In this document: one piece after another, positions 1 to 64,000 of the stretch
Layout: every line of letters begins with the position of its first letter
Position numbering within the stretch: the stretch's first letter is position 1
Assembly (NCBI RefSeq): GCF_014641655.1
Contig: NZ_BMID01000001.1
Location: 2,260,427-2,324,426 of the forward strand
Source: Pseudoblastomonas marina
GTDB lineage: Bacteria > Pseudomonadota > Alphaproteobacteria > Sphingomonadales > Sphingomonadaceae
DNA length: 64,000 nucleotides
Direction: 5' to 3'
The notes under the pieces: model-generated
Told to the model about the DNA's origin: nothing
The model's input: the letters and a program-made list of their open reading frames with translations, nothing else
Database searches by the model: none
Program-made: the position numbers and the translations under genes

Positions 1-354
1 GCACCACAATTGCATCGAGATCATGTCCTCCGGCTGGGCCCCCGGGTTGAAGTTGATCCCGCGCAGCGTCGCGACCAGCGTACCGCCTTCGCGGAATGCG
101 CGCGGTCGGGTGCGGTCGGAGACCAGCAGTTCCCAGGTCGGTTCGGGCAGGCGGAGACCGTCGCGCAACCACTCGGTCACGCCCGCGCGATTGCGACACA
201 GGTGGACCCACATGATCTCGCCCGGGGCGGCGGGCTTCCAGTCCCGCGCTTCGTCCCAGCCGATCACTCGCGCCCCGCCCTCGCCGTCGAGGACGCGTCC
301 GAACAGCAGCGGGCCATCGGCATCGTCTTCGCGGGCGGCTTCGTTGTCGGTCAC
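1..354 (-). CDS. CorA-family zinc transporter ZntB-like, N-terminal part (cut by window edge)
   Basis: Reverse-strand reading is open for 118 codons to base 1 without a stop, so the C-terminal part lies outside the window. The visible part carries GGARVIGWDEARDW, then TRPRAF and LRGINFNPGAQPEDM, which match the soluble N-terminal funnel domain of ZntB-like CorA-superfamily transporters. In that family the pore helices with the GxN signature are C-terminal and would be off the edge. I chose the GTG at 352-354 as start; a TTG slightly upstream is possible and no strong Shine-Dalgarno decides. The family moves divalent cations across the inner membrane. Metal preference cannot be judged here. 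Confidence 0.6.
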   Translation of the reverse strand, partial: MTDNEAAREDDADGPLLFGRVLDGEGGARVIGWDEARDWKPAAPGEIMWVHLCRNRAGVTEWLRDGLRLPEPTWELLVSDRTRPRAFREGGTLVATLRGINFNPGAQPEDMISMQLWC

Positions 355-483
355 CGACCCCGTCTCGCCCAAAGCTGCGGCGTTGGCAACGCGGTGCGGC
401 CTAAGCGCCACGAAAATTCAACCGTTAAGTGAAACGCAAAGGAACGGCTTGCCGCCACGGCTGGCCTGTAGGAAGATATCCAG

Positions 484-1782
484 ATGCAGAACAAGCCTTT
501 CATCGCTGCGCTCGGCCTATCGAGCGCGCTCGTTGCCACACCTGCCGTTGCAGGTGGATTCTACGTCCAGGAGCAGTCCGGAATCGAGGCCGGTCGCGCC
601 TATTCCGGCGAAGCTGCCGCCGCCGATAGCGGCGCGACGATCTTCTTCAACCCGGCGGGGATGACCGAACTCGAAGGCATCAATATCGAGGGCGGCGGGC
701 AATTGCTGTTCGTCACCGCGCAGCAGGACAACGCCGGATCGACGCGCACCGTGCCGGGCCTGGCGGGGACCGTTCCCGTTACCGGCAGCGACGGCGGCAA
801 TCCGTTCGCCCAGCCGATCCCGATCCCGAGCTTCTATGCCAGTGCACAGGTCAGCGACCGCGTGTGGGTCGGTGTCGGCGTCAACAGCCCGTTCGGCGTC
901 GCATCGGGCTACGAGGACGATTTCTTCGGCCGCTTCGATGCGGTGCAGGCCGACCTGCTGACCTTCAACGTCCAGCCGAGCGTCGCGGTCAAGCTGACCG
1001 AGAACCTCTCGCTCGGCGGCGGGATCGACATCCAGTATATCGACACCACGCTGGTCAACGCGCTGCCCAACCTCTCGCCGACCGCGCCCGACGGGCGCTT
1101 CGCGATCGAAGGCGACGATATCTCGTTCGGCTTCAATGTCGGCGCGCTGTTCAAGGCCGGCCCGCTGCGCTTCGGTGCACATTACCGTTCGCAGGTCGAC
1201 CACACGCTCGAAGGGCCGCTCGAGATCTCGGGCCTCGCCGGACCGCTCGCGCCGCAGAACGGCACGTTCGACGCGACCACGCCGATCACCATGCCCGATA
1301 TCGCCACGCTCTCGGTCGCGATCGACCCCGGCGGCAAGTGGCGCGGCTATGCTACCGCGCGCCATTACGACTGGAGCGATTTCGACCGGATCGACTTCAT
1401 CGCCCCCGGATTCCCACCGACCAGCAGCCCGCAGAACTACGAGGACACGATGTCGATCGCGGCGGGCGGCGAATATGACTTCTCCGACAAGCTCACGCTG
1501 CGCGCGGGCACGATGTGGGACGAAAGCCCGGTCGGCGACACTTTCCGCTCGACCCGCGTGCCCGATGGCGACCGGCTGTGGGCCAGCGCCGGTGCGACCT
1601 ATCGCCTGACCGATCACATGGCGGTGAACCTCGCCTACAGCCACGTCTTCGTCTCGAGCGAGCCGATCGCGCGTCAGACTGTGTTCTATCCCGGTACGCC
1701 GGCGCAGACGAGCGTGGTCACCCGCTCGAACAGCACCGGCGATGCAGACGTGCTCGCCTTCTCGCTATCGACGCGCTTCTAA
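484..1782 (+). CDS. FadL/OmpP1/TodX-family outer-membrane transport protein
   Basis: A 432-residue protein with a cleavable signal peptide (cleavage likely after AVA, about residue 23), leaving a mature start GGFYVQEQS. The stretch AGRAYSGEAA followed by FFNPAGMT is the family's N-terminal hatch signature, and the chain ends in a C-terminal Phe (STRF) typical of beta-barrel proteins. The family forms a 14-strand barrel that passes long-chain fatty acids or other hydrophobic compounds across the outer membrane. Substrate cannot be told. It stands alone, divergent from the ZntB-like gene, with about 130 bases between the two starts. Confidence 0.85.
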   Translation: MQNKPFIAALGLSSALVATPAVAGGFYVQEQSGIEAGRAYSGEAAAADSGATIFFNPAGMTELEGINIEGGGQLLFVTAQQDNAGSTRTVPGLAGTVPVTGSDGGNPFAQPIPIPSFYASAQVSDRVWVGVGVNSPFGVASGYEDDFFGRFDAVQADLLTFNVQPSVAVKLTENLSLGGGIDIQYIDTTLVNALPNLSPTAPDGRFAIEGDDISFGFNVGALFKAGPLRFGAHYRSQVDHTLEGPLEISGLAGPLAPQNGTFDATTPITMPDIATLSVAIDPGGKWRGYATARHYDWSDFDRIDFIAPGFPPTSSPQNYEDTMSIAAGGEYDFSDKLTLRAGTMWDESPVGDTFRSTRVPDGDRLWASAGATYRLTDHMAVNLAYSHVFVSSEPIARQTVFYPGTPAQTSVVTRSNSTGDADVLAFSLSTRF

Positions 1783-1948
1783 GGCGTTTTCCTAAGCGCG
1801 CCGGGCCTGTTATGCAGGGCCCATGTTCCCGCGTATCGCAATCGTGCAACATAGCGCCCATATGGGCGGCGCACAGCGCTGCGCGCGGTCGTCTTTTCTT
1901 TCCCCTGGACAGTGTAACACCCGGTCCATGCCCGTTAGGATTTGAGCC

Positions 1949-3094
1949 TTGAGCCTAGATTCCATCCGTCCCTGGCGCACGATCGAGCGCCGTCAATCCC
2001 GCCAGATCATGGTCGGCAGCGTGCCGGTCGGCGGCGATGCACCGATCACCGTGCAGACCATGACCAACACGCCGACCGAGGACGTCGCGGCGACGATCGA
2101 CCAGATCCGCCGCTGCGAGGAGGCGGGCGCGGACATCATCCGCGTGTCGTGCCCCACCGCCGAGGCGACCGAGCGCTTCGACGAGATCACCAGGGCCGCA
2201 GCGATCCCGATCGTTGCCGACATCCATTTCCATTACAAGCGCGCGCTCGAGGCCGCCGACAAGGGCGCGGCCTGCCTGCGCATCAACCCGGGCAATATCG
2301 GCAGCAGCGAACGCGTCGCCGAAGTCGTTCGCGCGGCCAAGGCGAACGGTTGCGCGATCCGCATCGGCGTGAACGCGGGCAGCCTCGAAAAAGACCTGCT
2401 CGAGAAATACGGCGAGCCCTGCCCCGAGGCGCTGATCGAAAGCGCGCTCGACCACATCAAGCTGCTGCAGGACCACGATTTCCACGACTACAAGGTGGCG
2501 GTGAAGGCCAGCGACGTGTTCCTCGCGGTGGCCGCCTACCACGGCCTCGCCGAAGCGGTCGACTGCCCCTTGCATCTCGGCATCACCGAGGCGGGCGGGC
2601 TGATCGGCGGGACGGTCAAGAGCTCGATCGGGATCGGCTCGCTGCTGTGGGCCGGGATCGGCGACACGATCCGCGTCTCGCTCTCCGCCGAACCCGAGGA
2701 AGAGGTCCGGGTCGGCTTCGAGATCCTCAAGGCACTTGGCCTGCGCACCCGCGGCGTGCGCGTCATTTCCTGCCCCTCCTGCGCACGGCAGGGCTTCGAC
2801 GTGATCCGCACCGTGCAGGCGCTCGAGGAGCGGCTCCAGCACATCAAGACCCCGATGAGCCTCTCGGTGCTCGGCTGCGTCGTCAACGGCCCGGGCGAAG
2901 CGCGCGAAACCGATATCGGCATCACCGGCGGCGGCAACGGCAAGCACATGGTCTACCTCTCGGGCGTGACCGACCACCACGTGAAATCGGGCGACATGCT
3001 CGATCACATCGTCGACCTCGTCGAACAGCGCGCGGCGATGATCGAGGACCAGATGAGCGATGCCGGCAATGCCGACGCGGTGGCGGCGGAGTGA
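1949..3094 (+). CDS. ispG: 4-hydroxy-3-methylbut-2-enyl-diphosphate synthase (IspG/GcpE)
   Basis: 381 residues. It catalyses the penultimate step of the non-mevalonate (MEP) isoprenoid pathway, reducing MEcPP to HMBPP with a [4Fe-4S] cluster. The N-terminal TIM-barrel is recognisable from VQTMTNT and the CLRINPGN stretch. The C-terminal iron-sulfur region has CPSCAR and [10 protein letters not shown], which supply the three cluster cysteines, plus the family Glu. Start is a TTG preceded by AGGA nine bases upstream; the first ATG in frame (2008) would remove conserved N-terminal sequence. Free-standing, with no visible operon partners. Confidence 0.95.
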
Positions 3095-3110
3095 CCGAGC
3101 CCCGGCTCGC

Positions 3111-3169
3111 TTGACAGAAAGCGTCTGTGTCGAATGTTTACCCGGTCCGCCATGCTCGCGGCGGTAAAC
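3111..3169 (+). promoter_or_regulatory. Putative sigma-70 promoter and 5' hairpin before a small lipoprotein gene
   Basis: TTGACA at 3111-3116 is followed after 18 bases by TGTTTA (3135-3140), a fair housekeeping promoter. Immediately downstream is an inverted repeat, GTTTACC (3136-3142) with GGTAAAC (3163-3169). A second pairing, CCGCC (3147-3151) with GGCGG (3160-3164), lies inside it. The repeat ends right at the AGGAGG ribosome-binding site (3170-3175). It could be an operator or an RNA hairpin affecting translation; the sequence alone does not separate these. Confidence 0.35.
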
Positions 3170-3181
3170 AGGAGGACCCAG

Positions 3182-3532
3182 ATGAAGAAATCCATGATTG
3201 CGCTGGTCGTGTTCGGCGCCACGCTCGCCGGTTGCGGCTCGGGTATCGGGCAAGCGAAACAGGAAATGGCCGAAAGCTGTTTTTCTAGCGGCAACGGTCG
3301 ACTGACCGAAAGCGAATGCGCCTGCATGGCCGACAAGGCGTTCGAAACGCTCAACAGCGAGGAACGCGCTTTCATCGACAAGCTCTACTCGCTCGAGCGC
3401 GGCGTGCCCGACGCCGAGGCCGCCGAGCGACTCGGGATGGAACGCAGCGAGTTCAACCGCCTGTCGCGCGCCTATATGGGCAAGGTCCGCGACGGGGCGA
3501 TCGGCGCCGCCCGCCAATGCGTCGGCGCCTGA
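3182..3532 (+). CDS. Small putative lipoprotein of unknown function
   Basis: 116 residues. The N-terminus is a lipoprotein signal (hydrophobic core MIALVVFGATLAG, lipobox LAGC with the acylated Cys at 18). The mature part is hydrophilic, carries four more cysteines (SCF, ECAC and RQC near the end) and ends in a helix-rich acidic region. Start chosen at the ATG just after AGGAGG; an upstream GTG/ATG reading would place the signal peptide internally. I do not recognise a domain. Likely anchored in the inner or outer membrane facing the periplasm. Confidence 0.7.
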   Translation: MKKSMIALVVFGATLAGCGSGIGQAKQEMAESCFSSGNGRLTESECACMADKAFETLNSEERAFIDKLYSLERGVPDAEAAERLGMERSEFNRLSRAYMGKVRDGAIGAARQCVGA

Positions 3533-3648
3533 AGTCGCATCGGATGGCCGTGTTCGCGCCCGGCCTCCTTCGCCACGATCCATCGCAGCCGCGGATAATC
3601 GCATCGCATTCAGGCTTTGCTAAACCGCAAATGTGCTATGAAGGGGTT

Positions 3649-4356
3649 ATGGATCGACGCACACTGATCAAGTCAGGGCTCGCCTTCGGTGCCGTTGCGG
3701 CGCTTCCCGCGCGCCTTTCCGCCCAGGTTGCGACCCATTCGCCGCGCGATCGGCGCCTGTTCGAGATCGCCCGCCGGGGCATCGAGGAACACGGCGCACT
3801 GCTGTGGCACAAGGATGTCGTCGGGATCGCCGATTTCGGCCTGCATTCGGCCAATGAACGGCTGCATTTCGTCGATCTCGCGAACGAGCGCGTGCATTCC
3901 TACCTGTGCTCGCACGGCACGGGGTCGGACCCGCAGCACGATGGCTGGCTCAAAAACTTTTCGAATGTCGAGGGCTCGAATGCGACGAGCCGCGGGGCCT
4001 ATTTCACCCGTGGCTGGTACACCGGGCGCTACGGCGTCTCGATCCGGCTAGACGGGCTCGATGCGACCAATTCCAACGCGCTCGACCGAGCGATCGTGAT
4101 GCACCAGGCCACCTATGCCCGCGCCGAACATGTCGAGCGGTGGGGTCGGCTCGGCCGTTCGAACGGCTGTTTCGCAATGGACCCGAAGGATTTCGACGAG
4201 GCCAAGCTGCATCTCGCCGGCGGCAAGCTGCTGCTGGCCGACAGCTATGGCATCGCGCCCGACGGCGGCGAGATCATTCCGCCCTTCCAGCAGGCCGAAA
4301 TCCTCCAGCCCGATCCCCCGCGCGACGAACAGCGCACCAATCCGGGGATCTACTAG
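3649..4356 (+). CDS. Murein L,D-transpeptidase catalytic domain family protein (YkuD_2 type)
   Basis: 235 residues. Starts with a probable Tat signal (DRRTLIK, then hydrophobic to about residue 25). The remainder matches the YkuD_2-like family: GIADFGLHS, CSHGTGSDP, then MHQATYA and GRSNGCFAMDP, where the Cys of SNGC is the expected nucleophile. Such enzymes make 3-3 crosslinks or attach proteins to peptidoglycan in the periplasm. ATG at 3649 is preceded by AAGGGG; an ATG at 3631 is less likely because it would precede the signal. The stop overlaps the stop of the convergent L,D-transpeptidase gene within a single CTAG. Confidence 0.85.
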   Translation: MDRRTLIKSGLAFGAVAALPARLSAQVATHSPRDRRLFEIARRGIEEHGALLWHKDVVGIADFGLHSANERLHFVDLANERVHSYLCSHGTGSDPQHDGWLKNFSNVEGSNATSRGAYFTRGWYTGRYGVSIRLDGLDATNSNALDRAIVMHQATYARAEHVERWGRLGRSNGCFAMDPKDFDEAKLHLAGGKLLLADSYGIAPDGGEIIPPFQQAEILQPDPPRDEQRTNPGIY

Positions 4357-5705
4357 GCTCCGGGAGCTTCGATCGCGACCGCCTTCTCGCTGGTGACGCG
4401 CGCACGGTTGCCGACGCGCTCGGCGTCGAAGCTCGCGAGCACCGGCGCGTCGCGGTCGTAGATGTCGCCGAAGGTCTTCATCTTGCCGTCGACGTCGGTC
4501 CCCATCGTGAAATAGGTGATGTAGACCGGCCATTTCCGCTCCAGCGGGACCTTGGTGTACTTGCCCGACGCGGCGATCTCGACCGCCTCGTCGCGCGTCG
4601 CGCCCTTGCCGACGATCGCCATCGTGATCGCGAGTTCGTCGGCATGTTCGGTGCGGATGCAACCATGGCTGAGTGCGCGGTAATCTTGGGCAAACAGCGA
4701 TTTCGCCGGCGTATCGTGGATGAAGATTGCGTGCGGGTTGGGCATGTCGAGCTTCATCCGGCCGAGCGAATTGCCCGGACCGGGCTGCTGCACGACAGTC
4801 ACCCAGCCATTCTCCCCTCTGGTCGCGACATAGCCGTTGGCACGTGCCCAGGCAGGATTGTTCAGCACCTTCGCGCCAAGCCCTTCGCCTTTCACGATCG
4901 ATTGCGGCACCGTCCAGGTCGGGTTGAAGACCACGCCCTCGACCGTTTCGGCGAGCTGCGGGGTCGCGGTGCGGCCCGGCTTGCCCACGATGGTGCGGTA
5001 ATTGAACAGTACCTTGTCGCCCACGGTCACGCGCAGCTTGTATTCGGGGACATTGGTGAGGAGGTAGAATCGGCCCAGCTCTCGCGGGAGCCAACGCCAG
5101 CGATCCATGTTCGCCATGATCAGCTTACGCTTCTTCGTCTCGGTGGTCTTCGCCAGTTCGGCCTTGAGCGCAGCGTAGTCGCGATGCTCGGGCGCCAGCC
5201 CCACCAGCGCCCCGGCAATATCGCCGCTTGCAAGCGCCTGCTCCATCACGGTGAAGGTCGGCAGGCGATCGGCGTCGGGATCGACCACGAACCACTGGCG
5301 GCGCGCGTCCATCGGGGTGCGCCCGTCGCGCAGATCCTCGACCAGGTAGACGAAGATCCGGCTGGCGAGCGTATCGAGCGCTTCGCCTTCGCCCGCGTCG
5401 ATCGCGGCACGCAGCGCTTCGGGCTCGTAGTCGGCGGGTATCAGGCCCTCGGTCCCGATGTTCTCGACCGCGGCGAGGAGCGCCTCGGCGTGCTTGACCG
5501 ACCATTCACCGACCGGGTCGGGATCGGCCTCGGGCGGGATGTCCTGGACCACCGCCTGCGAGACTTCCTGTTCGACCGTCACCCGGTCGACCGCCATCGA
5601 ATCGGTCGAAATCTCGGTTTCCGCGTCGGCTTCCTGCGCGCCTGCGGCCAGCGGGGTCACCAACAGCGTCGCAGCGCCGAGCGAAAGAATGGTCCTGGTA
5701 TTCAT
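4353..5705 (-). CDS. L,D-transpeptidase family protein (YcbB/LdtD-like)
   Basis: 450 residues with a signal peptide ending near AAGAQ (about residue 24), an acidic linker, an N-terminal helical/peptidoglycan-binding-like region (YEPEALRAAI, DARRQWF) and a C-terminal YkuD catalytic domain. The catalytic motif is LSHGCIRTEHADEL, preceded by IFIHDTP, as in the large YcbB-type enzymes that form 3-3 crosslinks in the periplasm. Its 3' end meets the unrelated YkuD_2-type gene tail-to-tail in a shared CTAG. Upstream it is divergent from the DMT transporter gene. Confidence 0.88.
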   Translation of the reverse strand: MNTRTILSLGAATLLVTPLAAGAQEADAETEISTDSMAVDRVTVEQEVSQAVVQDIPPEADPDPVGEWSVKHAEALLAAVENIGTEGLIPADYEPEALRAAIDAGEGEALDTLASRIFVYLVEDLRDGRTPMDARRQWFVVDPDADRLPTFTVMEQALASGDIAGALVGLAPEHRDYAALKAELAKTTETKKRKLIMANMDRWRWLPRELGRFYLLTNVPEYKLRVTVGDKVLFNYRTIVGKPGRTATPQLAETVEGVVFNPTWTVPQSIVKGEGLGAKVLNNPAWARANGYVATRGENGWVTVVQQPGPGNSLGRMKLDMPNPHAIFIHDTPAKSLFAQDYRALSHGCIRTEHADELAITMAIVGKGATRDEAVEIAASGKYTKVPLERKWPVYITYFTMGTDVDGKMKTFGDIYDRDAPVLASFDAERVGNRARVTSEKAVAIEAPGA

Positions 5706-5827
5706 CTTGATCCCTGTCTTCGGCGGAATCTCCCGCCAACGTCGTGCGCTTATAGCATGTGGGTAGCTGTCGCGTAACTGAATCGCGGCGCTTGTCGCGC
5801 AGTCATTCGCCGCGCATGAGGCACGCC

Positions 5828-6715
5828 ATGCCGGACCGTCACCTTCACCTCATGCCCGTTCTTGCCGCGCTCGCCGGGGTCGCGTGCCTGTCGTTGATGG
5901 ACGCCTTCATGAAGGGCGCGGCGCTGGCGATCGGGGCCTATAGCGCGGCGGTGCTGCGTTACGGGATCGGCTTTGCCATCGCCGCGCCTGTGTGGCTTGC
6001 CGCAGGTGGGCGCTGGCCCGCGCGCAAGCCGCTGCGCTTCCACCTGATCCGCGGCGTGATCTCCGCCTTCATGGCGCTGACCTTCTTCTACGCGCTGACC
6101 AAGCTACCGATCGCCGAGACGATCGCGATCAGCTTTTTCGCGCCGATCCTCTCGCTCTATCTCGCCGCGCTGCTGCTCAAGGAGCAAATCCGGCGGGAGG
6201 CGATCTGGGCGGCATTGCTCGGCCTCGCCGGCACGCTGGTGATCGTGGGCGGGCGGATCGGCCGCGAGCGAATGACCGAGGATGCCGCGCTGGGCCTCGC
6301 CGCGATCACTTTCTCCGCCCTGCTCTACGCCTACAACCTCGTGCTCGGGCGGCAGCAGGCGCTGGTCGCCAAGCCGCTCGAAATTGCCACCTTCCATAGC
6401 GGGATCGGGGGGCTGGTGCTCGCCTTCGGTGCGCCGTGGTTTCTCATCCTGCCGGACGCGGCGGTAACCGGCGATCTCGCCGCTGCCGCGCTGCTGACCG
6501 TGGTCGGCGCCGCGGCGCTCGCATGGGGATATGCCCGCGAAGAGGCGCAAGTGCTGGTGCCGATGGAATATTCGGGTTTCCTGTGGGCGAGCCTGTTCGG
6601 ATGGCTGTTCTTTCGCGAGGCCGTCCCGCTGACGACGATATCCGGCGTGCTGCTGATCGTGGCGGGCTGCTGGATCGCCACCCGGCGCAAGCGGCCCGAG
6701 ATAGGCGCGATCTAG
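5828..6715 (+). CDS. DMT-superfamily transporter (EamA domains)
   Basis: About 295 residues with ten hydrophobic segments arranged as two EamA repeats, as in inner-membrane drug/metabolite exporters of the RhaT/S-adenosylmethionine transporter group. The second repeat contains VPMEYSGFLWASLFGW, a family-like motif. ATG at 5828 has AGG six bases upstream; an in-frame ATG at 5816 and a GTG at 5759 are alternatives. Substrate unknown. Divergent from the L,D-transpeptidase gene and followed by a small acidic gene after about 50 bases. Confidence 0.8.
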   Translation: MPDRHLHLMPVLAALAGVACLSLMDAFMKGAALAIGAYSAAVLRYGIGFAIAAPVWLAAGGRWPARKPLRFHLIRGVISAFMALTFFYALTKLPIAETIAISFFAPILSLYLAALLLKEQIRREAIWAALLGLAGTLVIVGGRIGRERMTEDAALGLAAITFSALLYAYNLVLGRQQALVAKPLEIATFHSGIGGLVLAFGAPWFLILPDAAVTGDLAAAALLTVVGAAALAWGYAREEAQVLVPMEYSGFLWASLFGWLFFREAVPLTTISGVLLIVAGCWIATRRKRPEIGAI

Positions 6716-6764
6716 GCGGAACTCGAACGGGCTGCGGTCGGTTGATGGGGCAAAGGAGATATCC

Positions 6765-7106
6765 ATGACCGACGGACCGAAGAGCCAGGAACAGCGCCAG
6801 GCCGGCCTAGCCCCCGAAACGCATAATGACGAGCAGGACGATCATCGCAGTCAGGCGCAGGAAGTGACCGAACAGGCCGAGACGTTAACCGAGGAAACGC
6901 GCTCGCCGACCGAAAGCGAGAAGGGGCCGAACAAATCGGGCCTCATGGGCGATTCGACCCAGGATACGATCGACCACATGCGCGACATGGAAAGTTCGGG
7001 TCGGGTCGACATGGACGCCTATCGGGGCGAACCGAACCACGACGACAATGTCGACAAGTTCGGCACGGACAAGAAGCCCGACGGGCTGCGCGGTGACGGG
7101 ACCTGA
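6765..7106 (+). CDS. Small very hydrophilic acidic protein, unknown function
   Basis: 113 residues, almost no hydrophobic stretch, rich in Asp, Glu, Gln and Thr (EQAETLTEETRSPTESEKG), probably disordered or heat-soluble. A strong AAGGAG lies seven bases before the ATG, which supports real translation. No domain recognised. Such small hydrophilic proteins are often stress-related in proteobacteria, but nothing here proves that. Confidence 0.6.
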   Translation: MTDGPKSQEQRQAGLAPETHNDEQDDHRSQAQEVTEQAETLTEETRSPTESEKGPNKSGLMGDSTQDTIDHMRDMESSGRVDMDAYRGEPNHDDNVDKFGTDKKPDGLRGDGT

Positions 7107-7136
7107 TCCGCGTCACGTCCTTTCCGGGGCTTCAGC

Positions 7137-7523
7137 CTACCACCACAAACCGACCGTGAGCACCGCGGCGCCGAACGCCACTCCGTAGGCCATGCCGCGA
7201 AAGTTGGGCGTCGAGATCGGCTCGAATTGGTGCGTGTCGAGCCGCGCGAGCGTATGGCAGGCGCGGCGCTGGGCGCTGATCGCCAGCCAGGCCCCGCCGA
7301 GGATGAAGGCGCTGGCGATCAGCTTGGGGACCCAGCTCGGATCCCACGCGCCGAATAGCGCGCGAAAGCCGAGCCCGATCCCGATCGCGGCGAAAGCGGT
7401 GCGCATCCACCCGGCGAAGGTTCGCTCCATCGCCATGATGTTGCGGTCTTCGGCAAGGTCGGTGCGCACCTCCGCCCAATGCGTGTTCTTGTCCTCGTCT
7501 GCGGGCGGATCGTCCTGTGCCAT
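7137..7523 (-). CDS. YidH/DUF202-family inner-membrane protein
   Basis: 128 residues with the DUF202 pattern: a soluble N-terminus ending in RNIMAMERTFAGWMRTAFAAIGIGL, followed by two further hydrophobic segments (LIASAFILGGAWLAIS and GVAFGAAVLTVGLWW). These are small three-helix membrane proteins of unknown function. ATG at 7523 preferred; a TTG two codons earlier is possible. It lies 37 bases downstream of mutS on the same strand and may be cotranscribed with it. Confidence 0.8.
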   Translation of the reverse strand: MAQDDPPADEDKNTHWAEVRTDLAEDRNIMAMERTFAGWMRTAFAAIGIGLGFRALFGAWDPSWVPKLIASAFILGGAWLAISAQRRACHTLARLDTHQFEPISTPNFRGMAYGVAFGAAVLTVGLWW

Positions 7524-7560
7524 CGGCAAACTCTAGCTCGCCCTTGGCGAAAGGCAAATC

Positions 7561-10179
7561 TCAGCGCTCGCCCGCCTCGCGCTTCAGCTCGTAGAGTTTT
7601 TCGAGTGCGTCGCGGGGGCTGAGCGCATCGATATCAAGCGCCCGGAGTTCGTCGCGCAGCGTATCGCACTGCTCTTCCTCGGCCTCGACCGCCGCCGCGA
7701 ATAGCGGCAGGTCGCCCAGTCCCGCCGCGATTCCGCCGGTTTCGGCACGTCCCCTTTCGAGCTTGTCGAGCACCGATCGCGCGCGCTTCACCACCGCTGC
7801 GGGAACGCCCGCAAGCTTGGCTACGGCGAGGCCGTATGAGCGGTCGGCCGAGCCTTCGGCCACCTCGTGGAGCAGCACGAGATCCCCCTTCCACTCGCGC
7901 GCACGCACGTGATGCAGCGAGAGCGCTTCACAGCGATCGGCCAGCAGCGCGAGCTCATGATAATGCGTCGCGAACAGGCAGCGACATGCGATCGTGTCGT
8001 GCACCGCCTCGACCACCGCCCAGGCCAGCGCGAGCCCGTCATAGGTGGAGGTCCCGCGTCCGACCTCGTCGAGGATCACGAAACTGCGCTCGGTCGCCTG
8101 ACTCAGGATCGCCGCGGTCTCGACCATCTCGACCATGAAGGTCGAACGTCCGCGCGCGAGGTTGTCCGAAGCGCCGACGCGGCTGAACAAGCGGTCGACC
8201 AGACCGATCCTGGCCGCGCTTGCAGGCACGAAGCAGCCAGCCTGCGCGAGCAGGACGATCAGCGCATTCTGGCGCAGGAAGGTCGACTTGCCGCCCATAT
8301 TGGGGCCGCCGACGAGCCATAGCCGGTCGGTCTCGCTCAGCGTGCAGTCATTGGCGACGAAGCGTTCGCCCGAGCCCGCGAGCGCGGCTTCGACCACCGG
8401 GTGGCGACCGCCCTCGATCTCGAGACACGGCGCGTCGACCACCTCCGGCATCGTCCAGCCGTCCTCTGCAGCGCGCTCTGCATTGCCGGCGGCGACGTCG
8501 ATCCTTGCCAGTGCGGCGGCGGTACGGGCGATCGCTTCGCGCGCGGCGACCGCTTCCTCGACCAGTTCCTCGAAATGCGCCTCTTCGGCCGCCAGCGCAT
8601 GCACACCCGCCTCGGCAATCCGGCTCGCTTCCTCGTGCAGGTGCAGCGAATTGAACCGCACCGCATTGGCGAGCGTCTGGCGGTGGGTGAAGCCACTGTC
8701 GGCCGCCATCAGAGCATCGCCGTGCCTGGCGGGCACCTCGATGAAGTAGCCGAGCACGCCATTGTGCTTGATCTTGAGCGATCCCACGCCGGTCTCGTCG
8801 CGGTATTTCGCCTCGAGCGCGGCGATCGCGCGCCGGGCATTGCCCGAAGTCTGGCGCAAGTCGTCGAGCGCGTGGTCGTAGCCTTCAGCGATGAAGCCGC
8901 CCTTGGCGCGCTCGGTCGGCGGGGTCGTCACCAGCGCACGGCCGTAGTGATCGGCCAGTGCACCATGGCCGGCCAAATCGGGCAGCAAGGCATCGAGCAA
9001 TGGCGGCCGGTCCTCGGCCTGCCTCAGCCGGTCGCGCAATTGGCGCGCCATGCCCAGACCGTCGCGCAGCTGCCCGAGATCGCGCGGAGAACCCCGTCCG
9101 GCCACCACGCGTCCCAGCGCGCGACCGATGTCGGGCAGCGACTTGAGCGCGGTCCGCACCTCGTCGCGAAGCAATTGGTCTTCGTGGAGCCAGCCGACCA
9201 GCGCGAGCCGCTCGCCGATCGCTGCGCGGTCGGTCAGCGGGGCCGACAGGTCCTCGGCCAGCTGCCGCGCCCCGGCGCCGGTCACGCAGCGGTCCACCGC
9301 TGCGACCAGGCTTCCCCTGCGTCCGCCGCCCTGCGCCTCGAGGATTTCGAGGCTGGAACGCGTCGCCGCATCCATTGCCAGCGTGCCCTCACCGTCGCGC
9401 GCCACCGGCGGCAGCAACAGCGGCATCGTCCCTCGCCCGACATGGTCGAGATAGGCGAGCAACCCGCCCGCCGCCGCCAGCATGGGGCGCGAGAAGGTGC
9501 CGAATGCATCGAGTGTCGCGACCTCATGGATCGCCCGGAGGCGCTTGTCGCCGCTCTCGCTGGAGAATTCGCGCGCATCGCGCTCGATCGCGCCGTCGGG
9601 GGTATCGACGCGGCCCTCGGGCGCGATCACCTCGCTCGCGCCGAGCCGGGCGAGTAGCGCGCCGAGCGCACCCTCGCCGCATTCCTCCAGTTCCATCCGC
9701 CCGGTCGAGATATCGACCGAGGCGACGCCCACGCTCCCGCGCACCGGCGCGATTGCCGCCAGCACATTGGCGCGGCGCGGTTCGAGCAGTGCTTCCTCGG
9801 TCAACGTCCCGGCGGTGACGAAGCGCACGATGTCGCGCGCCACGAGCGCCTTCGACACCGGAGTGCCCTCGCGCTTGGCGCGCGCCTTGGCCTCCTCGGG
9901 CGTCTCGACCTGTTCGGCGATCGCGACCCGGCAGCCGCCCTTGATCAAGCGCGCGAGATAGCCCTCCGCCGAATGCACCGGCACGCCGCACATCGGCACC
10001 GGTTCGCCGCCATGCTCGCCGCGCGTGGTCAGCGCGATGTCGAGCACCCCGGCGGCCACTTTCGCATCGTCGAAGAACAATTCGAAGAAATCGCCCATGC
10101 GATAGAACAGCAGGCAATCGCCCGCCTGCTCCTTGAGCGCGAGATACTGCGCCATCATGGGTGTAACTTGTCCGGCCAT
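7561..10179 (-). CDS. mutS: DNA mismatch repair protein MutS
   Basis: 872 residues, normal for bacterial MutS1. The mismatch-reading domain begins with LFYRMGDFFELF (the Phe-x-Glu wedge at about F31-E33). The ATPase domain has the Walker A GGPNMGGKSTFLRQ and the signature stretch STFMVEMVETAAIL, then VILDEVGRGTSTYDG (Walker B) and ATHYHEL. The C-terminus ends in a helix pair typical of the tetramer/MutL-interacting tail. Start chosen at the ATG giving MAGQVTPMMAQYLALK, matching the conserved N-terminus; the reading is open 18 codons further up. Confidence 0.97.
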   Translation of the reverse strand: MAGQVTPMMAQYLALKEQAGDCLLFYRMGDFFELFFDDAKVAAGVLDIALTTRGEHGGEPVPMCGVPVHSAEGYLARLIKGGCRVAIAEQVETPEEAKARAKREGTPVSKALVARDIVRFVTAGTLTEEALLEPRRANVLAAIAPVRGSVGVASVDISTGRMELEECGEGALGALLARLGASEVIAPEGRVDTPDGAIERDAREFSSESGDKRLRAIHEVATLDAFGTFSRPMLAAAGGLLAYLDHVGRGTMPLLLPPVARDGEGTLAMDAATRSSLEILEAQGGGRRGSLVAAVDRCVTGAGARQLAEDLSAPLTDRAAIGERLALVGWLHEDQLLRDEVRTALKSLPDIGRALGRVVAGRGSPRDLGQLRDGLGMARQLRDRLRQAEDRPPLLDALLPDLAGHGALADHYGRALVTTPPTERAKGGFIAEGYDHALDDLRQTSGNARRAIAALEAKYRDETGVGSLKIKHNGVLGYFIEVPARHGDALMAADSGFTHRQTLANAVRFNSLHLHEEASRIAEAGVHALAAEEAHFEELVEEAVAAREAIARTAAALARIDVAAGNAERAAEDGWTMPEVVDAPCLEIEGGRHPVVEAALAGSGERFVANDCTLSETDRLWLVGGPNMGGKSTFLRQNALIVLLAQAGCFVPASAARIGLVDRLFSRVGASDNLARGRSTFMVEMVETAAILSQATERSFVILDEVGRGTSTYDGLALAWAVVEAVHDTIACRCLFATHYHELALLADRCEALSLHHVRAREWKGDLVLLHEVAEGSADRSYGLAVAKLAGVPAAVVKRARSVLDKLERGRAETGGIAAGLGDLPLFAAAVEAEEEQCDTLRDELRALDIDALSPRDALEKLYELKREAGER

Positions 10180-10267
10180 CAGGCGCGCGACGCTAGCGAT
10201 GACGGGAGCGATTCGCCAAACGCCAGTCTGCACTATCCCCTGTCGCGGCGTGCACCGCAGCAGGCCA

Positions 10268-10975
10268 TCATGATGGGTGAGTGGTGCCTTGAGGAAAACC
10301 GAACTGGGTCCAGTCCGCCGGGCAGGATTTTACCACCACTTGCGTCGTAGCTGCCGAGTCTTCGATCCAGCAATCGTCGAACACCGAGCAATAGCACATC
10401 CGGACCCGGATCGAGAGCCGTGCATCCTCGAACCGCTCGTAAACCCGAGGACTCGTCTGATCCCGCGTGACCTGCACAAATGACAGTTCTTCGCCAGACT
10501 TGAGGACCTCTCCATTGATGGCAGACATGACAACCGCGATGGTTTCGCCAGGCTCGGCACAGCAATCGCGCAGCAACATCCTTATGTCGCGATAGGTACG
10601 GCCCTCATAACTCACTTCCATTCCGCGAATGCGAGCGGGGCCGACGCCATTATTGCTGGCATTCAGCGTCAGAACCGGATCGCCTTCCGCCGACAGATTG
10701 CCCGTGTCGTAAGCAACTATTGGCCAGACTGCCGCGATCTGCATCTTTTCCGTCGCCTCGGCTTGCTGGAAGGCGAAATAGGCGACCGCGAGCGAAATCA
10801 GCACCGCCGGAAAGGCCAGGGCTACGTTGCCAAGAGCCACGAAGGGCAGATATTTGAGCAGGCGATTGAACCTTGCCGAACGTGGGCCAGACGCTTCCAT
10901 TCGGGCCATACGGGCTTCCAGCGCAGCCAATCGCGCCTTTTCCGCCTCGCGTGAACCCGCGTTCGATTCGTTCAT
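10268..10975 (-). CDS. Single-pass membrane protein with cysteine-rich extracytoplasmic domain, unknown
   Basis: 235 residues: a charged N-terminus predicted to be helical/coiled (REAEKARLAALEARMARME), one long transmembrane segment (about residues 45-70, LPFVALGNVALAFPAVLISL), then a beta-rich domain with six cysteines in CC, CYC, C and C positions near the end. No family recognised. Base composition is lower in GC than mutS and the malic enzyme gene on either side, which hints at transfer. Start at ATG 10975; an upstream start is open but adds a poorly coding extension. Confidence 0.6.
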   Translation of the reverse strand: MNESNAGSREAEKARLAALEARMARMEASGPRSARFNRLLKYLPFVALGNVALAFPAVLISLAVAYFAFQQAEATEKMQIAAVWPIVAYDTGNLSAEGDPVLTLNASNNGVGPARIRGMEVSYEGRTYRDIRMLLRDCCAEPGETIAVVMSAINGEVLKSGEELSFVQVTRDQTSPRVYERFEDARLSIRVRMCYCSVFDDCWIEDSAATTQVVVKSCPADWTQFGFPQGTTHPS

Positions 10976-11101
10976 GCGGGAGGAATAGGATGGAAGGGGA
11001 AATTGGCAAGACGGGTTAGAGACCACCCGCCGCCGAGCTATCCCCTATCGCTGAGCGTAGGCATCGTTTAGGGGCGGTGGCAACCAGTGGAGAGACCCGA
11101 C

Positions 11102-13363
11102 TTGTCCGAGAACGAAGCCGACGATTTCACCCGCCGCGAGGCGCTGTTCTACCATTCGACCGGGCGTCCCGGTAAGATCGAGGTCGTCGCGACCAAGCCG
11201 ATGACGACCCAGCGCGATCTCGCGCTGGCCTACTCCCCCGGCGTCGCCGCCCCGGTCGAGGCGATCGCCAAGGATCCCGGCTGCGCCAGCGACTTCACCG
11301 CGCGCGCCAATCTCGTCGCCGTCATCTCCAACGGCACTGCGATCCTCGGCCTCGGAAATCTCGGCGCCCTCGCCTCCAAACCCGTGATGGAAGGCAAGGC
11401 GGTGCTGTTCAAGCGCTTCGCCGATGTCGACGCGATCGATCTCGAGCTCGACACCGAGGATCCCGACAAGTTCATCGAGGCGGTCGCCCTGCTCGAGCCG
11501 AGCTTCGGCGGGATCAACCTCGAGGACATCGCCGCACCCGAATGCTTCATCATCGAGCAGGCCCTGCGCGAGAGGATGAACATCCCGATCATGCATGACG
11601 ACCAGCACGGCACCGCGATCATCGCCGCTGCCGGTCTGATCAATGCCTGCCACCTGACCGGGCGCGATCTCAAGGACGTCAAGATGGTGGTCAACGGCGC
11701 CGGTGCCTCGGCGATCGCCTGCACCGCACTGATCAAGGCGATGGGCGTCCCGCACGAAAACGTCACCATGTGCGACCGTTCGGGACCGATCTATCCGGGT
11801 CGCAGCGACGTCGACCAGTGGAAGAGCGCGCATGCGGTCGAGACCGATGCCCGTTCGCTCGAGGAGGCGCTGCAGGGCGCGGATATCTTCCTCGGCCTGT
11901 CGGCAGCCGGCGCGCTCAAACCCGAATGGGTCAAGGACATGGCCGACCAGCCGATCATCTTCGCGATGGCGAACCCGGTGCCCGAAATCATGCCCGATCT
12001 GGCCAAGGAGGTGCGTCCCGACGCGATTATCGCCACCGGCCGGTCGGACTTCCCCAACCAGGTCAACAACGTGCTCGGCTTCCCCTTCATCTTCCGCGGT
12101 GCGCTCGACGTGCGGGCGACCGCGATCAACGAAGAGATGAAGATCGCCGCCGCGCACGCGATCGCCGAGCTGGCGCGCGAGCGCGTTCCCGAGGAAGTCG
12201 CCGCGGCGTATGGCAAGCACCAGCAGTTCGGGCCCGAATACATCATTCCCGCTCCGTTCGATCCGCGGCTGATGGAAGTAGTCTCCGCCGCGGTCGCCAA
12301 GGCCGCGATGGACAGCGGCGTCGCGACCAGGCCGATCGAGGATTTCGACGAATACCGCCTCAGCCTCAGGAGCCGACTCAACCCCACCACCGCGGTCCTC
12401 ACCCGGACCTACGAGGACGCCAAGAAAAACCCGCAACGGGTGGTCTTTGCCGAAGCCGAGGAAGAGGTCATCCTGCGCGCCGCGATCCAGCTGCGCGATT
12501 TCGGCTACGGCAAGCCGATCCTCGTCGGGCGCACAGAGAAGGTCCGCGCCGCGCTCGGGAATCTCGGGGTCGACGATGTCGACAGCTTCCAGATCGAGAA
12601 TTCGGCCGACAGCCCCCACATCCCGGCGATGGTCGATTTCCTCTACACGCGCCTCCAGCGGCGCGGCTACACCGAGCGCGACGTCCGCCGGATGGTGAAC
12701 CAGGAACGCAACGTGTTCGCCGCGCTGCTCGTCGCGCTGGGCGAAGGGGATGCGATGATCTCGGGCATCACGCGGACGTTCTCGCAGACCGCGCGGGAAA
12801 TCAATCGCGTGCTCGATCCGAAGCCCGGCGAAATCCCGTTCGGCATCCACATGATGATCGGCAAGAACCACACGACTTTCCTCGCCGACACCACGATCAA
12901 CGAGCGACCCTCGTCGAAGGATCTCGCGCATATCGCCAAGGAAACCGCGCGCGTCGCGCGCCGCCTCGGCCACGAGCCACGGGTCGCATTCCTGTCCTAT
13001 TCGACCTTTGGCAATCCCGAGGGCAAGTGGCTCGAAAACATCCGCGACGCGGTGCACATCCTCGACGACGAGGGCGTGGACTTCGAATACGAAGGCGAAA
13101 TGGCGCCCGACGCCGCACTCAACGAGACGGTCATGGCGCTCTATCCGTTCAGCCGCCTGTCTGGTCCCGCCAACGTGCTGATCATGCCGGGGCTGCAATC
13201 GGCCAACCTGTCGGCCAAGATGCTGCGCGAACTGGCGGGCAATGCCACGATCGGGCCGATGCTGGTCGGCATGGAAAAGCCTGTGCAGATCGCCCCGATG
13301 ACCGCGAGCGCACCCGACGTGTTGACGCTGGCGGTGCTCGCGAGCGCAGGCGTGGTGAGCTAG
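11102..13363 (+). CDS. maeB: NADP-dependent malic enzyme with C-terminal phosphotransacetylase-like domain
   Basis: 753 residues. The N-terminal half is malic enzyme (YSPGVAAP, FKRFADVDAIDLELD, MHDDQHGTAI, VVNGAGASAIACT nucleotide site). The C-terminal half, from about residue 430, resembles phosphate acetyl/butyryltransferase (VFAEAEEEVILRAA, LIMPGLQSANLSAKML) but in this fused family is regulatory, responding to acetyl-CoA. It decarboxylates malate to pyruvate, making NADPH. TTG at 11102 is preferred because GGAGAG lies seven bases upstream; a GTG at 11087 is the alternative. Confidence 0.93.
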   Translation: MSENEADDFTRREALFYHSTGRPGKIEVVATKPMTTQRDLALAYSPGVAAPVEAIAKDPGCASDFTARANLVAVISNGTAILGLGNLGALASKPVMEGKAVLFKRFADVDAIDLELDTEDPDKFIEAVALLEPSFGGINLEDIAAPECFIIEQALRERMNIPIMHDDQHGTAIIAAAGLINACHLTGRDLKDVKMVVNGAGASAIACTALIKAMGVPHENVTMCDRSGPIYPGRSDVDQWKSAHAVETDARSLEEALQGADIFLGLSAAGALKPEWVKDMADQPIIFAMANPVPEIMPDLAKEVRPDAIIATGRSDFPNQVNNVLGFPFIFRGALDVRATAINEEMKIAAAHAIAELARERVPEEVAAAYGKHQQFGPEYIIPAPFDPRLMEVVSAAVAKAAMDSGVATRPIEDFDEYRLSLRSRLNPTTAVLTRTYEDAKKNPQRVVFAEAEEEVILRAAIQLRDFGYGKPILVGRTEKVRAALGNLGVDDVDSFQIENSADSPHIPAMVDFLYTRLQRRGYTERDVRRMVNQERNVFAALLVALGEGDAMISGITRTFSQTAREINRVLDPKPGEIPFGIHMMIGKNHTTFLADTTINERPSSKDLAHIAKETARVARRLGHEPRVAFLSYSTFGNPEGKWLENIRDAVHILDDEGVDFEYEGEMAPDAALNETVMALYPFSRLSGPANVLIMPGLQSANLSAKMLRELAGNATIGPMLVGMEKPVQIAPMTASAPDVLTLAVLASAGVVS

Positions 13364-13373
13364 CGACCGGCCT

Positions 13374-14516
13374 ATGGAGGAAGCTCCGATCGCTCCGCAG
13401 CGCTCCCGCTTCGCGATTCCGGACGACGTCCACTATTTCAATTGCGCCTACATGTCACCGCTGAGCCACGCGGTGGTCGAGGCGATGGACGCGGGGACAA
13501 GGCGCAAGGCGTCTCCTTGGGAGTTCCAGCCGCCCCATTTCTTCGCGCTGGCGGAGCGATTTCGCGAACGCACCGGGATGCTGGCGGGGGTCGATCCCTC
13601 GACCATCGCGATCGTGCCCGCCGCGAGCTACGGCCTCGCCGTGGCAGCGCGCAATGTGTCGCTGGCCGAAGGGCAGGAAATCGTCACGCTTGCCGACCAG
13701 TTTCCCTCGAACATCTATGTCTGGCGCGAGCGCGCCCGCGATAGCGGCGCGCGGATCGTCGTGGCGCGGCGCGATGCGGACAGCGACTGGACCGAAGCGG
13801 TGCTCGACGCGATCGGCCCCGACACCGGGCTCGCCGCCTTGCCACATTGCCATTGGGCAGACGGGCGAATACTCGACCTCGAGCGGATTGCGGACAAGTG
13901 CCGCGAAACCGGCGCCGCGCTGGTGCTCGACCTCACGCAGTCGCTCGGCGCGATGCCGATCGACCTCACTCGCGTCCGGCCCGATTTCGCGGTGGCGGCG
14001 AGCTACAAATGGCTGATGGGCCCCTATGGCGTGGGATTGCTCTATTGCGACCCGCGGCATCATGACGGTGCCCCGATCGAGCACAATTGGATCAACCGCG
14101 CCGGGTCGGAGGATTTCTCCGGCCTCGTCGATTATCGCGACGACTACCAACCGGGCGCGCGCCGGTTCGATATGGGCGAGAAGTCCAACCCGCCATTGCT
14201 CGAAGGGGCAGTGGCAGCGATGGACTTCCTGCTCGAATTCGGGATCGAAGCGGTCGCCGCGACGCTAGGACGAAAAACCGCCGCGCTCGCCAAAGAGGCA
14301 GAACGGCTTGGATTCGCCTCGGCCCCGGCGGGCGTCGGGGCGCCGCACTATCTTTCGCTCGGTTTCCCCGACGGCGTGCCACCTGACCTGCTCGGCGACC
14401 TTGCCCGGCGAAAGGTGTTCGTCTCGGCGCGTGGCAAATCGGTGCGGATCACGCCGCATCTCTACAATGACGAGGCCGATGCCGAAGCGCTGATCGCGGC
14501 GCTCGCTGCGCTATGA
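13374..14516 (+). CDS. Aminotransferase class V-fold PLP enzyme
   Basis: 380 residues, fold type I. HYFNCAYMSPLS at the N-terminus and the PLP lysine in AASYKWLMGPYGVGLLYC are clear; the Asp that binds the pyridine nitrogen is in ALVLDLTQSLGAM. The enzyme is related to cysteine desulfurases, kynureninases and isopenicillin epimerases, and specificity cannot be assigned. It starts 11 bases after the malic enzyme gene, so the two are probably cotranscribed. Confidence 0.8.
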   Translation: MEEAPIAPQRSRFAIPDDVHYFNCAYMSPLSHAVVEAMDAGTRRKASPWEFQPPHFFALAERFRERTGMLAGVDPSTIAIVPAASYGLAVAARNVSLAEGQEIVTLADQFPSNIYVWRERARDSGARIVVARRDADSDWTEAVLDAIGPDTGLAALPHCHWADGRILDLERIADKCRETGAALVLDLTQSLGAMPIDLTRVRPDFAVAASYKWLMGPYGVGLLYCDPRHHDGAPIEHNWINRAGSEDFSGLVDYRDDYQPGARRFDMGEKSNPPLLEGAVAAMDFLLEFGIEAVAATLGRKTAALAKEAERLGFASAPAGVGAPHYLSLGFPDGVPPDLLGDLARRKVFVSARGKSVRITPHLYNDEADAEALIAALAAL

Positions 14517-14528
14517 ACCGGGCGCGGT

Positions 14529-15212
14529 CTAGAACGGCAGCTCCTTGCCGCTGTAGTCGACAAAGCGGTATCCGCCATGGCCGGCGGCTTCGACCACGTC
14601 GGCCATGCCCGTAACGCTCTCCTCGACCGTCAGCTTTGCATTCGGGCCGCCCATATCGGTCTGCACCCAGCCGGGATGGAGCGAGAGCACCTCGATGTCG
14701 CGCGGACCCGCATCCTGCTCTGCGACGCCCTTGGCGAGCATGTTCTGCGCCGCCTTGCTCGTGCGATAGAGTTCGTAGCCTCCCGAGCTATCGGCGATCG
14801 AACCCATCAGCGAGGACATGAAGGCGATCGTGCCACCGTCCCTCACCTTGGGCAGCAGCTTCTTGCCGAGATGGATCGGCCCGTAGGCGTTGGTCATCAT
14901 CACGTGCGCGACCTCGTCGGGCGTCGCCTCGACGCTCGACTGGTGCTTCGCGCCGGTGATCCCGGCATTGACGATCACCGCCTCGAGGCTGCCGTCGGCC
15001 AGCTGACCACAGACATTGCCGAAGGTCGAAGGATCGGTGACGTCGACGGTCGCGACCTCGATCGCGTCGTGCTCATCCGCGAGCTTGTGCAGGTCCTCTC
15101 CTGCGCTGCGTTCGGTCGCGAGAACCTTCCAGCCGCGCGAAGCGAATTCTTTGGCGAGACCGAGGCCCAGTCCGCGCGAGGCGCCGATGATGGCGATTTT
15201 CCTGTCCGACAT
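14529..15212 (-). CDS. Short-chain dehydrogenase/reductase
   Basis: 227 residues. Rossmann fold with GASRGLGLGLA near the N-terminus, the structural NAG motif (VIVNAGITGA), a catalytic Ser in FMSSLMG and YRTSK supplying Tyr and Lys. Likely NADP-linked, as an Arg (TER) follows beta-2 instead of an acidic residue alone. It begins two bases after the stop of the aldehyde dehydrogenase gene, implying an operon; the pair may oxidise or reduce related aldehydes. Substrate unknown. Confidence 0.85.
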   Translation of the reverse strand: MSDRKIAIIGASRGLGLGLAKEFASRGWKVLATERSAGEDLHKLADEHDAIEVATVDVTDPSTFGNVCGQLADGSLEAVIVNAGITGAKHQSSVEATPDEVAHVMMTNAYGPIHLGKKLLPKVRDGGTIAFMSSLMGSIADSSGGYELYRTSKAAQNMLAKGVAEQDAGPRDIEVLSLHPGWVQTDMGGPNAKLTVEESVTGMADVVEAAGHGGYRFVDYSGKELPF

Positions 15213-15214
15213 GC

Positions 15215-16585
15215 TTATCCTTCCGGGTAGACGATGGTCTTCAGATTCATGAATTCGTGGAGGCCGTAGCGCGACAATTCGCGGCCATGGCCCGAGCGCT
15301 TGATCCCGCCGAACGGCGCCTCGATCTTCGATCCGTTGACCGCGTTAAAGGTGGTCATCCCCGCCTCGATCTCGTTGGCGAAGCGTTCGCGCTCATCTGC
15401 GTCATTGGTCCAGGCGGCCGAGCCGAGACCATAGGGTATAGCATTGGCGATGCGGATCGCGTGGTCGACATCGTCGGCGCGGTAGAGCTGGCCGACGGGT
15501 CCGAAGATCTCGTCGGTGCCGGTTTCGCTGCCGATTTCGACATCGGTCAGCAGCCCCGCGCTCATCCACGCGCCCGGGCGATCGATCTTCTTTCCCCCGA
15601 ACAGCAGCGTCGCGCCTTCTTCCTGCGCCTTCGCGACTTGGTCGAGCACGGTGTCGCGCTGGCCTTCGCTCGAAAGCGGGCCGAGCCGGGTATCCTCGCT
15701 CATCGGATCGCCGGGCTCGATGTCCTTAAGCGCGGCGATGAAGCGTTCGGAAAAATCGTCGTAGATATCGGCATGGACGATGGTGCGCTTGCCGCAGATG
15801 CAGGACTGGCCGTTGTTCTGAATCCGCGCGTCGACCGCATCCTCGACCGCCCGGTCGAGATCGGCCGAGGGCATCACGACGAACGGGTCCGATCCGCCGA
15901 GCTCGAGCACGACCTTCTTGATGTTTTTGCCCGCCTGTTCGGCCACCGCCGAGCCGGCGCCTTCGCTGCCGGTCAGCGTGGCGGCGATCACGCGATCATC
16001 TGCGATGATGTCGGCCACCGGGTCGGAGGAAATCGCGAGGTTCTGGAACACGCCTTCGGGCGCGCCCGCCTCGAGCGCGAGTTCCTCGAGCTTGGACGCG
16101 ACGCCCTGGACGATGCTGGCGTGCTTCAGGAGCCCAACATTGCCCGCGAGGATGGTCGGCGCGAGGAACCGGATCACCTGCCAATAGGGAAAGTTCCAGG
16201 GCATCACCGCGAGCACCGGGCCCTGCGGCAGCCAGCGCCCTTCGGCCCGCCCGCCGTCGGACAGCTGCCATGTCTCGGGTTCGAGCATCGCCGGACCGGC
16301 CTCGGCGAAATGGTGCAGCAGCCGCGCACATTTCTCGACCTCGGCCCGGGCCTGCGCGATCGGCTTGCCCATCTCGGTCACGGCGAGCCGCGCGAGCTCG
16401 TCCTTCCGGCTGTCGTAGAGATCGCCCATCTTCGCGAGCACGTCGCTGCGGCGCGCGATCGGGCTCGTACGCCAGTCGCGATAGGCGCCATCGGCCCGAG
16501 ATAGCTTGCGATCGATCGCCGCTTGGTCGAGCTCTTCGTATTCGGCGATCGTTTCGCCAGTGGCGGGATTCGTGGTCGTGATCAT
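15215..16585 (-). CDS. NAD(P)-dependent aldehyde dehydrogenase (succinate-semialdehyde dehydrogenase-like)
   Basis: 456 residues. Cofactor-binding PWNFPYWQVIRFLAP, the general base in VLELGGSDPFVVM and the nucleophilic cysteine region NNGQSCICGKRTIV identify an aldehyde dehydrogenase. Overall layout resembles bacterial NAD-dependent succinate-semialdehyde dehydrogenases (Sad/YneI type). ATG at 16585 gives MITTTNPATGE, the usual family start. The downstream SDR gene is nearly contiguous. Exact substrate is inference. Confidence 0.85.
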   Translation of the reverse strand: MITTTNPATGETIAEYEELDQAAIDRKLSRADGAYRDWRTSPIARRSDVLAKMGDLYDSRKDELARLAVTEMGKPIAQARAEVEKCARLLHHFAEAGPAMLEPETWQLSDGGRAEGRWLPQGPVLAVMPWNFPYWQVIRFLAPTILAGNVGLLKHASIVQGVASKLEELALEAGAPEGVFQNLAISSDPVADIIADDRVIAATLTGSEGAGSAVAEQAGKNIKKVVLELGGSDPFVVMPSADLDRAVEDAVDARIQNNGQSCICGKRTIVHADIYDDFSERFIAALKDIEPGDPMSEDTRLGPLSSEGQRDTVLDQVAKAQEEGATLLFGGKKIDRPGAWMSAGLLTDVEIGSETGTDEIFGPVGQLYRADDVDHAIRIANAIPYGLGSAAWTNDADERERFANEIEAGMTTFNAVNGSKIEAPFGGIKRSGHGRELSRYGLHEFMNLKTIVYPEG

Positions 16586-16745
16586 GCTGCGCTCCGGGTC
16601 TTTCCAGACCAATGGGCCTGGGAGGCGCTCGTTCCCCTCAGCCGCTCATCGCAAGTCAGCGCCAATTCGTCCGCCGGTTCATCCGCGCGCAAACAGCGGG
16701 GGGCAAATGGCACGCCGTGCAACAGATCCCGAGAAAGGACACACG

Positions 16746-17345
16746 ATGAAAAAGACTATCCTGCTGGCCGCGATGGCCACTTCGATCGCCGCAACGCCAG
16801 CGCTGGCGCAGTCGGCCCCGGGCGGCCTCCATGTCGGCGCGCTCGCCGGTTACGAAGGTATCGATGTCGAGGCCGAAGACGGTTCGGCCACCGCCAATGC
16901 CGATTCGACCGTTTACGGCATCAATGCCGGCTACGACATCGCGCTCGGCGGCGCCTTCGTCGGCGTCGAGGGCGAAATCTCGACCAGCGGCGGCACGACC
17001 GAATTCCCGAGCACTTTCGCCGGGGCCCGCGACGGGCTCGAGACCGATGCGCAGTACTATGTCGGCGCCCGCGCCGGTTTCGCGCTGACTCCGGGCGTCA
17101 CCGCCTACGGCAAGGTCGGCTACACATCGCTCGACACCCGCGCCTTTACCCAGGCGGGCTCGCTCGCCGAGCTCGAGGAAAATGCCGGCGGCATCCGCTA
17201 TGGCGGCGGCGTGCAGATCGGCCTGCCCGGCCCGCTCGAAGCGCGGGTCGAATATCGCCGCTCGGAATATGATGATCTCGCCTCGGCCGATTTCGGCAAG
17301 ACGACCACCGACCAGGTCGTGGTCGGCCTCGGCGTCCGCTTTTAA
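16746..17345 (+). CDS. Outer-membrane beta-barrel protein (porin/Opa-like family)
   Basis: 199 residues. Signal peptide MKKTILLAAMATSIAATPALAQ, then alternating amphipathic strands (VHVGALAGYEGIDV-like, YGINAGYDIALGGAFVGVEGE, YVGARAGFALTPGVTAYGKVGY) and a C-terminal Phe (VVGLGVRF), the classic signature of an eight-strand barrel. Function may be adhesion or structural. AAAGGA precedes the ATG by about eight bases. A clear terminator follows. Confidence 0.82.
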   Translation: MKKTILLAAMATSIAATPALAQSAPGGLHVGALAGYEGIDVEAEDGSATANADSTVYGINAGYDIALGGAFVGVEGEISTSGGTTEFPSTFAGARDGLETDAQYYVGARAGFALTPGVTAYGKVGYTSLDTRAFTQAGSLAELEENAGGIRYGGGVQIGLPGPLEARVEYRRSEYDDLASADFGKTTTDQVVVGLGVRF

Positions 17346-17369
17346 GCGGCAAGCCAATCCATGACTCGA

Positions 17370-17400
17370 GGGCCGCTCCATTGGGGCGGCCCTTTTGTTT
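17370..17400 (+). terminator. Rho-independent terminator after the beta-barrel gene
   Basis: Ten-pair stem GGGCCGCTCC (17370-17379) with GGGGCGGCCC (17383-17392), three-base loop, followed by TTTTGTTT. Located 25 bases after the stop codon. Confidence 0.85.
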
Positions 17401-17445
17401 TCGCCCGGCGTGGCACCCGCGCATCGCCGCTGCTAGGGATGCGCG

Positions 17446-17724
17446 ATGCAATTCGACGACCTGCTCCAGCGCTATTTCGCCACCACCGAGTTATCGGAGA
17501 TCTCGCCCGATACCCTCGCCGCGGGAATCGAGCATTGCCGGGTCGATCTCGGGCTGGAACGCGATCCGGGCAAGCGCTTCAGCTTGTGGGCAATGCTCTA
17601 TATGCTCGATGCGGCCCCCGCTCTCGATGTCGCTTTCGAAGACGAAGAAGATCGCGAAGCCGCGCGCAATTTCATGGACCTGATGGCCGCCTCGCAGGAG
17701 CGTGACGGGGCCGAGCCGGAGTAA
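17446..17724 (+). CDS. Small acidic conserved-type hypothetical protein
   Basis: 92 residues, mostly helical and acidic (FEDEEDREAARNFMDLM), no membrane segment and no recognised motif. The coding quality (third-position GC pattern) matches the neighbours. It is convergent with trmB, 8 bases apart. Confidence 0.55.
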   Translation: MQFDDLLQRYFATTELSEISPDTLAAGIEHCRVDLGLERDPGKRFSLWAMLYMLDAAPALDVAFEDEEDREAARNFMDLMAASQERDGAEPE

Positions 17725-17732
17725 AGTTCGCC

Positions 17733-18440
17733 CTAGCGACGGCGGTAGCGGAAGTACCAGACCTCGTGACCCTTCTTGCGAGCCTTCGCCTCGTAGCGGG
17801 TTTCGGGCCAGCCGCCGGGGCGGGTGAGGAAGTCGGCCGGGCCGTCGCACAGCCAGTCGAACGGACCGCCCTCGCCGCAATAGCCCCGCATCACCATCAG
17901 CGCGTGGCGCAGATAGACCGGGTGGTCGGTCCCGAAGCGGAATTCGCCGCCGAGCTTCAGCTTGGCCGCGATCATGTCGAGGGGGCCGGGATTCATCATC
18001 CGCCGCTTGGCATGGCGGGCCTTGGGCCAGGGGTCGGGGTGTAGCAGGTAGACCATCGTCAGCGCCCCGTCGGGCACGCGCGCGAGCACGTCGAGCGCAT
18101 TGCCGTGATGGAGACGGACATTCGCCAGCCCGCCCTCCTTGATATGCGTCAGCGCGCTGGCGACCCCGTTGAGGAACGGCTCGGCACCGATAAAGCCGTG
18201 GTCGGGCAGAAGGTCGGCGCGGTGGGCGAGATGTTCGCCGCCGCCGAAGCCGATCTCGAAATGCAGCGGGCGATCGAAGCCGAACAAGCCCTCGGCGGTG
18301 ACCTCGCCCTCTTCGGGCACCGCGATTTGCGGCAGGAGGTTGTCGACCAGTTCCTGCTTGCCCGCGCGCAGAGGCTTGCCGACCGAACGTCCGTAGAGTC
18401 GGTTGAGCGTGGTCGGATCGCCGGGCTTGTTCGCTGTCAT
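17733..18440 (-). CDS. trmB: tRNA (guanine-N7)-methyltransferase TrmB
   Basis: 235 residues. Makes m7G46 in the variable loop of tRNA. S-adenosylmethionine site in HFEIGFGGGEHL; the family signature PDPWPKARHAKRRM and the later FRFGTDH are present. ATG at 18440 gives MTANKPGDPTTLNRLYGR, where RLYGR is the conserved N-terminal element. Separated from ctrA upstream by a terminator. Confidence 0.95.
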   Translation of the reverse strand: MTANKPGDPTTLNRLYGRSVGKPLRAGKQELVDNLLPQIAVPEEGEVTAEGLFGFDRPLHFEIGFGGGEHLAHRADLLPDHGFIGAEPFLNGVASALTHIKEGGLANVRLHHGNALDVLARVPDGALTMVYLLHPDPWPKARHAKRRMMNPGPLDMIAAKLKLGGEFRFGTDHPVYLRHALMVMRGYCGEGGPFDWLCDGPADFLTRPGGWPETRYEAKARKKGHEVWYFRYRRR

Positions 18441-18503
18441 GGCGGGCGCTTTAGATAGCTTGGCGCCAGTGCTCAACTGCGACGGACCGTGACCGCCCTT
18501 CCC

Positions 18504-18544
18504 GCAAAAGAAAACGCCCTTCTGGCGCGGAGCCGGAAGGGCGT
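18504..18544 (-). terminator. Rho-independent terminator of ctrA
   Basis: Read on the minus strand: ACGCCCTTC (18514-18522) pairs perfectly with GAAGGGCGT (18536-18544), extended by TGGC with GCC(G). The A-rich run at 18506-18514 becomes the U-tract of the minus-strand transcript. Lies about 40 bases after the ctrA stop. Confidence 0.85.
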
Positions 18545-18584
18545 GAAAGGAGTCGCCACACCAGTGACGAGGGGAGAGATCGGA

Positions 18585-19280
18585 TCAGGCGGCTTCGACT
18601 TCGTCCTGCGGATCGCGCAGCACGTAGCCACGGCCCCAGACGGTTTCGATGTAGTTCTCACCGCCGCAGGCGCTCGAGAGCTTCTTGCGCAGCTTGCAGA
18701 TGAAGACGTCGATGATCTTGAGTTCGGGCTCGTCCATCCCGCCATAGAGATGGTTGAGGAACATTTCCTTGGTCAGCGTGGTGCCCTTGCGCAGCGAAAG
18801 CAGCTCGAGCATCGCGTATTCCTTGCCCGTCAGATGGACCCGCGCGCCGTCGACTTCGACCGTCTTGGCATCGAGGTTCACCGCGAGCTTGCCCGTGCGG
18901 ATGATCGACTGGCTGTGGCCCTTCGAACGGCGCACCACGGCATGGATGCGGGCGACCAGCTCGTCCTTGTGGAACGGCTTGGTGACGTAATCGTCAGCGC
19001 CGAAGCCGAAGCTGCGGACCTTCGAATCCATTTCGGCGATGCCCGACAGGATCAGGACCGGCGTCTGCACCTTGGCGACACGCAGTTTCTTGAGCACGTC
19101 GTAGCCGTGCATGTCGGGCAGGTTCAGGTCGAGCAGGATGATGTCGTAATCGTACAGCTTGCCAAGGTCCAAGCCCTCTTCGCCGAGGTCGGTCGAATAG
19201 ACATTGAAGCCTTCGGTGCTGAGCATCAGCTCGATCGCCTTGGCGGTTGTCGGCTCGTCTTCGATAAGCAGTACGCGCAT
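18585..19280 (-). CDS. ctrA: Cell-cycle response regulator CtrA
   Basis: 231 residues. OmpR/PhoB-type regulator: receiver domain 1-120 with acceptor D51 ([15 protein letters not shown]) and conserved Lys in [10 protein letters not shown]; winged-helix DNA-binding domain about 124-223 with [16 protein letters not shown] and VWGRGYVL, the CtrA hallmark. It is the alphaproteobacterial master regulator of division, motility and, in several species, gene transfer agent production. Upstream 19364-19474 is dense in TTAA half sites, consistent with autoregulation. divK and a gene transfer agent cluster lie in the same window. Confidence 0.95.
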
Positions 19281-19590
19281 CTCGTATCCCCTAGCTCCCC
19301 GGTATTCCAACCCTCCGGGCCGCGATCGCGACGGCACCCCCGCCCTCGCATTTCGCGTAGAAGTTAACATGGCCAGTTCTGAACAGAAAAGGTTAATATG
19401 TCCTAAATTCTTAACGCGGCTTAATTTCGCTCCGCGAGCTCAAGGGTTTAACGGTAAATTTCTGGTGACCTTAATTGCCTGTGTTGCGCATACGCCACGT
19501 TCCTTCGCCTTCGCATCGACCAGATTGACCGACCGGGACTTCGCTGCGAAGTTCCTGCCTGCGCCACGAGGAGCGCGAGGGAGCAACGCC
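19281..19590. promoter_or_regulatory. ctrA upstream region with clustered TTAA half-sites
   Basis: No gene is visible here. Unusually AT-rich for this genome, it has TTAA at 19364, 19393, 19411, 19421, 19448 and 19471. TTAA-N7-TAAA occurs at 19393-19407 and TTAA-N6-TTAA at 19411-19424. The known CtrA consensus is TTAA-N7-TTAA, so these are near matches. This is the expected location of the ctrA promoter and of a divergent promoter for the aromatic amino-acid genes. I could not place a -10/-35 with confidence. Confidence 0.45.
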
Positions 19591-19692
19591 ATGACGAATG
19601 ATCGGGATTTTCACCTGACCGCTTCGGACGTGCGGGGCTTCTATTATTTCGGATCGTTTACCTGCCGGTACGCCGACCGGGCGTGCCGGTGA
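19591..19692 (+). CDS. Putative aromatic leader peptide (33 codons) upstream of chorismate mutase
   Basis: ATG preceded by AGGGAG about eight bases upstream. The short product contains VRGFYYFGSF; in all 7 of 33 residues are Phe or Tyr, with four in a row at positions 17-20. It ends 94 bases before the chorismate mutase start. Its 3' end (19665-19674) forms a 10-pair stem with 19680-19689. That stem competes with a CGGGCG/CGCCCG pairing (19678-19683 with 19713-19718) followed by TAATTTT. The layout is that of a Phe/Tyr attenuator leader like enterobacterial pheL. Seen: ORF, ribosome site, aromatic run, hairpins. Inferred: attenuation. Confidence 0.4.
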   Translation: MTNDRDFHLTASDVRGFYYFGSFTCRYADRACR

Positions 19693-19726
19693 TCGACGGA
19701 GCAGCCCAAGGGCGCCCGTAATTTTC
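19665..19726 (+). promoter_or_regulatory. Candidate attenuator hairpins before chorismate mutase gene
   Basis: First hairpin: CCGGTACGCC (19665-19674) with GGCGTGCCGG (19680-19689), loop five bases, one G-T pair. Alternative: CGGGCG (19678-19683) with CGCCCG (19713-19718), six GC pairs, then TAATTTT (19719-19725). The two are mutually exclusive because they share 19680-19683. The U-tract is short, so termination strength is uncertain. Confidence 0.35.
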
Positions 19727-19785
19727 GACATTGCAGGTAAATCCCGCGCGACGATCGCTCGCGCCGCATCCGAAAGACCAATTCC

Positions 19786-20493
19786 ATGTCCCGTCATACC
19801 CAGAATCCGCCCGCGCTCGAGGCCTTGCGCAGCGAGATCGACGCGCTCGACGACCAGATCCTCGCGCTGATCGAACGCCGCGTCGCGGTCGCACGCAAGG
19901 TTGCGCACGCCAAAGATCCCGCACAGTCGGTTGCCCTGGTCCGCCCGGACCGCGAGGAACAGGTGATCGACCGCCTCTCGGCATTGAGCACGATGCCCAA
20001 GGGCAGCCTCGCGACCGTGTGGCGCGAATTGATGGCATTGAGCCTGCAGGCGCAGCGCCGCACCGACATCGTCATCCATGCCCCGACCGATCCGTCCGGC
20101 ACCACCGCCCGCAGCGCCGCGCGATTCGGGGCGGCGGCACCGATCGTCGCGGTCGATAGCGTCGAAGCCGCGCTGGCCCGCGCCCGCGCCGGGTCGGCCG
20201 TCGCGGTGATCGAACTCTCGCGGTCCGATCCGTGGTGGCTGGCACTCGACCGCGACGACGGACTTGCCGTTATCGAGCAGCTCAGGGGCCCGGGCGACAA
20301 GCCCTCGGCGCTCGCGCTGGCACGAGTCTCCGACGTATACTTGGCCCGCGCCCGGCGCTGGGAAGTGCTGGCCGATAGCGAGTTCGAAACGCGGCTTCGG
20401 TATGGCGAAACGCTCTTTCCACTGGCATGTTCGCACGCAAAAGTGCTGTGTATCGTCGAAGATGTCGCGGTGCAGCTGAAAGGAGCGGCGTAA
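19786..20493 (+). CDS. Chorismate mutase (AroQ type) with C-terminal extension
   Basis: 235 residues. The first ~90 residues are an all-helical AroQ chorismate mutase: LRSEIDALDDQILALIERR, HAK and VRPDREEQV place R15, R31, K43, R56, E57 and Q88/Q90 where the E. coli P-protein has its active-site residues. Residues 91-235 form an alpha/beta-looking extension (VIHAP, VAVIELS, SDPWWLAL) that I cannot assign; similar long chorismate mutases are known in alphaproteobacteria. It converts chorismate to prephenate. It is four bases upstream of a prephenate dehydratase-like gene. Confidence 0.82.
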   Translation: MSRHTQNPPALEALRSEIDALDDQILALIERRVAVARKVAHAKDPAQSVALVRPDREEQVIDRLSALSTMPKGSLATVWRELMALSLQAQRRTDIVIHAPTDPSGTTARSAARFGAAAPIVAVDSVEAALARARAGSAVAVIELSRSDPWWLALDRDDGLAVIEQLRGPGDKPSALALARVSDVYLARARRWEVLADSEFETRLRYGETLFPLACSHAKVLCIVEDVAVQLKGAA

Positions 20494-20497
20494 CGCC

Positions 20498-21043
20498 ATG
20501 GTACGGCCACGAATCGCATATGCGGGTGTCCCGGGTGCCTATGCCGAGATCGCCTGCCATACCTTCCGCCCCGATCACGACCCTATAGGGCGACCAGGTT
20601 TCGCGGAGGCCATCGCGGCCGTCGAGGCCGGCCAGGTGGAGATGGCCGCAATCCCGACCCGCAATACCGTCGCCGGCCCGGTCCCGGGCGTCGCCGACTT
20701 GCTGGACAACCCGGCCCTGCAAGTGGTCGGCGAGAACGATCTCGACATTGCCGTGCATTGCCTCGGACTGACCGGTGTCTCGCTCGACGCGATCGACACG
20801 GTCCGCAGCCACCCCGTCGCCCTGCGTCAATGCGGCGAATTCCTCGCCAGGCACGACTGGCGCGAAATCGAGGACGTCAACACCGCCGTCGCTGCGATGA
20901 CGGTACACAATTGCGACGAACGCCATTGCGCGGTCCTCGCCTCCGAGCGCACGGCGCAGCTCTACGGCCTCGAAATCCTCGTACGCGACGTTCAGGACAG
21001 GCGCGAAAACCGCACCAGCTTCGCCTTCGTCGTCCGCGCCTAG
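20498..21043 (+). CDS. Prephenate dehydratase-domain protein lacking ACT domain
   Basis: 181 residues, corresponding only to the catalytic two-lobe domain of PheA. AYAGVPGAYAEIA, RSHPVALRQC, DVNTAVAA, AVLASERTAQLYGLEIL and the final NRTSFAFV align with the family. Two motifs deviate: the usual PIENS is PTRNT and the usual N-x-TRF is NRTSF, so the Arg of TRF is lost. The regulatory ACT domain, normally about 80-100 residues after this point, is absent. It probably makes phenylpyruvate from the prephenate supplied by the upstream mutase, but catalytic competence is uncertain. The stop shares a CTAG with the convergent kynA. Confidence 0.7.
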   Translation: MVRPRIAYAGVPGAYAEIACHTFRPDHDPIGRPGFAEAIAAVEAGQVEMAAIPTRNTVAGPVPGVADLLDNPALQVVGENDLDIAVHCLGLTGVSLDAIDTVRSHPVALRQCGEFLARHDWREIEDVNTAVAAMTVHNCDERHCAVLASERTAQLYGLEILVRDVQDRRENRTSFAFVVRA

Positions 21044-21828
21044 AGCACGGTGCGCACCGACAGCAGCTCGGGGAAGAACCCCTTCTGCAGCACGCTCTCC
21101 AGATAGGCGACACCGGCGGTGCCGCCGGTCCCGCGCTTGAAGCCGATGATCCGTTCCACCGTTTTCAAGTGGCCGAAGCGCCAGCGCTGAAAGTGATACT
21201 CGAGATCGACGAGCTTCTCGGCCAGCTCGTATAGCTCCCAGTATTTCTCTGGCTCGGCATAGATCGCCGCCCACGCGCTCTCGACCGCCCTGGAATTCTC
21301 GTGCGGCGCGTGGCGATCACGCTCGATCACCGCGGACGGAATTTCGAACCTGCGTGCCTTCAGCAGGGCGAGCGCGACATCGTAGAGCGACGGCTTGTCG
21401 AGTTCGGCGCGCAGCATCGCGGCCACGTCCGGCGTAGCCTCGTGCATCGTCACCATGTCGGGGTCGCGCCCGCCCATGATGAATTCCATCAGCCGGTACT
21501 GGGCCGACTGGAAACCGCTCGAATTACCCAGATGGGGACGGATCTGCGAATAGTCCGAGGGGGTCATGGTCGCCAGCACGTCCCAGCTCGAAATCAGCTG
21601 GCGCTGCGCCATTGCCACGCGGCTGAGCATCTTGAAGGCGGGGCGTAGGTGATCCTCGGCGATCAGCTCGCGCGCGGCATCGAGCTCGTGCAGACATAGC
21701 TTGAGCCACAGCTCGCTCGCCTGGTGGATGACGATGAACAGAAGCTCGTCATGCGCGTCCGATGCCGGGTGCTGCGCATTGAGAATCTTCTCGAGGTCCA
21801 AATAGGACGAATAGGTAACGTCGCTCAT
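21040..21828 (-). CDS. kynA: Tryptophan 2,3-dioxygenase
   Basis: 262 residues. Heme enzyme that opens the tryptophan indole ring to N-formylkynurenine, the first step of the kynurenine pathway. Family stretches: TYSSYLDLEKIL, FIVIHQASELWLKL, ISSWDVLATMTPSDY, FQSAQYRLMEFIMGG and the glycine/threonine loop GTGGTAGVAYLES near the C-terminus. ATG at 21828 gives MSDVTYSSYL. No kynureninase or formamidase is adjacent in the window. Convergent with the prephenate dehydratase-like gene, with overlapping stops. Confidence 0.93.
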   Translation of the reverse strand: MSDVTYSSYLDLEKILNAQHPASDAHDELLFIVIHQASELWLKLCLHELDAARELIAEDHLRPAFKMLSRVAMAQRQLISSWDVLATMTPSDYSQIRPHLGNSSGFQSAQYRLMEFIMGGRDPDMVTMHEATPDVAAMLRAELDKPSLYDVALALLKARRFEIPSAVIERDRHAPHENSRAVESAWAAIYAEPEKYWELYELAEKLVDLEYHFQRWRFGHLKTVERIIGFKRGTGGTAGVAYLESVLQKGFFPELLSVRTVL

Positions 21829-21860
21829 GGCGATGGCACTAGCGCGGTCCGCGGCACAAA

Positions 21861-22274
21861 TCAGCCCTCGATGATGCGGCTTTCCGGATGATGCTTGTCG
21901 AGGTGCTTCTTGACGATCGCCAGGTTGCGGCTGTTCGAGCGATAGAAGAAGTCGAACGCATCGCCGACCAGCGGGACCGCCCCGAGCGTAGTATCGATGC
22001 CGACATTCAATGCCATGCGCGCCAGTTTCCACTTGGGCAGGCCAAGATTGCGGGCCTCCCACACGAGATAGGCGCTCATCGCGGCGGTGATCAGGTCGCC
22101 GGCAACGGGGATCAGCCCGGCTAGGGCGTCGATCCCGAACTTGCGGCCCCAGCCGGGAACGGTGAAGCTGCGTTCGAGGATGAACTCCAGCGCCTCGATC
22201 CGCTGGCGGATGTGATGGGGCTCGCGGCCGAGCGGCACGGCCGGCATCATGCGGGTGGGGCGTTCGCTTTCCAT
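21861..22274 (-). CDS. DUF4112 family membrane protein
   Basis: 137 residues. Contains LIPVAGDLITAAMSAYLVWEA and a second glycine/valine-rich hydrophobic segment, VGIDTTLGAVPLVGDAFDFF, the pattern of DUF4112 proteins, which are small predicted membrane proteins of unknown role. Starts five bases after the stop of the binding-protein gene upstream, so probably in the same transcript. Confidence 0.8.
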   Translation of the reverse strand: MESERPTRMMPAVPLGREPHHIRQRIEALEFILERSFTVPGWGRKFGIDALAGLIPVAGDLITAAMSAYLVWEARNLGLPKWKLARMALNVGIDTTLGAVPLVGDAFDFFYRSNSRNLAIVKKHLDKHHPESRIIEG

Positions 22275-22279
22275 CACGC

Positions 22280-23743
22280 CTATCTGGGCTGCATTGCGAT
22301 TTCCATCAAGGGATGGACGCCCAGCGCATTCGTCTGGAAGCCGTCGATTCCGCCACCGACCAGCGACCAACGCACCGGCTGGCCGAAGCTGATGAAGATC
22401 TGCTGCGCCTCGACCAGCGCGGCAGCCTCGTCGATCAGCACGGCTCGCGCGGCACGCGGATTCTCGCGTCGCGCCTCGCGCAGCAACCCGTCGACCTCCT
22501 CGATGCAGATGCGCCGGGCGAGACCGCAGCGGAAGCGATTGAGATACCATTCGACATCCGAGGACGGAGCGACCTGGTCGAGCAGGACGAGGTCTGCGGG
22601 GGCGCCAAAGCCGACCCGTTCGGTTTGGAGCCCGATAGCGGCAAAATCGCGCGCCAGCGATTCGAACAGGCGCGCGCCGCCCGGGCCACTCGGCAAGGCA
22701 ATGCGGATCGGTGCGATATCGCCATGGGCGCTGCGCCACTGCGCAACGCGCGCGCTAGCCGTGCTGCGGCGTTGTACCAACGACATGTCGCGCCATTGTG
22801 CCAGCGGCAGCAACCGGCCGGTCGGCCCTTCGCGCGGCAGCATGCCCAGCCGCGCCTCCCAGTTACCGATACCGAAAGGTTCCATCAGCGCCTGGCGGTC
22901 GACCGCCATCGCCAGCGCAGCCCGATTTTCCGCCGAAGCGAGAAATCCGCCGCGATGAACGAAAGCGAGGCCGAACAGCCCGTCGACATCGTCGACCCGC
23001 AAGGCGCCGCGCGACAGGCCGGTCCGGTCGGTCAGGAGGAAATCGGCGATCGTTCCACCAAGCACGACGCGGACCTCGCCATCGGCAAATGCCTGCACCG
23101 CCTCGGTCGCCGACATCGCGGTCAATTCGATATCCCGCGCTCGCGCCTCCCAGCCGATCTCGGCGGGCAGCCCCCGCGCCTCGGGGTTGAGCGGGCTGAG
23201 AGTACCGGTACGCCCGGCGATCGAGCCGCGCATCGGCCCGGCTCCTCGCCCTTCGTGCAACAAGCCGAGTTCGGGGCGCGCGAGGGTCACCAGCAGGTCG
23301 GGCACGGGCTGGTTGAGCCGCACCTCGAGCACGCGCCCGGCCATCGCCCGCACCTCCGAAATCCGGCCGAGATCTGCACCGAGCGGCGACCCTCGCTGGC
23401 GGCGAATCGCGTCGCTCAGCGCGCGCCGTGCACTTTCGGCGTCGATCGCGGTTCCATCGGGCCAGTTCCCGTCGCGCAGGCGGAAGATGTAGCTGGTTCC
23501 GTCATCGGTCACGATCCAACGGTCCGCCAGGGCGGGGATCACCCTCCCATAGGCATCGAAGGCAACCAGCCCCTCATCCGTCGCATCGTCCCAGGCGGCA
23601 GCCGCGCGCCCCGAACCACTGCGGGCAAAGGGTTCGTCCGCATTGTCGATGATTGCGATCGGGATGCTGCCGTCGTCGCGCGCGCCGCAGCCGGACAGCA
23701 AGGCTGCCAACGGAAGAAAAAACAGGAGCAGTCGCGCGTGCAT
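22280..23743 (-). CDS. Extracellular solute-binding protein family 5-like lipoprotein
   Basis: 487 residues. Lipoprotein signal LLLFFLPLAALLSGC with acylated Cys at about 19. The body fits the family 5 (oligopeptide/nickel) periplasmic binding fold: ALADRWIVTDDGTSYIFRLRDGNWPDGTAIDAE (in pieces), ALAMAVDRQALM and the C-terminal QPVRWSLVGGGIDGFQ. No permease or ATPase gene lies nearby, so it is an orphan; it may serve a distant ABC transporter or act alone. Confidence 0.72.
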   Translation of the reverse strand: MHARLLLFFLPLAALLSGCGARDDGSIPIAIIDNADEPFARSGSGRAAAAWDDATDEGLVAFDAYGRVIPALADRWIVTDDGTSYIFRLRDGNWPDGTAIDAESARRALSDAIRRQRGSPLGADLGRISEVRAMAGRVLEVRLNQPVPDLLVTLARPELGLLHEGRGAGPMRGSIAGRTGTLSPLNPEARGLPAEIGWEARARDIELTAMSATEAVQAFADGEVRVVLGGTIADFLLTDRTGLSRGALRVDDVDGLFGLAFVHRGGFLASAENRAALAMAVDRQALMEPFGIGNWEARLGMLPREGPTGRLLPLAQWRDMSLVQRRSTASARVAQWRSAHGDIAPIRIALPSGPGGARLFESLARDFAAIGLQTERVGFGAPADLVLLDQVAPSSDVEWYLNRFRCGLARRICIEEVDGLLREARRENPRAARAVLIDEAAALVEAQQIFISFGQPVRWSLVGGGIDGFQTNALGVHPLMEIAMQPR

Positions 23744-23790
23744 GGCACGCGTCTATCGTGAAAACCGGTGTGGCGAAATGCCGTGTGCGA

Positions 23791-24150
23791 CTAAATCTTG
23801 CGCACCGATCCCCGGTCTTTCGCTTCGCCCACCGGGCGCGTGTAACGGGGCGCTCCCTCGCCCACCACGATCGGGGCGCGCGCGGCCTTCGGTTCGATCT
23901 CGTTGGCGAAGGCAATGCCGAAACGATTGTCCTGGACCCAGGCGACGCTGCCGTCCACCCAGCCGATATTGCGCAAGTTGACCGAGATCGATTGCCCGCG
24001 CTCGGGAACTGGGGCACCCTCGGCCATCATTCCGCCCTTCGACAGGTTGCGGACCTTCACCCGCTGGACATCGCTCTCACCGCGCAGACGAAGATCGGCC
24101 ATCAGGAACAGGCTGTCCCTTTCCCGGTCTCGGTTATCGATGTCCTGCAT
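23791..24150 (-). CDS. PilZ-domain protein
   Basis: 119 residues, essentially one PilZ beta-barrel. NRDRERDSLFLMADL provides the Arg-rich N-terminal element and VRNLSKGGMMAEG is the (D/N)xSxxG element that binds cyclic di-GMP in the family; WVDGSVAWVQDNRFGIAF completes the barrel. ATG at 24150 chosen. Whether the RxxxR residues are right for cyclic di-GMP binding needs alignment. Confidence 0.75.
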   Translation of the reverse strand: MQDIDNRDRERDSLFLMADLRLRGESDVQRVKVRNLSKGGMMAEGAPVPERGQSISVNLRNIGWVDGSVAWVQDNRFGIAFANEIEPKAARAPIVVGEGAPRYTRPVGEAKDRGSVRKI

Positions 24151-24289
24151 CTGCCCAGTCTCCGTTTCGCCGATCCAGCGCATCAAGGATGGCCAAGTCG
24201 GTGTTCCGATCCGCCGCGAAGCTCCCGGAACCTTGCCGGTATACCTAGCGCACGCACCGTAAACGAGGCTTTAAGCGAACCCCTCGAAA

Positions 24290-24303
24290 CCGTTCCGGAA
24301 CGG
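24290..24303. repeat. Perfect 14-base palindrome between dksA and the PilZ gene
   Basis: CCGTTCCGGAACGG reads identically on both strands. It lies 20 bases after the dksA stop (minus strand), with no U-tract. It may be a protein-binding site or a weak hairpin. Confidence 0.3.
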
Positions 24304-24322
24304 GACAGGCTCACAAATTTCG

Positions 24323-24781
24323 TCACTTGTCGCGCGAGACCTTTTCGCGCCGCTCGTGCGCCTCCTGAGCTTCGAGCGACATGGTCGCGATCGGGCGCGC
24401 GGTCAGCCGTCCGAGGCCGATCGGTTCGCCCGTCACCTCGCACCAGCCATATTCGCCGTCGTCGATCCGGCGCAGCGCAGCATTGATCTTGCCGATCAGC
24501 TTGCGTTGGCGATCGCGGGTCCGGAGTTCGATTCCCCAATCGGTTTCCGACGAGGCGCGATCGTTGAGATCGGCTTCGCGGATCGGACCATCCTGCAGTT
24601 GCTGGAGCGTCCCTTCGGCGGCTTCGAGGATCGAACGCTTCCATTCGATCAGCAGCACGCGGAAGTAATCCTGCTGGCGCGCCGACATGTAATCTTCGTT
24701 TTCAGACGGCGTATAATCGGCGGGGAGCGCACGCTTGGCTCGCGCCAGAACGTCAAGATCGTCTCCAAGGGCCGTCGACAT
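24323..24781 (-). CDS. dksA: DksA/TraR-family RNA polymerase-binding transcription factor (single-Cys type)
   Basis: 152 residues. Coiled-coil region (residues about 35-110) with an acidic tip DLNDRASSETD, then the globular finger GEYGWCEVTGEPIGLGRLTARPIATMSLEAQ. Of the four zinc-binding cysteines in E. coli DksA only the first remains, as in the thiol-type DksA of other alphaproteobacteria. It modulates transcription initiation with ppGpp through the RNA polymerase secondary channel. ATG at 24781 gives MSTALGDDL. Confidence 0.88.
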   Translation of the reverse strand: MSTALGDDLDVLARAKRALPADYTPSENEDYMSARQQDYFRVLLIEWKRSILEAAEGTLQQLQDGPIREADLNDRASSETDWGIELRTRDRQRKLIGKINAALRRIDDGEYGWCEVTGEPIGLGRLTARPIATMSLEAQEAHERREKVSRDK

Positions 24782-25081
24782 CCCATTCTCCAAATCGTCG
24801 TCGCGCCCGGTCCCCGTCCCCCCAGCGATCCCGCTCTTCGGATCGACTCTTCCGGACGGAGCCGGTCTTGGGCGGGCCTATAAAGAGCGCATCTGGACCA
24901 CACAAGGCGATTGTCCTCTGGCTTCCCGAACGTGGGGTTTCGGCCACACCGCCTGATGCCCAAAACACCAATTGCGTGGCGTTAACCATTTAAGAACCAT
25001 GTTCGGCGACCGTAAACGTTCATGGCGCGAAATTCGTCCCGCCACGATTGGAATTGGGGAATTCTGCAAGGGGGAAGTTCA
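24782..25081. promoter_or_regulatory. Divergent intergenic region with a CtrA-like TTAACCAT site
   Basis: 300 bases between dksA and the Sel1-repeat gene. I see no gene. TTAACCAT at 24982-24989, directly followed by TTAAG, matches the half-site form described for CtrA targets. An AAGGGGG ribosome site lies next to the Sel1 gene start. Confidence 0.35.
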
Positions 25082-25420
25082 ATGGCTGTTGCCGCATTAC
25101 GGGTGATCGAACCCGACAAGATCGAAGAAACACCCGACCAGCCGCTCGACCTCGCGGTTGCCCGCTTCATCGAACGCGCCTCGGACGGCGATTGCGACGC
25201 CTTGTTCGAACTCGGCGTGATCTACTCGACCGGCTCGAACGGGGTGCGTGTCGATCTCGTCGAAGCCCACAAGTGGTTCAATCTCGCCGCGCTCGGCGGA
25301 AACGACGAGGCGAAGGCCTGCCGCGCCGATATCTCCGACGAGATGACCGCACGCGAAATTGCCGATGCCCAGCGCGACGCGCGCGACTGGCTGTCGGTCA
25401 CCGCGCGCCGAGTCGCCTGA
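25082..25420 (+). CDS. Small Sel1-repeat (TPR-like) protein
   Basis: 112 residues. One clear Sel1 repeat: ALFELGVIYSTGSNGVRVD followed by AHKWFNLAALGGNDEAK, flanked by helices. Such repeats mediate protein contacts. ATG at 25082 has AAGGGGGAA about seven bases upstream. Convergent with the acyltransferase-like gene (three bases apart). Role unknown. Confidence 0.7.
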   Translation: MAVAALRVIEPDKIEETPDQPLDLAVARFIERASDGDCDALFELGVIYSTGSNGVRVDLVEAHKWFNLAALGGNDEAKACRADISDEMTAREIADAQRDARDWLSVTARRVA

Positions 25421-25423
25421 AGG

Positions 25424-26560
25424 CTAGCTCTTCCTGAACGGCATGTGCCACGCGAGGGCCACCCGGTCCGCGCTCACCGTCTCTCGCTCGGCTTCGAGGA
25501 ATTGCTCGACCGCCGCGCGAAATCCCGGATCGGCGATCCAGTGTGCCGAGACCGTTTCCACCGGTTCATAGCCGCGCAGCAGTTTATGCTGGCCCTGCGC
25601 CCCCGCCTCGACCCGCTTCAATCCGCGTGCGAGCGCCTCCTCCATCGCCTGGTAGTAGCAGACCTCGAAATGGAGGAACGGGCGGTCGACCAGCGTTCCC
25701 CAGTAACGACCGTAGAGCGCCTCGCCGTCCATCAGGTTGAGCGCACCGGCGACGGCCTTGCCGTCTTCTTCCGCCAGCACAAGCACGATCCGGTCCGCCA
25801 ACGCCTCCCCGATCAGCGAGAAGGCCTCGCGGGTCAAATAGGGCGTGCCCCATTTGCGCGCACCGGTATCCTGGTAGAACATCCAGAACGCATCCCAGTG
25901 CGCCTCGGTGATCTCGCCTCCGCTTAATCGCCGGATCTTGACGCTCTGCGCCGCCTGACGCCGTTCCTTGCGAATGTTCTTGCGCTTGCGCGAGGACAGT
26001 GCGGCGAGAAATCCTTCGAAATCGCCGTAGTCGCGATCGAACCAGTGATACTGGATGTCGTGCCGCAGCATCCATCCCGCCTCGCGGAACAGGTCGCGTT
26101 GCTCGGGCGCGACAAAGGTCGCATGCGCCGACGAGATCCCGTTCTGCCGACACAAGGTCTCCGCCGCCTGCAACAGCGCGCGGCCGATTGCCGGATCGCC
26201 CGCCAGCACGCGCGGCCCGTTCACCGGAGTGAAGGGCGCGGCGATCTGAAGCTTGGGATAGTAGCGCCCGCCGGCGCGCTCATAGGCGTCGGCCCAATGA
26301 TGATCGAACACGTATTCGCCCTGGCTGTGGCTCTTCAGATAGGACGGCAAGGCGCCCAGCAGCGTCCCGTCGGCGGACTCGGCCGCTATCGGTAGCGGAT
26401 CCCAACCTGTCCCCTTTCCCACGCTGCCCGATTGCTCGAGCGCGGCGAGGAAGGCGTAGCCGACGAACGGGTTGTCGCCGGCGAGCGAATCCCATTCGGG
26501 TGCCCCGAATTCGGCGACGCCGGGCGCGGTGCGGAAAGTTATCTGGTCAGCCGAATCCAT
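25424..26560 (-). CDS. GNAT-fold N-acyltransferase-like protein (COG3146/peptidogalycan type)
   Basis: 378 residues. Two GNAT-like halves, with LSSRKRKNIRKERRQA, FWMFYQDTGARKWGTPYL, AGALNLMDGEALYGRYWG and GLKRVEAGAQGQHKLLRGY, the diagnostic string of the COG3146 family, whose members are distantly FemAB-like. Biochemical role unknown. Its ATG (26560) lies inside the end of the phosphodiesterase gene (14-base overlap), so translation is probably coupled. Confidence 0.8.
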   Translation of the reverse strand: MDSADQITFRTAPGVAEFGAPEWDSLAGDNPFVGYAFLAALEQSGSVGKGTGWDPLPIAAESADGTLLGALPSYLKSHSQGEYVFDHHWADAYERAGGRYYPKLQIAAPFTPVNGPRVLAGDPAIGRALLQAAETLCRQNGISSAHATFVAPEQRDLFREAGWMLRHDIQYHWFDRDYGDFEGFLAALSSRKRKNIRKERRQAAQSVKIRRLSGGEITEAHWDAFWMFYQDTGARKWGTPYLTREAFSLIGEALADRIVLVLAEEDGKAVAGALNLMDGEALYGRYWGTLVDRPFLHFEVCYYQAMEEALARGLKRVEAGAQGQHKLLRGYEPVETVSAHWIADPGFRAAVEQFLEAERETVSADRVALAWHMPFRKS

Positions 26561-27290
26561 GCCCTTCGGCAATCGGCGCATCGGCATATCGTTCCGCGCG
26601 GGCCCGTTGCTCTTCGGTCCGGACGGTCCAGGTCGCAACCGGTCGGCCCTTGCGGCGCTGGGCGGCAGCGAGTCGGCTCGGCAGGTCGCGTACGTCCCAG
26701 GCGAGGAAATCGGGCTGCGCGTGGCGGATCGCGAGCGAACGCCGGATCCGGCCCGGGAGTGCCTTGTCGTCCTGTTCGCTGACGACCAGCCCACGCAGTG
26801 TGGTGGGAGAATGCGCGGCAAACCAATGTGCAACGCGCGGGTCGAAGCTCATCACCCCGTGCGCACCGCGATAGCCTTCGAGTGCGCGGCGGATCGCAAG
26901 GCAATGCGCCGATACTCGCGCATCCTTGCGCGACTTGACCTCGATCAGCAGCGGCACCCGGCCCGCGACAAGCTCGAGCAAGTCGGCGAGTGTCGGGATA
27001 CGCTGCTGCTCGCCGCCCTTCAGCGCGATCCTGGCCAGGCTGCGCGCATCGCGCTTTGCCACCGGCCCTTCTTCATCGGTCAGCCGGTCGAGCTCCCAGT
27101 CGTGGAACACCATCGGCGTGCCGTCGCGCGCACGCTGGACGTCGCATTCGATCCCGTGGCCGGCTTCGATCGCGGCAGAGAAAGCGGCCAGCGAGTTCTC
27201 AGGCACCCCGCGCCCATGCAGCCCGCGATGCGCGAAACGCGTGTTCGCGATCCACGCGACCCGTTGCGGGATGTCGCGCGATCCGAACAG
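26547..27290 (-). CDS. Glycerophosphodiester phosphodiesterase family protein, apparent CTG start
   Basis: 247 residues from CTG 27290. The catalytic HRG (FAHRGLHG, residues 21-23) and PENS lie upstream of or at the first conventional start codon (GTG 27206), so that start would delete HRG. No ATG, GTG or TTG exists upstream in frame before the overlapping RidA coding end. CTG at 27288-27290 has GGAAGG eight bases before it. Other motifs: GIECDVQ, VFHDWELDRLT, LIEVKSR, VATWTVRTEEQ. It hydrolyses glycerophosphodiesters to glycerol-3-phosphate. No signal peptide. Confidence 0.85.
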   Translation of the reverse strand: MFGSRDIPQRVAWIANTRFAHRGLHGRGVPENSLAAFSAAIEAGHGIECDVQRARDGTPMVFHDWELDRLTDEEGPVAKRDARSLARIALKGGEQQRIPTLADLLELVAGRVPLLIEVKSRKDARVSAHCLAIRRALEGYRGAHGVMSFDPRVAHWFAAHSPTTLRGLVVSEQDDKALPGRIRRSLAIRHAQPDFLAWDVRDLPSRLAAAQRRKGRPVATWTVRTEEQRARAERYADAPIAEGHGFG

Positions 27291-27294
27291 CGGC

Positions 27295-27756
27295 TCAGCC
27301 TTCCGAAACGGCGACGATCGCGTCGACCTCGACCGCCGCCCCCAATGGCAGCACCGGAACGCCGACCGCGCTGCGCGAATGGCGGCCGATCTCGTCGAAC
27401 ACGTCGAACATCAGGTCCGAGGCGCCGTTCACGACCTTGGGCTGGTCGGTGAAATCGGCGGTCGAATTGACGAAACCGCCTAGCTTGATCACCCGTTCCA
27501 CCCGATCGAGCGAGCCGAGCGCGGCTTCGAGCTGGGCGAGGATCATCAGCCCGCAGGCGCGTGCCGCCTCGACCCCGCGATCGAGGCCGACATCGTCGCC
27601 CAATCTCCCTGTCACCAACTCGCCATTGAGAAACGGCAGCTGGCCCGAAACATAGGCCATGCCGCCATGGATCACGACCGGTTGGTAGGATGCGACCGGG
27701 GCCGCGGGACGGGGGAGTTCGATCCCCCGGGCTTTCAATCGTTCGGAAATGCTCAT
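27295..27756 (-). CDS. RidA/YjgF family protein
   Basis: 153 residues. GGMAYVSGQLP, GLMILAQLEAALGSLDRVERV and the C-terminal GVPVLPLGAAVEVDAIVAV identify the Rid fold, a trimeric enamine/imine deaminase in its best known members. This is the longer subgroup (about 150 residues), whose substrates are unclear. The stop is five bases before the CTG of the phosphodiesterase gene; part of a minus-strand run of five genes. Confidence 0.85.
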   Translation of the reverse strand: MSISERLKARGIELPRPAAPVASYQPVVIHGGMAYVSGQLPFLNGELVTGRLGDDVGLDRGVEAARACGLMILAQLEAALGSLDRVERVIKLGGFVNSTADFTDQPKVVNGASDLMFDVFDEIGRHSRSAVGVPVLPLGAAVEVDAIVAVSEG

Positions 27757-27766
27757 GGGCCGCGTC

Positions 27767-28402
27767 CTACAACCGCGCGAGCAGCCATGGAAGGGCCTCG
27801 TCCCAGCGATCGATCCGCGCATGGGCGTGGCCGGCCTCGAACGCGCAATCGATATGCGGCGCGAGCTCGGGTTCGCCGCACAGGTGCAGGCGGATGCTGT
27901 CGGGATATTCCTCCGCCGCCGAGGCATGGTGCTGCGGCAGGTCGTCGATGAAAGCGACGCGACCGGGTGCATGCTCCTCCACGATCCGCCGGATCGCCGC
28001 GCCCTTAGGGCCTTGGTTGGTATAGACCTCGACATGGAGGCCATGGCCCGCGAGCTGCGCCCTGCGCGCCTCGGCGCGGTGATCGAGCAAATTGGTGAGG
28101 ATCACTACGTCGGCTCGCTCGGCCAGCGCGTGCATCGCCTCGATCGCACCCGAAATCGGCTCCTGGCGCTCCATCTCGGTGTCGAAGAACGCGCCCAGCA
28201 GCCGCCAGATATCCTCCCGATCGACGACCTCGCCACTCGCCTGGTGGCGCAGCGCATCGGTGAAATCGTTCTGCATCACGAAATCGATATCGTGCTCCGC
28301 ATCGAGCCATTGCCGGAACGGCGCGATCATGTGCAGCAGCACCTCGTCGCAATCGCAGATCACGAGCGGACGCGCTTCGCCCCCATTTACGCTGGCGGTC
28401 AT
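27767..28402 (-). CDS. HAD-superfamily hydrolase
   Basis: 211 residues. Motif I LVICDCDEVLL has the two catalytic aspartates (D17, D19); motif II is VILTNLLD; motif III/IV lies in KGAAIRRIV and VAFIDDLPQHH. Small-molecule phosphatase is the usual role; substrate unknown. Its start overlaps the DUF3572 stop by four bases (ATGA) and it precedes the RidA gene by ten bases. Confidence 0.8.
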   Translation of the reverse strand: MTASVNGGEARPLVICDCDEVLLHMIAPFRQWLDAEHDIDFVMQNDFTDALRHQASGEVVDREDIWRLLGAFFDTEMERQEPISGAIEAMHALAERADVVILTNLLDHRAEARRAQLAGHGLHVEVYTNQGPKGAAIRRIVEEHAPGRVAFIDDLPQHHASAAEEYPDSIRLHLCGEPELAPHIDCAFEAGHAHARIDRWDEALPWLLARL

Positions 28403-28683
28403 CGTGCCAGCTCCGCGCGCGCCGCGGCGAGCCGTTCGGGACTTACCCCCGCCGCGTCGGCCGCGCCGATCAAATCGGCCTCGTGCGCGGCGAGGAAATC
28501 GAGCACCGCGAGCTGGGTAGCGGCATCGTCGAGCCCCGAACGAAGCGCATCGGGGGTCAGCCCGGTCAGCGACAGCAGGCGCTCGGCGCGGCGATCTTCG
28601 GACAGGATCCAGACCAGCGCGCGCAGTGCCAGGTCGCTCGCTTCACCGGGCTCGAATAGTGTCTCTCGTCTGGACAGGCTCAT
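28399..28683 (-). CDS. DUF3572 family protein
   Basis: 94 residues, all helical. ALRALVWILSEDRRAERLLSLTGLTPDALR and VLDFLAAHEADLI are typical of this small alphaproteobacterial family of unknown function. First gene of the minus-strand run; divergent from divK with a 73-base gap that must hold both promoters. This DUF3572-divK pairing is familiar in alphaproteobacteria. Confidence 0.8.
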   Translation of the reverse strand: MSLSRRETLFEPGEASDLALRALVWILSEDRRAERLLSLTGLTPDALRSGLDDAATQLAVLDFLAAHEADLIGAADAAGVSPERLAAARAELAR

Positions 28684-28756
28684 CGGTCCTCATTGCAAAT
28701 TGGGTTAAATTTCGGTCTACGGAATCCCAGCCCAAACCGGGCGAAGGGGCCTATCC

Positions 28757-29122
28757 GTGTCAAAGCGCATCCTCGTTGTCGAGGACAACGATCTCAACCG
28801 CCGACTGTTCTGCGACGTGCTCAAATCGCGTTCCTACGAGGTCGAGCCCTGCGCGGACGGTGAACAAGCGCTCATGCGGGCCCGCGAGTTCCGGCCCGAC
28901 CTCATTATCATGGATATCCAGCTCCCCAACGTCTCGGGCCTCGACCTGATCGAGGAAGCCTCGCACGAAGAAGGCCTGCGCGATATCCCGGTCCTCGCCG
29001 TTACCGCCTATGCCGGTTCGGGAGACGAGGACCGGATCCGCCAGGCCGGCGCCAAGGGCTACCTCGCCAAGCCGGTCTCGATCCGGCCCTTCATGGAAGC
29101 CGTCAGCAAGCTGGTCGATTGA
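28757..29122 (+). CDS. divK: Single-domain response regulator DivK
   Basis: 121 residues, receiver domain only. Acidic pocket VVEDND, phospho-acceptor D53 (LIIMDIQLPNVSGLDLI), conserved Thr in VLAVTAYA and Lys in YLAKPVSIRPF; this matches DivK, which controls the DivJ/PleC kinases and ultimately CtrA activity. Starts with GTG. No pleD follows, unlike in Caulobacter. Confidence 0.92.
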   Translation: MSKRILVVEDNDLNRRLFCDVLKSRSYEVEPCADGEQALMRAREFRPDLIIMDIQLPNVSGLDLIEEASHEEGLRDIPVLAVTAYAGSGDEDRIRQAGAKGYLAKPVSIRPFMEAVSKLVD

Positions 29123-29155
29123 TCGAAACGGGAATTTTCGCGCGATCGCTGATCG

Positions 29156-29524
29156 ATGAAAAACATACGCGATCTCTATTGGCTTTTGCGGCATGATTGG
29201 AAGGTTCATTATTTCCTTCCGGCTTTGCTCATATTTCCGGTGCTCGTATTTTTTTCGCGGGACCCGTTCCTGACCTACTACGAACCTGGCGAACCCTTGG
29301 ATGCCACAATCACGTCCATGGGCGTAGGAAGCAATCGATTTCAGGGCCGGACGCCGGGCTATCGCGTTTCGGCAAGAACCGAGGAGGGAATCCGCGGTTC
29401 GACCATTGTTCTATCGAAAAAAGTGGAGGGCTGCGAAGTCGGGGATCATATTCGCGCCGAGAAGGTCGGGATGAAACTGTACCTCAAGCCCGCGCCTTGC
29501 GACGAAGCAAGCGCGGTCGATTGA
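29156..29524 (+). CDS. Single-pass membrane protein, unknown
   Basis: 122 residues. Short cytoplasmic N-terminus, a transmembrane helix at about 17-36 (VHYFLPALLIFPVLVFF), then a small beta-rich extracytoplasmic domain (YRVSARTEEGIRGSTIVLSKK) with two cysteines (EGCEVGD and APCDEA). The gene is visibly lower in GC than its neighbours and uses more A/T-ending codons, suggesting acquisition by transfer. No family recognised. Confidence 0.55.
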   Translation: MKNIRDLYWLLRHDWKVHYFLPALLIFPVLVFFSRDPFLTYYEPGEPLDATITSMGVGSNRFQGRTPGYRVSARTEEGIRGSTIVLSKKVEGCEVGDHIRAEKVGMKLYLKPAPCDEASAVD

Positions 29525-29547
29525 GCCCGACCGGCACCTCCACAAAC

Positions 29548-29576
29548 TTGACAGCGCGACGCGAAACCCGTCTTGC
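29548..29576 (+). promoter_or_regulatory. Possible promoter for acp-spt
   Basis: TTGACA at 29548-29553; a weak -10-like TCTTGC follows after 17 bases. It lies 56 bases before the acyl carrier protein start. The -35 is a perfect match but the -10 is poor. Confidence 0.25.
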
Positions 29577-29608
29577 GGGCGCTTGTCATTCCACAAGGAG
29601 GGCCACGC

Positions 29609-29851
29609 ATGGACCGCGCCGAAGTCGATAGCCGAATCCGCTCGCTGATCGAGCCGTTCAACAAGAAGGGCGTGACGATCACCGACGACACCACCTTCGC
29701 CGGCGATCTCGAATTCGACAGCCTGACGGTGATGGATTTCGTCGCCGCGATCGAGGACGAATTCGACATCATCATCTCGATGAACCAGCAGGCCGAGATC
29801 GAGAAATACGGCCAGTTGGTCGACGCCGTGTGCAAGCTCGCCGACGATTGA
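29609..29851 (+). CDS. Acyl carrier protein for sphingolipid synthesis
   Basis: 80 residues. Phosphopantetheine attachment Ser38 in LEFDSLTVMDFVAAIEDEF. AAGGAGG lies eight bases before the ATG. Its position directly before serine palmitoyltransferase (16 bases) mirrors the acp-spt pair of other sphingolipid-making alphaproteobacteria, where this carrier presents the acyl chain for condensation with serine. It is distinct from the housekeeping AcpP, which normally reads GADSLDTVEL. Confidence 0.88.
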   Translation: MDRAEVDSRIRSLIEPFNKKGVTITDDTTFAGDLEFDSLTVMDFVAAIEDEFDIIISMNQQAEIEKYGQLVDAVCKLADD

Positions 29852-29867
29852 GCCCCGGGACGATATC

Positions 29868-31121
29868 ATGAGCGAAGGCATCAGCCAGCCGGACCAGCCC
29901 GAGCCGCATCCGGGTGAAGGCAAGGACCTGTTCTCTAAGTTCGACAGCCTGATCGGCCAGCGTCAGGCGCTGCTCGATTCGGGACTCGAGGATCCGTTCA
30001 ACCTGGTGATGGAAAAGGTGCTCTCGCCGACCCGGGCGATCTGCAACGGACGCGAGACGATCCTGCTCGGCACGTACAATTATATGGGCATGACCTTCGA
30101 TCCGGAAGTCGTCGCGGCGGGGCAGAAGGCGCTCGCCGATTTCGGTTCGGGCACCACCGGTAGCCGCGTGCTCAACGGCACCTACCAGGGCCATCGCGAG
30201 TGCGAGGACGCGCTGCGCGAATTCTACGGCATGGACCACGCGATGGTCTTCTCGACCGGCTACCAAGCCAATCTCGGGATAATCTCGACGATCGCCGGCA
30301 AGGGCGATTACGTCGTGCTCGACATCGATAGCCACGCTTCGATCTGGGATGGCTGCGCGCTGGGCAATGCCGAGATCGTGCCGTTCAAGCACAACGATAT
30401 GGAGGCGATGGAAAAGCGCCTCCGTCGCATTCCCGAAGAGGCCGGCAAACTGGTCGTGCTCGAAGGCGTCTACTCGATGCTCGGCGATATCGCGCCGTTA
30501 AAGGAAATGGTCGCGGTGGCGAAGAAATACGGCGCGATGGTGCTGGTCGACGAGGCGCATTCGATGGGCTTCATCGGCGAGAATGGGCGCGGCGTGGTCG
30601 AGACTGCGGGCGTGATCGACGACGTCGACTTCATCATCGGTACGTTCTCGAAGAGCGTCGGCACGGTCGGCGGATTCTGCGTCTCGAACCACCCGAAGTT
30701 CGAGATCATGCGGCTGGTCTGCCGCCCTTACGTCTTCACCGCCAGCCTGCCGCCGAGCGTGGTCGCCACCGCCGCGACCTCGATCCGCAAGCTGATGCAC
30801 GGCTCGAACAAGCGTGCGCACCTGTGGGAAAATTCGCGCACGCTCCATGCCGGGCTCAAGGAACTGGGTTTCCAGCTGGGCACCGATACGCCCGAAAGCG
30901 CGATCATCGCGGTGATCATGCCCGATCTGGAGCGCGGTGCGGCGATGTGGGAAGCGCTGCTGAAGGAAGGGCTCTATGTCAATCTCGCCCGCCCGCCGGC
31001 GACGCCTGCGAACATGACGCTGCTGCGCTGCTCGCTCTGTGCCGAGCATTCGAGCGAACAGGTCGAGACGATCCTCGACATGTTCGAACGCGCCGGCAAG
31101 GCGACCGGGATCATCGGCTGA
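29868..31121 (+). CDS. spt: Serine palmitoyltransferase
   Basis: 417 residues, soluble alpha-oxoamine synthase. It condenses L-serine with a palmitoyl thioester to 3-ketodihydrosphingosine, the committed step of sphingolipid synthesis. The PLP lysine is K262 in GTFSKSVGTVGG, equivalent to K265 of the Sphingomonas enzyme; VLVDEAHSMGFIG holds the cofactor Asp and His, and GSGTTGSRVLNGT is the usual substrate loop. No ceramide synthase or reductase gene is adjacent. Strong taxonomic marker for Sphingomonadales-like bacteria. Confidence 0.94.
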   Translation: MSEGISQPDQPEPHPGEGKDLFSKFDSLIGQRQALLDSGLEDPFNLVMEKVLSPTRAICNGRETILLGTYNYMGMTFDPEVVAAGQKALADFGSGTTGSRVLNGTYQGHRECEDALREFYGMDHAMVFSTGYQANLGIISTIAGKGDYVVLDIDSHASIWDGCALGNAEIVPFKHNDMEAMEKRLRRIPEEAGKLVVLEGVYSMLGDIAPLKEMVAVAKKYGAMVLVDEAHSMGFIGENGRGVVETAGVIDDVDFIIGTFSKSVGTVGGFCVSNHPKFEIMRLVCRPYVFTASLPPSVVATAATSIRKLMHGSNKRAHLWENSRTLHAGLKELGFQLGTDTPESAIIAVIMPDLERGAAMWEALLKEGLYVNLARPPATPANMTLLRCSLCAEHSSEQVETILDMFERAGKATGIIG

Positions 31122-31191
31122 AGCGAAGCTGGGCGGAACGCGCCGCACGGTCCGCGCGTCTCTCCGGTACAACCAACCGGAGAACGAATCC

Positions 31192-31623
31192 ATGCAGACC
31201 ACCAATTCCGCCACCGCCAAATACGAAGGTCTCGGCAAGGAAGGAAAGGGCCACGTGTCGACCGCGTCGGGCGCGCTCGCCGCGCAGCCCTACGGCTTCC
31301 AGACCCGGTTCGAGGACGCGCCCGGGACCAATCCCGAAGAGCTGATCGCCGCCGCGCATGCCAGCTGCTTCACCATGGCGCTGTCGTTCAAGCTCGCAGA
31401 GGCCGGACACGCGGACGGCACGGTGACGACCAGCGCCGAAGTGACGCTCGAAAAGCAGGACGGGGGCTTCACCGTCACCAAGTCGGCGCTCTCGACCAAG
31501 GGCAAGGTCCCGGGCCTCGAACGCGCGAAGTTCGAGGAGCTGGCCGCCGACGCCAAGGCCAATTGCCCGATCTCCAAACTGCTCGACGCGGAAATCACGC
31601 TCGAGACCAAGTTCGAGGGCTGA
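31192..31623 (+). CDS. OsmC family peroxiredoxin-like protein
   Basis: 143 residues. TNPEELIAAAHASCFTMALSFKLAEAG carries the first redox cysteine and NCPISKLLDAEITLE the second, the two-cysteine OsmC pattern for reduction of organic hydroperoxides. ATG at 31192 follows GGAGAACG. Free-standing after spt, convergent with the arsenic operon. Confidence 0.9.
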   Translation: MQTTNSATAKYEGLGKEGKGHVSTASGALAAQPYGFQTRFEDAPGTNPEELIAAAHASCFTMALSFKLAEAGHADGTVTTSAEVTLEKQDGGFTVTKSALSTKGKVPGLERAKFEELAADAKANCPISKLLDAEITLETKFEG

Positions 31624-31710
31624 GCGGCCGGCTGGGCCGCAGGGCATCGTGGCCGACAGGGACGGTACGCTCTTCGTCCTCGACCGAGATTGCGAGCTTT
31701 TCCGCGTCGA

Positions 31711-32388
31711 TCAGGCCTCGGCTGGATCGCGCGCCAGCATCCATCCCGCCAGCGCGACTGCCACCAGCGTACCGAGCAACTGGGCGGCGACGAATAGAGG
31801 AACGTTTGCCGGCGCGATGCCGGCGAAGCTGTCGCTGAGCGAGCGGATCACCGTGATCGCGGGGTTGGCGAAGCTGGTCGAGGACGTGAACCAATACGCG
31901 GCCGTTATGTAGAGCGCCACCGATGCGGGGATCGATTCTGGTCGGTAGCGAAGGCACAGCAGGATCGTCAGCACCAGGCCGAAGGTGGCGATCCCCTCGC
32001 CCGTCCATTGCCCGATGCCGGCGCGCGCCTTGGTCGAGAATTGCAGGATCGGCTGGTCGAACATCAGGTGGACCGCGGCGACGGCGATCGCGCCCGCGGC
32101 AAGCTGGGCGAGGATGTAAGGTGCGACCTCGCGCCACGGGAGTGCGCGGCGCAGCGCGAAGGCGAGCGTCACCGCCGGGTTGAAATGCGCGCCCGAGACC
32201 GGCCCCAGCATCGCGATGATGACGTAGAGGATCGCGCCGGTGGCGATCGTGTTGGCGAGCAGCGCCAGCGCGACGTTCCCGCCCGCCAGCTGCTCGGCCA
32301 TGATGCCCGAGCCGATCACCCCTGCGAAGAGGAAGAAGCTGCCGATCGCTTCGGCCGTCAGGCGACGCGCGAGATCGTGTCCAGGCAT
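31711..32388 (-). CDS. aqpS: Aquaglyceroporin-type channel, probable arsenic channel AqpS
   Basis: 225 residues, six transmembrane helices with the two half-helix motifs HFNPAVT and FANPAIT of the MIP family. It is the last gene of arsR-arsI-aqpS. In Sinorhizobium AqpS, a MIP channel in an ars operon, lets arsenite leave the cell down its gradient. The context supports the same job here; no arsB or arsA is seen. MIP membership is certain, arsenic role is inference from context. Confidence 0.85.
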   Translation of the reverse strand: MPGHDLARRLTAEAIGSFFLFAGVIGSGIMAEQLAGGNVALALLANTIATGAILYVIIAMLGPVSGAHFNPAVTLAFALRRALPWREVAPYILAQLAAGAIAVAAVHLMFDQPILQFSTKARAGIGQWTGEGIATFGLVLTILLCLRYRPESIPASVALYITAAYWFTSSTSFANPAITVIRSLSDSFAGIAPANVPLFVAAQLLGTLVAVALAGWMLARDPAEA

Positions 32389-32418
32389 GTCGGTAGGTTC
32401 GCTCGGGATGGCGATCGG

Positions 32419-32844
32419 TTACGGCGCCGCCCGGATCGGTTCCGGATTGAGGGGCGCTGCCATGGCCGGATTGCCATAGGTCGTTTCCGCGCCGCTGGTG
32501 TGGAAGGCTTCCCACTGGACCCCGTCGGGATCGGCAATCCAGCTCTTTTCGCTGCGGGCATAGCAGCAGGTCGTGCACCCTTCCTCGAGCACCGGGCGCT
32601 GGGCCCGTTCGAGCCGGGCATACACCTCTTGCAGTTCTTCGGGACTTTCCGCCTCGATCCCGAGATGTTCGATCCCGAGTGCGGCATGCTCGTGCGAGAT
32701 CGCGAAATTGACCCGCGGATCGTCGAGCATCCACTTGGCGTAATCGGGCTTGCGGACGGTCGGCGCGGCAGCGAACAGCGCGCTGTAGAATGCGATCGAC
32801 GCGTCGAGATCGGCGACCCCGACATGGATATGCATACGTGTCAT
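32419..32844 (-). CDS. arsI: ArsI/CadI-type dioxygenase (organoarsenical C-As lyase-like, VOC fold)
   Basis: 141 residues, two beta-alpha-beta-beta-beta modules. Likely iron ligands are His8, His60 (IEHLG) and Glu112 (WEAFHT). The vicinal pair C93-C94 in EGCTTCCYARSEKSW corresponds to the trivalent-arsenic-binding CC of characterised ArsI enzymes, which cleave the carbon-arsenic bond of methylarsenite or roxarsone(III). Its start overlaps the arsR stop (ATGA), so translation is coupled. CadI-like function is the alternative. Confidence 0.85.
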   Translation of the reverse strand: MTRMHIHVGVADLDASIAFYSALFAAAPTVRKPDYAKWMLDDPRVNFAISHEHAALGIEHLGIEAESPEELQEVYARLERAQRPVLEEGCTTCCYARSEKSWIADPDGVQWEAFHTSGAETTYGNPAMAAPLNPEPIRAAP

Positions 32845-33170
32845 CGGCAGTGCTCCTGGTCGTTGCGCTGGGCCGGGTCGCATGGAGCGCCCTCGCAGCA
32901 ATTCTCGGTGAGGAAACCCATCAAGCCGTCCATCGCCGCGTAGTCGGCGGCGTAGATCAGCGAGCGGCCGTCGCGCCGCTGGCTGACCAGACCGGCCTGT
33001 TGCAACTGTGCGAGATGGAAGGAGAGCGAGGAATTGGGCAGGTCGAGCGTCCGCGCGATCGCCCCGGCCGCCATGCCGTCCTGCCCGCAGCGCACCAGCA
33101 GGCGGAACACCGCGAGGCGGTGATCGTGGGCGAGCGCGGACAGGGCTGCAATGGCGTCATCGGACTTCAT
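32841..33170 (-). CDS. arsR: ArsR-family arsenic-responsive repressor
   Basis: 109 residues. Winged helix with recognition region GAIARTLDLPNSSLSFHLAQLQQAGLV (about 37-63). Inducer site is probably C91, C92 and C97 in ENCCEGAPC near the C-terminus, the arrangement used by the Acidithiobacillus ferrooxidans ArsR (C95, C96, C102). Arsenite would release it from the two operators just upstream. ATG at 33170 is chosen and itself overlaps operator 1. Confidence 0.9.
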   Translation of the reverse strand: MKSDDAIAALSALAHDHRLAVFRLLVRCGQDGMAAGAIARTLDLPNSSLSFHLAQLQQAGLVSQRRDGRSLIYAADYAAMDGLMGFLTENCCEGAPCDPAQRNDQEHCR

Positions 33171-33188
33171 TTCGACATTTATCGAACT
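33169..33188. promoter_or_regulatory. Putative ArsR operator 1
   Basis: ATTTCGA-N6-TCGAACT, an inverted repeat with one mismatch in the outer bases. It overlaps the first codon of arsR, so a bound repressor would block the ars promoter or early elongation. Confidence 0.55.
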
Positions 33189-33211
33189 ATCGCTCGCGCG
33201 ATGCAAGCATT

Positions 33212-33231
33212 ATTTCGAGTATTGTCGAAAT
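33212..33231. promoter_or_regulatory. Putative ArsR operator 2
   Basis: ATTTCGA-N6-TCGAAAT, a perfect 7-base inverted repeat. Its centre is 43 bases (about four helical turns) from that of operator 1 and it ends one base before the stop of the upstream dedA-like gene. Confidence 0.6.
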
Positions 33232-33876
33232 TTATGCCACGCGCACCTCGGTCGCGGCCTCGCACTTGTCGGCGACATCCTCGTCGCTGCTGCTGAACTG
33301 GGTCAGCGCGATGAAGCCGCCCACGACGAGCACGACGAACAACGTGGTCATCGTGCCGAGATACTTGTCGATCACGCGCTTGATCGGCGCGCCGAAGACG
33401 CGGAACAGCACGCCCACGGTCATGAAGATTAGCGCCCGCGCGGCGAGGCTGGAGAGCACGAAGGTGACGAGGTTCATGCCGACGAAGCCCGCGGTGATCG
33501 TCAGCAGCTTGAACGGCACCGGGGTCGCCCCCGCGATCACGATCGCCTGCCAGTCGTATTCGCGCAGGTAGCAGGCCGCGACGGGGAAGCTCTCGGTCAG
33601 CCCGAGTACGCCGATCAGCCACGCCCCGACGCTGTCGTAGAGCCCCCACCCGATCGCGTAGCCGAGCAGCGCGCCGGCGACCGAGGCGAGCGTCGCGACG
33701 AGTGCGAAGCGGATCGCCTTCTTCGGCTCGGCAAGGCACATCAGCCCGAGCAGCGGGTGCGGCGGGATCGGGAAGAAGCTCGCCTCGATGAAGCAGAAGA
33801 ACGCGAGCCACCACACCGCAGCCGGATGCGCGGCCTTGTCCATCGTCCATTCGTAGAGGGCGCGCAGCCATTTCAT
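33232..33876 (-). CDS. DedA/YqaA-family inner-membrane protein
   Basis: 214 residues with several hydrophobic helices. Family-like parts are FFCFIEASFFPIPPHPLLGLM near the N-terminus, GYAIGWGLYD, and AGATPVPFKLLTITAGFVGMN. Members of the wider family are linked to membrane homeostasis and polyprenyl-phosphate or phospholipid flipping. It lies just upstream of arsR on the same strand, so read-through into arsR is possible, but operator 2 separates them. Confidence 0.82.
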   Translation of the reverse strand: MKWLRALYEWTMDKAAHPAAVWWLAFFCFIEASFFPIPPHPLLGLMCLAEPKKAIRFALVATLASVAGALLGYAIGWGLYDSVGAWLIGVLGLTESFPVAACYLREYDWQAIVIAGATPVPFKLLTITAGFVGMNLVTFVLSSLAARALIFMTVGVLFRVFGAPIKRVIDKYLGTMTTLFVVLVVGGFIALTQFSSSDEDVADKCEAATEVRVA

Positions 33877-33975
33877 ATTGTCGATCCCGTCGGTTAGGTC
33901 GGCGCGGCTTTATGCGTTGCGCATCCGGCGCGAAAGGGCTTTGTCGGGCGAAAGCCAAGGGAGGGTCCTTCGACG

Positions 33976-34575
33976 ATGTGCAATCTCTATCGCATGACCA
34001 AGGCCGCCAGCGAGGTCGCGCGCCTGTTCGACCGCGAGCTCGGACAGGTCGGCAATGCGGGGGGCGAGGTCTATCCCGGCTACCCGGCGATGGTGGTGAC
34101 TGACCAGGTCGAGGCGATGCACTGGGGCTTCCCGCTGGTGCAGAAGAGCAAGCGCACCGGCGAACCATTGAAACCGCGCCCGGTCAACAACACCCGCACC
34201 GACAAGCTGGCGAGCCCGTTCTGGAGCGCGAGCTTCCGCGAACGGCGCTGCCTGATCCCGGTCTCCGCCTGGGCCGAGGCCGAGGGTGCAAAGGGCGCCA
34301 AGACCCGCACCTGGCTGTCGCTGCCCGACGCCGAGCTGTTCGCCTGCGCCGGGATCTGGCGCGACACCGCCGAATGGGGCCGGGCGTTCAGCATGGTGAT
34401 GACCGATGCCAGCGAGGCGTCGGCCGAAGTGCACGATCGGATGCCGGTGATCGTGGCCCGCGAGAACTGGGCCACCTGGCTGTCCGCGCCGGCCGACGAC
34501 GCGCGGGCCCTGTGCGTGCCGTGGGCGGGCGACCTCGCGATCGAACGGACCGAGCAGAAATGGACGCGCAGCTGA
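33976..34575 (+). CDS. SOS response-associated peptidase (YedK/HMCES family)
   Basis: 199 residues. Cys2 after the initiator (MCNLYRMT) is the nucleophile that forms a thiazolidine crosslink to abasic sites in single-stranded DNA. Further family motifs are MHWGFPL, VNNTRTDKLASPFW (Asn/Arg DNA contacts), RRCLIPVSAWAEAE and VHDRMPVI with the catalytic His. Protects abasic sites during replication. Immediately precedes the gene transfer agent cluster. Confidence 0.92.
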   Translation: MCNLYRMTKAASEVARLFDRELGQVGNAGGEVYPGYPAMVVTDQVEAMHWGFPLVQKSKRTGEPLKPRPVNNTRTDKLASPFWSASFRERRCLIPVSAWAEAEGAKGAKTRTWLSLPDAELFACAGIWRDTAEWGRAFSMVMTDASEASAEVHDRMPVIVARENWATWLSAPADDARALCVPWAGDLAIERTEQKWTRS

Positions 34576-34603
34576 CCGGCGCGAACCTATTTGGTTTTTC
34601 TTC

Positions 34604-34632
34604 TTGACATCGTCACGCTGTTTAGGTACATA
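34604..34632 (+). promoter_or_regulatory. Putative promoter of the gene transfer agent cluster
   Basis: TTGACA (34604-34609), 17-base spacer, TACATA (34627-34632). It is one of the best sigma-70-like matches in the window. Predicted transcription start is near 34639, only about 20 bases before a terminator-like hairpin. Confidence 0.5.
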
Positions 34633-34659
34633 TACGGAACATCGCGATAAACCGATTCG

Positions 34660-34691
34660 GGCCGCCGGCATCCTGCCGCTGCGGCCTTTTT
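34660..34691 (+). terminator. Terminator-like hairpin in the leader of the gene transfer agent cluster
   Basis: GGCCGC (34660-34665) pairs with GCGGCC (34681-34686) and CGGCA (34666-34670) with TGCCG (34674-34678), then TTTTT (34687-34691). It lies between the promoter and the first structural gene, so it either ends a tiny transcript or acts as an attenuator of the cluster. Confidence 0.6.
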
Positions 34692-34728
34692 CGTATCGCG
34701 CTGATCGATCGGACGGCGGGTGGGGACG

Positions 34729-35346
34729 ATGACCGAAAAACAGCGAAACATCCTCCTATGGGAAGAGCCGTTCCTGGCCGCGCTCGCACGCTGGGGCAAT
34801 ATCGGCCGCGCGGCCAAGGCTGCCGGGATCACCAAGAGCCCCGCCTATCGCATTCGCAAGCGCGATCCCGAATTCGCGCGGCGCTGGGACGCCGCGCTGC
34901 GCGACGCGGGAGCGGCGAAATGCCGGGCCGCGAAACAGGGCGAAGTCCTGCCGATGGCCTATCACTGGGAACGCGATTTCATGCAGGCGCTGGCCGAAAC
35001 CTCCAACGTCTCCGCCGCCGCCGCGCGCGCCATGGTATCGACCCGCGAAGTCTACGACGAGCGCCGCAGGAACACCGCCTTCGCCGCCAAGTGGCGCGCG
35101 GCGCTCTACGAAGGCTACTGCAACCTCGAGATGGAGGTGCTCGGCTATCTGCGCGATCCGGCGCCGAAGCGGAAGATGGATGTCGCCAACGCGCTCCGCC
35201 TGCTCGCCGCGCACAAGGAATCGATCGCGAAGGAAGGCGCGCAGCGCGCCAATGTCAGCGCCGCCGAAGTGCGTGCCTCGATCGAGCGCCGGGTGCAGAA
35301 ATTGCGCGAGCAGATCGCCGCGCGACGGGAGCGCGAGGCCGGATGA
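34729..35346 (+). CDS. Small terminase-like protein (gene transfer agent gene 1 position)
   Basis: 205 residues. Two tandem helix-turn-helix-like modules: FLAALARWGNIGRAAKAAG followed by DPEFARRWDAAL, and FMQALAETSNVSAAAARAM followed by NTAFAAKWRAAL. They are spaced about 50 residues apart and look like an internal duplication. The C-terminal third is helical (VRASIERRVQKLREQI). In RcGTA the small terminase starts packaging without sequence specificity. ATG at 34729 is preferred to a GTG nine bases earlier. The stop overlaps the large terminase start (ATGA). Confidence 0.72.
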   Translation: MTEKQRNILLWEEPFLAALARWGNIGRAAKAAGITKSPAYRIRKRDPEFARRWDAALRDAGAAKCRAAKQGEVLPMAYHWERDFMQALAETSNVSAAAARAMVSTREVYDERRRNTAFAAKWRAALYEGYCNLEMEVLGYLRDPAPKRKMDVANALRLLAAHKESIAKEGAQRANVSAAEVRASIERRVQKLREQIAARREREAG

Positions 35347-36686
35347 CCGATGATCGCAAGCCGGTGACGGACATGACCCGGACCGAGATCTTCGACGAAG
35401 CGACCCCGGAGATGCGGACCGAATTCGCCGAGGATTTGAAGCAGGACGCCAGGAATGTCTTCGACGACGACTTCAAGAATGACGCCCATCCGGGGCAGGA
35501 GGCGCCCGGAGGCGACTGGCGCAACTGGGTGATCATGGCCGGGCGCGGGTTCGGCAAGACCCGTGCGGGTGCCGAATGGGTTCGCTCGATAACCGACACG
35601 AACCAAAATGCGAAGATCGCGCTGATCGCGGCGAGCCTCGGCGAAGCGCGTTCGGTGATGGTCGAGGGCGAGAGCGGCATCATGTCGGTCTTTCCGCCCG
35701 AAAGCACGCCGGTCTACGAAGCCTCGCTGCGGCGGATAAGCTTCCGCAACGGCGCCGAGGCGACGCTCTACTCGGCCGCCGAGCCCGAGAGTTTGCGAGG
35801 CCCCCAGCATAGCCATGCGTGGTGTGACGAGCTGGCAAAATGGAACAACAGCCACCGGCGCGCCGAGCGGACATGGGACAACCTCCAGCTCGGGCTGAGG
35901 CTGGGCGAGAAACAGCAGGTGCTCGCCACCACCACGCCGCGTCCCGTCCCGCTGCTGCAACGCCTGCTGGCGAGCGAGGGCACGGTGGTGACGCGCGGTG
36001 CGACCGCCGACAATTGGCGCAACCTTCCGCTCGCCTTCATGGCGGCGATGGACCGCGAATACGGCGATACCGCGCTTGGGCGGCAGGAGCTCGAGGGCGA
36101 ATTGCTCGACGAGGTCGAAGGCGCGCTGTGGAGCCGCGCGCTGCTGGAGCGGTGTCGCGTCGCGGCGGACGATGCCGCGCCACTACGCATCGTGATCGCG
36201 GTCGATCCGCCCGCCTCCGCCACCGGCGACGCGTGCGGGATCGTGGTCGCCGGGCTGTTGGCGGACGGCACCGCGCGCGTGCTCGCCGATTGCTCGGTCG
36301 AAAGGGCGTCGCCCGAGAGCTGGGCGCGCGCGGTGGCGACAGCGGCACGCGAATGGGAGGCCGACCGTGTGGTCGCCGAAGCCAACCAGGGCGGCGCGAT
36401 GGTCGCCAGCGTGCTGCGCGCGGCGGAGCTATCGTTGCCGCTCAAGCTGGTCCACGCGACCCGCGGCAAGTCGGCGCGAGCGGAACCTGTCGCCGCGCTC
36501 TACGAGGCGGGCCGCGTGAGCCATGCGGGCCTTTTCGCAAGGCTCGAGGACCAGCTCTGCGGGTTGATGGCGGGCGGCGGCTACGAGGGCCCCGGCCCCT
36601 CCCCCGACCGCGCAGACGCGCTGGTCTGGGCGCTGACCGAGCTGATGCTAAAGGGGCGCGGGAGACCACGGATCAGCGGGTTGTAA
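35343..36686 (+). CDS. Large terminase subunit (gene transfer agent gene 2)
   Basis: 447 residues. Acidic N-terminal extension (residues 1-55), then the packaging ATPase with Walker A GRGFGKTRAG (about 67-76) and Walker B HAWCDELAKW (158-167). The coupling motif is in LATTTPRP. The nuclease domain starts at IVIAVDPPASATGDACGI and includes EANQGGAMV and the final DRADALVWALTELML. It pumps cellular DNA into the gene transfer agent head. The last 32 residues recur in degenerate form at 37232-37329. Confidence 0.95.
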   Translation: MTDDRKPVTDMTRTEIFDEATPEMRTEFAEDLKQDARNVFDDDFKNDAHPGQEAPGGDWRNWVIMAGRGFGKTRAGAEWVRSITDTNQNAKIALIAASLGEARSVMVEGESGIMSVFPPESTPVYEASLRRISFRNGAEATLYSAAEPESLRGPQHSHAWCDELAKWNNSHRRAERTWDNLQLGLRLGEKQQVLATTTPRPVPLLQRLLASEGTVVTRGATADNWRNLPLAFMAAMDREYGDTALGRQELEGELLDEVEGALWSRALLERCRVAADDAAPLRIVIAVDPPASATGDACGIVVAGLLADGTARVLADCSVERASPESWARAVATAAREWEADRVVAEANQGGAMVASVLRAAELSLPLKLVHATRGKSARAEPVAALYEAGRVSHAGLFARLEDQLCGLMAGGGYEGPGPSPDRADALVWALTELMLKGRGRPRISGL

Positions 36687-36731
36687 GATTATCCTGATCG
36701 TGTGTAGATCGCGATCGTTGGAGCGCAGATC

Positions 36732-37193
36732 ATGACTTACGATCCCAAGAAAGAATATGCGCGGCATCTCAAACGAATTGCCAGCGAACTACTCGTTTTT
36801 CGCGGGCGCTCGCAGCGGACGGAACTGGTTCTCTTTTTCATAATGATCATGCTGGTTGATGTCGTCGCCTCGATGACAGTGAGCGAACGGCTGTGGCAGC
36901 TCGAATTTGCAGTGGCGCTGCTAATGATGCCGTTGCTGGCGCGACGGCTGCATGACTTCAATCGTAGCGGCTGGTTCTCCGTGATCGTGCCGGCAATAGC
37001 CGGAATGAATGCCTGGGCTTACTGGCAGTTCGATGCCGGAACTTTGCCGATACCTGAACTCGATTTTCCCTACAGCTTTGCTCGAGGTCTGCTTGTTCTC
37101 GCGTTCTGGGTCATTGTTGTCTGGCCGGGAACGAAAGGTGCAAACCGTTTCGGCCCTGACCCGCGCACCGGGGAGGCATCGCCATCAACCTAG
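36732..37193 (+). CDS. DUF805 membrane protein inserted in the gene transfer agent cluster
   Basis: 153 residues, four hydrophobic segments and the DUF805 signature ARRLHDFNRSGWF. GC content is clearly below that of terL and portal on either side, so this is cargo rather than a structural gene. Start is ATG 36732, 45 bases after the terminase stop. DUF805 proteins (YhaH/YhaI-like) are widespread inner-membrane proteins of unknown role. Confidence 0.8.
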   Translation: MTYDPKKEYARHLKRIASELLVFRGRSQRTELVLFFIMIMLVDVVASMTVSERLWQLEFAVALLMMPLLARRLHDFNRSGWFSVIVPAIAGMNAWAYWQFDAGTLPIPELDFPYSFARGLLVLAFWVIVVWPGTKGANRFGPDPRTGEASPST

Positions 37194-37231
37194 GGGCAGC
37201 GGACTGGCGCTCGCCGAGGCAAACAGAACTG

Positions 37232-37329
37232 GTCCGGGCCGCTCCTCCGACGGCGCCTACGCGCTCGTCTGGGCGCTGGTCGAACTGATACTACGGGGGG
37301 CGGGGAGACCGCGAGTGAGTGGAATGTAA
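37232..37329 (+). pseudogene. Degenerate second copy of the large terminase 3' end
   Basis: In frame to the stop at 37329 the reading ends DGAYALVWALVELILRG and GRPRVSGM. Over the last 32 residues it matches the terminase tail (DRADALVWALTELMLKG, GRPRISGL) at 22 positions by my count. No start codon or upstream terminase sequence is attached. It looks like the right-hand scar of an insertion or recombination that brought in the DUF805 gene. Confidence 0.7.
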
Positions 37330-37342
37330 TCGGGAGCGTGAC

Positions 37343-37657
37343 TTATTTCGAGCGTGAGCGCTCTTGCCATTCGCCATTCGGCAATCGAACGGCTTCGCCG
37401 TCCATTCCATTGATTGAGACGGTCATCCCTGGATTGTGGTCGATAAGCTCCACAAGATCCGGGTGGAACCAAAGGTCGTGTTCTAAGCCCTCGATATTGA
37501 CGTTCAAAGCCACATCATCTTCTTCTGAGCCGACCACGGTTACGCCCGTTATGGATGGGGTGGTCCAGCCATAAACCTCTCCTTCTCGACCAGCGAGCTC
37601 AAGCTCGAGCGTTTCGTCCGAAGCTTTGATCCGAACCCGATCACCAAAGTCAGCCAT
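37343..37657 (-). CDS. Small acidic protein, opposite strand inside the cluster, unknown
   Basis: 104 residues. GDRVRIKAS, REGEVYGWTTPS and LWFHPDLVELIDHNPG suggest a small SH3/KOW-like beta-barrel; I recall similar short conserved hypotheticals but no function. It is lower in GC than the flanking structural genes and transcribed against the cluster, with its start 55 bases before the portal gene. Confidence 0.6.
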   Translation of the reverse strand: MADFGDRVRIKASDETLELELAGREGEVYGWTTPSITGVTVVGSEEDDVALNVNIEGLEHDLWFHPDLVELIDHNPGMTVSINGMDGEAVRLPNGEWQERSRSK

Positions 37658-37711
37658 GTGTGTGATCTAGCGCGTATCACAGGGCCTTCCAACCGATCTG
37701 AAAGGACGCTT

Positions 37712-38863
37712 ATGCCGATCCTCGACCGGCTCGCCGCCGCCTTCAAGGGCGGGGGCGGCTCGCGCGTGCCGATTGCGCGCCATTTCACCTCGCCGTGGTT
37801 CTTCGCCGATGGAGCGGATGCGCCGCCGGCGTATGAGTACAACCGCTCGGTGCGCCGCGCCTGGTGCGACAATCCGGTGGCGCAGCGCGCGGTGCGGCTG
37901 GTCTCGGAAGGGATCGGCGGAGCGCCGCTTGCGCCATGTGCGGACGAGCTTTCCGGTCTCGTCACCGCGACCAGTGCGGGGCAATCGCTGCTCGAAACGC
38001 TCGCGGCGCAATTGCTGCTCCACGGCAATGCCTATGCGCAGGTGCTGAAAGGTGCCGACGGTCGCCCCTGCGAGCTGTTCGCGCTGCGACCCGATCGGGT
38101 CACGCCGGTCGCGGGCGAGGATGGCTGGCCGACCGGCTACACCTATCGCGTGGGCGAAAAGGCGGTGCACATCCCGCTGGAGGACGAGTCCGCTGCGCCC
38201 AATATCGTCCATATCCGCGGCTTCTCGCCGGTCGACGACCATCACGGCACCGGCTGCCTCTCCGCCGCCGATCCGGCGGTGGCACTGCACGATGCGGCGA
38301 CCGGCTGGAACCGCGCGCTGCTCGACAACGCGGCGCGGCCCAGCGGCGCGCTGGTCTACGACGCCAAGGACGGCGATACCCTCACCGCCGAACAGTTCGA
38401 GCGGCTGAAGGCCGAGCTCGCGCAGGCCTACCAGGGCATGGGCAATGCCGGGCGGCCGATGCTGCTCGAAGGCGGGTTGCGCTGGCAGGGGCTGGCGCTC
38501 TCGCCCGCCGAGATGGATTTCGCCGAGCTGAAGGCCGGGGCCGCGCGCGACATCGCGCTCGCCTTCGGGGTGCCGCCGATGCTGCTCGGCCTGCCGGGCG
38601 ACAACACCTACGCCAATTACCGCGAGGCCAATCGCGCGCTGTGGCGGCTCACACTGCTGCCGCTCGGCGCGAAGATCCTCGGTGCGCTGGCCGAAGGGCT
38701 GGCGTTGTGGTGGCCGCGCGAAAGGCTCGCAATCGATATCGACCGCGTGCCCGAGCTGGCCGAGGACCGCGAGAAACTATGGGCGCGCGTCACCGCCGCC
38801 GATTTCCTCTCCGACGATGAAAAGCGCCGCCTGCTCGGCCTGGAGGTCAACCATGATGCGTGA
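37712..38863 (+). CDS. HK97-type portal protein (gene transfer agent gene 3)
   Basis: 383 residues. YNRSVRRAWCDNPVAQRAVRLVSEGIGG, LLLHGNAYAQVL, FALRPDRVTPV, and PPMLLGLPGDNTYANYREANRALWR are the recognised string of phage_portal (HK97) proteins. Forms the dodecameric DNA entry ring at one capsid vertex. AAAGGA lies five bases before the ATG. The end overlaps the start of the small gene 3.5. Confidence 0.94.
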   Translation: MPILDRLAAAFKGGGGSRVPIARHFTSPWFFADGADAPPAYEYNRSVRRAWCDNPVAQRAVRLVSEGIGGAPLAPCADELSGLVTATSAGQSLLETLAAQLLLHGNAYAQVLKGADGRPCELFALRPDRVTPVAGEDGWPTGYTYRVGEKAVHIPLEDESAAPNIVHIRGFSPVDDHHGTGCLSAADPAVALHDAATGWNRALLDNAARPSGALVYDAKDGDTLTAEQFERLKAELAQAYQGMGNAGRPMLLEGGLRWQGLALSPAEMDFAELKAGAARDIALAFGVPPMLLGLPGDNTYANYREANRALWRLTLLPLGAKILGALAEGLALWWPRERLAIDIDRVPELAEDREKLWARVTAADFLSDDEKRRLLGLEVNHDA

Positions 38864-39161
38864 AGACATGCTCGCCCGCCTGCTGTCGCAGGCCGCCACC
38901 GAGGGCTCGGACCTCGTCACGCTGCGCGCCGTGGTCGAGGAAGCGAGCGAGCTCGGCGCCAACCGCGTGCTGGTGCGGATGGGTCTCGACGATCCCGGGG
39001 CGCGCGAGGACCTTTCCGAACTGCGCGGACTGCTCGGCGCCTGGCGCGATGCCAAGCGTTCGGCGTGGAAGGCGGCGGTCGACTGGATCGTCCGCGCTGC
39101 GCTGGCGCTGCTGCTGATCGGATTGGCCGTGAGGTTCGGGGCGTGGGAGATGCTCAAGTGA
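38853..39161 (+). CDS. Gene transfer agent gene 3.5-like membrane-anchored small protein (DUF6127-like)
   Basis: 102 residues: LVTLRAVVEEASELGANRVLVRMGL, then an amphipathic region and a C-terminal transmembrane helix (ALALLLIGLAVRFGAW). This position and fold match the small DUF6127-type gene between portal and protease in such clusters. Role unknown. Overlaps portal by 11 bases and its TGA overlaps the protease GTG. Confidence 0.75.
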   Translation: MMREDMLARLLSQAATEGSDLVTLRAVVEEASELGANRVLVRMGLDDPGAREDLSELRGLLGAWRDAKRSAWKAAVDWIVRAALALLLIGLAVRFGAWEMLK

Positions 39162-39550
39162 GATTCGCCGGCTACGCCGCGCTGTTCGACCGGCGCGATG
39201 CCGGGCGCGATACGATCCGGCGCGGCGCGTTCGCCGCCTCGCTGGCTTCGCGCCGCGACCCGCTGCCGCTCTACTGGCAACATCGCCCTGAGCAGCGTGT
39301 CGGCTGGATCGAACAGGTCGGCGAGGATGCCCGCGGCCTGCGTGTGATCGGATCGATCGACAACCCCGCAGGCGGTGCCGGCCTTGCGCTCGCCAACCGA
39401 ACGGCGACCGGCCTCAGCTTCGGCTTCCGCACCCGCATTGCCGAACATTCGACCGCCGGGCGGGCCTTGCGCGCGGTCGACATCTTCGAGGTCAGCCTCG
39501 TGACCCGCCCCATGCAACACGGCGCGCGGGTGCACCTGGTCCAACCCTAG
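39158..39550 (+). CDS. HK97-type prohead protease (gene transfer agent gene 4)
   Basis: 130 residues from GTG. RFAGYAALFDRRDAGRDTIRRGAF, LYWQHRPEQRVG (catalytic His) and TGLSFGFRT (catalytic Ser), then VDIFEVSLVTRPM, all as in family U35 maturation proteases. It processes the capsid N-terminal delta region. The 4-base overlap with gene 3.5 (GTGA) suggests coupling. Confidence 0.9.
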   Translation: MRFAGYAALFDRRDAGRDTIRRGAFAASLASRRDPLPLYWQHRPEQRVGWIEQVGEDARGLRVIGSIDNPAGGAGLALANRTATGLSFGFRTRIAEHSTAGRALRAVDIFEVSLVTRPMQHGARVHLVQP

Positions 39551-39623
39551 TCCCATCCCTCCTCCGCCCAACGGCCGCCGTTTCGGGCGGCCTTTTTCAT
39601 GCCCGCAAGAAAGGTGACTGCCC

Positions 39624-40772
39624 ATGGATTCCCCCACCACCAACCAGACCGCCCCCGATACCGAGCTCGAGCAGAGCTTCGATCTCGTCGCCCGCGCCGA
39701 CAAGGCGGAAAGCGACATCGCCATGCTACGTACCGATGTCGACGAGGTGAAGGCGCGCGTCGACAAGATCGGAAAGGCCGCGCAGCGCCCCGCAATCGGC
39801 AGCGACCCCGCCGCGCCCGAAGTGAAGGGCTTCGTCGACCATTACCTGCGCCGCGGCAGCGAGACGGAATTGAAATCCATCTCCGGTGCGGTCGCCAGCG
39901 ACGGCGGCTATGCGGTGCCGCAGCAGATCGACGCCGCGATCGCGCGCACCCTCACCGAGCTCTCGCCGATCCGCGCCATCGCGCAGGTCGTCCAGACCGG
40001 CAGCGCGGGCTACCGCAAGCTCGTCACCACCGGCGGCACCGCGAGCGGCTGGGTCTCCGAAACCGCCGGGCGGCCCGAGACCGACACGCCCGATTTCGCC
40101 GAGATCGCGCCGCCGACCGGCGAGCTCTACGCCAATCCCGCCGCCAGCCAGGCGATGCTCGACGATGCCGGGTTCGACCTCGAGAGTTGGCTCGCGAGCG
40201 AGATCGCGATGGAATTCGCCCGCGCCGAAGGCGCCGCCTTCGTCAACGGCTCTGGCAGCGACCAGCCCGAGGGCTTCCTCTCCGCCGCGACCAGCACCGC
40301 AGCCGACGGCGTGCGCGCCTTCGGCACGCTGCAATATCTCGGCACTGGCGATGCGGCGACGCTCGGCGCCAACCCCGAAGACCTGCTGCTCGACCTCGTC
40401 CACACTTTGAAGGCCGGTCATCGTCAGGGCGCGAGCTTCGTGATGAACTCGGCCACGCTGGCAGTAATCCGCAAGCTGAAGACCGCCGACGGCGCGTTCC
40501 TGTGGCAGCCGGGCCTGGTCGAGGGCCAGCCCGATCGCCTGCTCGGCTACCCGGTGGTCGAGGCCGGGGACATGCCCGACATCGCCGCCGACGCGACCCC
40601 GATCGCCTTCGGCAATTTCCACCACGGCTATCTCATCGCCGAGCGCAGCGCGACGCGGATCCTGCGCGATCCGTTCACCAACAAGCCCTTCGTCCACTTC
40701 TACGCCACCAAGCGCGTCGGCGGGCAGGTGCTGGATAGCGAAGCGATCAAGCTGCTGAAGGTGGAGGTGTAA
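39624..40772 (+). CDS. HK97-fold major capsid protein (gene transfer agent gene 5)
   Basis: 382 residues. Residues 1-60 are a charged coiled coil (the scaffolding delta domain removed by the protease), then the mature capsid: ISGAVASDGGYAVPQQI, SPIRAIAQVV, GGTASGWVSETAGRPET, FVNGSGSDQPEGFL, FVMNSATLAVIRKLK and the C-terminal FVHFYATKRVGG. Builds the small head that carries host DNA. Confidence 0.95.
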   Translation: MDSPTTNQTAPDTELEQSFDLVARADKAESDIAMLRTDVDEVKARVDKIGKAAQRPAIGSDPAAPEVKGFVDHYLRRGSETELKSISGAVASDGGYAVPQQIDAAIARTLTELSPIRAIAQVVQTGSAGYRKLVTTGGTASGWVSETAGRPETDTPDFAEIAPPTGELYANPAASQAMLDDAGFDLESWLASEIAMEFARAEGAAFVNGSGSDQPEGFLSAATSTAADGVRAFGTLQYLGTGDAATLGANPEDLLLDLVHTLKAGHRQGASFVMNSATLAVIRKLKTADGAFLWQPGLVEGQPDRLLGYPVVEAGDMPDIAADATPIAFGNFHHGYLIAERSATRILRDPFTNKPFVHFYATKRVGGQVLDSEAIKLLKVEV

Positions 40773-40815
40773 GAGGTAGAGGCGTCGCGCGGGGTGGAGG
40801 GAAAGTCCTTGTGTG

Positions 40816-40837
40816 TGTCCGCCCATCCGGGCGGACA
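40816..40837. repeat. Perfect inverted repeat, stem 9, loop 4
   Basis: TGTCCGCCC (40816-40824), loop ATCC, GGGCGGACA (40829-40837). No U-tract follows on the plus strand, so it is not a classical terminator; it could stabilise the 3' end of capsid mRNA. Confidence 0.55.
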
Positions 40838-40857
40838 TCCTCGGTGCTGTTCCCTCC

Positions 40858-40876
40858 CCCCGGATCAAGTCCGGGG
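40858..40876. repeat. CCCCGGA-TCAAG-TCCGGGG palindromic repeat
   Basis: Perfect 7-base stem with a five-base loop. This GGATCAAGTCCGGGG sequence resembles extragenic palindromes dispersed through alphaproteobacterial genomes; that statement is from memory and needs a genome-wide count. Confidence 0.5.
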
Positions 40877-41086
40877 TCCGGGGCACCTGCGGGCGCCCGG
40901 CGGGCTTGCCTCGGCCTGGTCGGCCTCGGGCGACCGCCTTGGTCGTATCCGCGTGGCGCTTCGTCGCGATATTCGTCCATAATTTGCGCGCGGCAGCGCG
41001 CACGCGTGCGACCGCACGCCGCCGCTTATGCGGCGAAGCCAAGCAGCGCGGATGCGCTGCGCCCGGCGTTTGAGGGACCAAAACAA

Positions 41087-41644
41087 ATGACCAACCGCAA
41101 AATCCTCACCCCCGCCGCGCCGGGGGCCTTGGCCGTGGCCGAACTCAAGGCGTGGCTCGGCATCGCCACCCAGGCCGAGGACGACCAGCTCGAAAGGCTG
41201 CTCACCATTGCGATCGAGGCGTGCGAGGCCTTCACCGGGCAGATGCCGCTCATCCATGCCTGCGAGGAAGTGCTGCCCGTTGCGGGCAGTTTCCGCGCAC
41301 TCGCGACCCGGCCGGTGAACACGCTGCTCGGCGTCGAGGGGATCGCCGCCGACGGCACCCGCACCCCGCTCGCAAGCGAGGATTACGCTTTCGAGCTCGA
41401 CGCCGACGGATCGGCGCGGCTGCGGACGATCCGGCCCGGCAATGCCGGTCGCATCGCGGTTCAGTTCACCGCCGGGCTGGCGCCGGACTGGGCAGGACTC
41501 CCCGCCTCGATCCGTCACGGGATCGAACGGCTGGCGTCGCATTCATGGCGCACGCGGGTGGGCGATGAGGAGGACGCCTCGACGATCCCGCCCGCGGCCG
41601 TCGCCGCGCTGTGGCGGCCCTATCGCCGGATGCGCCTCCAGTGA
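41087..41644 (+). CDS. Head-tail connector protein (gene transfer agent gene 6, gp6-like)
   Basis: 185 residues. LAVAELKAWLGIATQAEDDQLERLLTIAIEACEAFTGQ is the helical start typical of the phiE125 gp8/HK97 gp6 adaptor family; RIAVQFTAGLAPDWAGLPASIRHGIERLASH ends it. It sits beneath the portal ring. The TGA overlaps the GTG of the next small ORF. Confidence 0.85.
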   Translation: MTNRKILTPAAPGALAVAELKAWLGIATQAEDDQLERLLTIAIEACEAFTGQMPLIHACEEVLPVAGSFRALATRPVNTLLGVEGIAADGTRTPLASEDYAFELDADGSARLRTIRPGNAGRIAVQFTAGLAPDWAGLPASIRHGIERLASHSWRTRVGDEEDASTIPPAAVAALWRPYRRMRLQ

Positions 41645-41781
41645 GCGGGCCGATGATAGCCACGCGATTGCCCGACAATTCGCTAGTCCAACGCCTCACT
41701 GCCAAGGCGCGCGCCCTTGCCGAAGCGCGTGGCTCGCACGCGCCGCGCATGTTGTGGCCGCTCTTCACCGGAGATTTGTGA
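41641..41781 (+). CDS. 46-residue ORF in the gene 7 slot of the cluster
   Basis: GTG at 41641 overlaps the connector stop (GTGA) and its TGA overlaps the next ATG (TGATG). The product reads RLPDNSLVQRLTAKARALAE, then GSHAPRMLWPLFTGDL at the end. In RcGTA this slot holds the roughly 110-residue head-tail adaptor gene 7. The short ORF may be a reduced remnant or a different small protein. Perfect coupling on both sides argues that it is translated. Confidence 0.5.
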   Translation: MSGPMIATRLPDNSLVQRLTAKARALAEARGSHAPRMLWPLFTGDL

Positions 41782-42188
41782 TGCTCGAAGCGCTCTTGCG
41801 CGCCGCGTTGATCGACTGGCTGCGCGCCGATCCCACCCTCACCGATCTCGGTGCCATTCGCGAGGAAGCGACGGGGCCGATCACCACGCCGATGCTTTCG
41901 ATCGCCGCCAGCGCCAGTCGCGACTGGTCGACCAAGACCGAGTCCGGGCGCGAGGTCCGTATCGTGATCGAGCACCGCTCGCGTGGCGATGCGGCCGACA
42001 CCGCGATCGAGATGCTTTCGACGATCGAGGCGCGCGTGCTCGCCCTGCCACGCGACCAGACCGGGTTCACGCTCGTCGCGAGCCAGTTCCTGCGCGCCCG
42101 CAACGAGAAGCGCAGCCACAACCTTCGAAGCAGCTTGCTCGAATTTCGCTTCCTGCTGCTCACCACACCTCAAGGAGAACCCGCATGA
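41781..42188 (+). CDS. DUF3168 tail-completion/head-tail protein (gene transfer agent gene 8)
   Basis: 135 residues. LRAALIDWLRADPTL, ASRDWSTKTESGREVRIVIE, TLVASQFLRARNEKR and SLLEFRFLL match DUF3168, the tail terminator family (gp17/gpU-like) that caps the tail at the head interface. Start overlaps the 46-residue ORF; end overlaps the tail protein. Confidence 0.88.
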   Translation: MLEALLRAALIDWLRADPTLTDLGAIREEATGPITTPMLSIAASASRDWSTKTESGREVRIVIEHRSRGDAADTAIEMLSTIEARVLALPRDQTGFTLVASQFLRARNEKRSHNLRSSLLEFRFLLLTTPQGEPA

Positions 42189-42592
42189 CCGCCCAGAAAG
42201 GCAGCGCCTTCCTGCTCAAGATTTCCGACGGCGCGGCGATGCCCGCCTACCAGACCGTCGCGGGGCTGCGGACCACGCAGATGTCTATCACCGGCGATAC
42301 GGTGGTGGTCACCAACAAGGCCAGCGGCGGGTGGCGCGAGCTCCTTTCGGGTGCCGGGGTTCGGCAGGTCTCGGTGAGCGCGGCGGGGATCTTCCTTGGC
42401 AGCGTGGCCGAGGCGCAGGTGCGCGCCAATGCCTTTGCCGGAACGCTGGACGATTACGAGCTCTCGTTCGAGGACGGCGAGAAGCTGCGGGGCAGGTTCC
42501 TGATCCAGCGGCTCGATTACGCGGGCGATTTCAACGGCGAGCGCAATTACACGATGCAGCTCGAAAGCTCCGGCGCCGTGGTCGCGGCCTGA
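42185..42592 (+). CDS. Major tail tube protein (gene transfer agent gene 9)
   Basis: 135 residues. AFLLKISDGAAMPAYQTVAGLRTTQMSITGD and ASGGWRELLSGAGVRQVSVSAAGIF, then a beta-rich second half (YELSFEDGEKLRGRFLIQRLDY), match the TP901-1-type major tail protein family. Assembles as stacked rings forming the tail tube. Confidence 0.9.
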   Translation: MTAQKGSAFLLKISDGAAMPAYQTVAGLRTTQMSITGDTVVVTNKASGGWRELLSGAGVRQVSVSAAGIFLGSVAEAQVRANAFAGTLDDYELSFEDGEKLRGRFLIQRLDYAGDFNGERNYTMQLESSGAVVAA

Positions 42593-42897
42593 TGGCGAAC
42601 AGCGAACGCGGCGAAGCGTCGATCCGCATCGGCGCGCGCGATTGCCTGCTGCGCCCGAGCTACGCCGCCCTGCTCGCGGCGGAGGACGAGCTCGGGCCGC
42701 TGTTCGCGCTGGTCGAACGCGCCTCCCAGGGTGGCCTGAAACTGGCCGAAATGAACGCGCTGTTCTGGCACTGCCTCGCCAAGCGAGACGACATCCCGCG
42801 CGAGCGGCTTGGCGAGGCGATCGCCGCGATGGGGCTGGCCGAAGCCACGAAGCCGCTGCGCGTGCTGCTCGGGCAGATCCTGAAAGGCGGAGGGTGA
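42592..42897 (+). CDS. Gene transfer agent gene 10 family protein (tail assembly chaperone)
   Basis: 101 residues. GEASIRIGARDCLLRPSYAALLAAEDELG is the GTA_gp10 family start. Together with the next gene it occupies the place of the G/GT tail chaperones of siphophages, which coat the tape measure before tube polymerisation. Starts on the last base of the gene 9 stop (TGATG) and ends with a GTGA overlap. Confidence 0.85.
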   Translation: MANSERGEASIRIGARDCLLRPSYAALLAAEDELGPLFALVERASQGGLKLAEMNALFWHCLAKRDDIPRERLGEAIAAMGLAEATKPLRVLLGQILKGGG

Positions 42898-43088
42898 ACG
42901 AAAGCTGGGCCGAGGTGACCCGGATCGCCTGGCCCGTTGCGGCGCGCGTGCTGCACTGGGCGCCTGCGCAATTCTGGGGCGCAACGCCCGCCGAACTGCT
43001 CGGCGCGCTGGCCGATCCGGGAGCGCAAGGCGCGCCGCTGGATCGCAACGAGATGACCGCATTGATGGAGGCCGACGATGGACGATGA
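42894..43088 (+). CDS. Gene 10.1 small tail assembly protein
   Basis: 64 residues from GTG. WAEVTRIAWPVAARVLHWAPAQFWGATPAELLGAL matches the short rcc01693-type family (tail assembly chaperone-like) that always follows gene 10. Overlaps the tape measure start by 11 bases. Confidence 0.85.
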   Translation: MNESWAEVTRIAWPVAARVLHWAPAQFWGATPAELLGALADPGAQGAPLDRNEMTALMEADDGR

Positions 43089-43656
43089 GGTGGAAACGCT
43101 GGCGGTGGACGTGCGCGCCAACACGCAGGGCTTCGCGCAGGATATCGCGGCAATGAAGCAGTCGCTCGACGCGACACTGGTCGACGGATTCGCAAGAGCC
43201 GGCGACACGCTCGAGCGCGGATTGCTCGGTGCGCTGAAGAAGGGTTCGCTCGGCTTCGAGGATCTGCGGCGCATCGCCACCCGGGTGCTCGACGACATCG
43301 CCGCACAGGCGCTCGATGCGCTGGGCAGCGCGTTTGGCGGTTTGTTCGGCGGGAGCAAGGCCGGAATCCCGTTCGACCTTGCCGGAATGCTCGGCGCGAT
43401 CTTCGGCCTGCCGGGCCGTGCGACCGGCGGCAATGTCTCGCCGGGGCGCGGCTATCTCGTCGGCGAGCGCGGCCCCGAACTGTTCGTGCCGACCGCCGCG
43501 GGACGGGTCGAATCCGGCTCCGCGATCGCCGCGCCACGCCAGGTCAATGTCGCGATCCGGCTCGATGTTCCGCGCGGTGTCGAGCGCCCGCAGGCCCTGC
43601 AGCGATCGGGCCGCCAGGTTGCGGCGGCCGTGCGCAAGGCACTGGAGAACCACTGA
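43078..43656 (+). CDS. Short tape measure protein (gene transfer agent gene 11)
   Basis: 192 residues. LAVDVRANTQGFAQDIAAMKQSLD, a glycine/alanine hydrophobic middle (ALGSAFGGLFGG, AGMLGAIFGL) and the characteristic RGYLVGERGPELFVPTAAGRV near the C-terminus. In RcGTA gene 11 is of similar short length, consistent with a short tail. Overlaps gene 12 by one base. Confidence 0.9.
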   Translation: MDDEVETLAVDVRANTQGFAQDIAAMKQSLDATLVDGFARAGDTLERGLLGALKKGSLGFEDLRRIATRVLDDIAAQALDALGSAFGGLFGGSKAGIPFDLAGMLGAIFGLPGRATGGNVSPGRGYLVGERGPELFVPTAAGRVESGSAIAAPRQVNVAIRLDVPRGVERPQALQRSGRQVAAAVRKALENH

Positions 43657-45986
43657 TGGCATATTGGCTCGCCCGCGCACGCGACGGGCAGGAGACCGAC
43701 TCGATCGCGCGCTTCGATCCGCGTTTCTGGACGGTCAATTTCCCGCGCCCGATGCTCGCCTGCATCACCACCCCCGCGCCCGGCACGCTGCGGGTCGAGG
43801 CGACCTTCCGCCGCGAGGGCGACCTGGCGGGCATTATCTGGGCGAGCGAGGACACGCTCGATCACCCGCTGCTCGCCTACGACACGGTGCGCGACTATGC
43901 GCATTCGACACTCAGCTTCCGCTGGCGTTCGGGCGGGGTTGTCGCGCTAGACGCGGTCGACGGCCCGACGCTCACGATCGAGGGTCGCGACGCGACCGGC
44001 AACCCGCGCAACTGGTTCGTACGGTTGTGGAACTACGCCGCCGGCTCGCCCGAAGATGCGGTGGTGACGCTGCCCTTCTCTGCGCTCGCCGGCGGCTGGG
44101 CGGGCGACGATCCGGTCCACCCGGCCGAGATCGACCGGATGTTCGTCTCGCTGGTGCCGCCCGGCTATGTCGAGGACAGCGAGGCGCCGCTCGCCGCGCC
44201 GATCGAGGGCTGGGCCGAGATGAGCGGCATTGCCGCCGACGGGGCGCATGCCTGCCTGCCCATCGGAGACGTCCACCTGCCGCCGCACGATACCGGTTGC
44301 GCGACCGGCTACGACGATGCGGCCGGACAGGCGCCCGCGCGGCTGGTGCGCCAAATCGAGGCGCTCGGCTATCGCGGCAAGGTGATCCACTATGTCGGGA
44401 TGAGCCATTATCCGCGACTTGCGGAAAGCGGCGGCGCATACCTCGCGGGCGATCTGACGGCGCCGATCGCGGGTCCGGCAGAAAGCTGGCACCGCGAATA
44501 TTTCGCCGCGCTCGGTGAGGCGGGGCTGCCCCCGATCGTCTCGCTGTCCTACGAATTGCTGGCCGATTACTGCCCGGCCGGATGGCAGCAATTTGCGCTG
44601 GACGGGACGCCTGCCCGTACCGGCTGGGTGCCGCCGTCGGCGCTGATTTCGCCTGCCAACCAGCAGGCGATGGGCTGGCTGCAAGCCGTCGCGGCGCGCT
44701 TCGTGACTCTCGTCGAGGAGGCCGCCCTCCCCGTCGCGTTCCAGATCGGCGAACCATGGTGGTGGGTACGTGCCGACGGGCATGCCTGCGTCTACGACCA
44801 AGCCGCGCTCGATCTCTATTCCGCCGAAGGAATCATGGTGTCGCTGCCTTCGCTCCAGGCGACGCTCTATGCCCCCCATCTCGCCCTGCTCGATCGCGCG
44901 GGCGAGCTGCTCGCGCAAAGCACCGCCGCGCTCGGGCAAGCCGTGCGCGATGTTGCGAACGGGCCGGCGGAGCTGCTCCTGCTGGCGTTCACGCCGAGCG
45001 TGCTCGACGCCTCGATGCCCGAGCAGAAGCGGCTCAACCTGCCGACTGGCTGGGCACACCCGGCCTTCGACCGGCTGCAGGTCGAGGATTACGACTGGCT
45101 GACCGCGGGCGCCGACGGGCCACGCCGCGCGGCCTATGCCGAGGTCGATGCACGTCTCGGCTATCCGCTCGAACGGCAGGATTACCTCGCGGGCTTCGTG
45201 CTCGATCCAGACGATGCCGATGCCTTCTGGCCCCGGATCGACGCCGCGCTCGACGAGGCGCTGGAACGCGGCGTGCCCAGTCGCTTCGTCTGGGCGCTGC
45301 CGCAGATCGCCCGCGACGGTTACGTCCGCCTGCCACAACCGATGGAGCCCGAAATGCGCGATTTCGACGACGTTTCCTATCCGCTGGCGCTCGGTCGCGA
45401 CGCGACGGTGAGCCCCGAATTCTCGACTACCATCGCAATCACCGCATCGGGCCACGAGCGGCGCAATGCGCTGTGGTCCGATGCCTTGCTGCATTTCGAC
45501 GTCGGGCCGGGGATCCGCTCGGAGGACGAGCTGGGGACGCTGCTCGCGTTCTTTCGCGCACGGCACGGCCCGGCCCGCGGCTTCCGCCTGCGCGATCCGC
45601 TCGATTTCAGCTCGAACGGCATGACCGACACGCCCACCGCGGTCGACCAGTTGCTCGGCACCGGCGATGGCAGCGCGACCGGGTTCGCGCTGATCAAGCA
45701 GTACGGCGATCCTGCCAACGAACCGCAGTTGCGCCGCATCACCCGCCCCGATCCCGCCAGCCTGCGCGTGAGCGTGGACGGGGTCGAGACGAGCGATGGC
45801 TGGACGCTCGATGGTGGCACGGTGGTATTCGACGATGCCCCTGCCGACGGGGCCGAAATCCGCGCCGGCTTCGTGTTCGATGTTCCCGTTCGCTTCGCCG
45901 ACGATCGCCTCGACATTGCGGGGGCGGCGTTTGCGGCGGGCGAGGCCCCGAGCGTCGGCGTGGTCGAAATCCGCGAGGCGGCATGA
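43656..45986 (+). CDS. Gene 12 (DUF2460) distal tail protein fused to a large N-terminal barrel-like domain
   Basis: 776 residues. The C-terminal part from about residue 567 (MRDFDDVSYPLALGRDATVSPEF, WSDALLHFDVG, FFRARHGPARGFRLRDPLDF) is DUF2460, which alone makes up RcGTA gene 12 (about 210 residues). The first ~560 residues contain KVIHYVGMSHYPRLAE, PPIVSLSYELLADYCPAGW, VAFQIGEPWWWV and ELLLLAFTPSVLD. These look like a glycoside-hydrolase/TIM-barrel fold, as in non-contractile tail sheath or GTA_TIM-type domains. It may decorate the tail tip or degrade surface polysaccharide. Fold assignment is inference. Confidence 0.8.
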   Translation: MAYWLARARDGQETDSIARFDPRFWTVNFPRPMLACITTPAPGTLRVEATFRREGDLAGIIWASEDTLDHPLLAYDTVRDYAHSTLSFRWRSGGVVALDAVDGPTLTIEGRDATGNPRNWFVRLWNYAAGSPEDAVVTLPFSALAGGWAGDDPVHPAEIDRMFVSLVPPGYVEDSEAPLAAPIEGWAEMSGIAADGAHACLPIGDVHLPPHDTGCATGYDDAAGQAPARLVRQIEALGYRGKVIHYVGMSHYPRLAESGGAYLAGDLTAPIAGPAESWHREYFAALGEAGLPPIVSLSYELLADYCPAGWQQFALDGTPARTGWVPPSALISPANQQAMGWLQAVAARFVTLVEEAALPVAFQIGEPWWWVRADGHACVYDQAALDLYSAEGIMVSLPSLQATLYAPHLALLDRAGELLAQSTAALGQAVRDVANGPAELLLLAFTPSVLDASMPEQKRLNLPTGWAHPAFDRLQVEDYDWLTAGADGPRRAAYAEVDARLGYPLERQDYLAGFVLDPDDADAFWPRIDAALDEALERGVPSRFVWALPQIARDGYVRLPQPMEPEMRDFDDVSYPLALGRDATVSPEFSTTIAITASGHERRNALWSDALLHFDVGPGIRSEDELGTLLAFFRARHGPARGFRLRDPLDFSSNGMTDTPTAVDQLLGTGDGSATGFALIKQYGDPANEPQLRRITRPDPASLRVSVDGVETSDGWTLDGGTVVFDDAPADGAEIRAGFVFDVPVRFADDRLDIAGAAFAAGEAPSVGVVEIREAA

Positions 45987-46801
45987 GCAGGCTGTGGTTC
46001 GCGCAACCGCTCGAGACGGTCGCGACCTACTGGCGCATCGCGCGTCGGGACGGCGTCACGCTCGGCTTCACCACCCACGATCGCGACCTCGCCTTCGACG
46101 GGCTGGTCCATCGCGCCGCGCCGGGCATGACCCCCGCCGCGATCCGCCTCAATCCCGGGTTCGCGGCCGACAGCGCCGAGATCGAGGGGATCCTGTCGCA
46201 CGATGCGATCGCAGCGGAGGACCTGTCCGCGGGGCGCTACGACAATGCCCGGATCGCGATCGGCCTGGTCGACTGGGAAAGCCTCGAACGGCACCGGCTC
46301 CATACCGGCACGATCGGCACCGTCAGCGCCGAAGGCGGAAGGTTCGCGGCCGAGTTGCGTTCGCGCAAGGCCGAACTGTCGCGCGATCCGGTGCCGCGCA
46401 CCGGCCCTTCTTGCCGAGCCGAGTTCTGCGGTGCGGAATGCGGGCTCGGCTCGGCGCATTACACGCACCGGGCGGTGCTGAACGCGGTCGATCGCGAGGC
46501 CAACAGCGTCACCGTCGCGGGCGGCCCCGCCCCGTCGATGCTGGTCGGCGGCTGGCTGCGCTGGCGCGACGGCAGCGCAGCCGGGCTGCGGAGCGAGATC
46601 GTCGCCATCGACGGCGATGCGGTCGTGCTCGGCGACCTCCTGCCGAGCGACCTCGCGAACGGTGCGCGCGTGATGCTGCGCGAGGGCTGCGACCGATTGC
46701 TGCAGACGTGCGCCACGCGGTTCGCCAACGCGGTCAATTTCCGCGGCGAACCCTACCTTCCGGGCAACGACCTCATCGCCCGCGGCCCGCGCGCGGCATG
46801 A
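45983..46801 (+). CDS. DUF2163/BR0599-family tail hub protein (gene transfer agent gene 13)
   Basis: 272 residues. VATYWRIARRDGVTLGFTTHDRDL at the N-terminus and CRAEFCGAECGLGSAHY plus CDRLLQTCATRFANAVNFRGEPYLPGND (read in parts) at the C-terminus fit the family. The conserved cysteines bind an iron-sulfur cluster in the RcGTA hub structure. Four-base overlaps on both sides. Confidence 0.92.
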   Translation: MSRLWFAQPLETVATYWRIARRDGVTLGFTTHDRDLAFDGLVHRAAPGMTPAAIRLNPGFAADSAEIEGILSHDAIAAEDLSAGRYDNARIAIGLVDWESLERHRLHTGTIGTVSAEGGRFAAELRSRKAELSRDPVPRTGPSCRAEFCGAECGLGSAHYTHRAVLNAVDREANSVTVAGGPAPSMLVGGWLRWRDGSAAGLRSEIVAIDGDAVVLGDLLPSDLANGARVMLREGCDRLLQTCATRFANAVNFRGEPYLPGNDLIARGPRAA

Positions 46802-47214
46802 CCCCGCCCGACGCGCTGGCCCAAGCCGCCCGCGCGCTCGTCGGAACGCCGTTTCGCCCGGGTGGACGGGACCCTGTGACCGGACTCGACTGCTTCGGCT
46901 TGCTCCATGCCGCACTGGTCGCGATCGGCATCCAGCCGTCGCTGCCCGCGACCCACCGGCAGCGCAAGCTTGCCTTGCCCGATCTCGACCCGTGGCTTGT
47001 CGCCAATCGTCTCGTCATCGCGCAGGCGCCTGCGATTGCAGGCGATGTGATGCTGCTGCGCTGCGGTCCCGCCCAGCCGCATTGCGCGATCCTTACCCTG
47101 GCCGGCTTCGTCCATGCCCATGCCGGCCTACGTCGGGTCGTCGAAACCCCCGGCATGCCCCCGTATCCCCTGCTCTCCCACGCGCGTCTCGACACCCGTC
47201 GGGGCACCGATTGA
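46798..47214 (+). CDS. NlpC/P60-type cell-wall peptidase (gene transfer agent gene 14)
   Basis: 138 residues. TGLDCFGLLHAAL has the catalytic Cys and QPHCAILTLAGFVHAHAG the catalytic His, as in NlpC/P60 peptidases at siphophage tail tips. Probably opens recipient peptidoglycan during DNA delivery. Overlaps gene 13 by four bases. Confidence 0.9.
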   Translation: MTPPDALAQAARALVGTPFRPGGRDPVTGLDCFGLLHAALVAIGIQPSLPATHRQRKLALPDLDPWLVANRLVIAQAPAIAGDVMLLRCGPAQPHCAILTLAGFVHAHAGLRRVVETPGMPPYPLLSHARLDTRRGTD

Positions 47215-47227
47215 AAGGTCCCCGAAC

Positions 47228-49393
47228 ATGGCGACACTCGCCCTCACCGCCGTCGGCACGCTGGTCGGCGGCCCGCTTGGCGGTGCAATCGGCGCGCTGG
47301 CCGGGCGCGCGATCGACAGCGCGTTCATCGGCTCGACATCGCGCGAAGGCCCGCGTCTCGCCGAACTGGCGCTGTCCACCTCGAGCTACGGCCAGCCGAT
47401 CGCGCAGGTGCACGGCACGATGCGCGCCGGCGGGTCGATCATCTGGGCGACCGACCTGCGCGAGGACAGCACGGTCGAGGGAGACGGCAAGGGGCGACCG
47501 AGCACCACCACCTATTCCTATTCGGCGAGTTTCGCGGTGGCGCTGTCGAGCCGACCGATCGTTCGGCTCGGACGGGTCTGGGCGGACGGCAACCTACTGC
47601 GCGGCGCGGCCGGCGACCTCAAGGTCGGCGGAACGATCAGGGTTCACTCCGGTGGGGCCGACCAGTTGCCCGATCCGTTGATCGCGGCGGACAAGGGCGC
47701 GAGCTGCCCCGCCTTTCGGGGGATCGCCTATGCCGTGTTCGAGGACCTCCAGCTGGCCGATTACGGCAACCGGATTCCCGCGCTTTCGTTCGAGATTGTC
47801 GCAGACGACGGCGCGATCTCGCTGGCCTGGCTCGCGGGCGGCGCGGTCGACGGGAATGCGGTCGCGCTCGACGCGTTCGGCGGTTTCGCGCTCGAGGGAG
47901 CTCCGGTCGCCGCGCTCGAAACCCTAGCGCAACTTGTGCCGATGGATTGCGACGGCGCGGGCGACCGGCTGGCCGTTCGGGCGTCGGGAACCGCCATCCC
48001 GGTTCCGCTCTCGGCCCCGGCCCGCGCCCGGGGCGAGGACCGCTTCGCTCCCGCGACCGGGCAGTCACGGCGACGCCTGCCGCCGGACCGGCGGTCGCTC
48101 GGTGCCCTGCGCTATTACGATCCCGCGCGCGACTACCAGCCGGGCCAGCAACGCGCGCCCGGGCCGGTGCCCGATGGCGAGCCGCAGGTCCTCGAAGTGC
48201 CCGCAGCGCTCCATGCCGCCGATGCTCGCGCGCTGATCGCCGCCGCCGCACGCCGTCAGACCAACGGGCGCGAAATGCGGTTATGGCGCGACGCGACGCT
48301 CGATCCGGGCCTCGGACCCGGGAGCGTCGTGACATTGCCCGACGAGCCCGGCCTGTGGCGGGTCGCGGGCTGGGAATGGCGCGCCGAGGGTGTCGAATTC
48401 GAGCTGGTGCGCATGGTGCCCGGTGATGTCGCGGCGATCGCCGCCAGCCCCGGCCAAGGTCCGACGCTGCCCGACCACCCGATGCCACCGACCTGGATGT
48501 CGGCGTTCGAGCTTCCGTGGGACGGTTACGGCGATGGTGCGGCCCCGCGCGTTCATGCGGCGCTCTCGGCCGACCATGCCCTGTGGTCGGGAGCCGCACT
48601 CTTCGCGGTCGAACCCGGCGGCGCATTGCGTTCGCTCGGAGCAAGCGGGCGACGCCGCGCGATCGCGGGAACGACGCTCGATCCCCTGCCCCCCGGATCC
48701 TCCATACTGTTCGACCGGGCAGCGCGTGTGCGGGTGCAATTGCTCGATCCCGAATTCGCTCTCGCCTCGGCGACCCCCGAGCTGCTGGCCTTTGGGGACA
48801 ATCGTGCCCTGATCGGCAGGGAAATCGTGCAGTTCGCCTGCGCCGAACCGCTCGGCGGGGGCGTCGTCGAACTCTCGGTCCTGCTGCGCGGCCGCGGAGG
48901 AACCGAGCACCTGACGCTCGATCACGCCGCCGGCGAACGCTTCGTCCTGCTCGACGGTGCCGGGCTTGCAATCGATCCCGCGCGGCTCGGCGGCGAAGGC
49001 GAACTCGCCGCGATCGGGCTCGCGGATCCGGACCCGGTAACGGGATCGATCGCCAATGCGGGAATTTCGACCCGCCCGCTTTGCCCGGTCCACCCTCGCC
49101 TTCGGATCGCCGCCGACGGATCACTCGAATGGCGCTGGACCCGGCGCGCGCGCGGCGCGTGGGCGTGGCGCGACGAGGTCGACGTACCGCTCAACGAACA
49201 GGTCGAGGCCTACCAGGTTGGCTTTGGCGATCCCGACATGCCGGTGGCGCGGTGGGATGTCGCCGCGCCGGTCTTCACCCTCTCTGCTTCGGAGCTGGCC
49301 GTGCTGGGCGAGGTCGCGCCCGCGGGGCGCTTTTTCGTCCGGCAGAGCGGCGACCATGCAATGTCGCTGCCGCTGCTCCTGCCCCGTCCCTGA
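47228..49393 (+). CDS. Megatron/host-recognition tail protein (gene transfer agent gene 15), short form
   Basis: 721 residues, compared with roughly 1300 in R. capsulatus. Begins ALTAVGTLVGGPLGGAIGALAGRAIDS, then STSSYGQPIAQVHGTMR, TYSYSASFAVALS, GIAYAVFEDLQLADYGNRIP (baseplate hub, PF13550-like), and a C-terminal beta-rich fibre-binding part (FVLLDGAGLAIDP, RFFVRQSGDHAMS). The GTA TIM-barrel present in the RcGTA protein is not evident here, while a barrel-like domain is fused to gene 12. ATG at 47228, 13 bases after gene 14. Confidence 0.85.
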   Translation: MATLALTAVGTLVGGPLGGAIGALAGRAIDSAFIGSTSREGPRLAELALSTSSYGQPIAQVHGTMRAGGSIIWATDLREDSTVEGDGKGRPSTTTYSYSASFAVALSSRPIVRLGRVWADGNLLRGAAGDLKVGGTIRVHSGGADQLPDPLIAADKGASCPAFRGIAYAVFEDLQLADYGNRIPALSFEIVADDGAISLAWLAGGAVDGNAVALDAFGGFALEGAPVAALETLAQLVPMDCDGAGDRLAVRASGTAIPVPLSAPARARGEDRFAPATGQSRRRLPPDRRSLGALRYYDPARDYQPGQQRAPGPVPDGEPQVLEVPAALHAADARALIAAAARRQTNGREMRLWRDATLDPGLGPGSVVTLPDEPGLWRVAGWEWRAEGVEFELVRMVPGDVAAIAASPGQGPTLPDHPMPPTWMSAFELPWDGYGDGAAPRVHAALSADHALWSGAALFAVEPGGALRSLGASGRRRAIAGTTLDPLPPGSSILFDRAARVRVQLLDPEFALASATPELLAFGDNRALIGREIVQFACAEPLGGGVVELSVLLRGRGGTEHLTLDHAAGERFVLLDGAGLAIDPARLGGEGELAAIGLADPDPVTGSIANAGISTRPLCPVHPRLRIAADGSLEWRWTRRARGAWAWRDEVDVPLNEQVEAYQVGFGDPDMPVARWDVAAPVFTLSASELAVLGEVAPAGRFFVRQSGDHAMSLPLLLPRP

Positions 49394-49420
49394 TCCGAAA
49401 CCGACCTCTGGAGGCCCCCG

Positions 49421-49879
49421 ATGACCGATCCACTCACCTTTGCCGATTCCAGTCCGCGCTGGTCGCTCCCGCTGCTGTTCCCCGGGCAGGCCCAGAAAGA
49501 GATCTTCGTCAACGAAGCGCTCGCCAGGCTCGACGCGCTGCTTCATGCGGTGGTCGAGGGTGAGGCCGCCACCCCGCCCGCTTCGCCGGTGGAAGGCGAG
49601 GCCTGGATCGTCGCGCCGGGCGCCTCGGGAGCATGGCTAGGGCAGGATGGCACGCTCGCCTGCCGCCAGAGCGGACAATGGCTGTTCCTCGCGCCAACCG
49701 AAGGGATGCTCGCCTTCGATCGCGGGGCCGGACAACGCCGACTTTTTAGCGGAGGCTGGAGCGCCGCACCCACTGTTCCGGCGGCCGCCGGCGGCACGAC
49801 AATCGACACCGAAGCCCGCGCGGCGATCGGGGCCATTGTTGCAGCATTGTCACACTATGGATTGATCTCGGAAAGTTGA
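49421..49879 (+). CDS. DUF2793 protein at the end of the cluster
   Basis: 152 residues. RWSLPLLFPGQAQKEIFVNEALARLDALLHAVVEG, then GEAWIVAPGASGAWLGQ and QSGQWLFLAPTEGMLAFDRGAGQRRLF, the DUF2793 signature of alphaproteobacterial phage/gene transfer agent tail regions. Probably a tail-associated or fibre component. Last gene of the cluster, 27 bases after gene 15. Confidence 0.82.
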   Translation: MTDPLTFADSSPRWSLPLLFPGQAQKEIFVNEALARLDALLHAVVEGEAATPPASPVEGEAWIVAPGASGAWLGQDGTLACRQSGQWLFLAPTEGMLAFDRGAGQRRLFSGGWSAAPTVPAAAGGTTIDTEARAAIGAIVAALSHYGLISES

Positions 49880-50066
49880 GGAACGCGATCCCCTCCGTGC
49901 GGTTATTTCCCAGTCCGCCCGGGCAACCGGAGACACGATGGACGGAATTGGCGGGAAACCGCGTTGTTTGTGCAACACCCGGTCCGTTTGTCTGCTTGCG
50001 TCGGCAATTTTATGTCGATAGTAAGACGGCTGCTCGGTGGCAATAATCGCTAAAGGGGAATATTAA

Positions 50067-51176
50067 ATGCGTAAACTTGTAATAGGGATGGCGATGGCTT
50101 CCACTGCCCTCGCGACGCCTTCGATGGCGCGCGACGGTGCGTGGTATGTCGGCATCGACGGCGGCGTTTCGCTGTTCGAAGATCTCGACATCGCCGCAAC
50201 GCCCGCAGCAGCTGGTGCCGGCTACACTGCCGATGCCGACCATGAATATGGCTACGATTTCGGCGGCCGTGTCGGCTACGATTTCGGTGCGTTCCGTCTC
50301 GAAGCGGAAGCCAGCTATCGTGGCGCCGATCCGGACACGATCCGCGTCGCCGGCGTGAACTACGACGGTACCGTTGTTGGCACGGAACCGGCTGGCGACA
50401 CCGAATCGCTGAGCTTCATGCTCAACGGCCTGCTCGACTTCGGCCCCGATGACGGCCTCCAGGGCTATGTCGGTGGTGGTGTCGGTATCGCCCGTACCAG
50501 TGTCGACGTCGCTACGGTCCTCACCGGCCAGCTCGTCGATGACAGCGATTCGGGCTTCGCCTGGCAGATCCTTGCCGGCGTCCGCGCTCCGCTGACCGAC
50601 AGCATCGACGTCGGCCTGCGCTATCGCTTCTTCAACCACGACAACGTTGACCTCGTGGCGACCAACGGCGACGCCCTGGCGACCGAGCTGCGCACGCACA
50701 GCTTGATGGGCAGCTTCATCTTCAACTTCGGTGGCGCGGAAGCTCCGCCTCCGCCCCCGCCGCCCCCGCCGCCCCCGCCGCCGCCGCCTCCGCCGCCGCC
50801 GCCCCCGCCTCCGCCGCCGCCTCCGCCGCCGGCAGTGTGCAACACGGGTCCGTACATCGTGTTCTTCGAGTGGGATCAGTCCGATCTTACCGCCGATGCA
50901 CAGGGCGTCCTCAACCAGGCTGTCAGCGCCTATCGCAACTGCGGTACCGCGACTGTCATGCTGGCGGGTCACACCGACACCTCGGGTTCGCAGGCCTACA
51001 ACATGGGTCTCGCCGAGCGTCGTAACGACTCGGTCCGTTCCTACCTCAGTGCCAATGGCATCCCGGGTGGCCGGATCACCAGCGAAGCCTTCGGCGAAAC
51101 GCAGCTGCGCGTTCCGACCGCGGACGGTGTCCGCGAGCTTCAGAACCGCCGTGTGGAAATCAAGTACGCACCGTAA
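50067..51176 (+). CDS. OmpA-family outer-membrane protein with polyproline hinge
   Basis: 369 residues. Signal peptide (MRKLVIGMAMASTALATPSMA), an eight-strand barrel (residues about 22-225, ending FIFNFGG), a run of 29 prolines and a C-terminal OmpA peptidoglycan-binding domain. The latter shows VFFEWDQSDLT, LAGHTDTSGSQAYNMGL and AERRNDSVRSYL, containing the Asp/Arg that hold diaminopimelate. Tethers the outer membrane to murein. GGGGAA precedes the ATG; a strong terminator follows. Codon bias looks like that of a highly expressed gene. Confidence 0.93.
   Translation: MRKLVIGMAMASTALATPSMARDGAWYVGIDGGVSLFEDLDIAATPAAAGAGYTADADHEYGYDFGGRVGYDFGAFRLEAEASYRGADPDTIRVAGVNYDGTVVGTEPAGDTESLSFMLNGLLDFGPDDGLQGYVGGGVGIARTSVDVATVLTGQLVDDSDSGFAWQILAGVRAPLTDSIDVGLRYRFFNHDNVDLVATNGDALATELRTHSLMGSFIFNFGGAEAPPPPPPPPPPPPPPPPPPPPPPPPPPPPPAVCNTGPYIVFFEWDQSDLTADAQGVLNQAVSAYRNCGTATVMLAGHTDTSGSQAYNMGLAERRNDSVRSYLSANGIPGGRITSEAFGETQLRVPTADGVRELQNRRVEIKYAP
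50745..50831 (+). repeat. 29-codon polyproline tract
   Basis: Uninterrupted CCG/CCC/CCT codons encoding 29 prolines between barrel and OmpA domain. The length is prone to slippage and such tracts need elongation factor P for translation. Confidence 0.9.
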
Positions 51177-51203
51177 GCGGTACGGATTTGATCCAAAGAT
51201 CGA

Positions 51204-51230
51204 GGGGCCGGAGCAATCCGGCCCCTTTTT
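51204..51230 (+). terminator. Rho-independent terminator of the OmpA gene
   Basis: GGGGCCGGA (51204-51212), loop GCAA, TCCGGCCCC (51217-51225), TTTTT. 28 bases after the stop. Confidence 0.92.
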
Positions 51231-51306
51231 CGTTGTCCTCTCGAAACCCGCGCGCAATCGGCGCGCTGCCTGCTATCTCAGAGCCCATCACGAGAGAGGA
51301 CCAATC

Positions 51307-51834
51307 ATGACCGCACGCATTCTCGCCACCGTCGCCGCCGCCACCGCACTCACCGGGTGCATGAGCTTCGGCGACGTTCCTACCGCCCGGGTCGGGCAGG
51401 CCACGCTGAGCTATGCCAATGGGGCGCCCGCCGGCACGGTCCAATTGCTGGAAAGCGGCAATCGACTGCGCGTCACTGCGGCAGTCGTGGGCGCGCCGGA
51501 GGGCGTGCACGGCTTCCATCTACACCAGACCGGAACTTGCGCCCGCCCCGATTTCACGAGCGCAGGCGGACATCTCAATCCCGAAGGCAAGAACCACGGC
51601 ACGCTCGATCCCGACGGCGCGCATCTCGGCGACCTGCCCAACTTGATTGTTGCCGCGGATGGAACCGGGACGATCGACGCAATGCTGAGCGGTGACCGCG
51701 CCGACGCGATCGCTGCGATCTTCGATGCCGATGGCACCGCCGTGGTGCTCCACGCCGGGGCCGACGATTACAAGACAGACCCGAGCGGCGACGCTGGCTC
51801 GCGGATTGCCTGCGGGGTCGTCTCCCCGACCTGA
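51307..51834 (+). CDS. Cu/Zn superoxide dismutase-like lipoprotein
   Basis: 175 residues. Lipoprotein signal with lipobox LTGC (Cys18). HGFHLHQTGTCARPDF supplies two copper His and the first disulfide Cys; SAGGHLNPEGKNHGTLDPDGAHLGDLPN has the bridging His, zinc His and Asp; VVLHAGADDYKTDPSGDAGSRIACGVV has the last copper His, the disulfide Cys and an Arg near the active-site position. Likely dismutates periplasmic superoxide while membrane-anchored. Confidence 0.88.
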   Translation: MTARILATVAAATALTGCMSFGDVPTARVGQATLSYANGAPAGTVQLLESGNRLRVTAAVVGAPEGVHGFHLHQTGTCARPDFTSAGGHLNPEGKNHGTLDPDGAHLGDLPNLIVAADGTGTIDAMLSGDRADAIAAIFDADGTAVVLHAGADDYKTDPSGDAGSRIACGVVSPT

Positions 51835-51852
51835 TCGGCCGGAGCGCGGCGC

Positions 51853-53499
51853 CTAGTTCCCGACCTGCTCGCCCGCCTCGCGCGCGCGCTCGATCAGGGT
51901 CGCGCCCGCGGCGGGAACGAGCTTGAGCGCCGCGAACAGCAGCACCAGCCCGAACGGTACTGCGATCAGCGTCGACAGCACGCCCAGCGAGAGATCATCG
52001 CCGTTCGTGGCCGAAACGTAGCCGGCCATGAACGGGCCGAGCCCGAGACCGATCAGCGTGGTCGAGAGAAAGAAGGTCGCGGTCGCCAGCCCCCGCATGC
52101 GCGGCAGCACCAGCGCCTGGCTCGACGCGGCCGCCGCACCCAGCGCCGAGGCGCTGAGCATCTGCGCGAAGAAGCTCGCGACGTAGAACACCGGCAGGCT
52201 CGCTGTGGTGTAGGCGATCCAGATCGCCGGGATAGGCACGACGAGGCCGAACAGGATCACCCAGACACGCCCGTTCTCGCGCCGCTCGAGCAGGAAGTCC
52301 GCGATCCGCCCGCCGAGGATCACGCCGAGGAAACCGGCGACCGCCGACGGCGCGCCGAGGAACCAGCCGAGATCGGACTTGTCCGCACCCAGCGCGCGTT
52401 CGGCATAGGGTGCGCCCCAATAGCTCGCCGAATAGGCCATGAAGGCGACCGTACCGTAGCCGAGTACGACGCACAGGAAGGCCGGCGATCCCCAGGTCAG
52501 GCGGAAGGTAGGCAGGTCACGCGCCTTCAAGCCCATCGCCCAGCTGAACACGGCGTAGTAGCCGACCCCGAGGAACAGCCACTGATCCGAAATGAAGCCG
52601 GGCATGCCAAAGGCCGACATCAGCGCCGAGCCCGATGGCACGGCTTGCGAAAGCGCCCACGCGAGCACGCCGAAGCCGACAAGCCCGGCGAGGTTGATCA
52701 CCAGTGCCGAAGTTCCGCGCGAGGCGGCGCCGAAGATGGTGAAGGGCGGGATGACCTGAAACAGTTCGCGGAAGAAACCGCGGAACGGCTGCGGATCCTC
52801 GGGCGTGGGCAGTCCGTCGATCGCACCGCGTACCGGTTCTTTCAGCGTCAGCACCCAGATTGCCAGCAGCAGGCCCGGCAGGCCGACCGCAACGAAGGCC
52901 GCTTGCCAACCCGCGAGGCCCAGCGGCCCGCCATCGGGATAGGCGGCGTTCCAGTTCTCGACGATCAGCCCGCCGATCAGCAGCGAGATGCCGCCGCCGA
53001 TGTAAAGGCCCGAGGAATAGATCGAAAGTGCCGTGGCGCGCAGCCGCGCCGGAAACCAATCCGAGATCAGCGAATAGGCCGAGGGGCTCGCGGTCGCCTC
53101 GCCCACGCCCACGCCGATCCGCGCTACGGTGAGCGTGGCGGCGTTCTTGGCGAAGCCCGACAGTGCCGTCATCGTCGACCATAGCGCGAGGCCCAGCGCC
53201 ATCAGCCGGGTGCGTTTCCAGCTGTCGGCGAGGCGCCCGAGCGGGATGCCGAACAGGGCGTAGAACACCGCGAAGGCGGTGCCGTAGAGAAAGCCTAGGT
53301 AATCGTCTTCGACATTGAGGTCGGCCTTGATGTCGTTGGCGAGGATCGAGAGGATTTGCCGGTCGACGAAATTGAGGACGTAGACCAGCACGAGGACGCC
53401 GAGCGCGTACCAGCTATAGGCCGGCACCTTGTCCTGGGCACCCTTCGGCGCAGGCGCGGTTGCCGGCGCCATTGCCGGATCACGTGTGTCTTCGGCCAT
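51853..53499 (-). CDS. MFS transporter (spinster-like group)
   Basis: 548 residues, twelve predicted membrane helices. YVLNFVDRQILSILANDIKADL in helix 1 and GRLADSWKRTRLMALGLALW (loop 2-3 signature) are clear; VGVGEATASPSAYSLISDWFP is helix 4. This composition is the spinster-type group often annotated in sphingomonads near degradation or lipid genes. Substrate unknown. Begins 15 bases after queC, perhaps cotranscribed. Confidence 0.85.
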   Translation of the reverse strand: MAEDTRDPAMAPATAPAPKGAQDKVPAYSWYALGVLVLVYVLNFVDRQILSILANDIKADLNVEDDYLGFLYGTAFAVFYALFGIPLGRLADSWKRTRLMALGLALWSTMTALSGFAKNAATLTVARIGVGVGEATASPSAYSLISDWFPARLRATALSIYSSGLYIGGGISLLIGGLIVENWNAAYPDGGPLGLAGWQAAFVAVGLPGLLLAIWVLTLKEPVRGAIDGLPTPEDPQPFRGFFRELFQVIPPFTIFGAASRGTSALVINLAGLVGFGVLAWALSQAVPSGSALMSAFGMPGFISDQWLFLGVGYYAVFSWAMGLKARDLPTFRLTWGSPAFLCVVLGYGTVAFMAYSASYWGAPYAERALGADKSDLGWFLGAPSAVAGFLGVILGGRIADFLLERRENGRVWVILFGLVVPIPAIWIAYTTASLPVFYVASFFAQMLSASALGAAAASSQALVLPRMRGLATATFFLSTTLIGLGLGPFMAGYVSATNGDDLSLGVLSTLIAVPFGLVLLFAALKLVPAAGATLIERAREAGEQVGN

Positions 53500-53513
53500 T
53501 ATTTCCCTCCCGA

Positions 53514-54197
53514 TCAAACCGCGTAATGCGTTGTATCCTCAATCCCGGCTTCGTCCATCCCCGCCTTGCGCAATCGGCAGGAATCGCATTCGCCGCAAGC
53601 CGCTCCGTCGGGCTGCGGATCGTAGCACGACCAGCTCATCGCCGGGTCGAGCCCGAGCCGCGCGGCCTCGGCGGCGATCTGCGCCTTGGTAAGATGCTGC
53701 AATGGTGCATGGAGCGTGAAGTGCTCGCCCTGGTCGCCCGCCTTGGTTGCGATCTGCGCGAGCCGTTCGAATCCGTCGATGAATTCGGGACGGCAATCGG
53801 GGTAGCCCGAATAATCGAGCGCGTTGACGCCGATATAGATGTCGCGCCCGCCCAGCGCCTCGGCCCAGCTCAGCGCGAGCGATAAGAACAGCAGGTTGCG
53901 CGCGGGCACGTAGGTGACGGGAATGTCCTCGCCGACGCCTTCCTTCGGCACCTCTATATCGGCGGTCAGCGCCGACCCGCCGAACAGCCGCATGTCGAGC
54001 GGGACGACTTGATGGTCGTTTATGTCGAGGTGCCGTGCAATCGCCTTCGATGCCTCGATCTCGACCCGGTGCCGCTGCCCGTAATCGACCGTCAACGCGT
54101 GCACTACGTACCCCGCTTCCTGCGCGATCGCGGCGCAGACCATCGAATCGAGTCCTCCCGAAAGCAGGACGACAGCGTGTTTGGCAGGACCGGTCAT
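53514..54197 (-). CDS. queC: 7-cyano-7-deazaguanine synthase QueC
   Basis: 227 residues. ATP-pyrophosphatase loop LLSGGLDSMVC, YGQRHRVEI, FVPARNL-like VTYVPARNLLFLSLAL, and the zinc site WSCYDPQ...CGECDSCRLRKAG. Converts 7-carboxy-7-deazaguanine to preQ0 in queuosine synthesis. queD and queE are not in the window. Confidence 0.95.
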   Translation of the reverse strand: MTGPAKHAVVLLSGGLDSMVCAAIAQEAGYVVHALTVDYGQRHRVEIEASKAIARHLDINDHQVVPLDMRLFGGSALTADIEVPKEGVGEDIPVTYVPARNLLFLSLALSWAEALGGRDIYIGVNALDYSGYPDCRPEFIDGFERLAQIATKAGDQGEHFTLHAPLQHLTKAQIAAEAARLGLDPAMSWSCYDPQPDGAACGECDSCRLRKAGMDEAGIEDTTHYAV

Positions 54198-54232
54198 GAC
54201 ACCCGGCTAATGGGGCGAGCGTCGCTTGGCAA

Positions 54233-55162
54233 TCAGCCGAATTCGGCCGGGTCGATCGCGAAGCGCTTCGAGCAGAACGCGCAATCTACACCGATTGCGC
54301 CGTCATCGCCGACCATTTCCGCGCGCTCGTCTTCCGGGAAGCGCGACAGCACGGTACGGTAATGCTCGATCGTGCAGCGGCAGCCGCGCGCGAGCGCCGG
54401 TCCCTTCTCTACCCGCACCTCGTCCTCCTCGTGGAACAGCCGCCACAGCAGCGCTTCCTGCGAGATTTGCGGATCGAGCAGTTCGGCATGGGTCAGGCTG
54501 CCCGCCATCACCGCGACATGCTCCCATTCGGGATGGTCGAGACGGACATGCAACCGCTCGCGCCCTTCCTCGCCTTCGGGCAGATGCTGGACGAGGAACC
54601 CGCCGGCAACGCAGCCCTGGTCACCCGAACGCGTCGCGACCCGGATCAGGGTCGGCAGCTGTTCGGACTGTCGGAAATAGGATTCACAGGCCTCGGCGAG
54701 CGAATCCCCTTCGAGCGGGACGATCCCTTGGTAGCGCTGGCGTTGCTTTCCGACCTCGAAGGTTATCGCCAGGAAGCCCTCGCCGAACAATGCCGCTAGC
54801 GAGGGGTTGCTGCCCAGCGCGGCGACCGCTGCCGGGTCGTGATCGACATAGCCGCGCACCTCGCCGCCCCGGTAGTCGCACACCAGCAACGCGACCGCGC
54901 CGTCCTTGGTCTGCGCCTGCATCGTCAACTGATCGCTTTCGCCCTTGAGCAGCGACCCCATCAGCGCGACGAGCGTCAGCGCTTCGGCAAGCAGGTGGGT
55001 GATCGGGGCAGGATATGCATGTGCGGAAAGCACCGTGTCGAGCACCGGGCCGAGTCGCACCATACGGCCGCGCGCGTGGCGTTCGGGAATGGTGAAGGTC
55101 AGGACGCGATCGAACCCCGTCTCGCCGTTTTCGATCAACATGTTTTCCGGGATCTCGCTCAT
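54233..55162 (-). CDS. hslO: Redox-regulated chaperone Hsp33
   Basis: 309 residues. N-terminal chaperone domain ([33 protein letters not shown]) and a C-terminal zinc switch with CRC in [10 protein letters not shown] and CAFC in [10 protein letters not shown], the four redox cysteines. Oxidation activates holding of unfolding proteins. Its start overlaps the argF stop (ATGA), an arrangement frequent in this order of bacteria. Confidence 0.95.
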
Positions 55163-56088
55163 AGCTGGCCGAAGCACCAGCGGAGGATCGATTTCTGCGC
55201 GTGGATACGGTTTTCCGCTTCGTCGAAGACGATCGATTGCGGGCCCTCGAACACCTCTTCGCTGACCTCGTCGCCGACATGCGCGGGCAGGCAATGCAGG
55301 AACACCGCGTTGTCGTTCGCGCGCGCCATCAGCGCCGCGTCCACCCGGTAGGGCTCCATCGCCGCGAGCTTGGCCTCCGCATGCTCCTGCCCCATCGACA
55401 CCCAGGTATCGGTGACGAGGACGTCAGCGCCATCAGCGGCAGCTCCGGCATCGCCGGTAAGCGTGATCGTCACGCCCTTCTCGCGGGCGGCGGCGACGAA
55501 GCCTTCGTCAGCCTCATAGCCCTCCGGCGTGGCGATTCGCAGGTTTAACTTCATCAGCCCCGCCGCCTCGATGATCGAGTTGAGAACATTGTTACCGTCG
55601 CCGAACCATGCGACCTCGAGTCCCGGCAGTTGCTTCCCGTGCTCGACGAGCGTGAGCAGGTCGGCGACGATCTGGCAGGGGTGCGAGCGATCGGTCAGGC
55701 CGTTGATCACGGGGACGCTCGCGAAACGGGCCATCTCCTCCACCTTGGCGTGATCGTCGGTGCGAAGCATGATCGCGTCCGCCATCCGGCTCAGCACCCG
55801 CGCAGTATCGGCGATGCTTTCGCCGCGACCGAGCTGGCTCGAGGCGCTGTCGAGCACGAAGGCGCTGCCGCCGAGCTGGCGCATGCCGATGTCGAAACTC
55901 ACGCGGGTGCGGGTCGAGTTCTTCTCGAACACCATGGCGAGCACATGCCCGTCGAGCGGCGCGTCGCTGTCGACGCGCCCCCTGGGCCAGCCCGCCCGTG
56001 CTTCCTTGCGATCGATCGCGTCGCCGATCATCGCCGCGATCGCGTCTCCGCCCGCGTCCCCGAGATCGAGGAAATGGCGAGCCCCCAT
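55159..56088 (-). CDS. argF: Ornithine carbamoyltransferase
   Basis: 309 residues. Carbamoyl-phosphate site [12 protein letters not shown], second site [14 protein letters not shown], ornithine-binding [11 protein letters not shown] (the SMG loop) and the catalytic cysteine loop FLHCLPAH. It makes citrulline in arginine synthesis. Start shares a base with the argD stop, and the hslO start overlaps its stop. Confidence 0.96.
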
Positions 56089-57275
56089 CAGTCTTCCGGG
56101 ATCTCGTAACTCGCCGCGCCGGCGGAGAGCTTGTCGAAGAATTCGTCGATCTCGGCGTCGCCGATAACCAGCGGGGGCAGCACCCGCAGCGTCTGGTCGC
56201 CCGCGGCCACGGTCAGCAGCTGGTGGTTGTCTCGCAGGTGCTGGAAGAACGGCCGGCTCTCGACCTTCATGCGGATGCCGAGCATCAGCCCGCGCCCGCG
56301 GACGAAGTCGAACAATTCGGGATAATTTCCGATGAACTGTTCGAGCCGGCTGCGGATCCGCTCGCCCTTCTCGCGCACTTCGGCGAGGAATTCGTCGTTC
56401 GCGACCGCTTCCATCACCGCCATGCCCGCCGCCATCGCGAGCGGGTTGCCGCCATAGGTCGAGCCGTGGGTTCCGAAGGTCATGCCCCGCGCGGCCTTTT
56501 CGGTCGCGAGGCAGGCGCCGAGCGGGAAGCCGCCGCCAATCCCCTTGGCGGTGGCGAGGATGTCGGGCTCGATGCCGTATTGCTCGTAAGCGTAGAGCGT
56601 GCCGGTGCGCGCGACGCCGCACTGGACTTCGTCGAGCACGAGCATGAGATCGTGTTCGTCGCACAGCGCCCGCAGGCCCTGCAGGAATTCTTCGGACGCG
56701 GGGCGGATGCCGCCCTCGCCCTGGATCGGTTCGACGAGGAAGCCAGCGGTGTGCGGCCCCATTTGGGCCTTGGCGCTCTCGAGGTCGTCAAACTCGGCAT
56801 ATTTGAACCCGGCGAGCATCGGGTAGAACCCCTTGTGCATCTTCTCCTGGTTCGAGGCGCTGATCGTCGCCATCGTGCGACCGTGGAAGGCGTTCTTGAA
56901 GGTGATCAGCTCGTAGCGTTCCTCGTTCCCGGCGTGCTGGTGATAGGCGCGCGCGGTCTTGATCGCGGTCTCGACCGCCTCCGCTCCGGAATTGGTAAAG
57001 AAGGCGGTGTCGGCAAAAGTGTGATCGACCAGCTTCTGCGCCAGCGCCTCGCCCTGCGGGCTGCCATAGAGGTTGGAGACGTGCATCAGCGTCGCGGCTT
57101 GGCGCTGGATCGCGCCGATCAGGCCTTCGTGGCTGTGGCCGAGCAGGTTGACCGCGATGCCGCTGGCGAAGTCGAGATAGCGCGTGCCGTCCTCGTCGAT
57201 CAAATGGCAGTGGTCGCCGCGCACGGGGCGCACGCCGCAGCGGGGATAGACGGGCATCAACGGGGCGATCGACAT
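56088..57275 (-). CDS. argD: Acetylornithine aminotransferase
   Basis: 395 residues, class III PLP aminotransferase. [62 protein letters not shown] and the PLP lysine in [17 protein letters not shown]. Acts in arginine (and often lysine) synthesis before argF. ATG at 57275 gives [15 protein letters not shown], the usual N-terminus. Confidence 0.95.
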
Positions 57276-57302
57276 GGGCGGGACGGCTCCTCTCACCAAA
57301 GC

Positions 57303-57339
57303 GCAAAAGCAAATGGCGGCCCCCTGTGGGACCGCCATT
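57303..57339 (-). terminator. Rho-independent terminator of the cold-shock gene
   Basis: On the minus strand AATGGCGG (from 57339-57332) pairs with CCGCCATT (57319-57312), with inner CCC/GGG pairing. The A-rich bases 57303-57313 become U-rich after the hairpin. Confidence 0.7.
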
Positions 57340-57395
57340 CAGGCCTCTAGGCCTGCGCCGCTACGGGGTCAAACCCGCCGTGCGGCGCGATGCGA

Positions 57396-58202
57396 TCAGT
57401 CGTTGACGGGCACCAGGTTGACGGCCGAGAACTTGCCGCGGCGATCGACTTCGATATCGAATTCGTAGCGCTCGCCTTCGTCGATCCCCGACAGGCCCGA
57501 ACGCTCGACCGCACTGATATGGACGAAGGCATCGTCCTTCCCGTCGTCGCGCGTGAGGAAGCCGAAGCCCTTCATCGAATTGAAGAACTTGACCGTGCCG
57601 GTCGCCTTCTCGCCGGTCAGCTGGCGCCGCGGAGCCTCGTCGCGGTCGCGCGCGGGGCGCGATTCGACCGGAATCACGTCGCCGACGACCTGGAGATCGG
57701 CCGCCGAGACCTTGCCGCCGCGATCGACGAGGTTGAATTCGAGTTCCTGGCCCTCGGCCAGCCCTTCGAGACCCGCGCGTTCGACCGCGCTGATGTGCAC
57801 GAACACGTCGTCGCCGCCGGTTTCCTGCTGGATGAAGCCGAAGCCCTTCTGCGAATTGAAGAACTTGACCGTGCCCTTGCCGGTGCCGACGACCTGGGCG
57901 GGCATGCCGCCGCCGCGCGGGCCACCGCCACTGCCACCGCCGCCACGGAAGCCACCGCCTCCGCCGCCGCCGCCGAAGCCGCCACGATCGCCGCCGCGGT
58001 CGTTGAAACCGCCGCCGCCGCCGCGGTCCTGCCAGCCGCCACCGCCGCCGTATCCGCCGCGATCGCCGCCACCACGATTGCCGTAGCCGCCGCCACCGCC
58101 GCCGCCAAAATCACCACCACCGCCGAAGGGATCGAAACCTTCTTCGCCGATATTGTCTCGTTTGTCGCGACCTCGTCCCCGACGGCCTTTATCGTAACCC
58201 AT
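57396..58202 (-). CDS. Double cold-shock-domain protein with glycine-rich N-terminus
   Basis: 268 residues. Residues about 24-100 are a Gly/Arg-rich low-complexity region (RGG-like repeats), followed by two cold-shock domains. Domain 1 has [16 protein letters not shown] and [13 protein letters not shown]; domain 2 has [16 protein letters not shown] and [13 protein letters not shown], with RNP1 and RNP2 intact in both. It likely binds RNA or single-stranded DNA. The RGG-like part resembles RNA-binding disordered tails of eukaryotic proteins. Confidence 0.9.
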
Positions 58203-58375
58203 TAAATCTCAACGCCTTCGTCCTGCCCATAAACTCGCGCAAATCCGGCCCCGGGCTGGGCACGAATCGCATTGGGTAAAGTCACAATCAGGCGTAACCT
58301 TCCCCCCAACAAACCCTGTGCATAACTTAACCTTGCACAGAATCCCACTGATATTCGAATTTTGCCTTTCGACAA
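58203..58375 (-). promoter_or_regulatory. Long leader and possible promoter of the cold-shock gene
   Basis: On the minus strand TTGTCG (58375-58370), 16 bases, TATCAG (58353-58348), predicting a start near 58341 and a leader of about 140 bases. Long structured leaders are typical of cspA-type mRNAs. The match to consensus is moderate. Confidence 0.3.
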
Positions 58376-58468
58376 CGTCAATCGTGGCATTTGTGCCGCG
58401 CGCACACACGCTTGATCGAGATCCGGTCACACACCATCTATGCGGGGAATCGCCAGCGAGGAAATCCC

Positions 58469-58888
58469 ATGAGCACGTTCAAGCCCTTGTCCGATACGGT
58501 CTTCACCAGCCCCCAGGTCGATCCGTCCGACCTCGCCGAAGCGAAGGCGCAGGGCATCACGCTCGTGGTCAACAACCGTCCGGACGACGAAGAGGCCGGG
58601 CAGCCGGCAGGTGCCGAGATCGAGGCTGCGGCCAGGACGCTGGGGCTCGATTACGTCGCGATACCCATTTCGGGCACTTTCGAGGCCGCGAAGGTCGACG
58701 CGATGCGCGACGCGCTAGCCAAGAACGACGGCAAGACGCTCGCCTTCTGCCGTTCGGGCACGCGCTCGGCGCATCTGTGGGGCCTCGCCGAGGCCCGCGA
58801 TGGCTCCCCGCTCGACGCAATCAAGCAAGCCGGCGCGGACGCCGGATACGATCTCTCCCGCCTCGACGCCCTCCTCGCGCAGCTCTGA
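58469..58888 (+). CDS. TIGR01244/DUF442-family phosphatase (Blh-like beta-lactamase hydrolase domain)
   Basis: 139 residues. TSPQVDPSDLAEAKAQGI, VVNNRPDDEEAGQPAGAEIE and the phosphatase loop LAFCRSGTRSAHLWGLA (Cys-x5-Arg) identify the family, a dual-specificity-phosphatase fold often linked to sulfide metabolism. Physiological substrate unknown. Divergent from the cold-shock gene. Confidence 0.88.
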   Translation: MSTFKPLSDTVFTSPQVDPSDLAEAKAQGITLVVNNRPDDEEAGQPAGAEIEAAARTLGLDYVAIPISGTFEAAKVDAMRDALAKNDGKTLAFCRSGTRSAHLWGLAEARDGSPLDAIKQAGADAGYDLSRLDALLAQL

Positions 58889-58898
58889 TCGCGAGGCC

Positions 58899-60338
58899 CT
58901 ATTTGCGGTAGTCGAGCGGCGGATCGCGATCGCCGAGCAGCGAGACGTATTCGTAATCCTCGCCCCGCGCGGCATCGAATTCGGCCCGCGCCGCGGCGCG
59001 CAGCGCAGGGTCGGTGAACAATTCGGCCGCGATCAGCGCCAGCGCCTTGGCCGCGACCTGCGTGCCCTTGATCCCGATCGAGGAACCGCTCGCGGCAACC
59101 GCCTGCCAGCTATGTGCCGAAGTGCCCGGGACCCAGGTCGCGGTGCGCACGCCGACGGTCGGGGTGGCCCAGGACACGTCGCCGACATCGGTCGAGCCGT
59201 AGCCGAGCGTGACGTCGTAGGGCTGGATCTCACCTGCTTCGGCGAGCGGCGGTGCATCCGCGCCCAGCGTCTCGCGGAGCTGCGCGGCGTAGGCGCGCTC
59301 TTGTTCGGTGTAGTCGACTCCGCCGACCTCGCGCAGCTTGGCATCCATCACCTTAGCCAACGTTTCGTTGACCAGTAGCGGGTTGTTGCCGTGGATGATC
59401 TCCCAGTCGACCGTGGTCCCGGTGCCCATCGCGGCGCCCTTCGCCGTATCCTCTAGGCGGGCCCACAGCGCGCGGACCTCGTCGGCGTCTGAATGTCGCA
59501 CATAATAGAACACTTCGGCGAAATCGGGGATCACGTTGGGGGCCGCGCCGCCCTCGGTGATCACGTAATGGATGCGCGTGTCCATGCTGGTGTGCTCGCG
59601 CATCATGTTGACCATCATGTTCATCGCCTCGACCCCGTCGAGCGCGCTGCGCCCGCGCTCGGGCGCGCCGGCGGCGTGGGCCGACACCCCGCGAAAGCGG
59701 AACTTGGCCGAACGGTTGGCGAGGCTGGTGCGCGCCGCCGCGCTGTTCTCGTCGCCGGCATGCCAGTGCAGGGCGATGTCGACATCGTCGAACAGGCCCG
59801 CGCGGGTCATGTAGACCTTGCCCGAACCGCCCTCCTCGGCCGGGGTCCCGTAGAGCCGGACGCGGCCCGGCGTGCCGGTCGCCTCGAGCCATTGCGCGGT
59901 GGCGATGGCCGCGGTGAGCGAGCCGGCGGCGAAGAGGTTGTGCCCGCAGGCATGGCCAGCGCCGAGTTCAGATGGCTCACGCGTCGGCGAGGCCGTCTGG
60001 CTGATCCCCGGCAGCGCGTCGTATTCGGCGAGGATCGCGATCACCGGCCCGCCCGATCCGAATTCGGCGGTGAACGCGGTCGGGATGTCGGCCACCCCTT
60101 CCTCGATCCGGAAGCCCGCCTCGCGCAATTGCGATTTGAGCAGATCGGCGGAGCGCTCTTCCTGGTAACCCAGTTCGGCCCATTGCCAGATCTGCAACGC
60201 GGTTTCCTGCGTGCGCGCGAATTCAGCCTCGACCAACGCGGCCGGATCGGGGGCGGCCTCCTGCGCCTGGGCATCTGCGATAGGCGCGATCGCGGGCGTG
60301 GCGAGTAATATCGCCGCGGCGACGGTGAATGGTTTCAT
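58899..60338 (-). CDS. M20-family amidohydrolase with signal peptide
   Basis: 479 residues. Signal peptide (MKPFTVAAAILLATPAIA...AQAQ), then a zinc peptidase/aminoacylase of the AbgB-like group: IAILAEYDALPGI, GAGHACGHNLFAAGS, GTPAEEGGSGKVYM, FRGVSAHAAGAPERGRSALD, VGDVSWATPTVGVRT. Located in the periplasm; cleaves amide bonds of N-acyl amino acids or similar. Convergent with the phosphatase gene. Confidence 0.9.
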   Translation of the reverse strand: MKPFTVAAAILLATPAIAPIADAQAQEAAPDPAALVEAEFARTQETALQIWQWAELGYQEERSADLLKSQLREAGFRIEEGVADIPTAFTAEFGSGGPVIAILAEYDALPGISQTASPTREPSELGAGHACGHNLFAAGSLTAAIATAQWLEATGTPGRVRLYGTPAEEGGSGKVYMTRAGLFDDVDIALHWHAGDENSAAARTSLANRSAKFRFRGVSAHAAGAPERGRSALDGVEAMNMMVNMMREHTSMDTRIHYVITEGGAAPNVIPDFAEVFYYVRHSDADEVRALWARLEDTAKGAAMGTGTTVDWEIIHGNNPLLVNETLAKVMDAKLREVGGVDYTEQERAYAAQLRETLGADAPPLAEAGEIQPYDVTLGYGSTDVGDVSWATPTVGVRTATWVPGTSAHSWQAVAASGSSIGIKGTQVAAKALALIAAELFTDPALRAAARAEFDAARGEDYEYVSLLGDRDPPLDYRK

Positions 60339-60419
60339 CGGCTGCTTCTCCCTTTGGCCCATTACCTGCCCCACCACGCGCCACTTGGAAAGCCCCCGGA
60401 GATTGGGCAGAGAAGGCAG

Positions 60420-60821
60420 ATGGATATCCCGCCCACCCTGCTGCAGTTCGCCGGTTCGCTCGCCGCGATTCTCGCGCTCAGCTGGCTGGTGTGGAAGCTC
60501 GACCTGGGCGGCGATGAGCGCATCCGCGACGAGGAGCACGCCCGCCGCCTCGCCGATGAGCAGTTGCACGGCTACGAACCCACGGAAATCGCGATCGACC
60601 GGTCGGGCTATGGCGCGATCATGCGCGATGCCACGGGCCGGGTGATGGTGCTGCGGCGCCATGGCGCGCATTTTGCCGGTCGCCTCCTGACCGGCCACGC
60701 GACCTGCCGGCTCGACCAGCGCCAGTTGACGATCGGGACCGACGACAAGCGCTTCGGCACGGTCACGCTCGATCTCGGCGACCGCGCCGGCCATTGGGCG
60801 GCGAGCCTTCGCCGGTTATAA
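60420..60821 (+). CDS. Small membrane-anchored hypothetical protein
   Basis: 133 residues. N-terminal transmembrane helix (LLQFAGSLAAILALSWLVWKL), then a basic beta-rich domain (IDRSGYGAIMRDATGRVMVLRRHGAHFAGRLL). It resembles short conserved proteins of Sphingomonadales but I know no function. It lies 12 bases before the sterol-desaturase-like gene and is probably cotranscribed. Confidence 0.65.
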   Translation: MDIPPTLLQFAGSLAAILALSWLVWKLDLGGDERIRDEEHARRLADEQLHGYEPTEIAIDRSGYGAIMRDATGRVMVLRRHGAHFAGRLLTGHATCRLDQRQLTIGTDDKRFGTVTLDLGDRAGHWAASLRRL

Positions 60822-60833
60822 GGGTCGCCGAGC

Positions 60834-61751
60834 ATGCCCGATCTCAATCCGACCGAACTCGCCGTACCCGGCTTCGTCCTGCTCGTACTGATCGAGATGG
60901 TCTGGGCGTGGAAGAAGCGCCCGACCAGCTACGAACCGCGCGATACGCTCACCAGCCTGTCCTTCGGGCTCGGCAGCACGGTGGCGGGGCTGTTGACGGG
61001 CGGGTTCTTCCTCGCGCTGTTCCTCGCCGCGTGGGAATATCGCCTGTTCGACATCGGCTGGGTGTGGTGGGCGTGGATCGCCTGTTTCGTGCTCGACGAC
61101 CTCGCCTATTACTGGATTCATCGCTTCGGCCACCGCGTGCGCTGGTTCTGGGCCAGCCATGTGAACCACCATTCCTCCCAGCACTACAATCTCAGCACCG
61201 CGCTGCGACAGACCTGGACCGGGTTTCTGACGCTCGGATTTGCCTTCAAGCTGCCGCTCGTCCTGCTCGGCTTCCACCCGGTGATGATCGTGATCTGCGG
61301 CGGCTTCAACCTGATCTACCAGTTCTGGATCCATACCGAGGCGATAGGCAAGATGCCGCGCTGGTTCGAGGCGGTGATGAACACGCCGAGCCATCATCGC
61401 GTCCACCACGCGACCAATCCGCGCTATCTCGACCGCAATTACGCGGGCGTCTTCATCGTCTGGGACAGGATGTTCGGCACCTTCGAGGAGGAACGCCCCG
61501 AAGAGGAGGACATCCGTTACGGCATCGTCAAACAGCTCGGCAGCTTCAACCTGCTATGGGCGGTGTTCCACGAATGGATCGGGATCGTGCAGGATATGTG
61601 GCGCGCGCCGTGGAAGCACAAACTGTCCTACCTGCTGCGCCCGCCCGGCTGGACGCATGACGGCAGTCGCGAGACCTCTGACCAGATTCGGGCGCGCTGG
61701 CAGGCCCGGCATCCCGAAGGACATGACAAGTCGGGCGTTGCCGAGACTTAA
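60834..61751 (+). CDS. Sterol desaturase/fatty-acid hydroxylase family protein
   Basis: 305 residues, several membrane helices and the histidine clusters of the di-iron superfamily: WIHRFGHRVRWFWASHVNHHSSQHYN and later FWIHTE and NTPSHHRVHHATNPRYLDRNY (quoted in parts), with the eight metal ligands. Hydroxylates or desaturates a lipid in the inner membrane. In a sphingolipid-making bacterium a long-chain base or fatty acyl hydroxylation is possible; this is speculation. Confidence 0.9.
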   Translation: MPDLNPTELAVPGFVLLVLIEMVWAWKKRPTSYEPRDTLTSLSFGLGSTVAGLLTGGFFLALFLAAWEYRLFDIGWVWWAWIACFVLDDLAYYWIHRFGHRVRWFWASHVNHHSSQHYNLSTALRQTWTGFLTLGFAFKLPLVLLGFHPVMIVICGGFNLIYQFWIHTEAIGKMPRWFEAVMNTPSHHRVHHATNPRYLDRNYAGVFIVWDRMFGTFEEERPEEEDIRYGIVKQLGSFNLLWAVFHEWIGIVQDMWRAPWKHKLSYLLRPPGWTHDGSRETSDQIRARWQARHPEGHDKSGVAET

Positions 61752-61786
61752 TCGCGCGCTTAAACCTTCGTCTAGAGGAGAGGGTT

Positions 61787-63373
61787 TTGGACACATTCGA
61801 TATCATCGTCGTGGGTGGCGGCAGCGCGGGAAGCGCGGTTGCCGCGCGGCTGGCCGAGGATCGCGACCGCAGCGTGTGCCTGCTCGAGGCGGGCCCGCGC
61901 AACAACGACTGGCGCGTGCGCACGCCGGGCATGATGCCGTTCCTGCGCGGATCGCAGAACTACCGTTACGACACGGTCCCGCAGAAGGGGTTGAACGGTC
62001 GCGTCGGCTACCAGCCGCGCGGACGCGGGCTCGGCGGGTCGTCGGCGATCAATGCGATGATCTACATCCGCGGCAACAAGTGGGATTACGACAATTGGGC
62101 GCAGCTCGGCTGCGACGGCTGGGCCTATGAAGATGTGCTGCCCTATTTCAGGCGCAGCGAGCACAATGTCCGCGGAGAAAGCGAATATCACGGCGGCAGC
62201 GGGCCGCTCTACGTGTCGGACCAGCTCTGGCCCAACCCGGCGAGCCGCCATTTCGTCGAGGCCGCCGCCGCGCTCCAGATGCCCGAGACGCGCGATTTCA
62301 ACGGCGAGCGACAGGAAGGCTTCGGGCTCTACCAGGTCACGCAGAAAAACGGCGAGCGCTGCTCGGCTGCGCGGGCCTATATCGAGCCTCGCCGCGAGCA
62401 GGACAATCTCGATATCCGCACCGGCGTGCTGGTCGAGAAACTGGTGATCGAGGACGGTCGGGTCACCGGGGTCGCGATCAAGCGCGGCTTCCGGCGCGAA
62501 GTGGTGAGGGCGCGCGGCGGCGTAGTGCTGTCGGCCGGCGCGTTCAACTCTCCGCAGATCCTGATGCTATCAGGGATCGGCCCCGCCGATCACCTGCGCG
62601 AACACGGGATCGCGGTGGTCGACGACAGGCCCGCCGTCGGTTCGGACCTGCAGGACCATATCGATTACGTCTCGAGCTGGGAGACCGACAGCCACGTACC
62701 GATCGGCGATTCGCGCGAAGGCACGGTGCGCACGCTGAAGGCGATGCTCGAACACCGCCGCCACAAGACCGGCATGATGACCACGCCCTATGCCGAGAGC
62801 GGCGGGTTCTGGACCGTCGCCGACGGCGCGCCGGCCCCCGATATCCAGTGGCATTTCGTCCCCGCCATGCTCGAGGATCACGGACGCGAAAAGGTGAAGG
62901 GTCACGGTTTCTCGCTTCACGCCTGCGTGCTGCGCCCCGAAAGCCGCGGCACGGTGCGGCTGGCGAGCGACCGTGCGAAGGACGCCCCCGCGATCGATCC
63001 CAATTTCCTCGACGACGAGCGCGACATCGCAACCTTGCGCGCAGGCGTGCGCCTGTCGCATCGGATCGTCGAGGGTGCCGCGCTGCAACGCTACAATCCA
63101 CGCGATCGCCACCCGGTCGATCTCGGCGACGACGATGCGCTCGACGAAATGATCCGCAACCGCGCCGACACCGTCTACCACCCGGTCGGCACCTGCCGGA
63201 TGGGAAGCGACGAGAACAGCGTGGTCGATCCGAAGCTCAAGGCGCGCGGGGTCGACGGGCTGTGGATCGCCGATGCCTCGATCATGCCCCGGCTGGTCTC
63301 GGGCAACACCAATGCGCCGAGCATCATGATCGGCGAGAGGTGCGCGGATTTCGTAAGAGAAGCGCTGAACTAA
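61787..63373 (+). CDS. GMC-family FAD oxidoreductase (choline/alcohol dehydrogenase-like)
   Basis: 528 residues. FAD site IIVVGGGSAGSAVAARLAED, GMC signature RGLGGSSAINAMIYIRG, second signature GAFNSPQILMLSGIG and catalytic His/Asn in YHPVGTCRMG and GNTNAPSIMIGE. Starts with TTG (MDTFDIIV) preceded by AGAGGAGAGGG. Choline dehydrogenase is the usual automatic label but betB is absent, so a different alcohol is likely. Confidence 0.92.
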   Translation: MDTFDIIVVGGGSAGSAVAARLAEDRDRSVCLLEAGPRNNDWRVRTPGMMPFLRGSQNYRYDTVPQKGLNGRVGYQPRGRGLGGSSAINAMIYIRGNKWDYDNWAQLGCDGWAYEDVLPYFRRSEHNVRGESEYHGGSGPLYVSDQLWPNPASRHFVEAAAALQMPETRDFNGERQEGFGLYQVTQKNGERCSAARAYIEPRREQDNLDIRTGVLVEKLVIEDGRVTGVAIKRGFRREVVRARGGVVLSAGAFNSPQILMLSGIGPADHLREHGIAVVDDRPAVGSDLQDHIDYVSSWETDSHVPIGDSREGTVRTLKAMLEHRRHKTGMMTTPYAESGGFWTVADGAPAPDIQWHFVPAMLEDHGREKVKGHGFSLHACVLRPESRGTVRLASDRAKDAPAIDPNFLDDERDIATLRAGVRLSHRIVEGAALQRYNPRDRHPVDLGDDDALDEMIRNRADTVYHPVGTCRMGSDENSVVDPKLKARGVDGLWIADASIMPRLVSGNTNAPSIMIGERCADFVREALN

Positions 63374-63376
63374 GAT

Positions 63377-64000
63377 TTATCTCAATTCGATCTCGGCCAC
63401 GATCGGTAGGTGGTCCGAGGCCTGGAGCGACAATTCGCTCAGATGCACATGCGTCGAGATGCAGTGCCATTCGGGCGAGATCACGATCCGGTCGAGGCAG
63501 GCGATCGGACGGCGCGTGGGGAAGGTCGGGCCGGTCTGGCAGACGTGCCAGGGCCCCTCGAATTCCTGCATCGCACCGCTGCGGTCGCCCCACTGGTTGA
63601 AATCGCCCATCAGCACCGCGGGCGGATCGCCGTCGCTGTCGGCAAGATGGTTGAGCACGGTACGGATCTGCTGGCGACGGCGCAGGCCCGATAGGTCGAG
63701 ATGCATGCCGATCACGCGCACGGTGGCCTCGCCGACGTGGAAATCGGCGCGCACCGCGCCGCGCGGCTCGAGCGTGGGTAACTCGACGTTCTTGACCGCC
63801 GGCACCCCGTATTCCGGACGCGCGATGATGGCGTTGCCGTGCCAGCCGAGGCTCGGCGTCGCCGGGTTGCAATCGACCGCCTGCCAGCCGGCTTCGAACA
63901 ATGCCATCTCGGAGAGGATCGCGTCGCGCGTGCCGAAGCGCTTGTCGGCTTCCTGCAGTGCGACGATATCGGCGTCGATTTCCTTGAGCACCGCCAGGAT
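63377..64000 (-). CDS. Endonuclease/exonuclease/phosphatase family protein, C-terminal part
   Basis: 208 codons to the window edge, open at the N-terminus. IDADIVALQEADKRFG (metal Glu), GMHLDLSGLRRRQQI, VLMGDFNQWGDRS and the final ASDHLPIVAEIELR are the conserved blocks of the DNase I/sphingomyelinase-like fold. Substrate unknown. It is convergent with the GMC gene (three bases between stops). Confidence 0.88.
   Translation of the reverse strand: MLAVLKEIDADIVALQEADKRFGTRDAILSEMALFEAGWQAVDCNPATPSLGWHGNAIIARPEYGVPAVKNVELPTLEPRGAVRADFHVGEATVRVIGMHLDLSGLRRRQQIRTVLNHLADSDGDPPAVLMGDFNQWGDRSGAMQEFEGPWHVCQTGPTFPTRRPIACLDRIVISPEWHCISTHVHLSELSLQASDHLPIVAEIELR

Follow-up and report, generated by a model that had tools for sequence, protein, structure and literature searches.

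Textbook accounts present amino-acid leaders mostly as attenuators of transcription. In Enterobacteria, pheL, which precedes pheA, acts by way of an intrinsic terminator; the PheA enzyme of Escherichia coli carries an ACT domain. The erm leaders represent translation attenuation, in which drug-stalled ribosomes are sensed, and in the rtpLP leader of the Bacillus anti-TRAP operon a ribosome at the leader stop codon covers the next Shine-Dalgarno (SD) sequence. One survey of attenuators calls the ermC leader atypical in that it controls translation and has no amino acid specificity (PMC2965389). For Caulobacter, another study takes a small open reading frame (ORF) before trpS as a leader peptide and describes an ilvBN leader with a Rho-independent terminator (PMC4117421). 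In Actinobacteria, a run of Leu codons in the LEU element before leuA pairs with the leuA SD box; the authors of that report regarded other attenuator parts as missing and classical attenuation as unlikely, and proposed a binding protein (PMC1262725). Our literature search ran mostly outside subscription papers, the main survey of proteobacterial attenuators being one of these, and within that scope found no Phe/Tyr leader of the group studied here.

We analysed a window (the whole stretch of 64,000 nt from Pseudoblastomonas marina) in which ctrA on the minus strand, starting at 19280, a 310-nt spacer, a leader ORF, a chorismate mutase gene (CM) and a prephenate dehydratase gene (PDT) follow one another from left to right (Table 1). 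To the right, a tryptophan 2,3-dioxygenase-like gene faces toward the CM–PDT pair. The leader shows the features by which amino-acid attenuation leaders are generally recognised, namely a short ORF in which codons for the product amino acid are clustered, its own ribosome-binding site and a position directly before biosynthetic genes. Judged from sequence comparison, this putative Phe/Tyr-sensing leader probably controls translation of the CM and PDT genes. Genera are labelled g1 (the window's genome, G000, and G001), g7, g73, g75 and g20, all in one family, f1.

Table 1 Features of the leader locus and its neighbours (window coordinates)
Feature	Position	Strand	Basis
ctrA, divergent neighbour, not part of the leader	18585..19280	-	NCBIfam CtrA, E 1.8e-127
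SD sequence AGGGAG of the leader ORF	19578..19583	+	Read from sequence; GGAG/AGGAG-like sites before the leader ATG in relatives
Leader peptide ORF, 33 codons, FYYF inside	19591..19692	+	Present in 31 leader genomes, four genera
Sensor codons TTC TAT TAT TTC	19639..19650	+	Read from sequence; aromatic run at the equivalent place in relatives
P1 5' arm TTTCGGAT, candidate anti-SD, overlaps Tyr/Phe codons	19647..19654	+	Duplex search, minimum-energy fold, compensatory changes
P2 5' arm GTTTACCTG	19656..19664	+	Pairing search; kept with partner in G001
P3 conserved hairpin CCGGTACGCC/GGCGTGCCGG	19665..19689 (arms 19665-19674 and 19680-19689)	+	Alignment of leaders
P2 3' arm CAGGTAAAT	19734..19742	+	Pairing search
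P4 hairpin directly 5' of the CM ribosome-binding site	19747..19765 (limits approximate)	+	Minimum-energy fold; similar stem in G001
P1 3' arm ATCCGAAA, ribosome-binding region of CM	19768..19775	+	Duplex search, minimum-energy fold, compensatory changes
Chorismate mutase (CM_2) with C-terminal PDT-like domain, 235 aa	19786..20493	+	Pfam CM_2 E 4.9e-18, structure comparison
Prephenate dehydratase without ACT domain, 181 aa	20498..21043	+	Pfam PDT E 2e-40

Conservation of the leader ORF

The leader ORF encodes MTNDRDFHLTASDVRGFYYFGSFTCRYADRACR, followed by the stop codon. An earlier note on this DNA had proposed a 33-codon ORF with its own AGGGAG site, reading Phe-Tyr-Tyr-Phe plus three more aromatics (7/33 codons) and placed before a CM/PDT-like pair; direct reading, translation and Pfam matches to both proteins agree with it on each count. 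Against a Phe+Tyr background of 0.0554, taken from 39 long non-overlapping ORFs of the window, at least seven Phe/Tyr in 33 codons has a binomial P of 0.0019, which alone is modest, the ORF having been picked; conservation settles the reality of the leader. The earlier note had named absence of the ORF or of its aromatic codons from close relatives as evidence against a leader, and both turned out to be conserved, in 31 genomes.

A strong CM protein match was found in 19/397 family genomes (E ≤ 3.1e-24). Upstream of CM, 18 of the 19 carry an ORF that contains a Tyr/Phe cluster and whose product terminates in SFxGRYA or a close variant; the nineteenth, G129, has a diverged leader without a match to R1, a covariance model built on the leader core. 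Searched against the 397 family genomes, R1 gave 18 matches at E ≤ 3e-13, precisely in these 18, and a next best match at 1.5e-4; the 32 genomes on the weak side of this gap were taken as background. Genus-level searches recovered the leader in 9/10 g7 genomes, all already known from the family search, and in 18/26 g75 genomes, of which 13 were new (weakest E 3.9e-7). The total is 31 leader loci in four genera (E 6e-21 to 4e-7), model E-values being rough and weak relatives possibly missed under the strict filters of the large genome searches. Every one of the loci lies before the same CM and ACT-less PDT, and at some g73 and g75 loci ctrA was not found adjoining. A second model, R2, matched G000 at 2.4e-14 and its next best genome at 2.7e-4 in a class-wide sample of 385 genomes, in which five of those listed belong to the window's family. 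By its conservation, the leader can be taken as a leader-peptide attenuator with as good as certain confidence.

When R1 was run on 39 loci chosen for distant CM homologues or weak R1 matches, eight matches (E 1e-5 to 4e-4) were obtained and judged to be chance because the hairpin is broken or re-spaced in six printed alignments; all eight come from loci fetched by R1 itself. Rfam gave no match on the window at gathering scores; with the threshold relaxed to E ≤ 5, none of its families matched the leader ORF or P3 in 10 loci.

The peptides are 24–45 aa long, with length changes in frame, and hold 2 to 10 aromatics (30 leader genomes read, G430 excluded); the poorest are G429 with two and G422, G426, G428 and G433 with four. 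Both ends are conserved with exceptions (start M-x-K/N-x-Q/R-D, end SFxGRYA), and the middle varies freely. The conserved start, codons 2–6 in many leaders, falls outside the helices described below. The sequence GTTTA is invariant in 27/27 aligned leaders (set A3), and its TTT is a Phe codon that is rare in the long ORFs of the window (66/560 Phe codons); TAT, which many leaders write in the aromatic cluster, accounts for 122/320 Tyr codons there. G430, outside A3, has CTTTA in place of GTTTA. The window carries TCGTTTA at 19654–19660, and the pairing partner of the invariant GTTTA differs between genera.

These sets were delimited as follows. G430 (L153) counts with its leader match and PDT and was excluded from the structure tests and the peptide table, and G129 (L145) is counted apart, though among the 31 sequences of the structure, blocking and terminator tests. 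Alignment A1 leaves out rows L027, L032, L033 and L034, and A3 leaves out L145, L133, L135, L141 and L153. The G076 leader lies outside the SD filter, yet is included in the peptide listing.

On the window's genome itself, we noted a second chorismate mutase gene (G000:C1:1391619-1391852). TTAA repeats at 19393, 19411 and 19421 (region 19390–19430), between ctrA and the leader, resemble CtrA sites, and the CM promoter might also be a target of CtrA.

Helices of the leader transcript

The arms of P3 are exactly complementary in the window, and across the 27 aligned leaders the two bases make a standard pair in 269/269 cells where neither side is a gap; the share fell to 26–41% when the partner was slid by 1–3 columns, and 4/500 shuffles equalled it. 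Two pairs changed on both sides in the 27 leaders (29/500 shuffles have as many), and in a smaller 15-row set no pair did. The leader stop codon lies within the P3 loop in g7, g73 and 15/17 listed g75 leaders, and just past the P3 3' arm in g1. The C-terminal leader codons coincide with a P3 arm, their third bases being conserved too.

A further helix, P1, joins the sensor codons to the ribosome-binding region of CM. Its leader arm is drawn from the aromatic cluster together with the Gly/Ser codons that follow it, and was seen in three of the four genera, reading UUUCGGAU/AUCCGAAA in the window, UUUCGGCU/AGCCGAAA in G001, UUUCGGUUCG/CGAACCGAAA in eight g7 genomes and UCUCGG/CCGAGA in g73. It spans 8 bp in G000 and G001 and 10–12 bp in 8/9 g7 genomes. 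In 13 genomes the leader arm begins 20 nt 5' of P3, and in 13/13 the 3' arm ends 7–12 nt before the CM ATG, the CM start codons of relatives having been set by hand. The third base of the Gly codon GGN changes together with its partner, giving A-U in G000, C-G in G001 and U-A in g7 (unmatched in g73), and UUC facing GAAAG in g1 and g7 becomes CUC facing GAGAG in g73. Pairing is perfect only in g1 and most of g7, and imperfect in G360 and g73. Six distinct rows pair in 44/48 cells, against a permutation mean of 40.7; 44 is reached by 4/720 permutations, at least two of which must do so since two g73 rows share one leader arm.

Within a single genome, the duplex energy of P1 is only mildly better than that of shuffles: with a 24-nt region 7/200 shuffles equalled the window and 4/200 equalled G001, and with a 45-nt region 17/200 equalled the window. 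A caution on P1 is that Phe/Tyr codons, being rich in pyrimidines, readily pair with SD sites, which are rich in purines. Minimum-energy folds contain P1 in all ten printed g1, g7 and g73 sequences, G360 showing it in shifted form. P2 reads GTTTACCTG/CAGGTAAAC in G001.

When the aromatic codons were blocked in silico (held unpaired), the CM site became 1.7–6.4 kcal/mol cheaper to open in 13/13 g1, g7 and g73 genomes. In the same 13 genomes the outcome of a block at the leader stop codon was mixed (+3.2 to −3.6), and spacer blocks changed little on average. In G400 the most effective single block in the spacer opened the site further than the codon block did (5.2 versus 3.6), and in G272 and G381 such a block did almost as well as the codon block, as did a block at the leader start in G360. 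With shorter flanks and a shuffled-spacer control, the change on codon blocking ran from −8.1 to 0.0, a range that shifts because opening energies depend on the length of sequence folded, and at most 2/40 shuffles were as low in 8/13 genomes.

No consistent effect of codon blocking on the CM site was found in the 17 g75 genomes (mean −0.8 kcal/mol), nor in the shorter-flank test there (mean z −0.38), so a translational mechanism is supported for g1, g7 and g73, not for all carriers. In g75 the codon stretch has another predicted partner, some 50 nt downstream of where P3 begins; the resulting helix, termed X/X', reads TATCAGCTCG/CGAGCTGATA in G392, TTTCGGCTCG/CGAGCTGAAA in G432, TTTAGCTCG/CGAGCTAAA in G252, ATCGGCTCG/CGAGCTGAT in G320, CTTTAGCTCG/TGAGCTGAAG in G428 and GGCTCGTTT/AAACGAGCC in G425. 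At most 10/200 shuffles equalled it in these 6/17 genomes, and the mean z over the 17 is 1.3; several other g75 genomes have a shorter X/X' pairing or none. Direct pairing with the CM site was also considered for g75: a GUCUCAC after P3 can pair with it in G421, G422, G424 and G429, and is not general.

Prephenate dehydratases and aromatic-pathway genes at leader loci

The window PDT is the sole PDT of its genome, and the earlier note was right that it lacks an ACT domain: Pfam matches the PDT domain alone, as it does in 32/32 PDTs at these loci (31 leader loci plus G129), with at most 13 residues beyond the aligned part. Sixty family genomes were searched for PDT (18 with the leader, G129 with its diverged one and 41 without a leader). 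The enzyme is present in 40/41 leader-free genomes, and 28 leader-free PDTs were read, 27 with a full ACT-type tail and one with a short tail. Sixteen have tails of 95–104 residues beyond the PDT part, and 11, at loci that had no match to the window PDT query and were read with another query, align full length to an ACT-bearing PDT with 61–68% identity. The short-tail exception, L093, with 51 residues, comes from G008 (86% complete, 7% contamination). The remaining 12 leader-free PDTs, judged by frame length only, have open frames of at least 300 residues.

Set A5 also includes the PDT of G306 and the additional PDTs found in G272 and G381. The Pfam ACT model passes E ≤ 1e-3 in 8/31 PDTs of this set, and ACT was assigned to the others because of tail length, full-length alignment to an ACT-bearing PDT and a GVNMTKLESY-type motif. 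G306, the only g7 genome without the leader, has a single PDT, whose tail is 104 residues long. The association of the leader with an ACT-less PDT holds in the genomes read, but represents few lineages, not many independent events. Two g7 genomes, G272 and G381, have retained an ACT-type PDT in addition to the leader-linked one. The ACT-less PDTs (alignment A4, including that of the window) keep N-x-T-x-F, but the TRF-motif Arg, which does not vary in A5, is no longer conserved in them.

The C-terminal part of CM (about residues 93–231) is predicted to adopt a PDT-like fold, with Z 9.3 to 2qmw and 3mwb, in an AlphaFold model of mean pLDDT 88.2; Foldseek gave no match at E ≤ 0.001. On this model, a degenerate PDT may be encoded here next to a working one. 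CM may also contain an ACT-like remnant, since the alignments extend to residues 242–295 of the PDT chains.

Gene content differs in g75, where a class-II DAHP synthase (15/17) and/or an EPSP synthase (9/17) lies between CM and PDT. Chorismate synthase follows within the fetched 7 kb at 8/17 loci, all these genes occur together in six, and the fullest order is CM-aroG-aroA-PDT-aroC; identities come from Pfam on the proteins of G425, G428 and G320. Judging from gene order, these aromatic-pathway genes appear to form operons. CM sits in one frame of 576–616 codons running into DAHP synthase at 9/30 loci measured besides the window, all in g75 (L144, L146-L148, L150, L152 and L155-L157), which makes a fusion of CM and class-II DAHP synthase.

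We did not find PDT in the g75 genomes G078, G289, G423, G372, G427, G351, G434 and G153 or in G020 (g20). The eight g75 genomes also lack the leader. Phe auxotrophy or another route is possible in the PDT-less genomes; G434 is only 68% complete.

Proposed mechanism and alternatives

We infer that the leader ORF is translated, that ribosomes stall within it and that P1 gates translation of CM, which is the most likely output in g1, g7 and g73 as far as the sequences indicate. The same nucleotides would carry the Tyr/Phe cluster and pair with the CM ribosome-binding site, closing it, with P2, P3 and P4 folding between the two arms of P1. When Phe- and Tyr-tRNA are charged, the leader ribosome would reach the stop codon at P3 and depart, leaving the codon stretch free, and P1 would then form and CM would be poorly translated. 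When they are short, the ribosome would stall on the codons and mask the 5' arm of P1, so that the CM site would open. The computed support comprises the conserved ORF, its aromatic cluster and P3, the P1 complementarity with its compensatory changes, and the association with an ACT-less PDT.

The earlier note had instead proposed two mutually exclusive pairings, P3 and a second one between CGGGCG (19678–19683) and CGCCCG (19713–19718) followed by TAATTTT, with termination as the output. Such classical transcription attenuation, with an antiterminator and an intrinsic terminator competing before CM as in enterobacterial pheA, would suit the stop codon in the first-stem loop of most relatives, and the window does have the 6-bp second pairing, with a 29-nt loop and overlapping the P3 3' arm, and then TTTT (19722–19725). 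P3 stood up to comparison, being exact and conserved, but an equivalent of the second pairing was looked for by eye in the congener G001 and not found. A strict scan returned an intrinsic terminator in 0/31 loci (30 leader loci plus the diverged G129); a lax scan returned 6/31, three of them P3 itself with a T-rich tail. Runs of at least four T occur in 5/31 loci and in none of the nine g7 genomes, and the window scan gave one terminator-like site, against 1.2 expected from shuffles; it lies inside the leader ORF (19621–19638). Transcription termination is not supported as the output because the second pairing was not seen in G001 and the strict scan found no terminator, and we consider the pheA-type scheme unlikely. 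An equally improbable scheme is Rho attenuation, in which the translated leader would keep Rho off or expose a rut site and the helices would only modulate. It agrees with the strict terminator scan and with the pyrimidine-rich look, by eye, of several g75 loci after P3, but leaves the compensatory changes between the sensor codons and the CM ribosome-binding site unexplained.

That the leader peptide acts as a product in its own right, the aromatic codons being incidental, has a reported precedent in peTrpL of Sinorhizobium (PMC7298713), and both conserved peptide ends could be read in this way. Yet the C-terminal codons are those that coincide with the P3 arm down to their third bases, the middle is free to vary and 18/18 family matches lie directly before CM, which makes this reading improbable to a greater degree than either form of transcriptional control. 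Least credible of all is a chance ORF with a chance hairpin in the ctrA–CM spacer. The reading frame continues open well before the ATG and the P of about 0.002 belongs to a picked ORF, but conservation in 31 genomes of four genera, over the E range given above and also at loci of g73 and g75 without ctrA found alongside, already refutes it.

If translational gating by P1 is correct, the leader represents a compact, conserved translational design without a recognisable terminator, in which the sensor codons double as anti-SD. Its co-occurrence with an enzyme lacking the feedback domain makes the idea that RNA control replaces allostery directly testable. More tentatively, and with somewhat less than even confidence, we suggest that within one family the ACT feedback of PDT was lost and replaced by an RNA device whose codons act as anti-SD, and that a sister genus rewired it to another helix before aro genes; the rewired g75 sensor before CM-aroG-aroA-PDT-aroC would then set the flow through the aromatic pathway.

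Compared with described systems, the leader resembles pheL in placing a Phe-rich peptide before a chorismate mutase/prephenate dehydratase gene, and differs from it in that pheL has an intrinsic terminator, none being found here by the strict scan, and E. coli PheA has ACT. As in the erm leaders, a stalled leader ribosome would free the ribosome-binding site of the next gene; there the stall is caused by a drug, whereas here the codons would sense Phe/Tyr supply and double as anti-SD. Like rtpLP, the leader would be specific for amino acids and control how the following gene is translated, but the SD is covered there by a ribosome and would be covered here by an RNA helix. The closest known system is the LEU element: both have an upstream ORF in which codons for the product amino acid are clustered, and other helices inside, and in both (here in g1, g7 and g73, not in g75 as a whole) the codon run pairs with the SD of the structural gene (PMC1262725). 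The LEU element has leucine codons before leuA in another phylum and contains a pseudoknot, whereas Phe/Tyr codons precede CM here, and the two are likened by design only.
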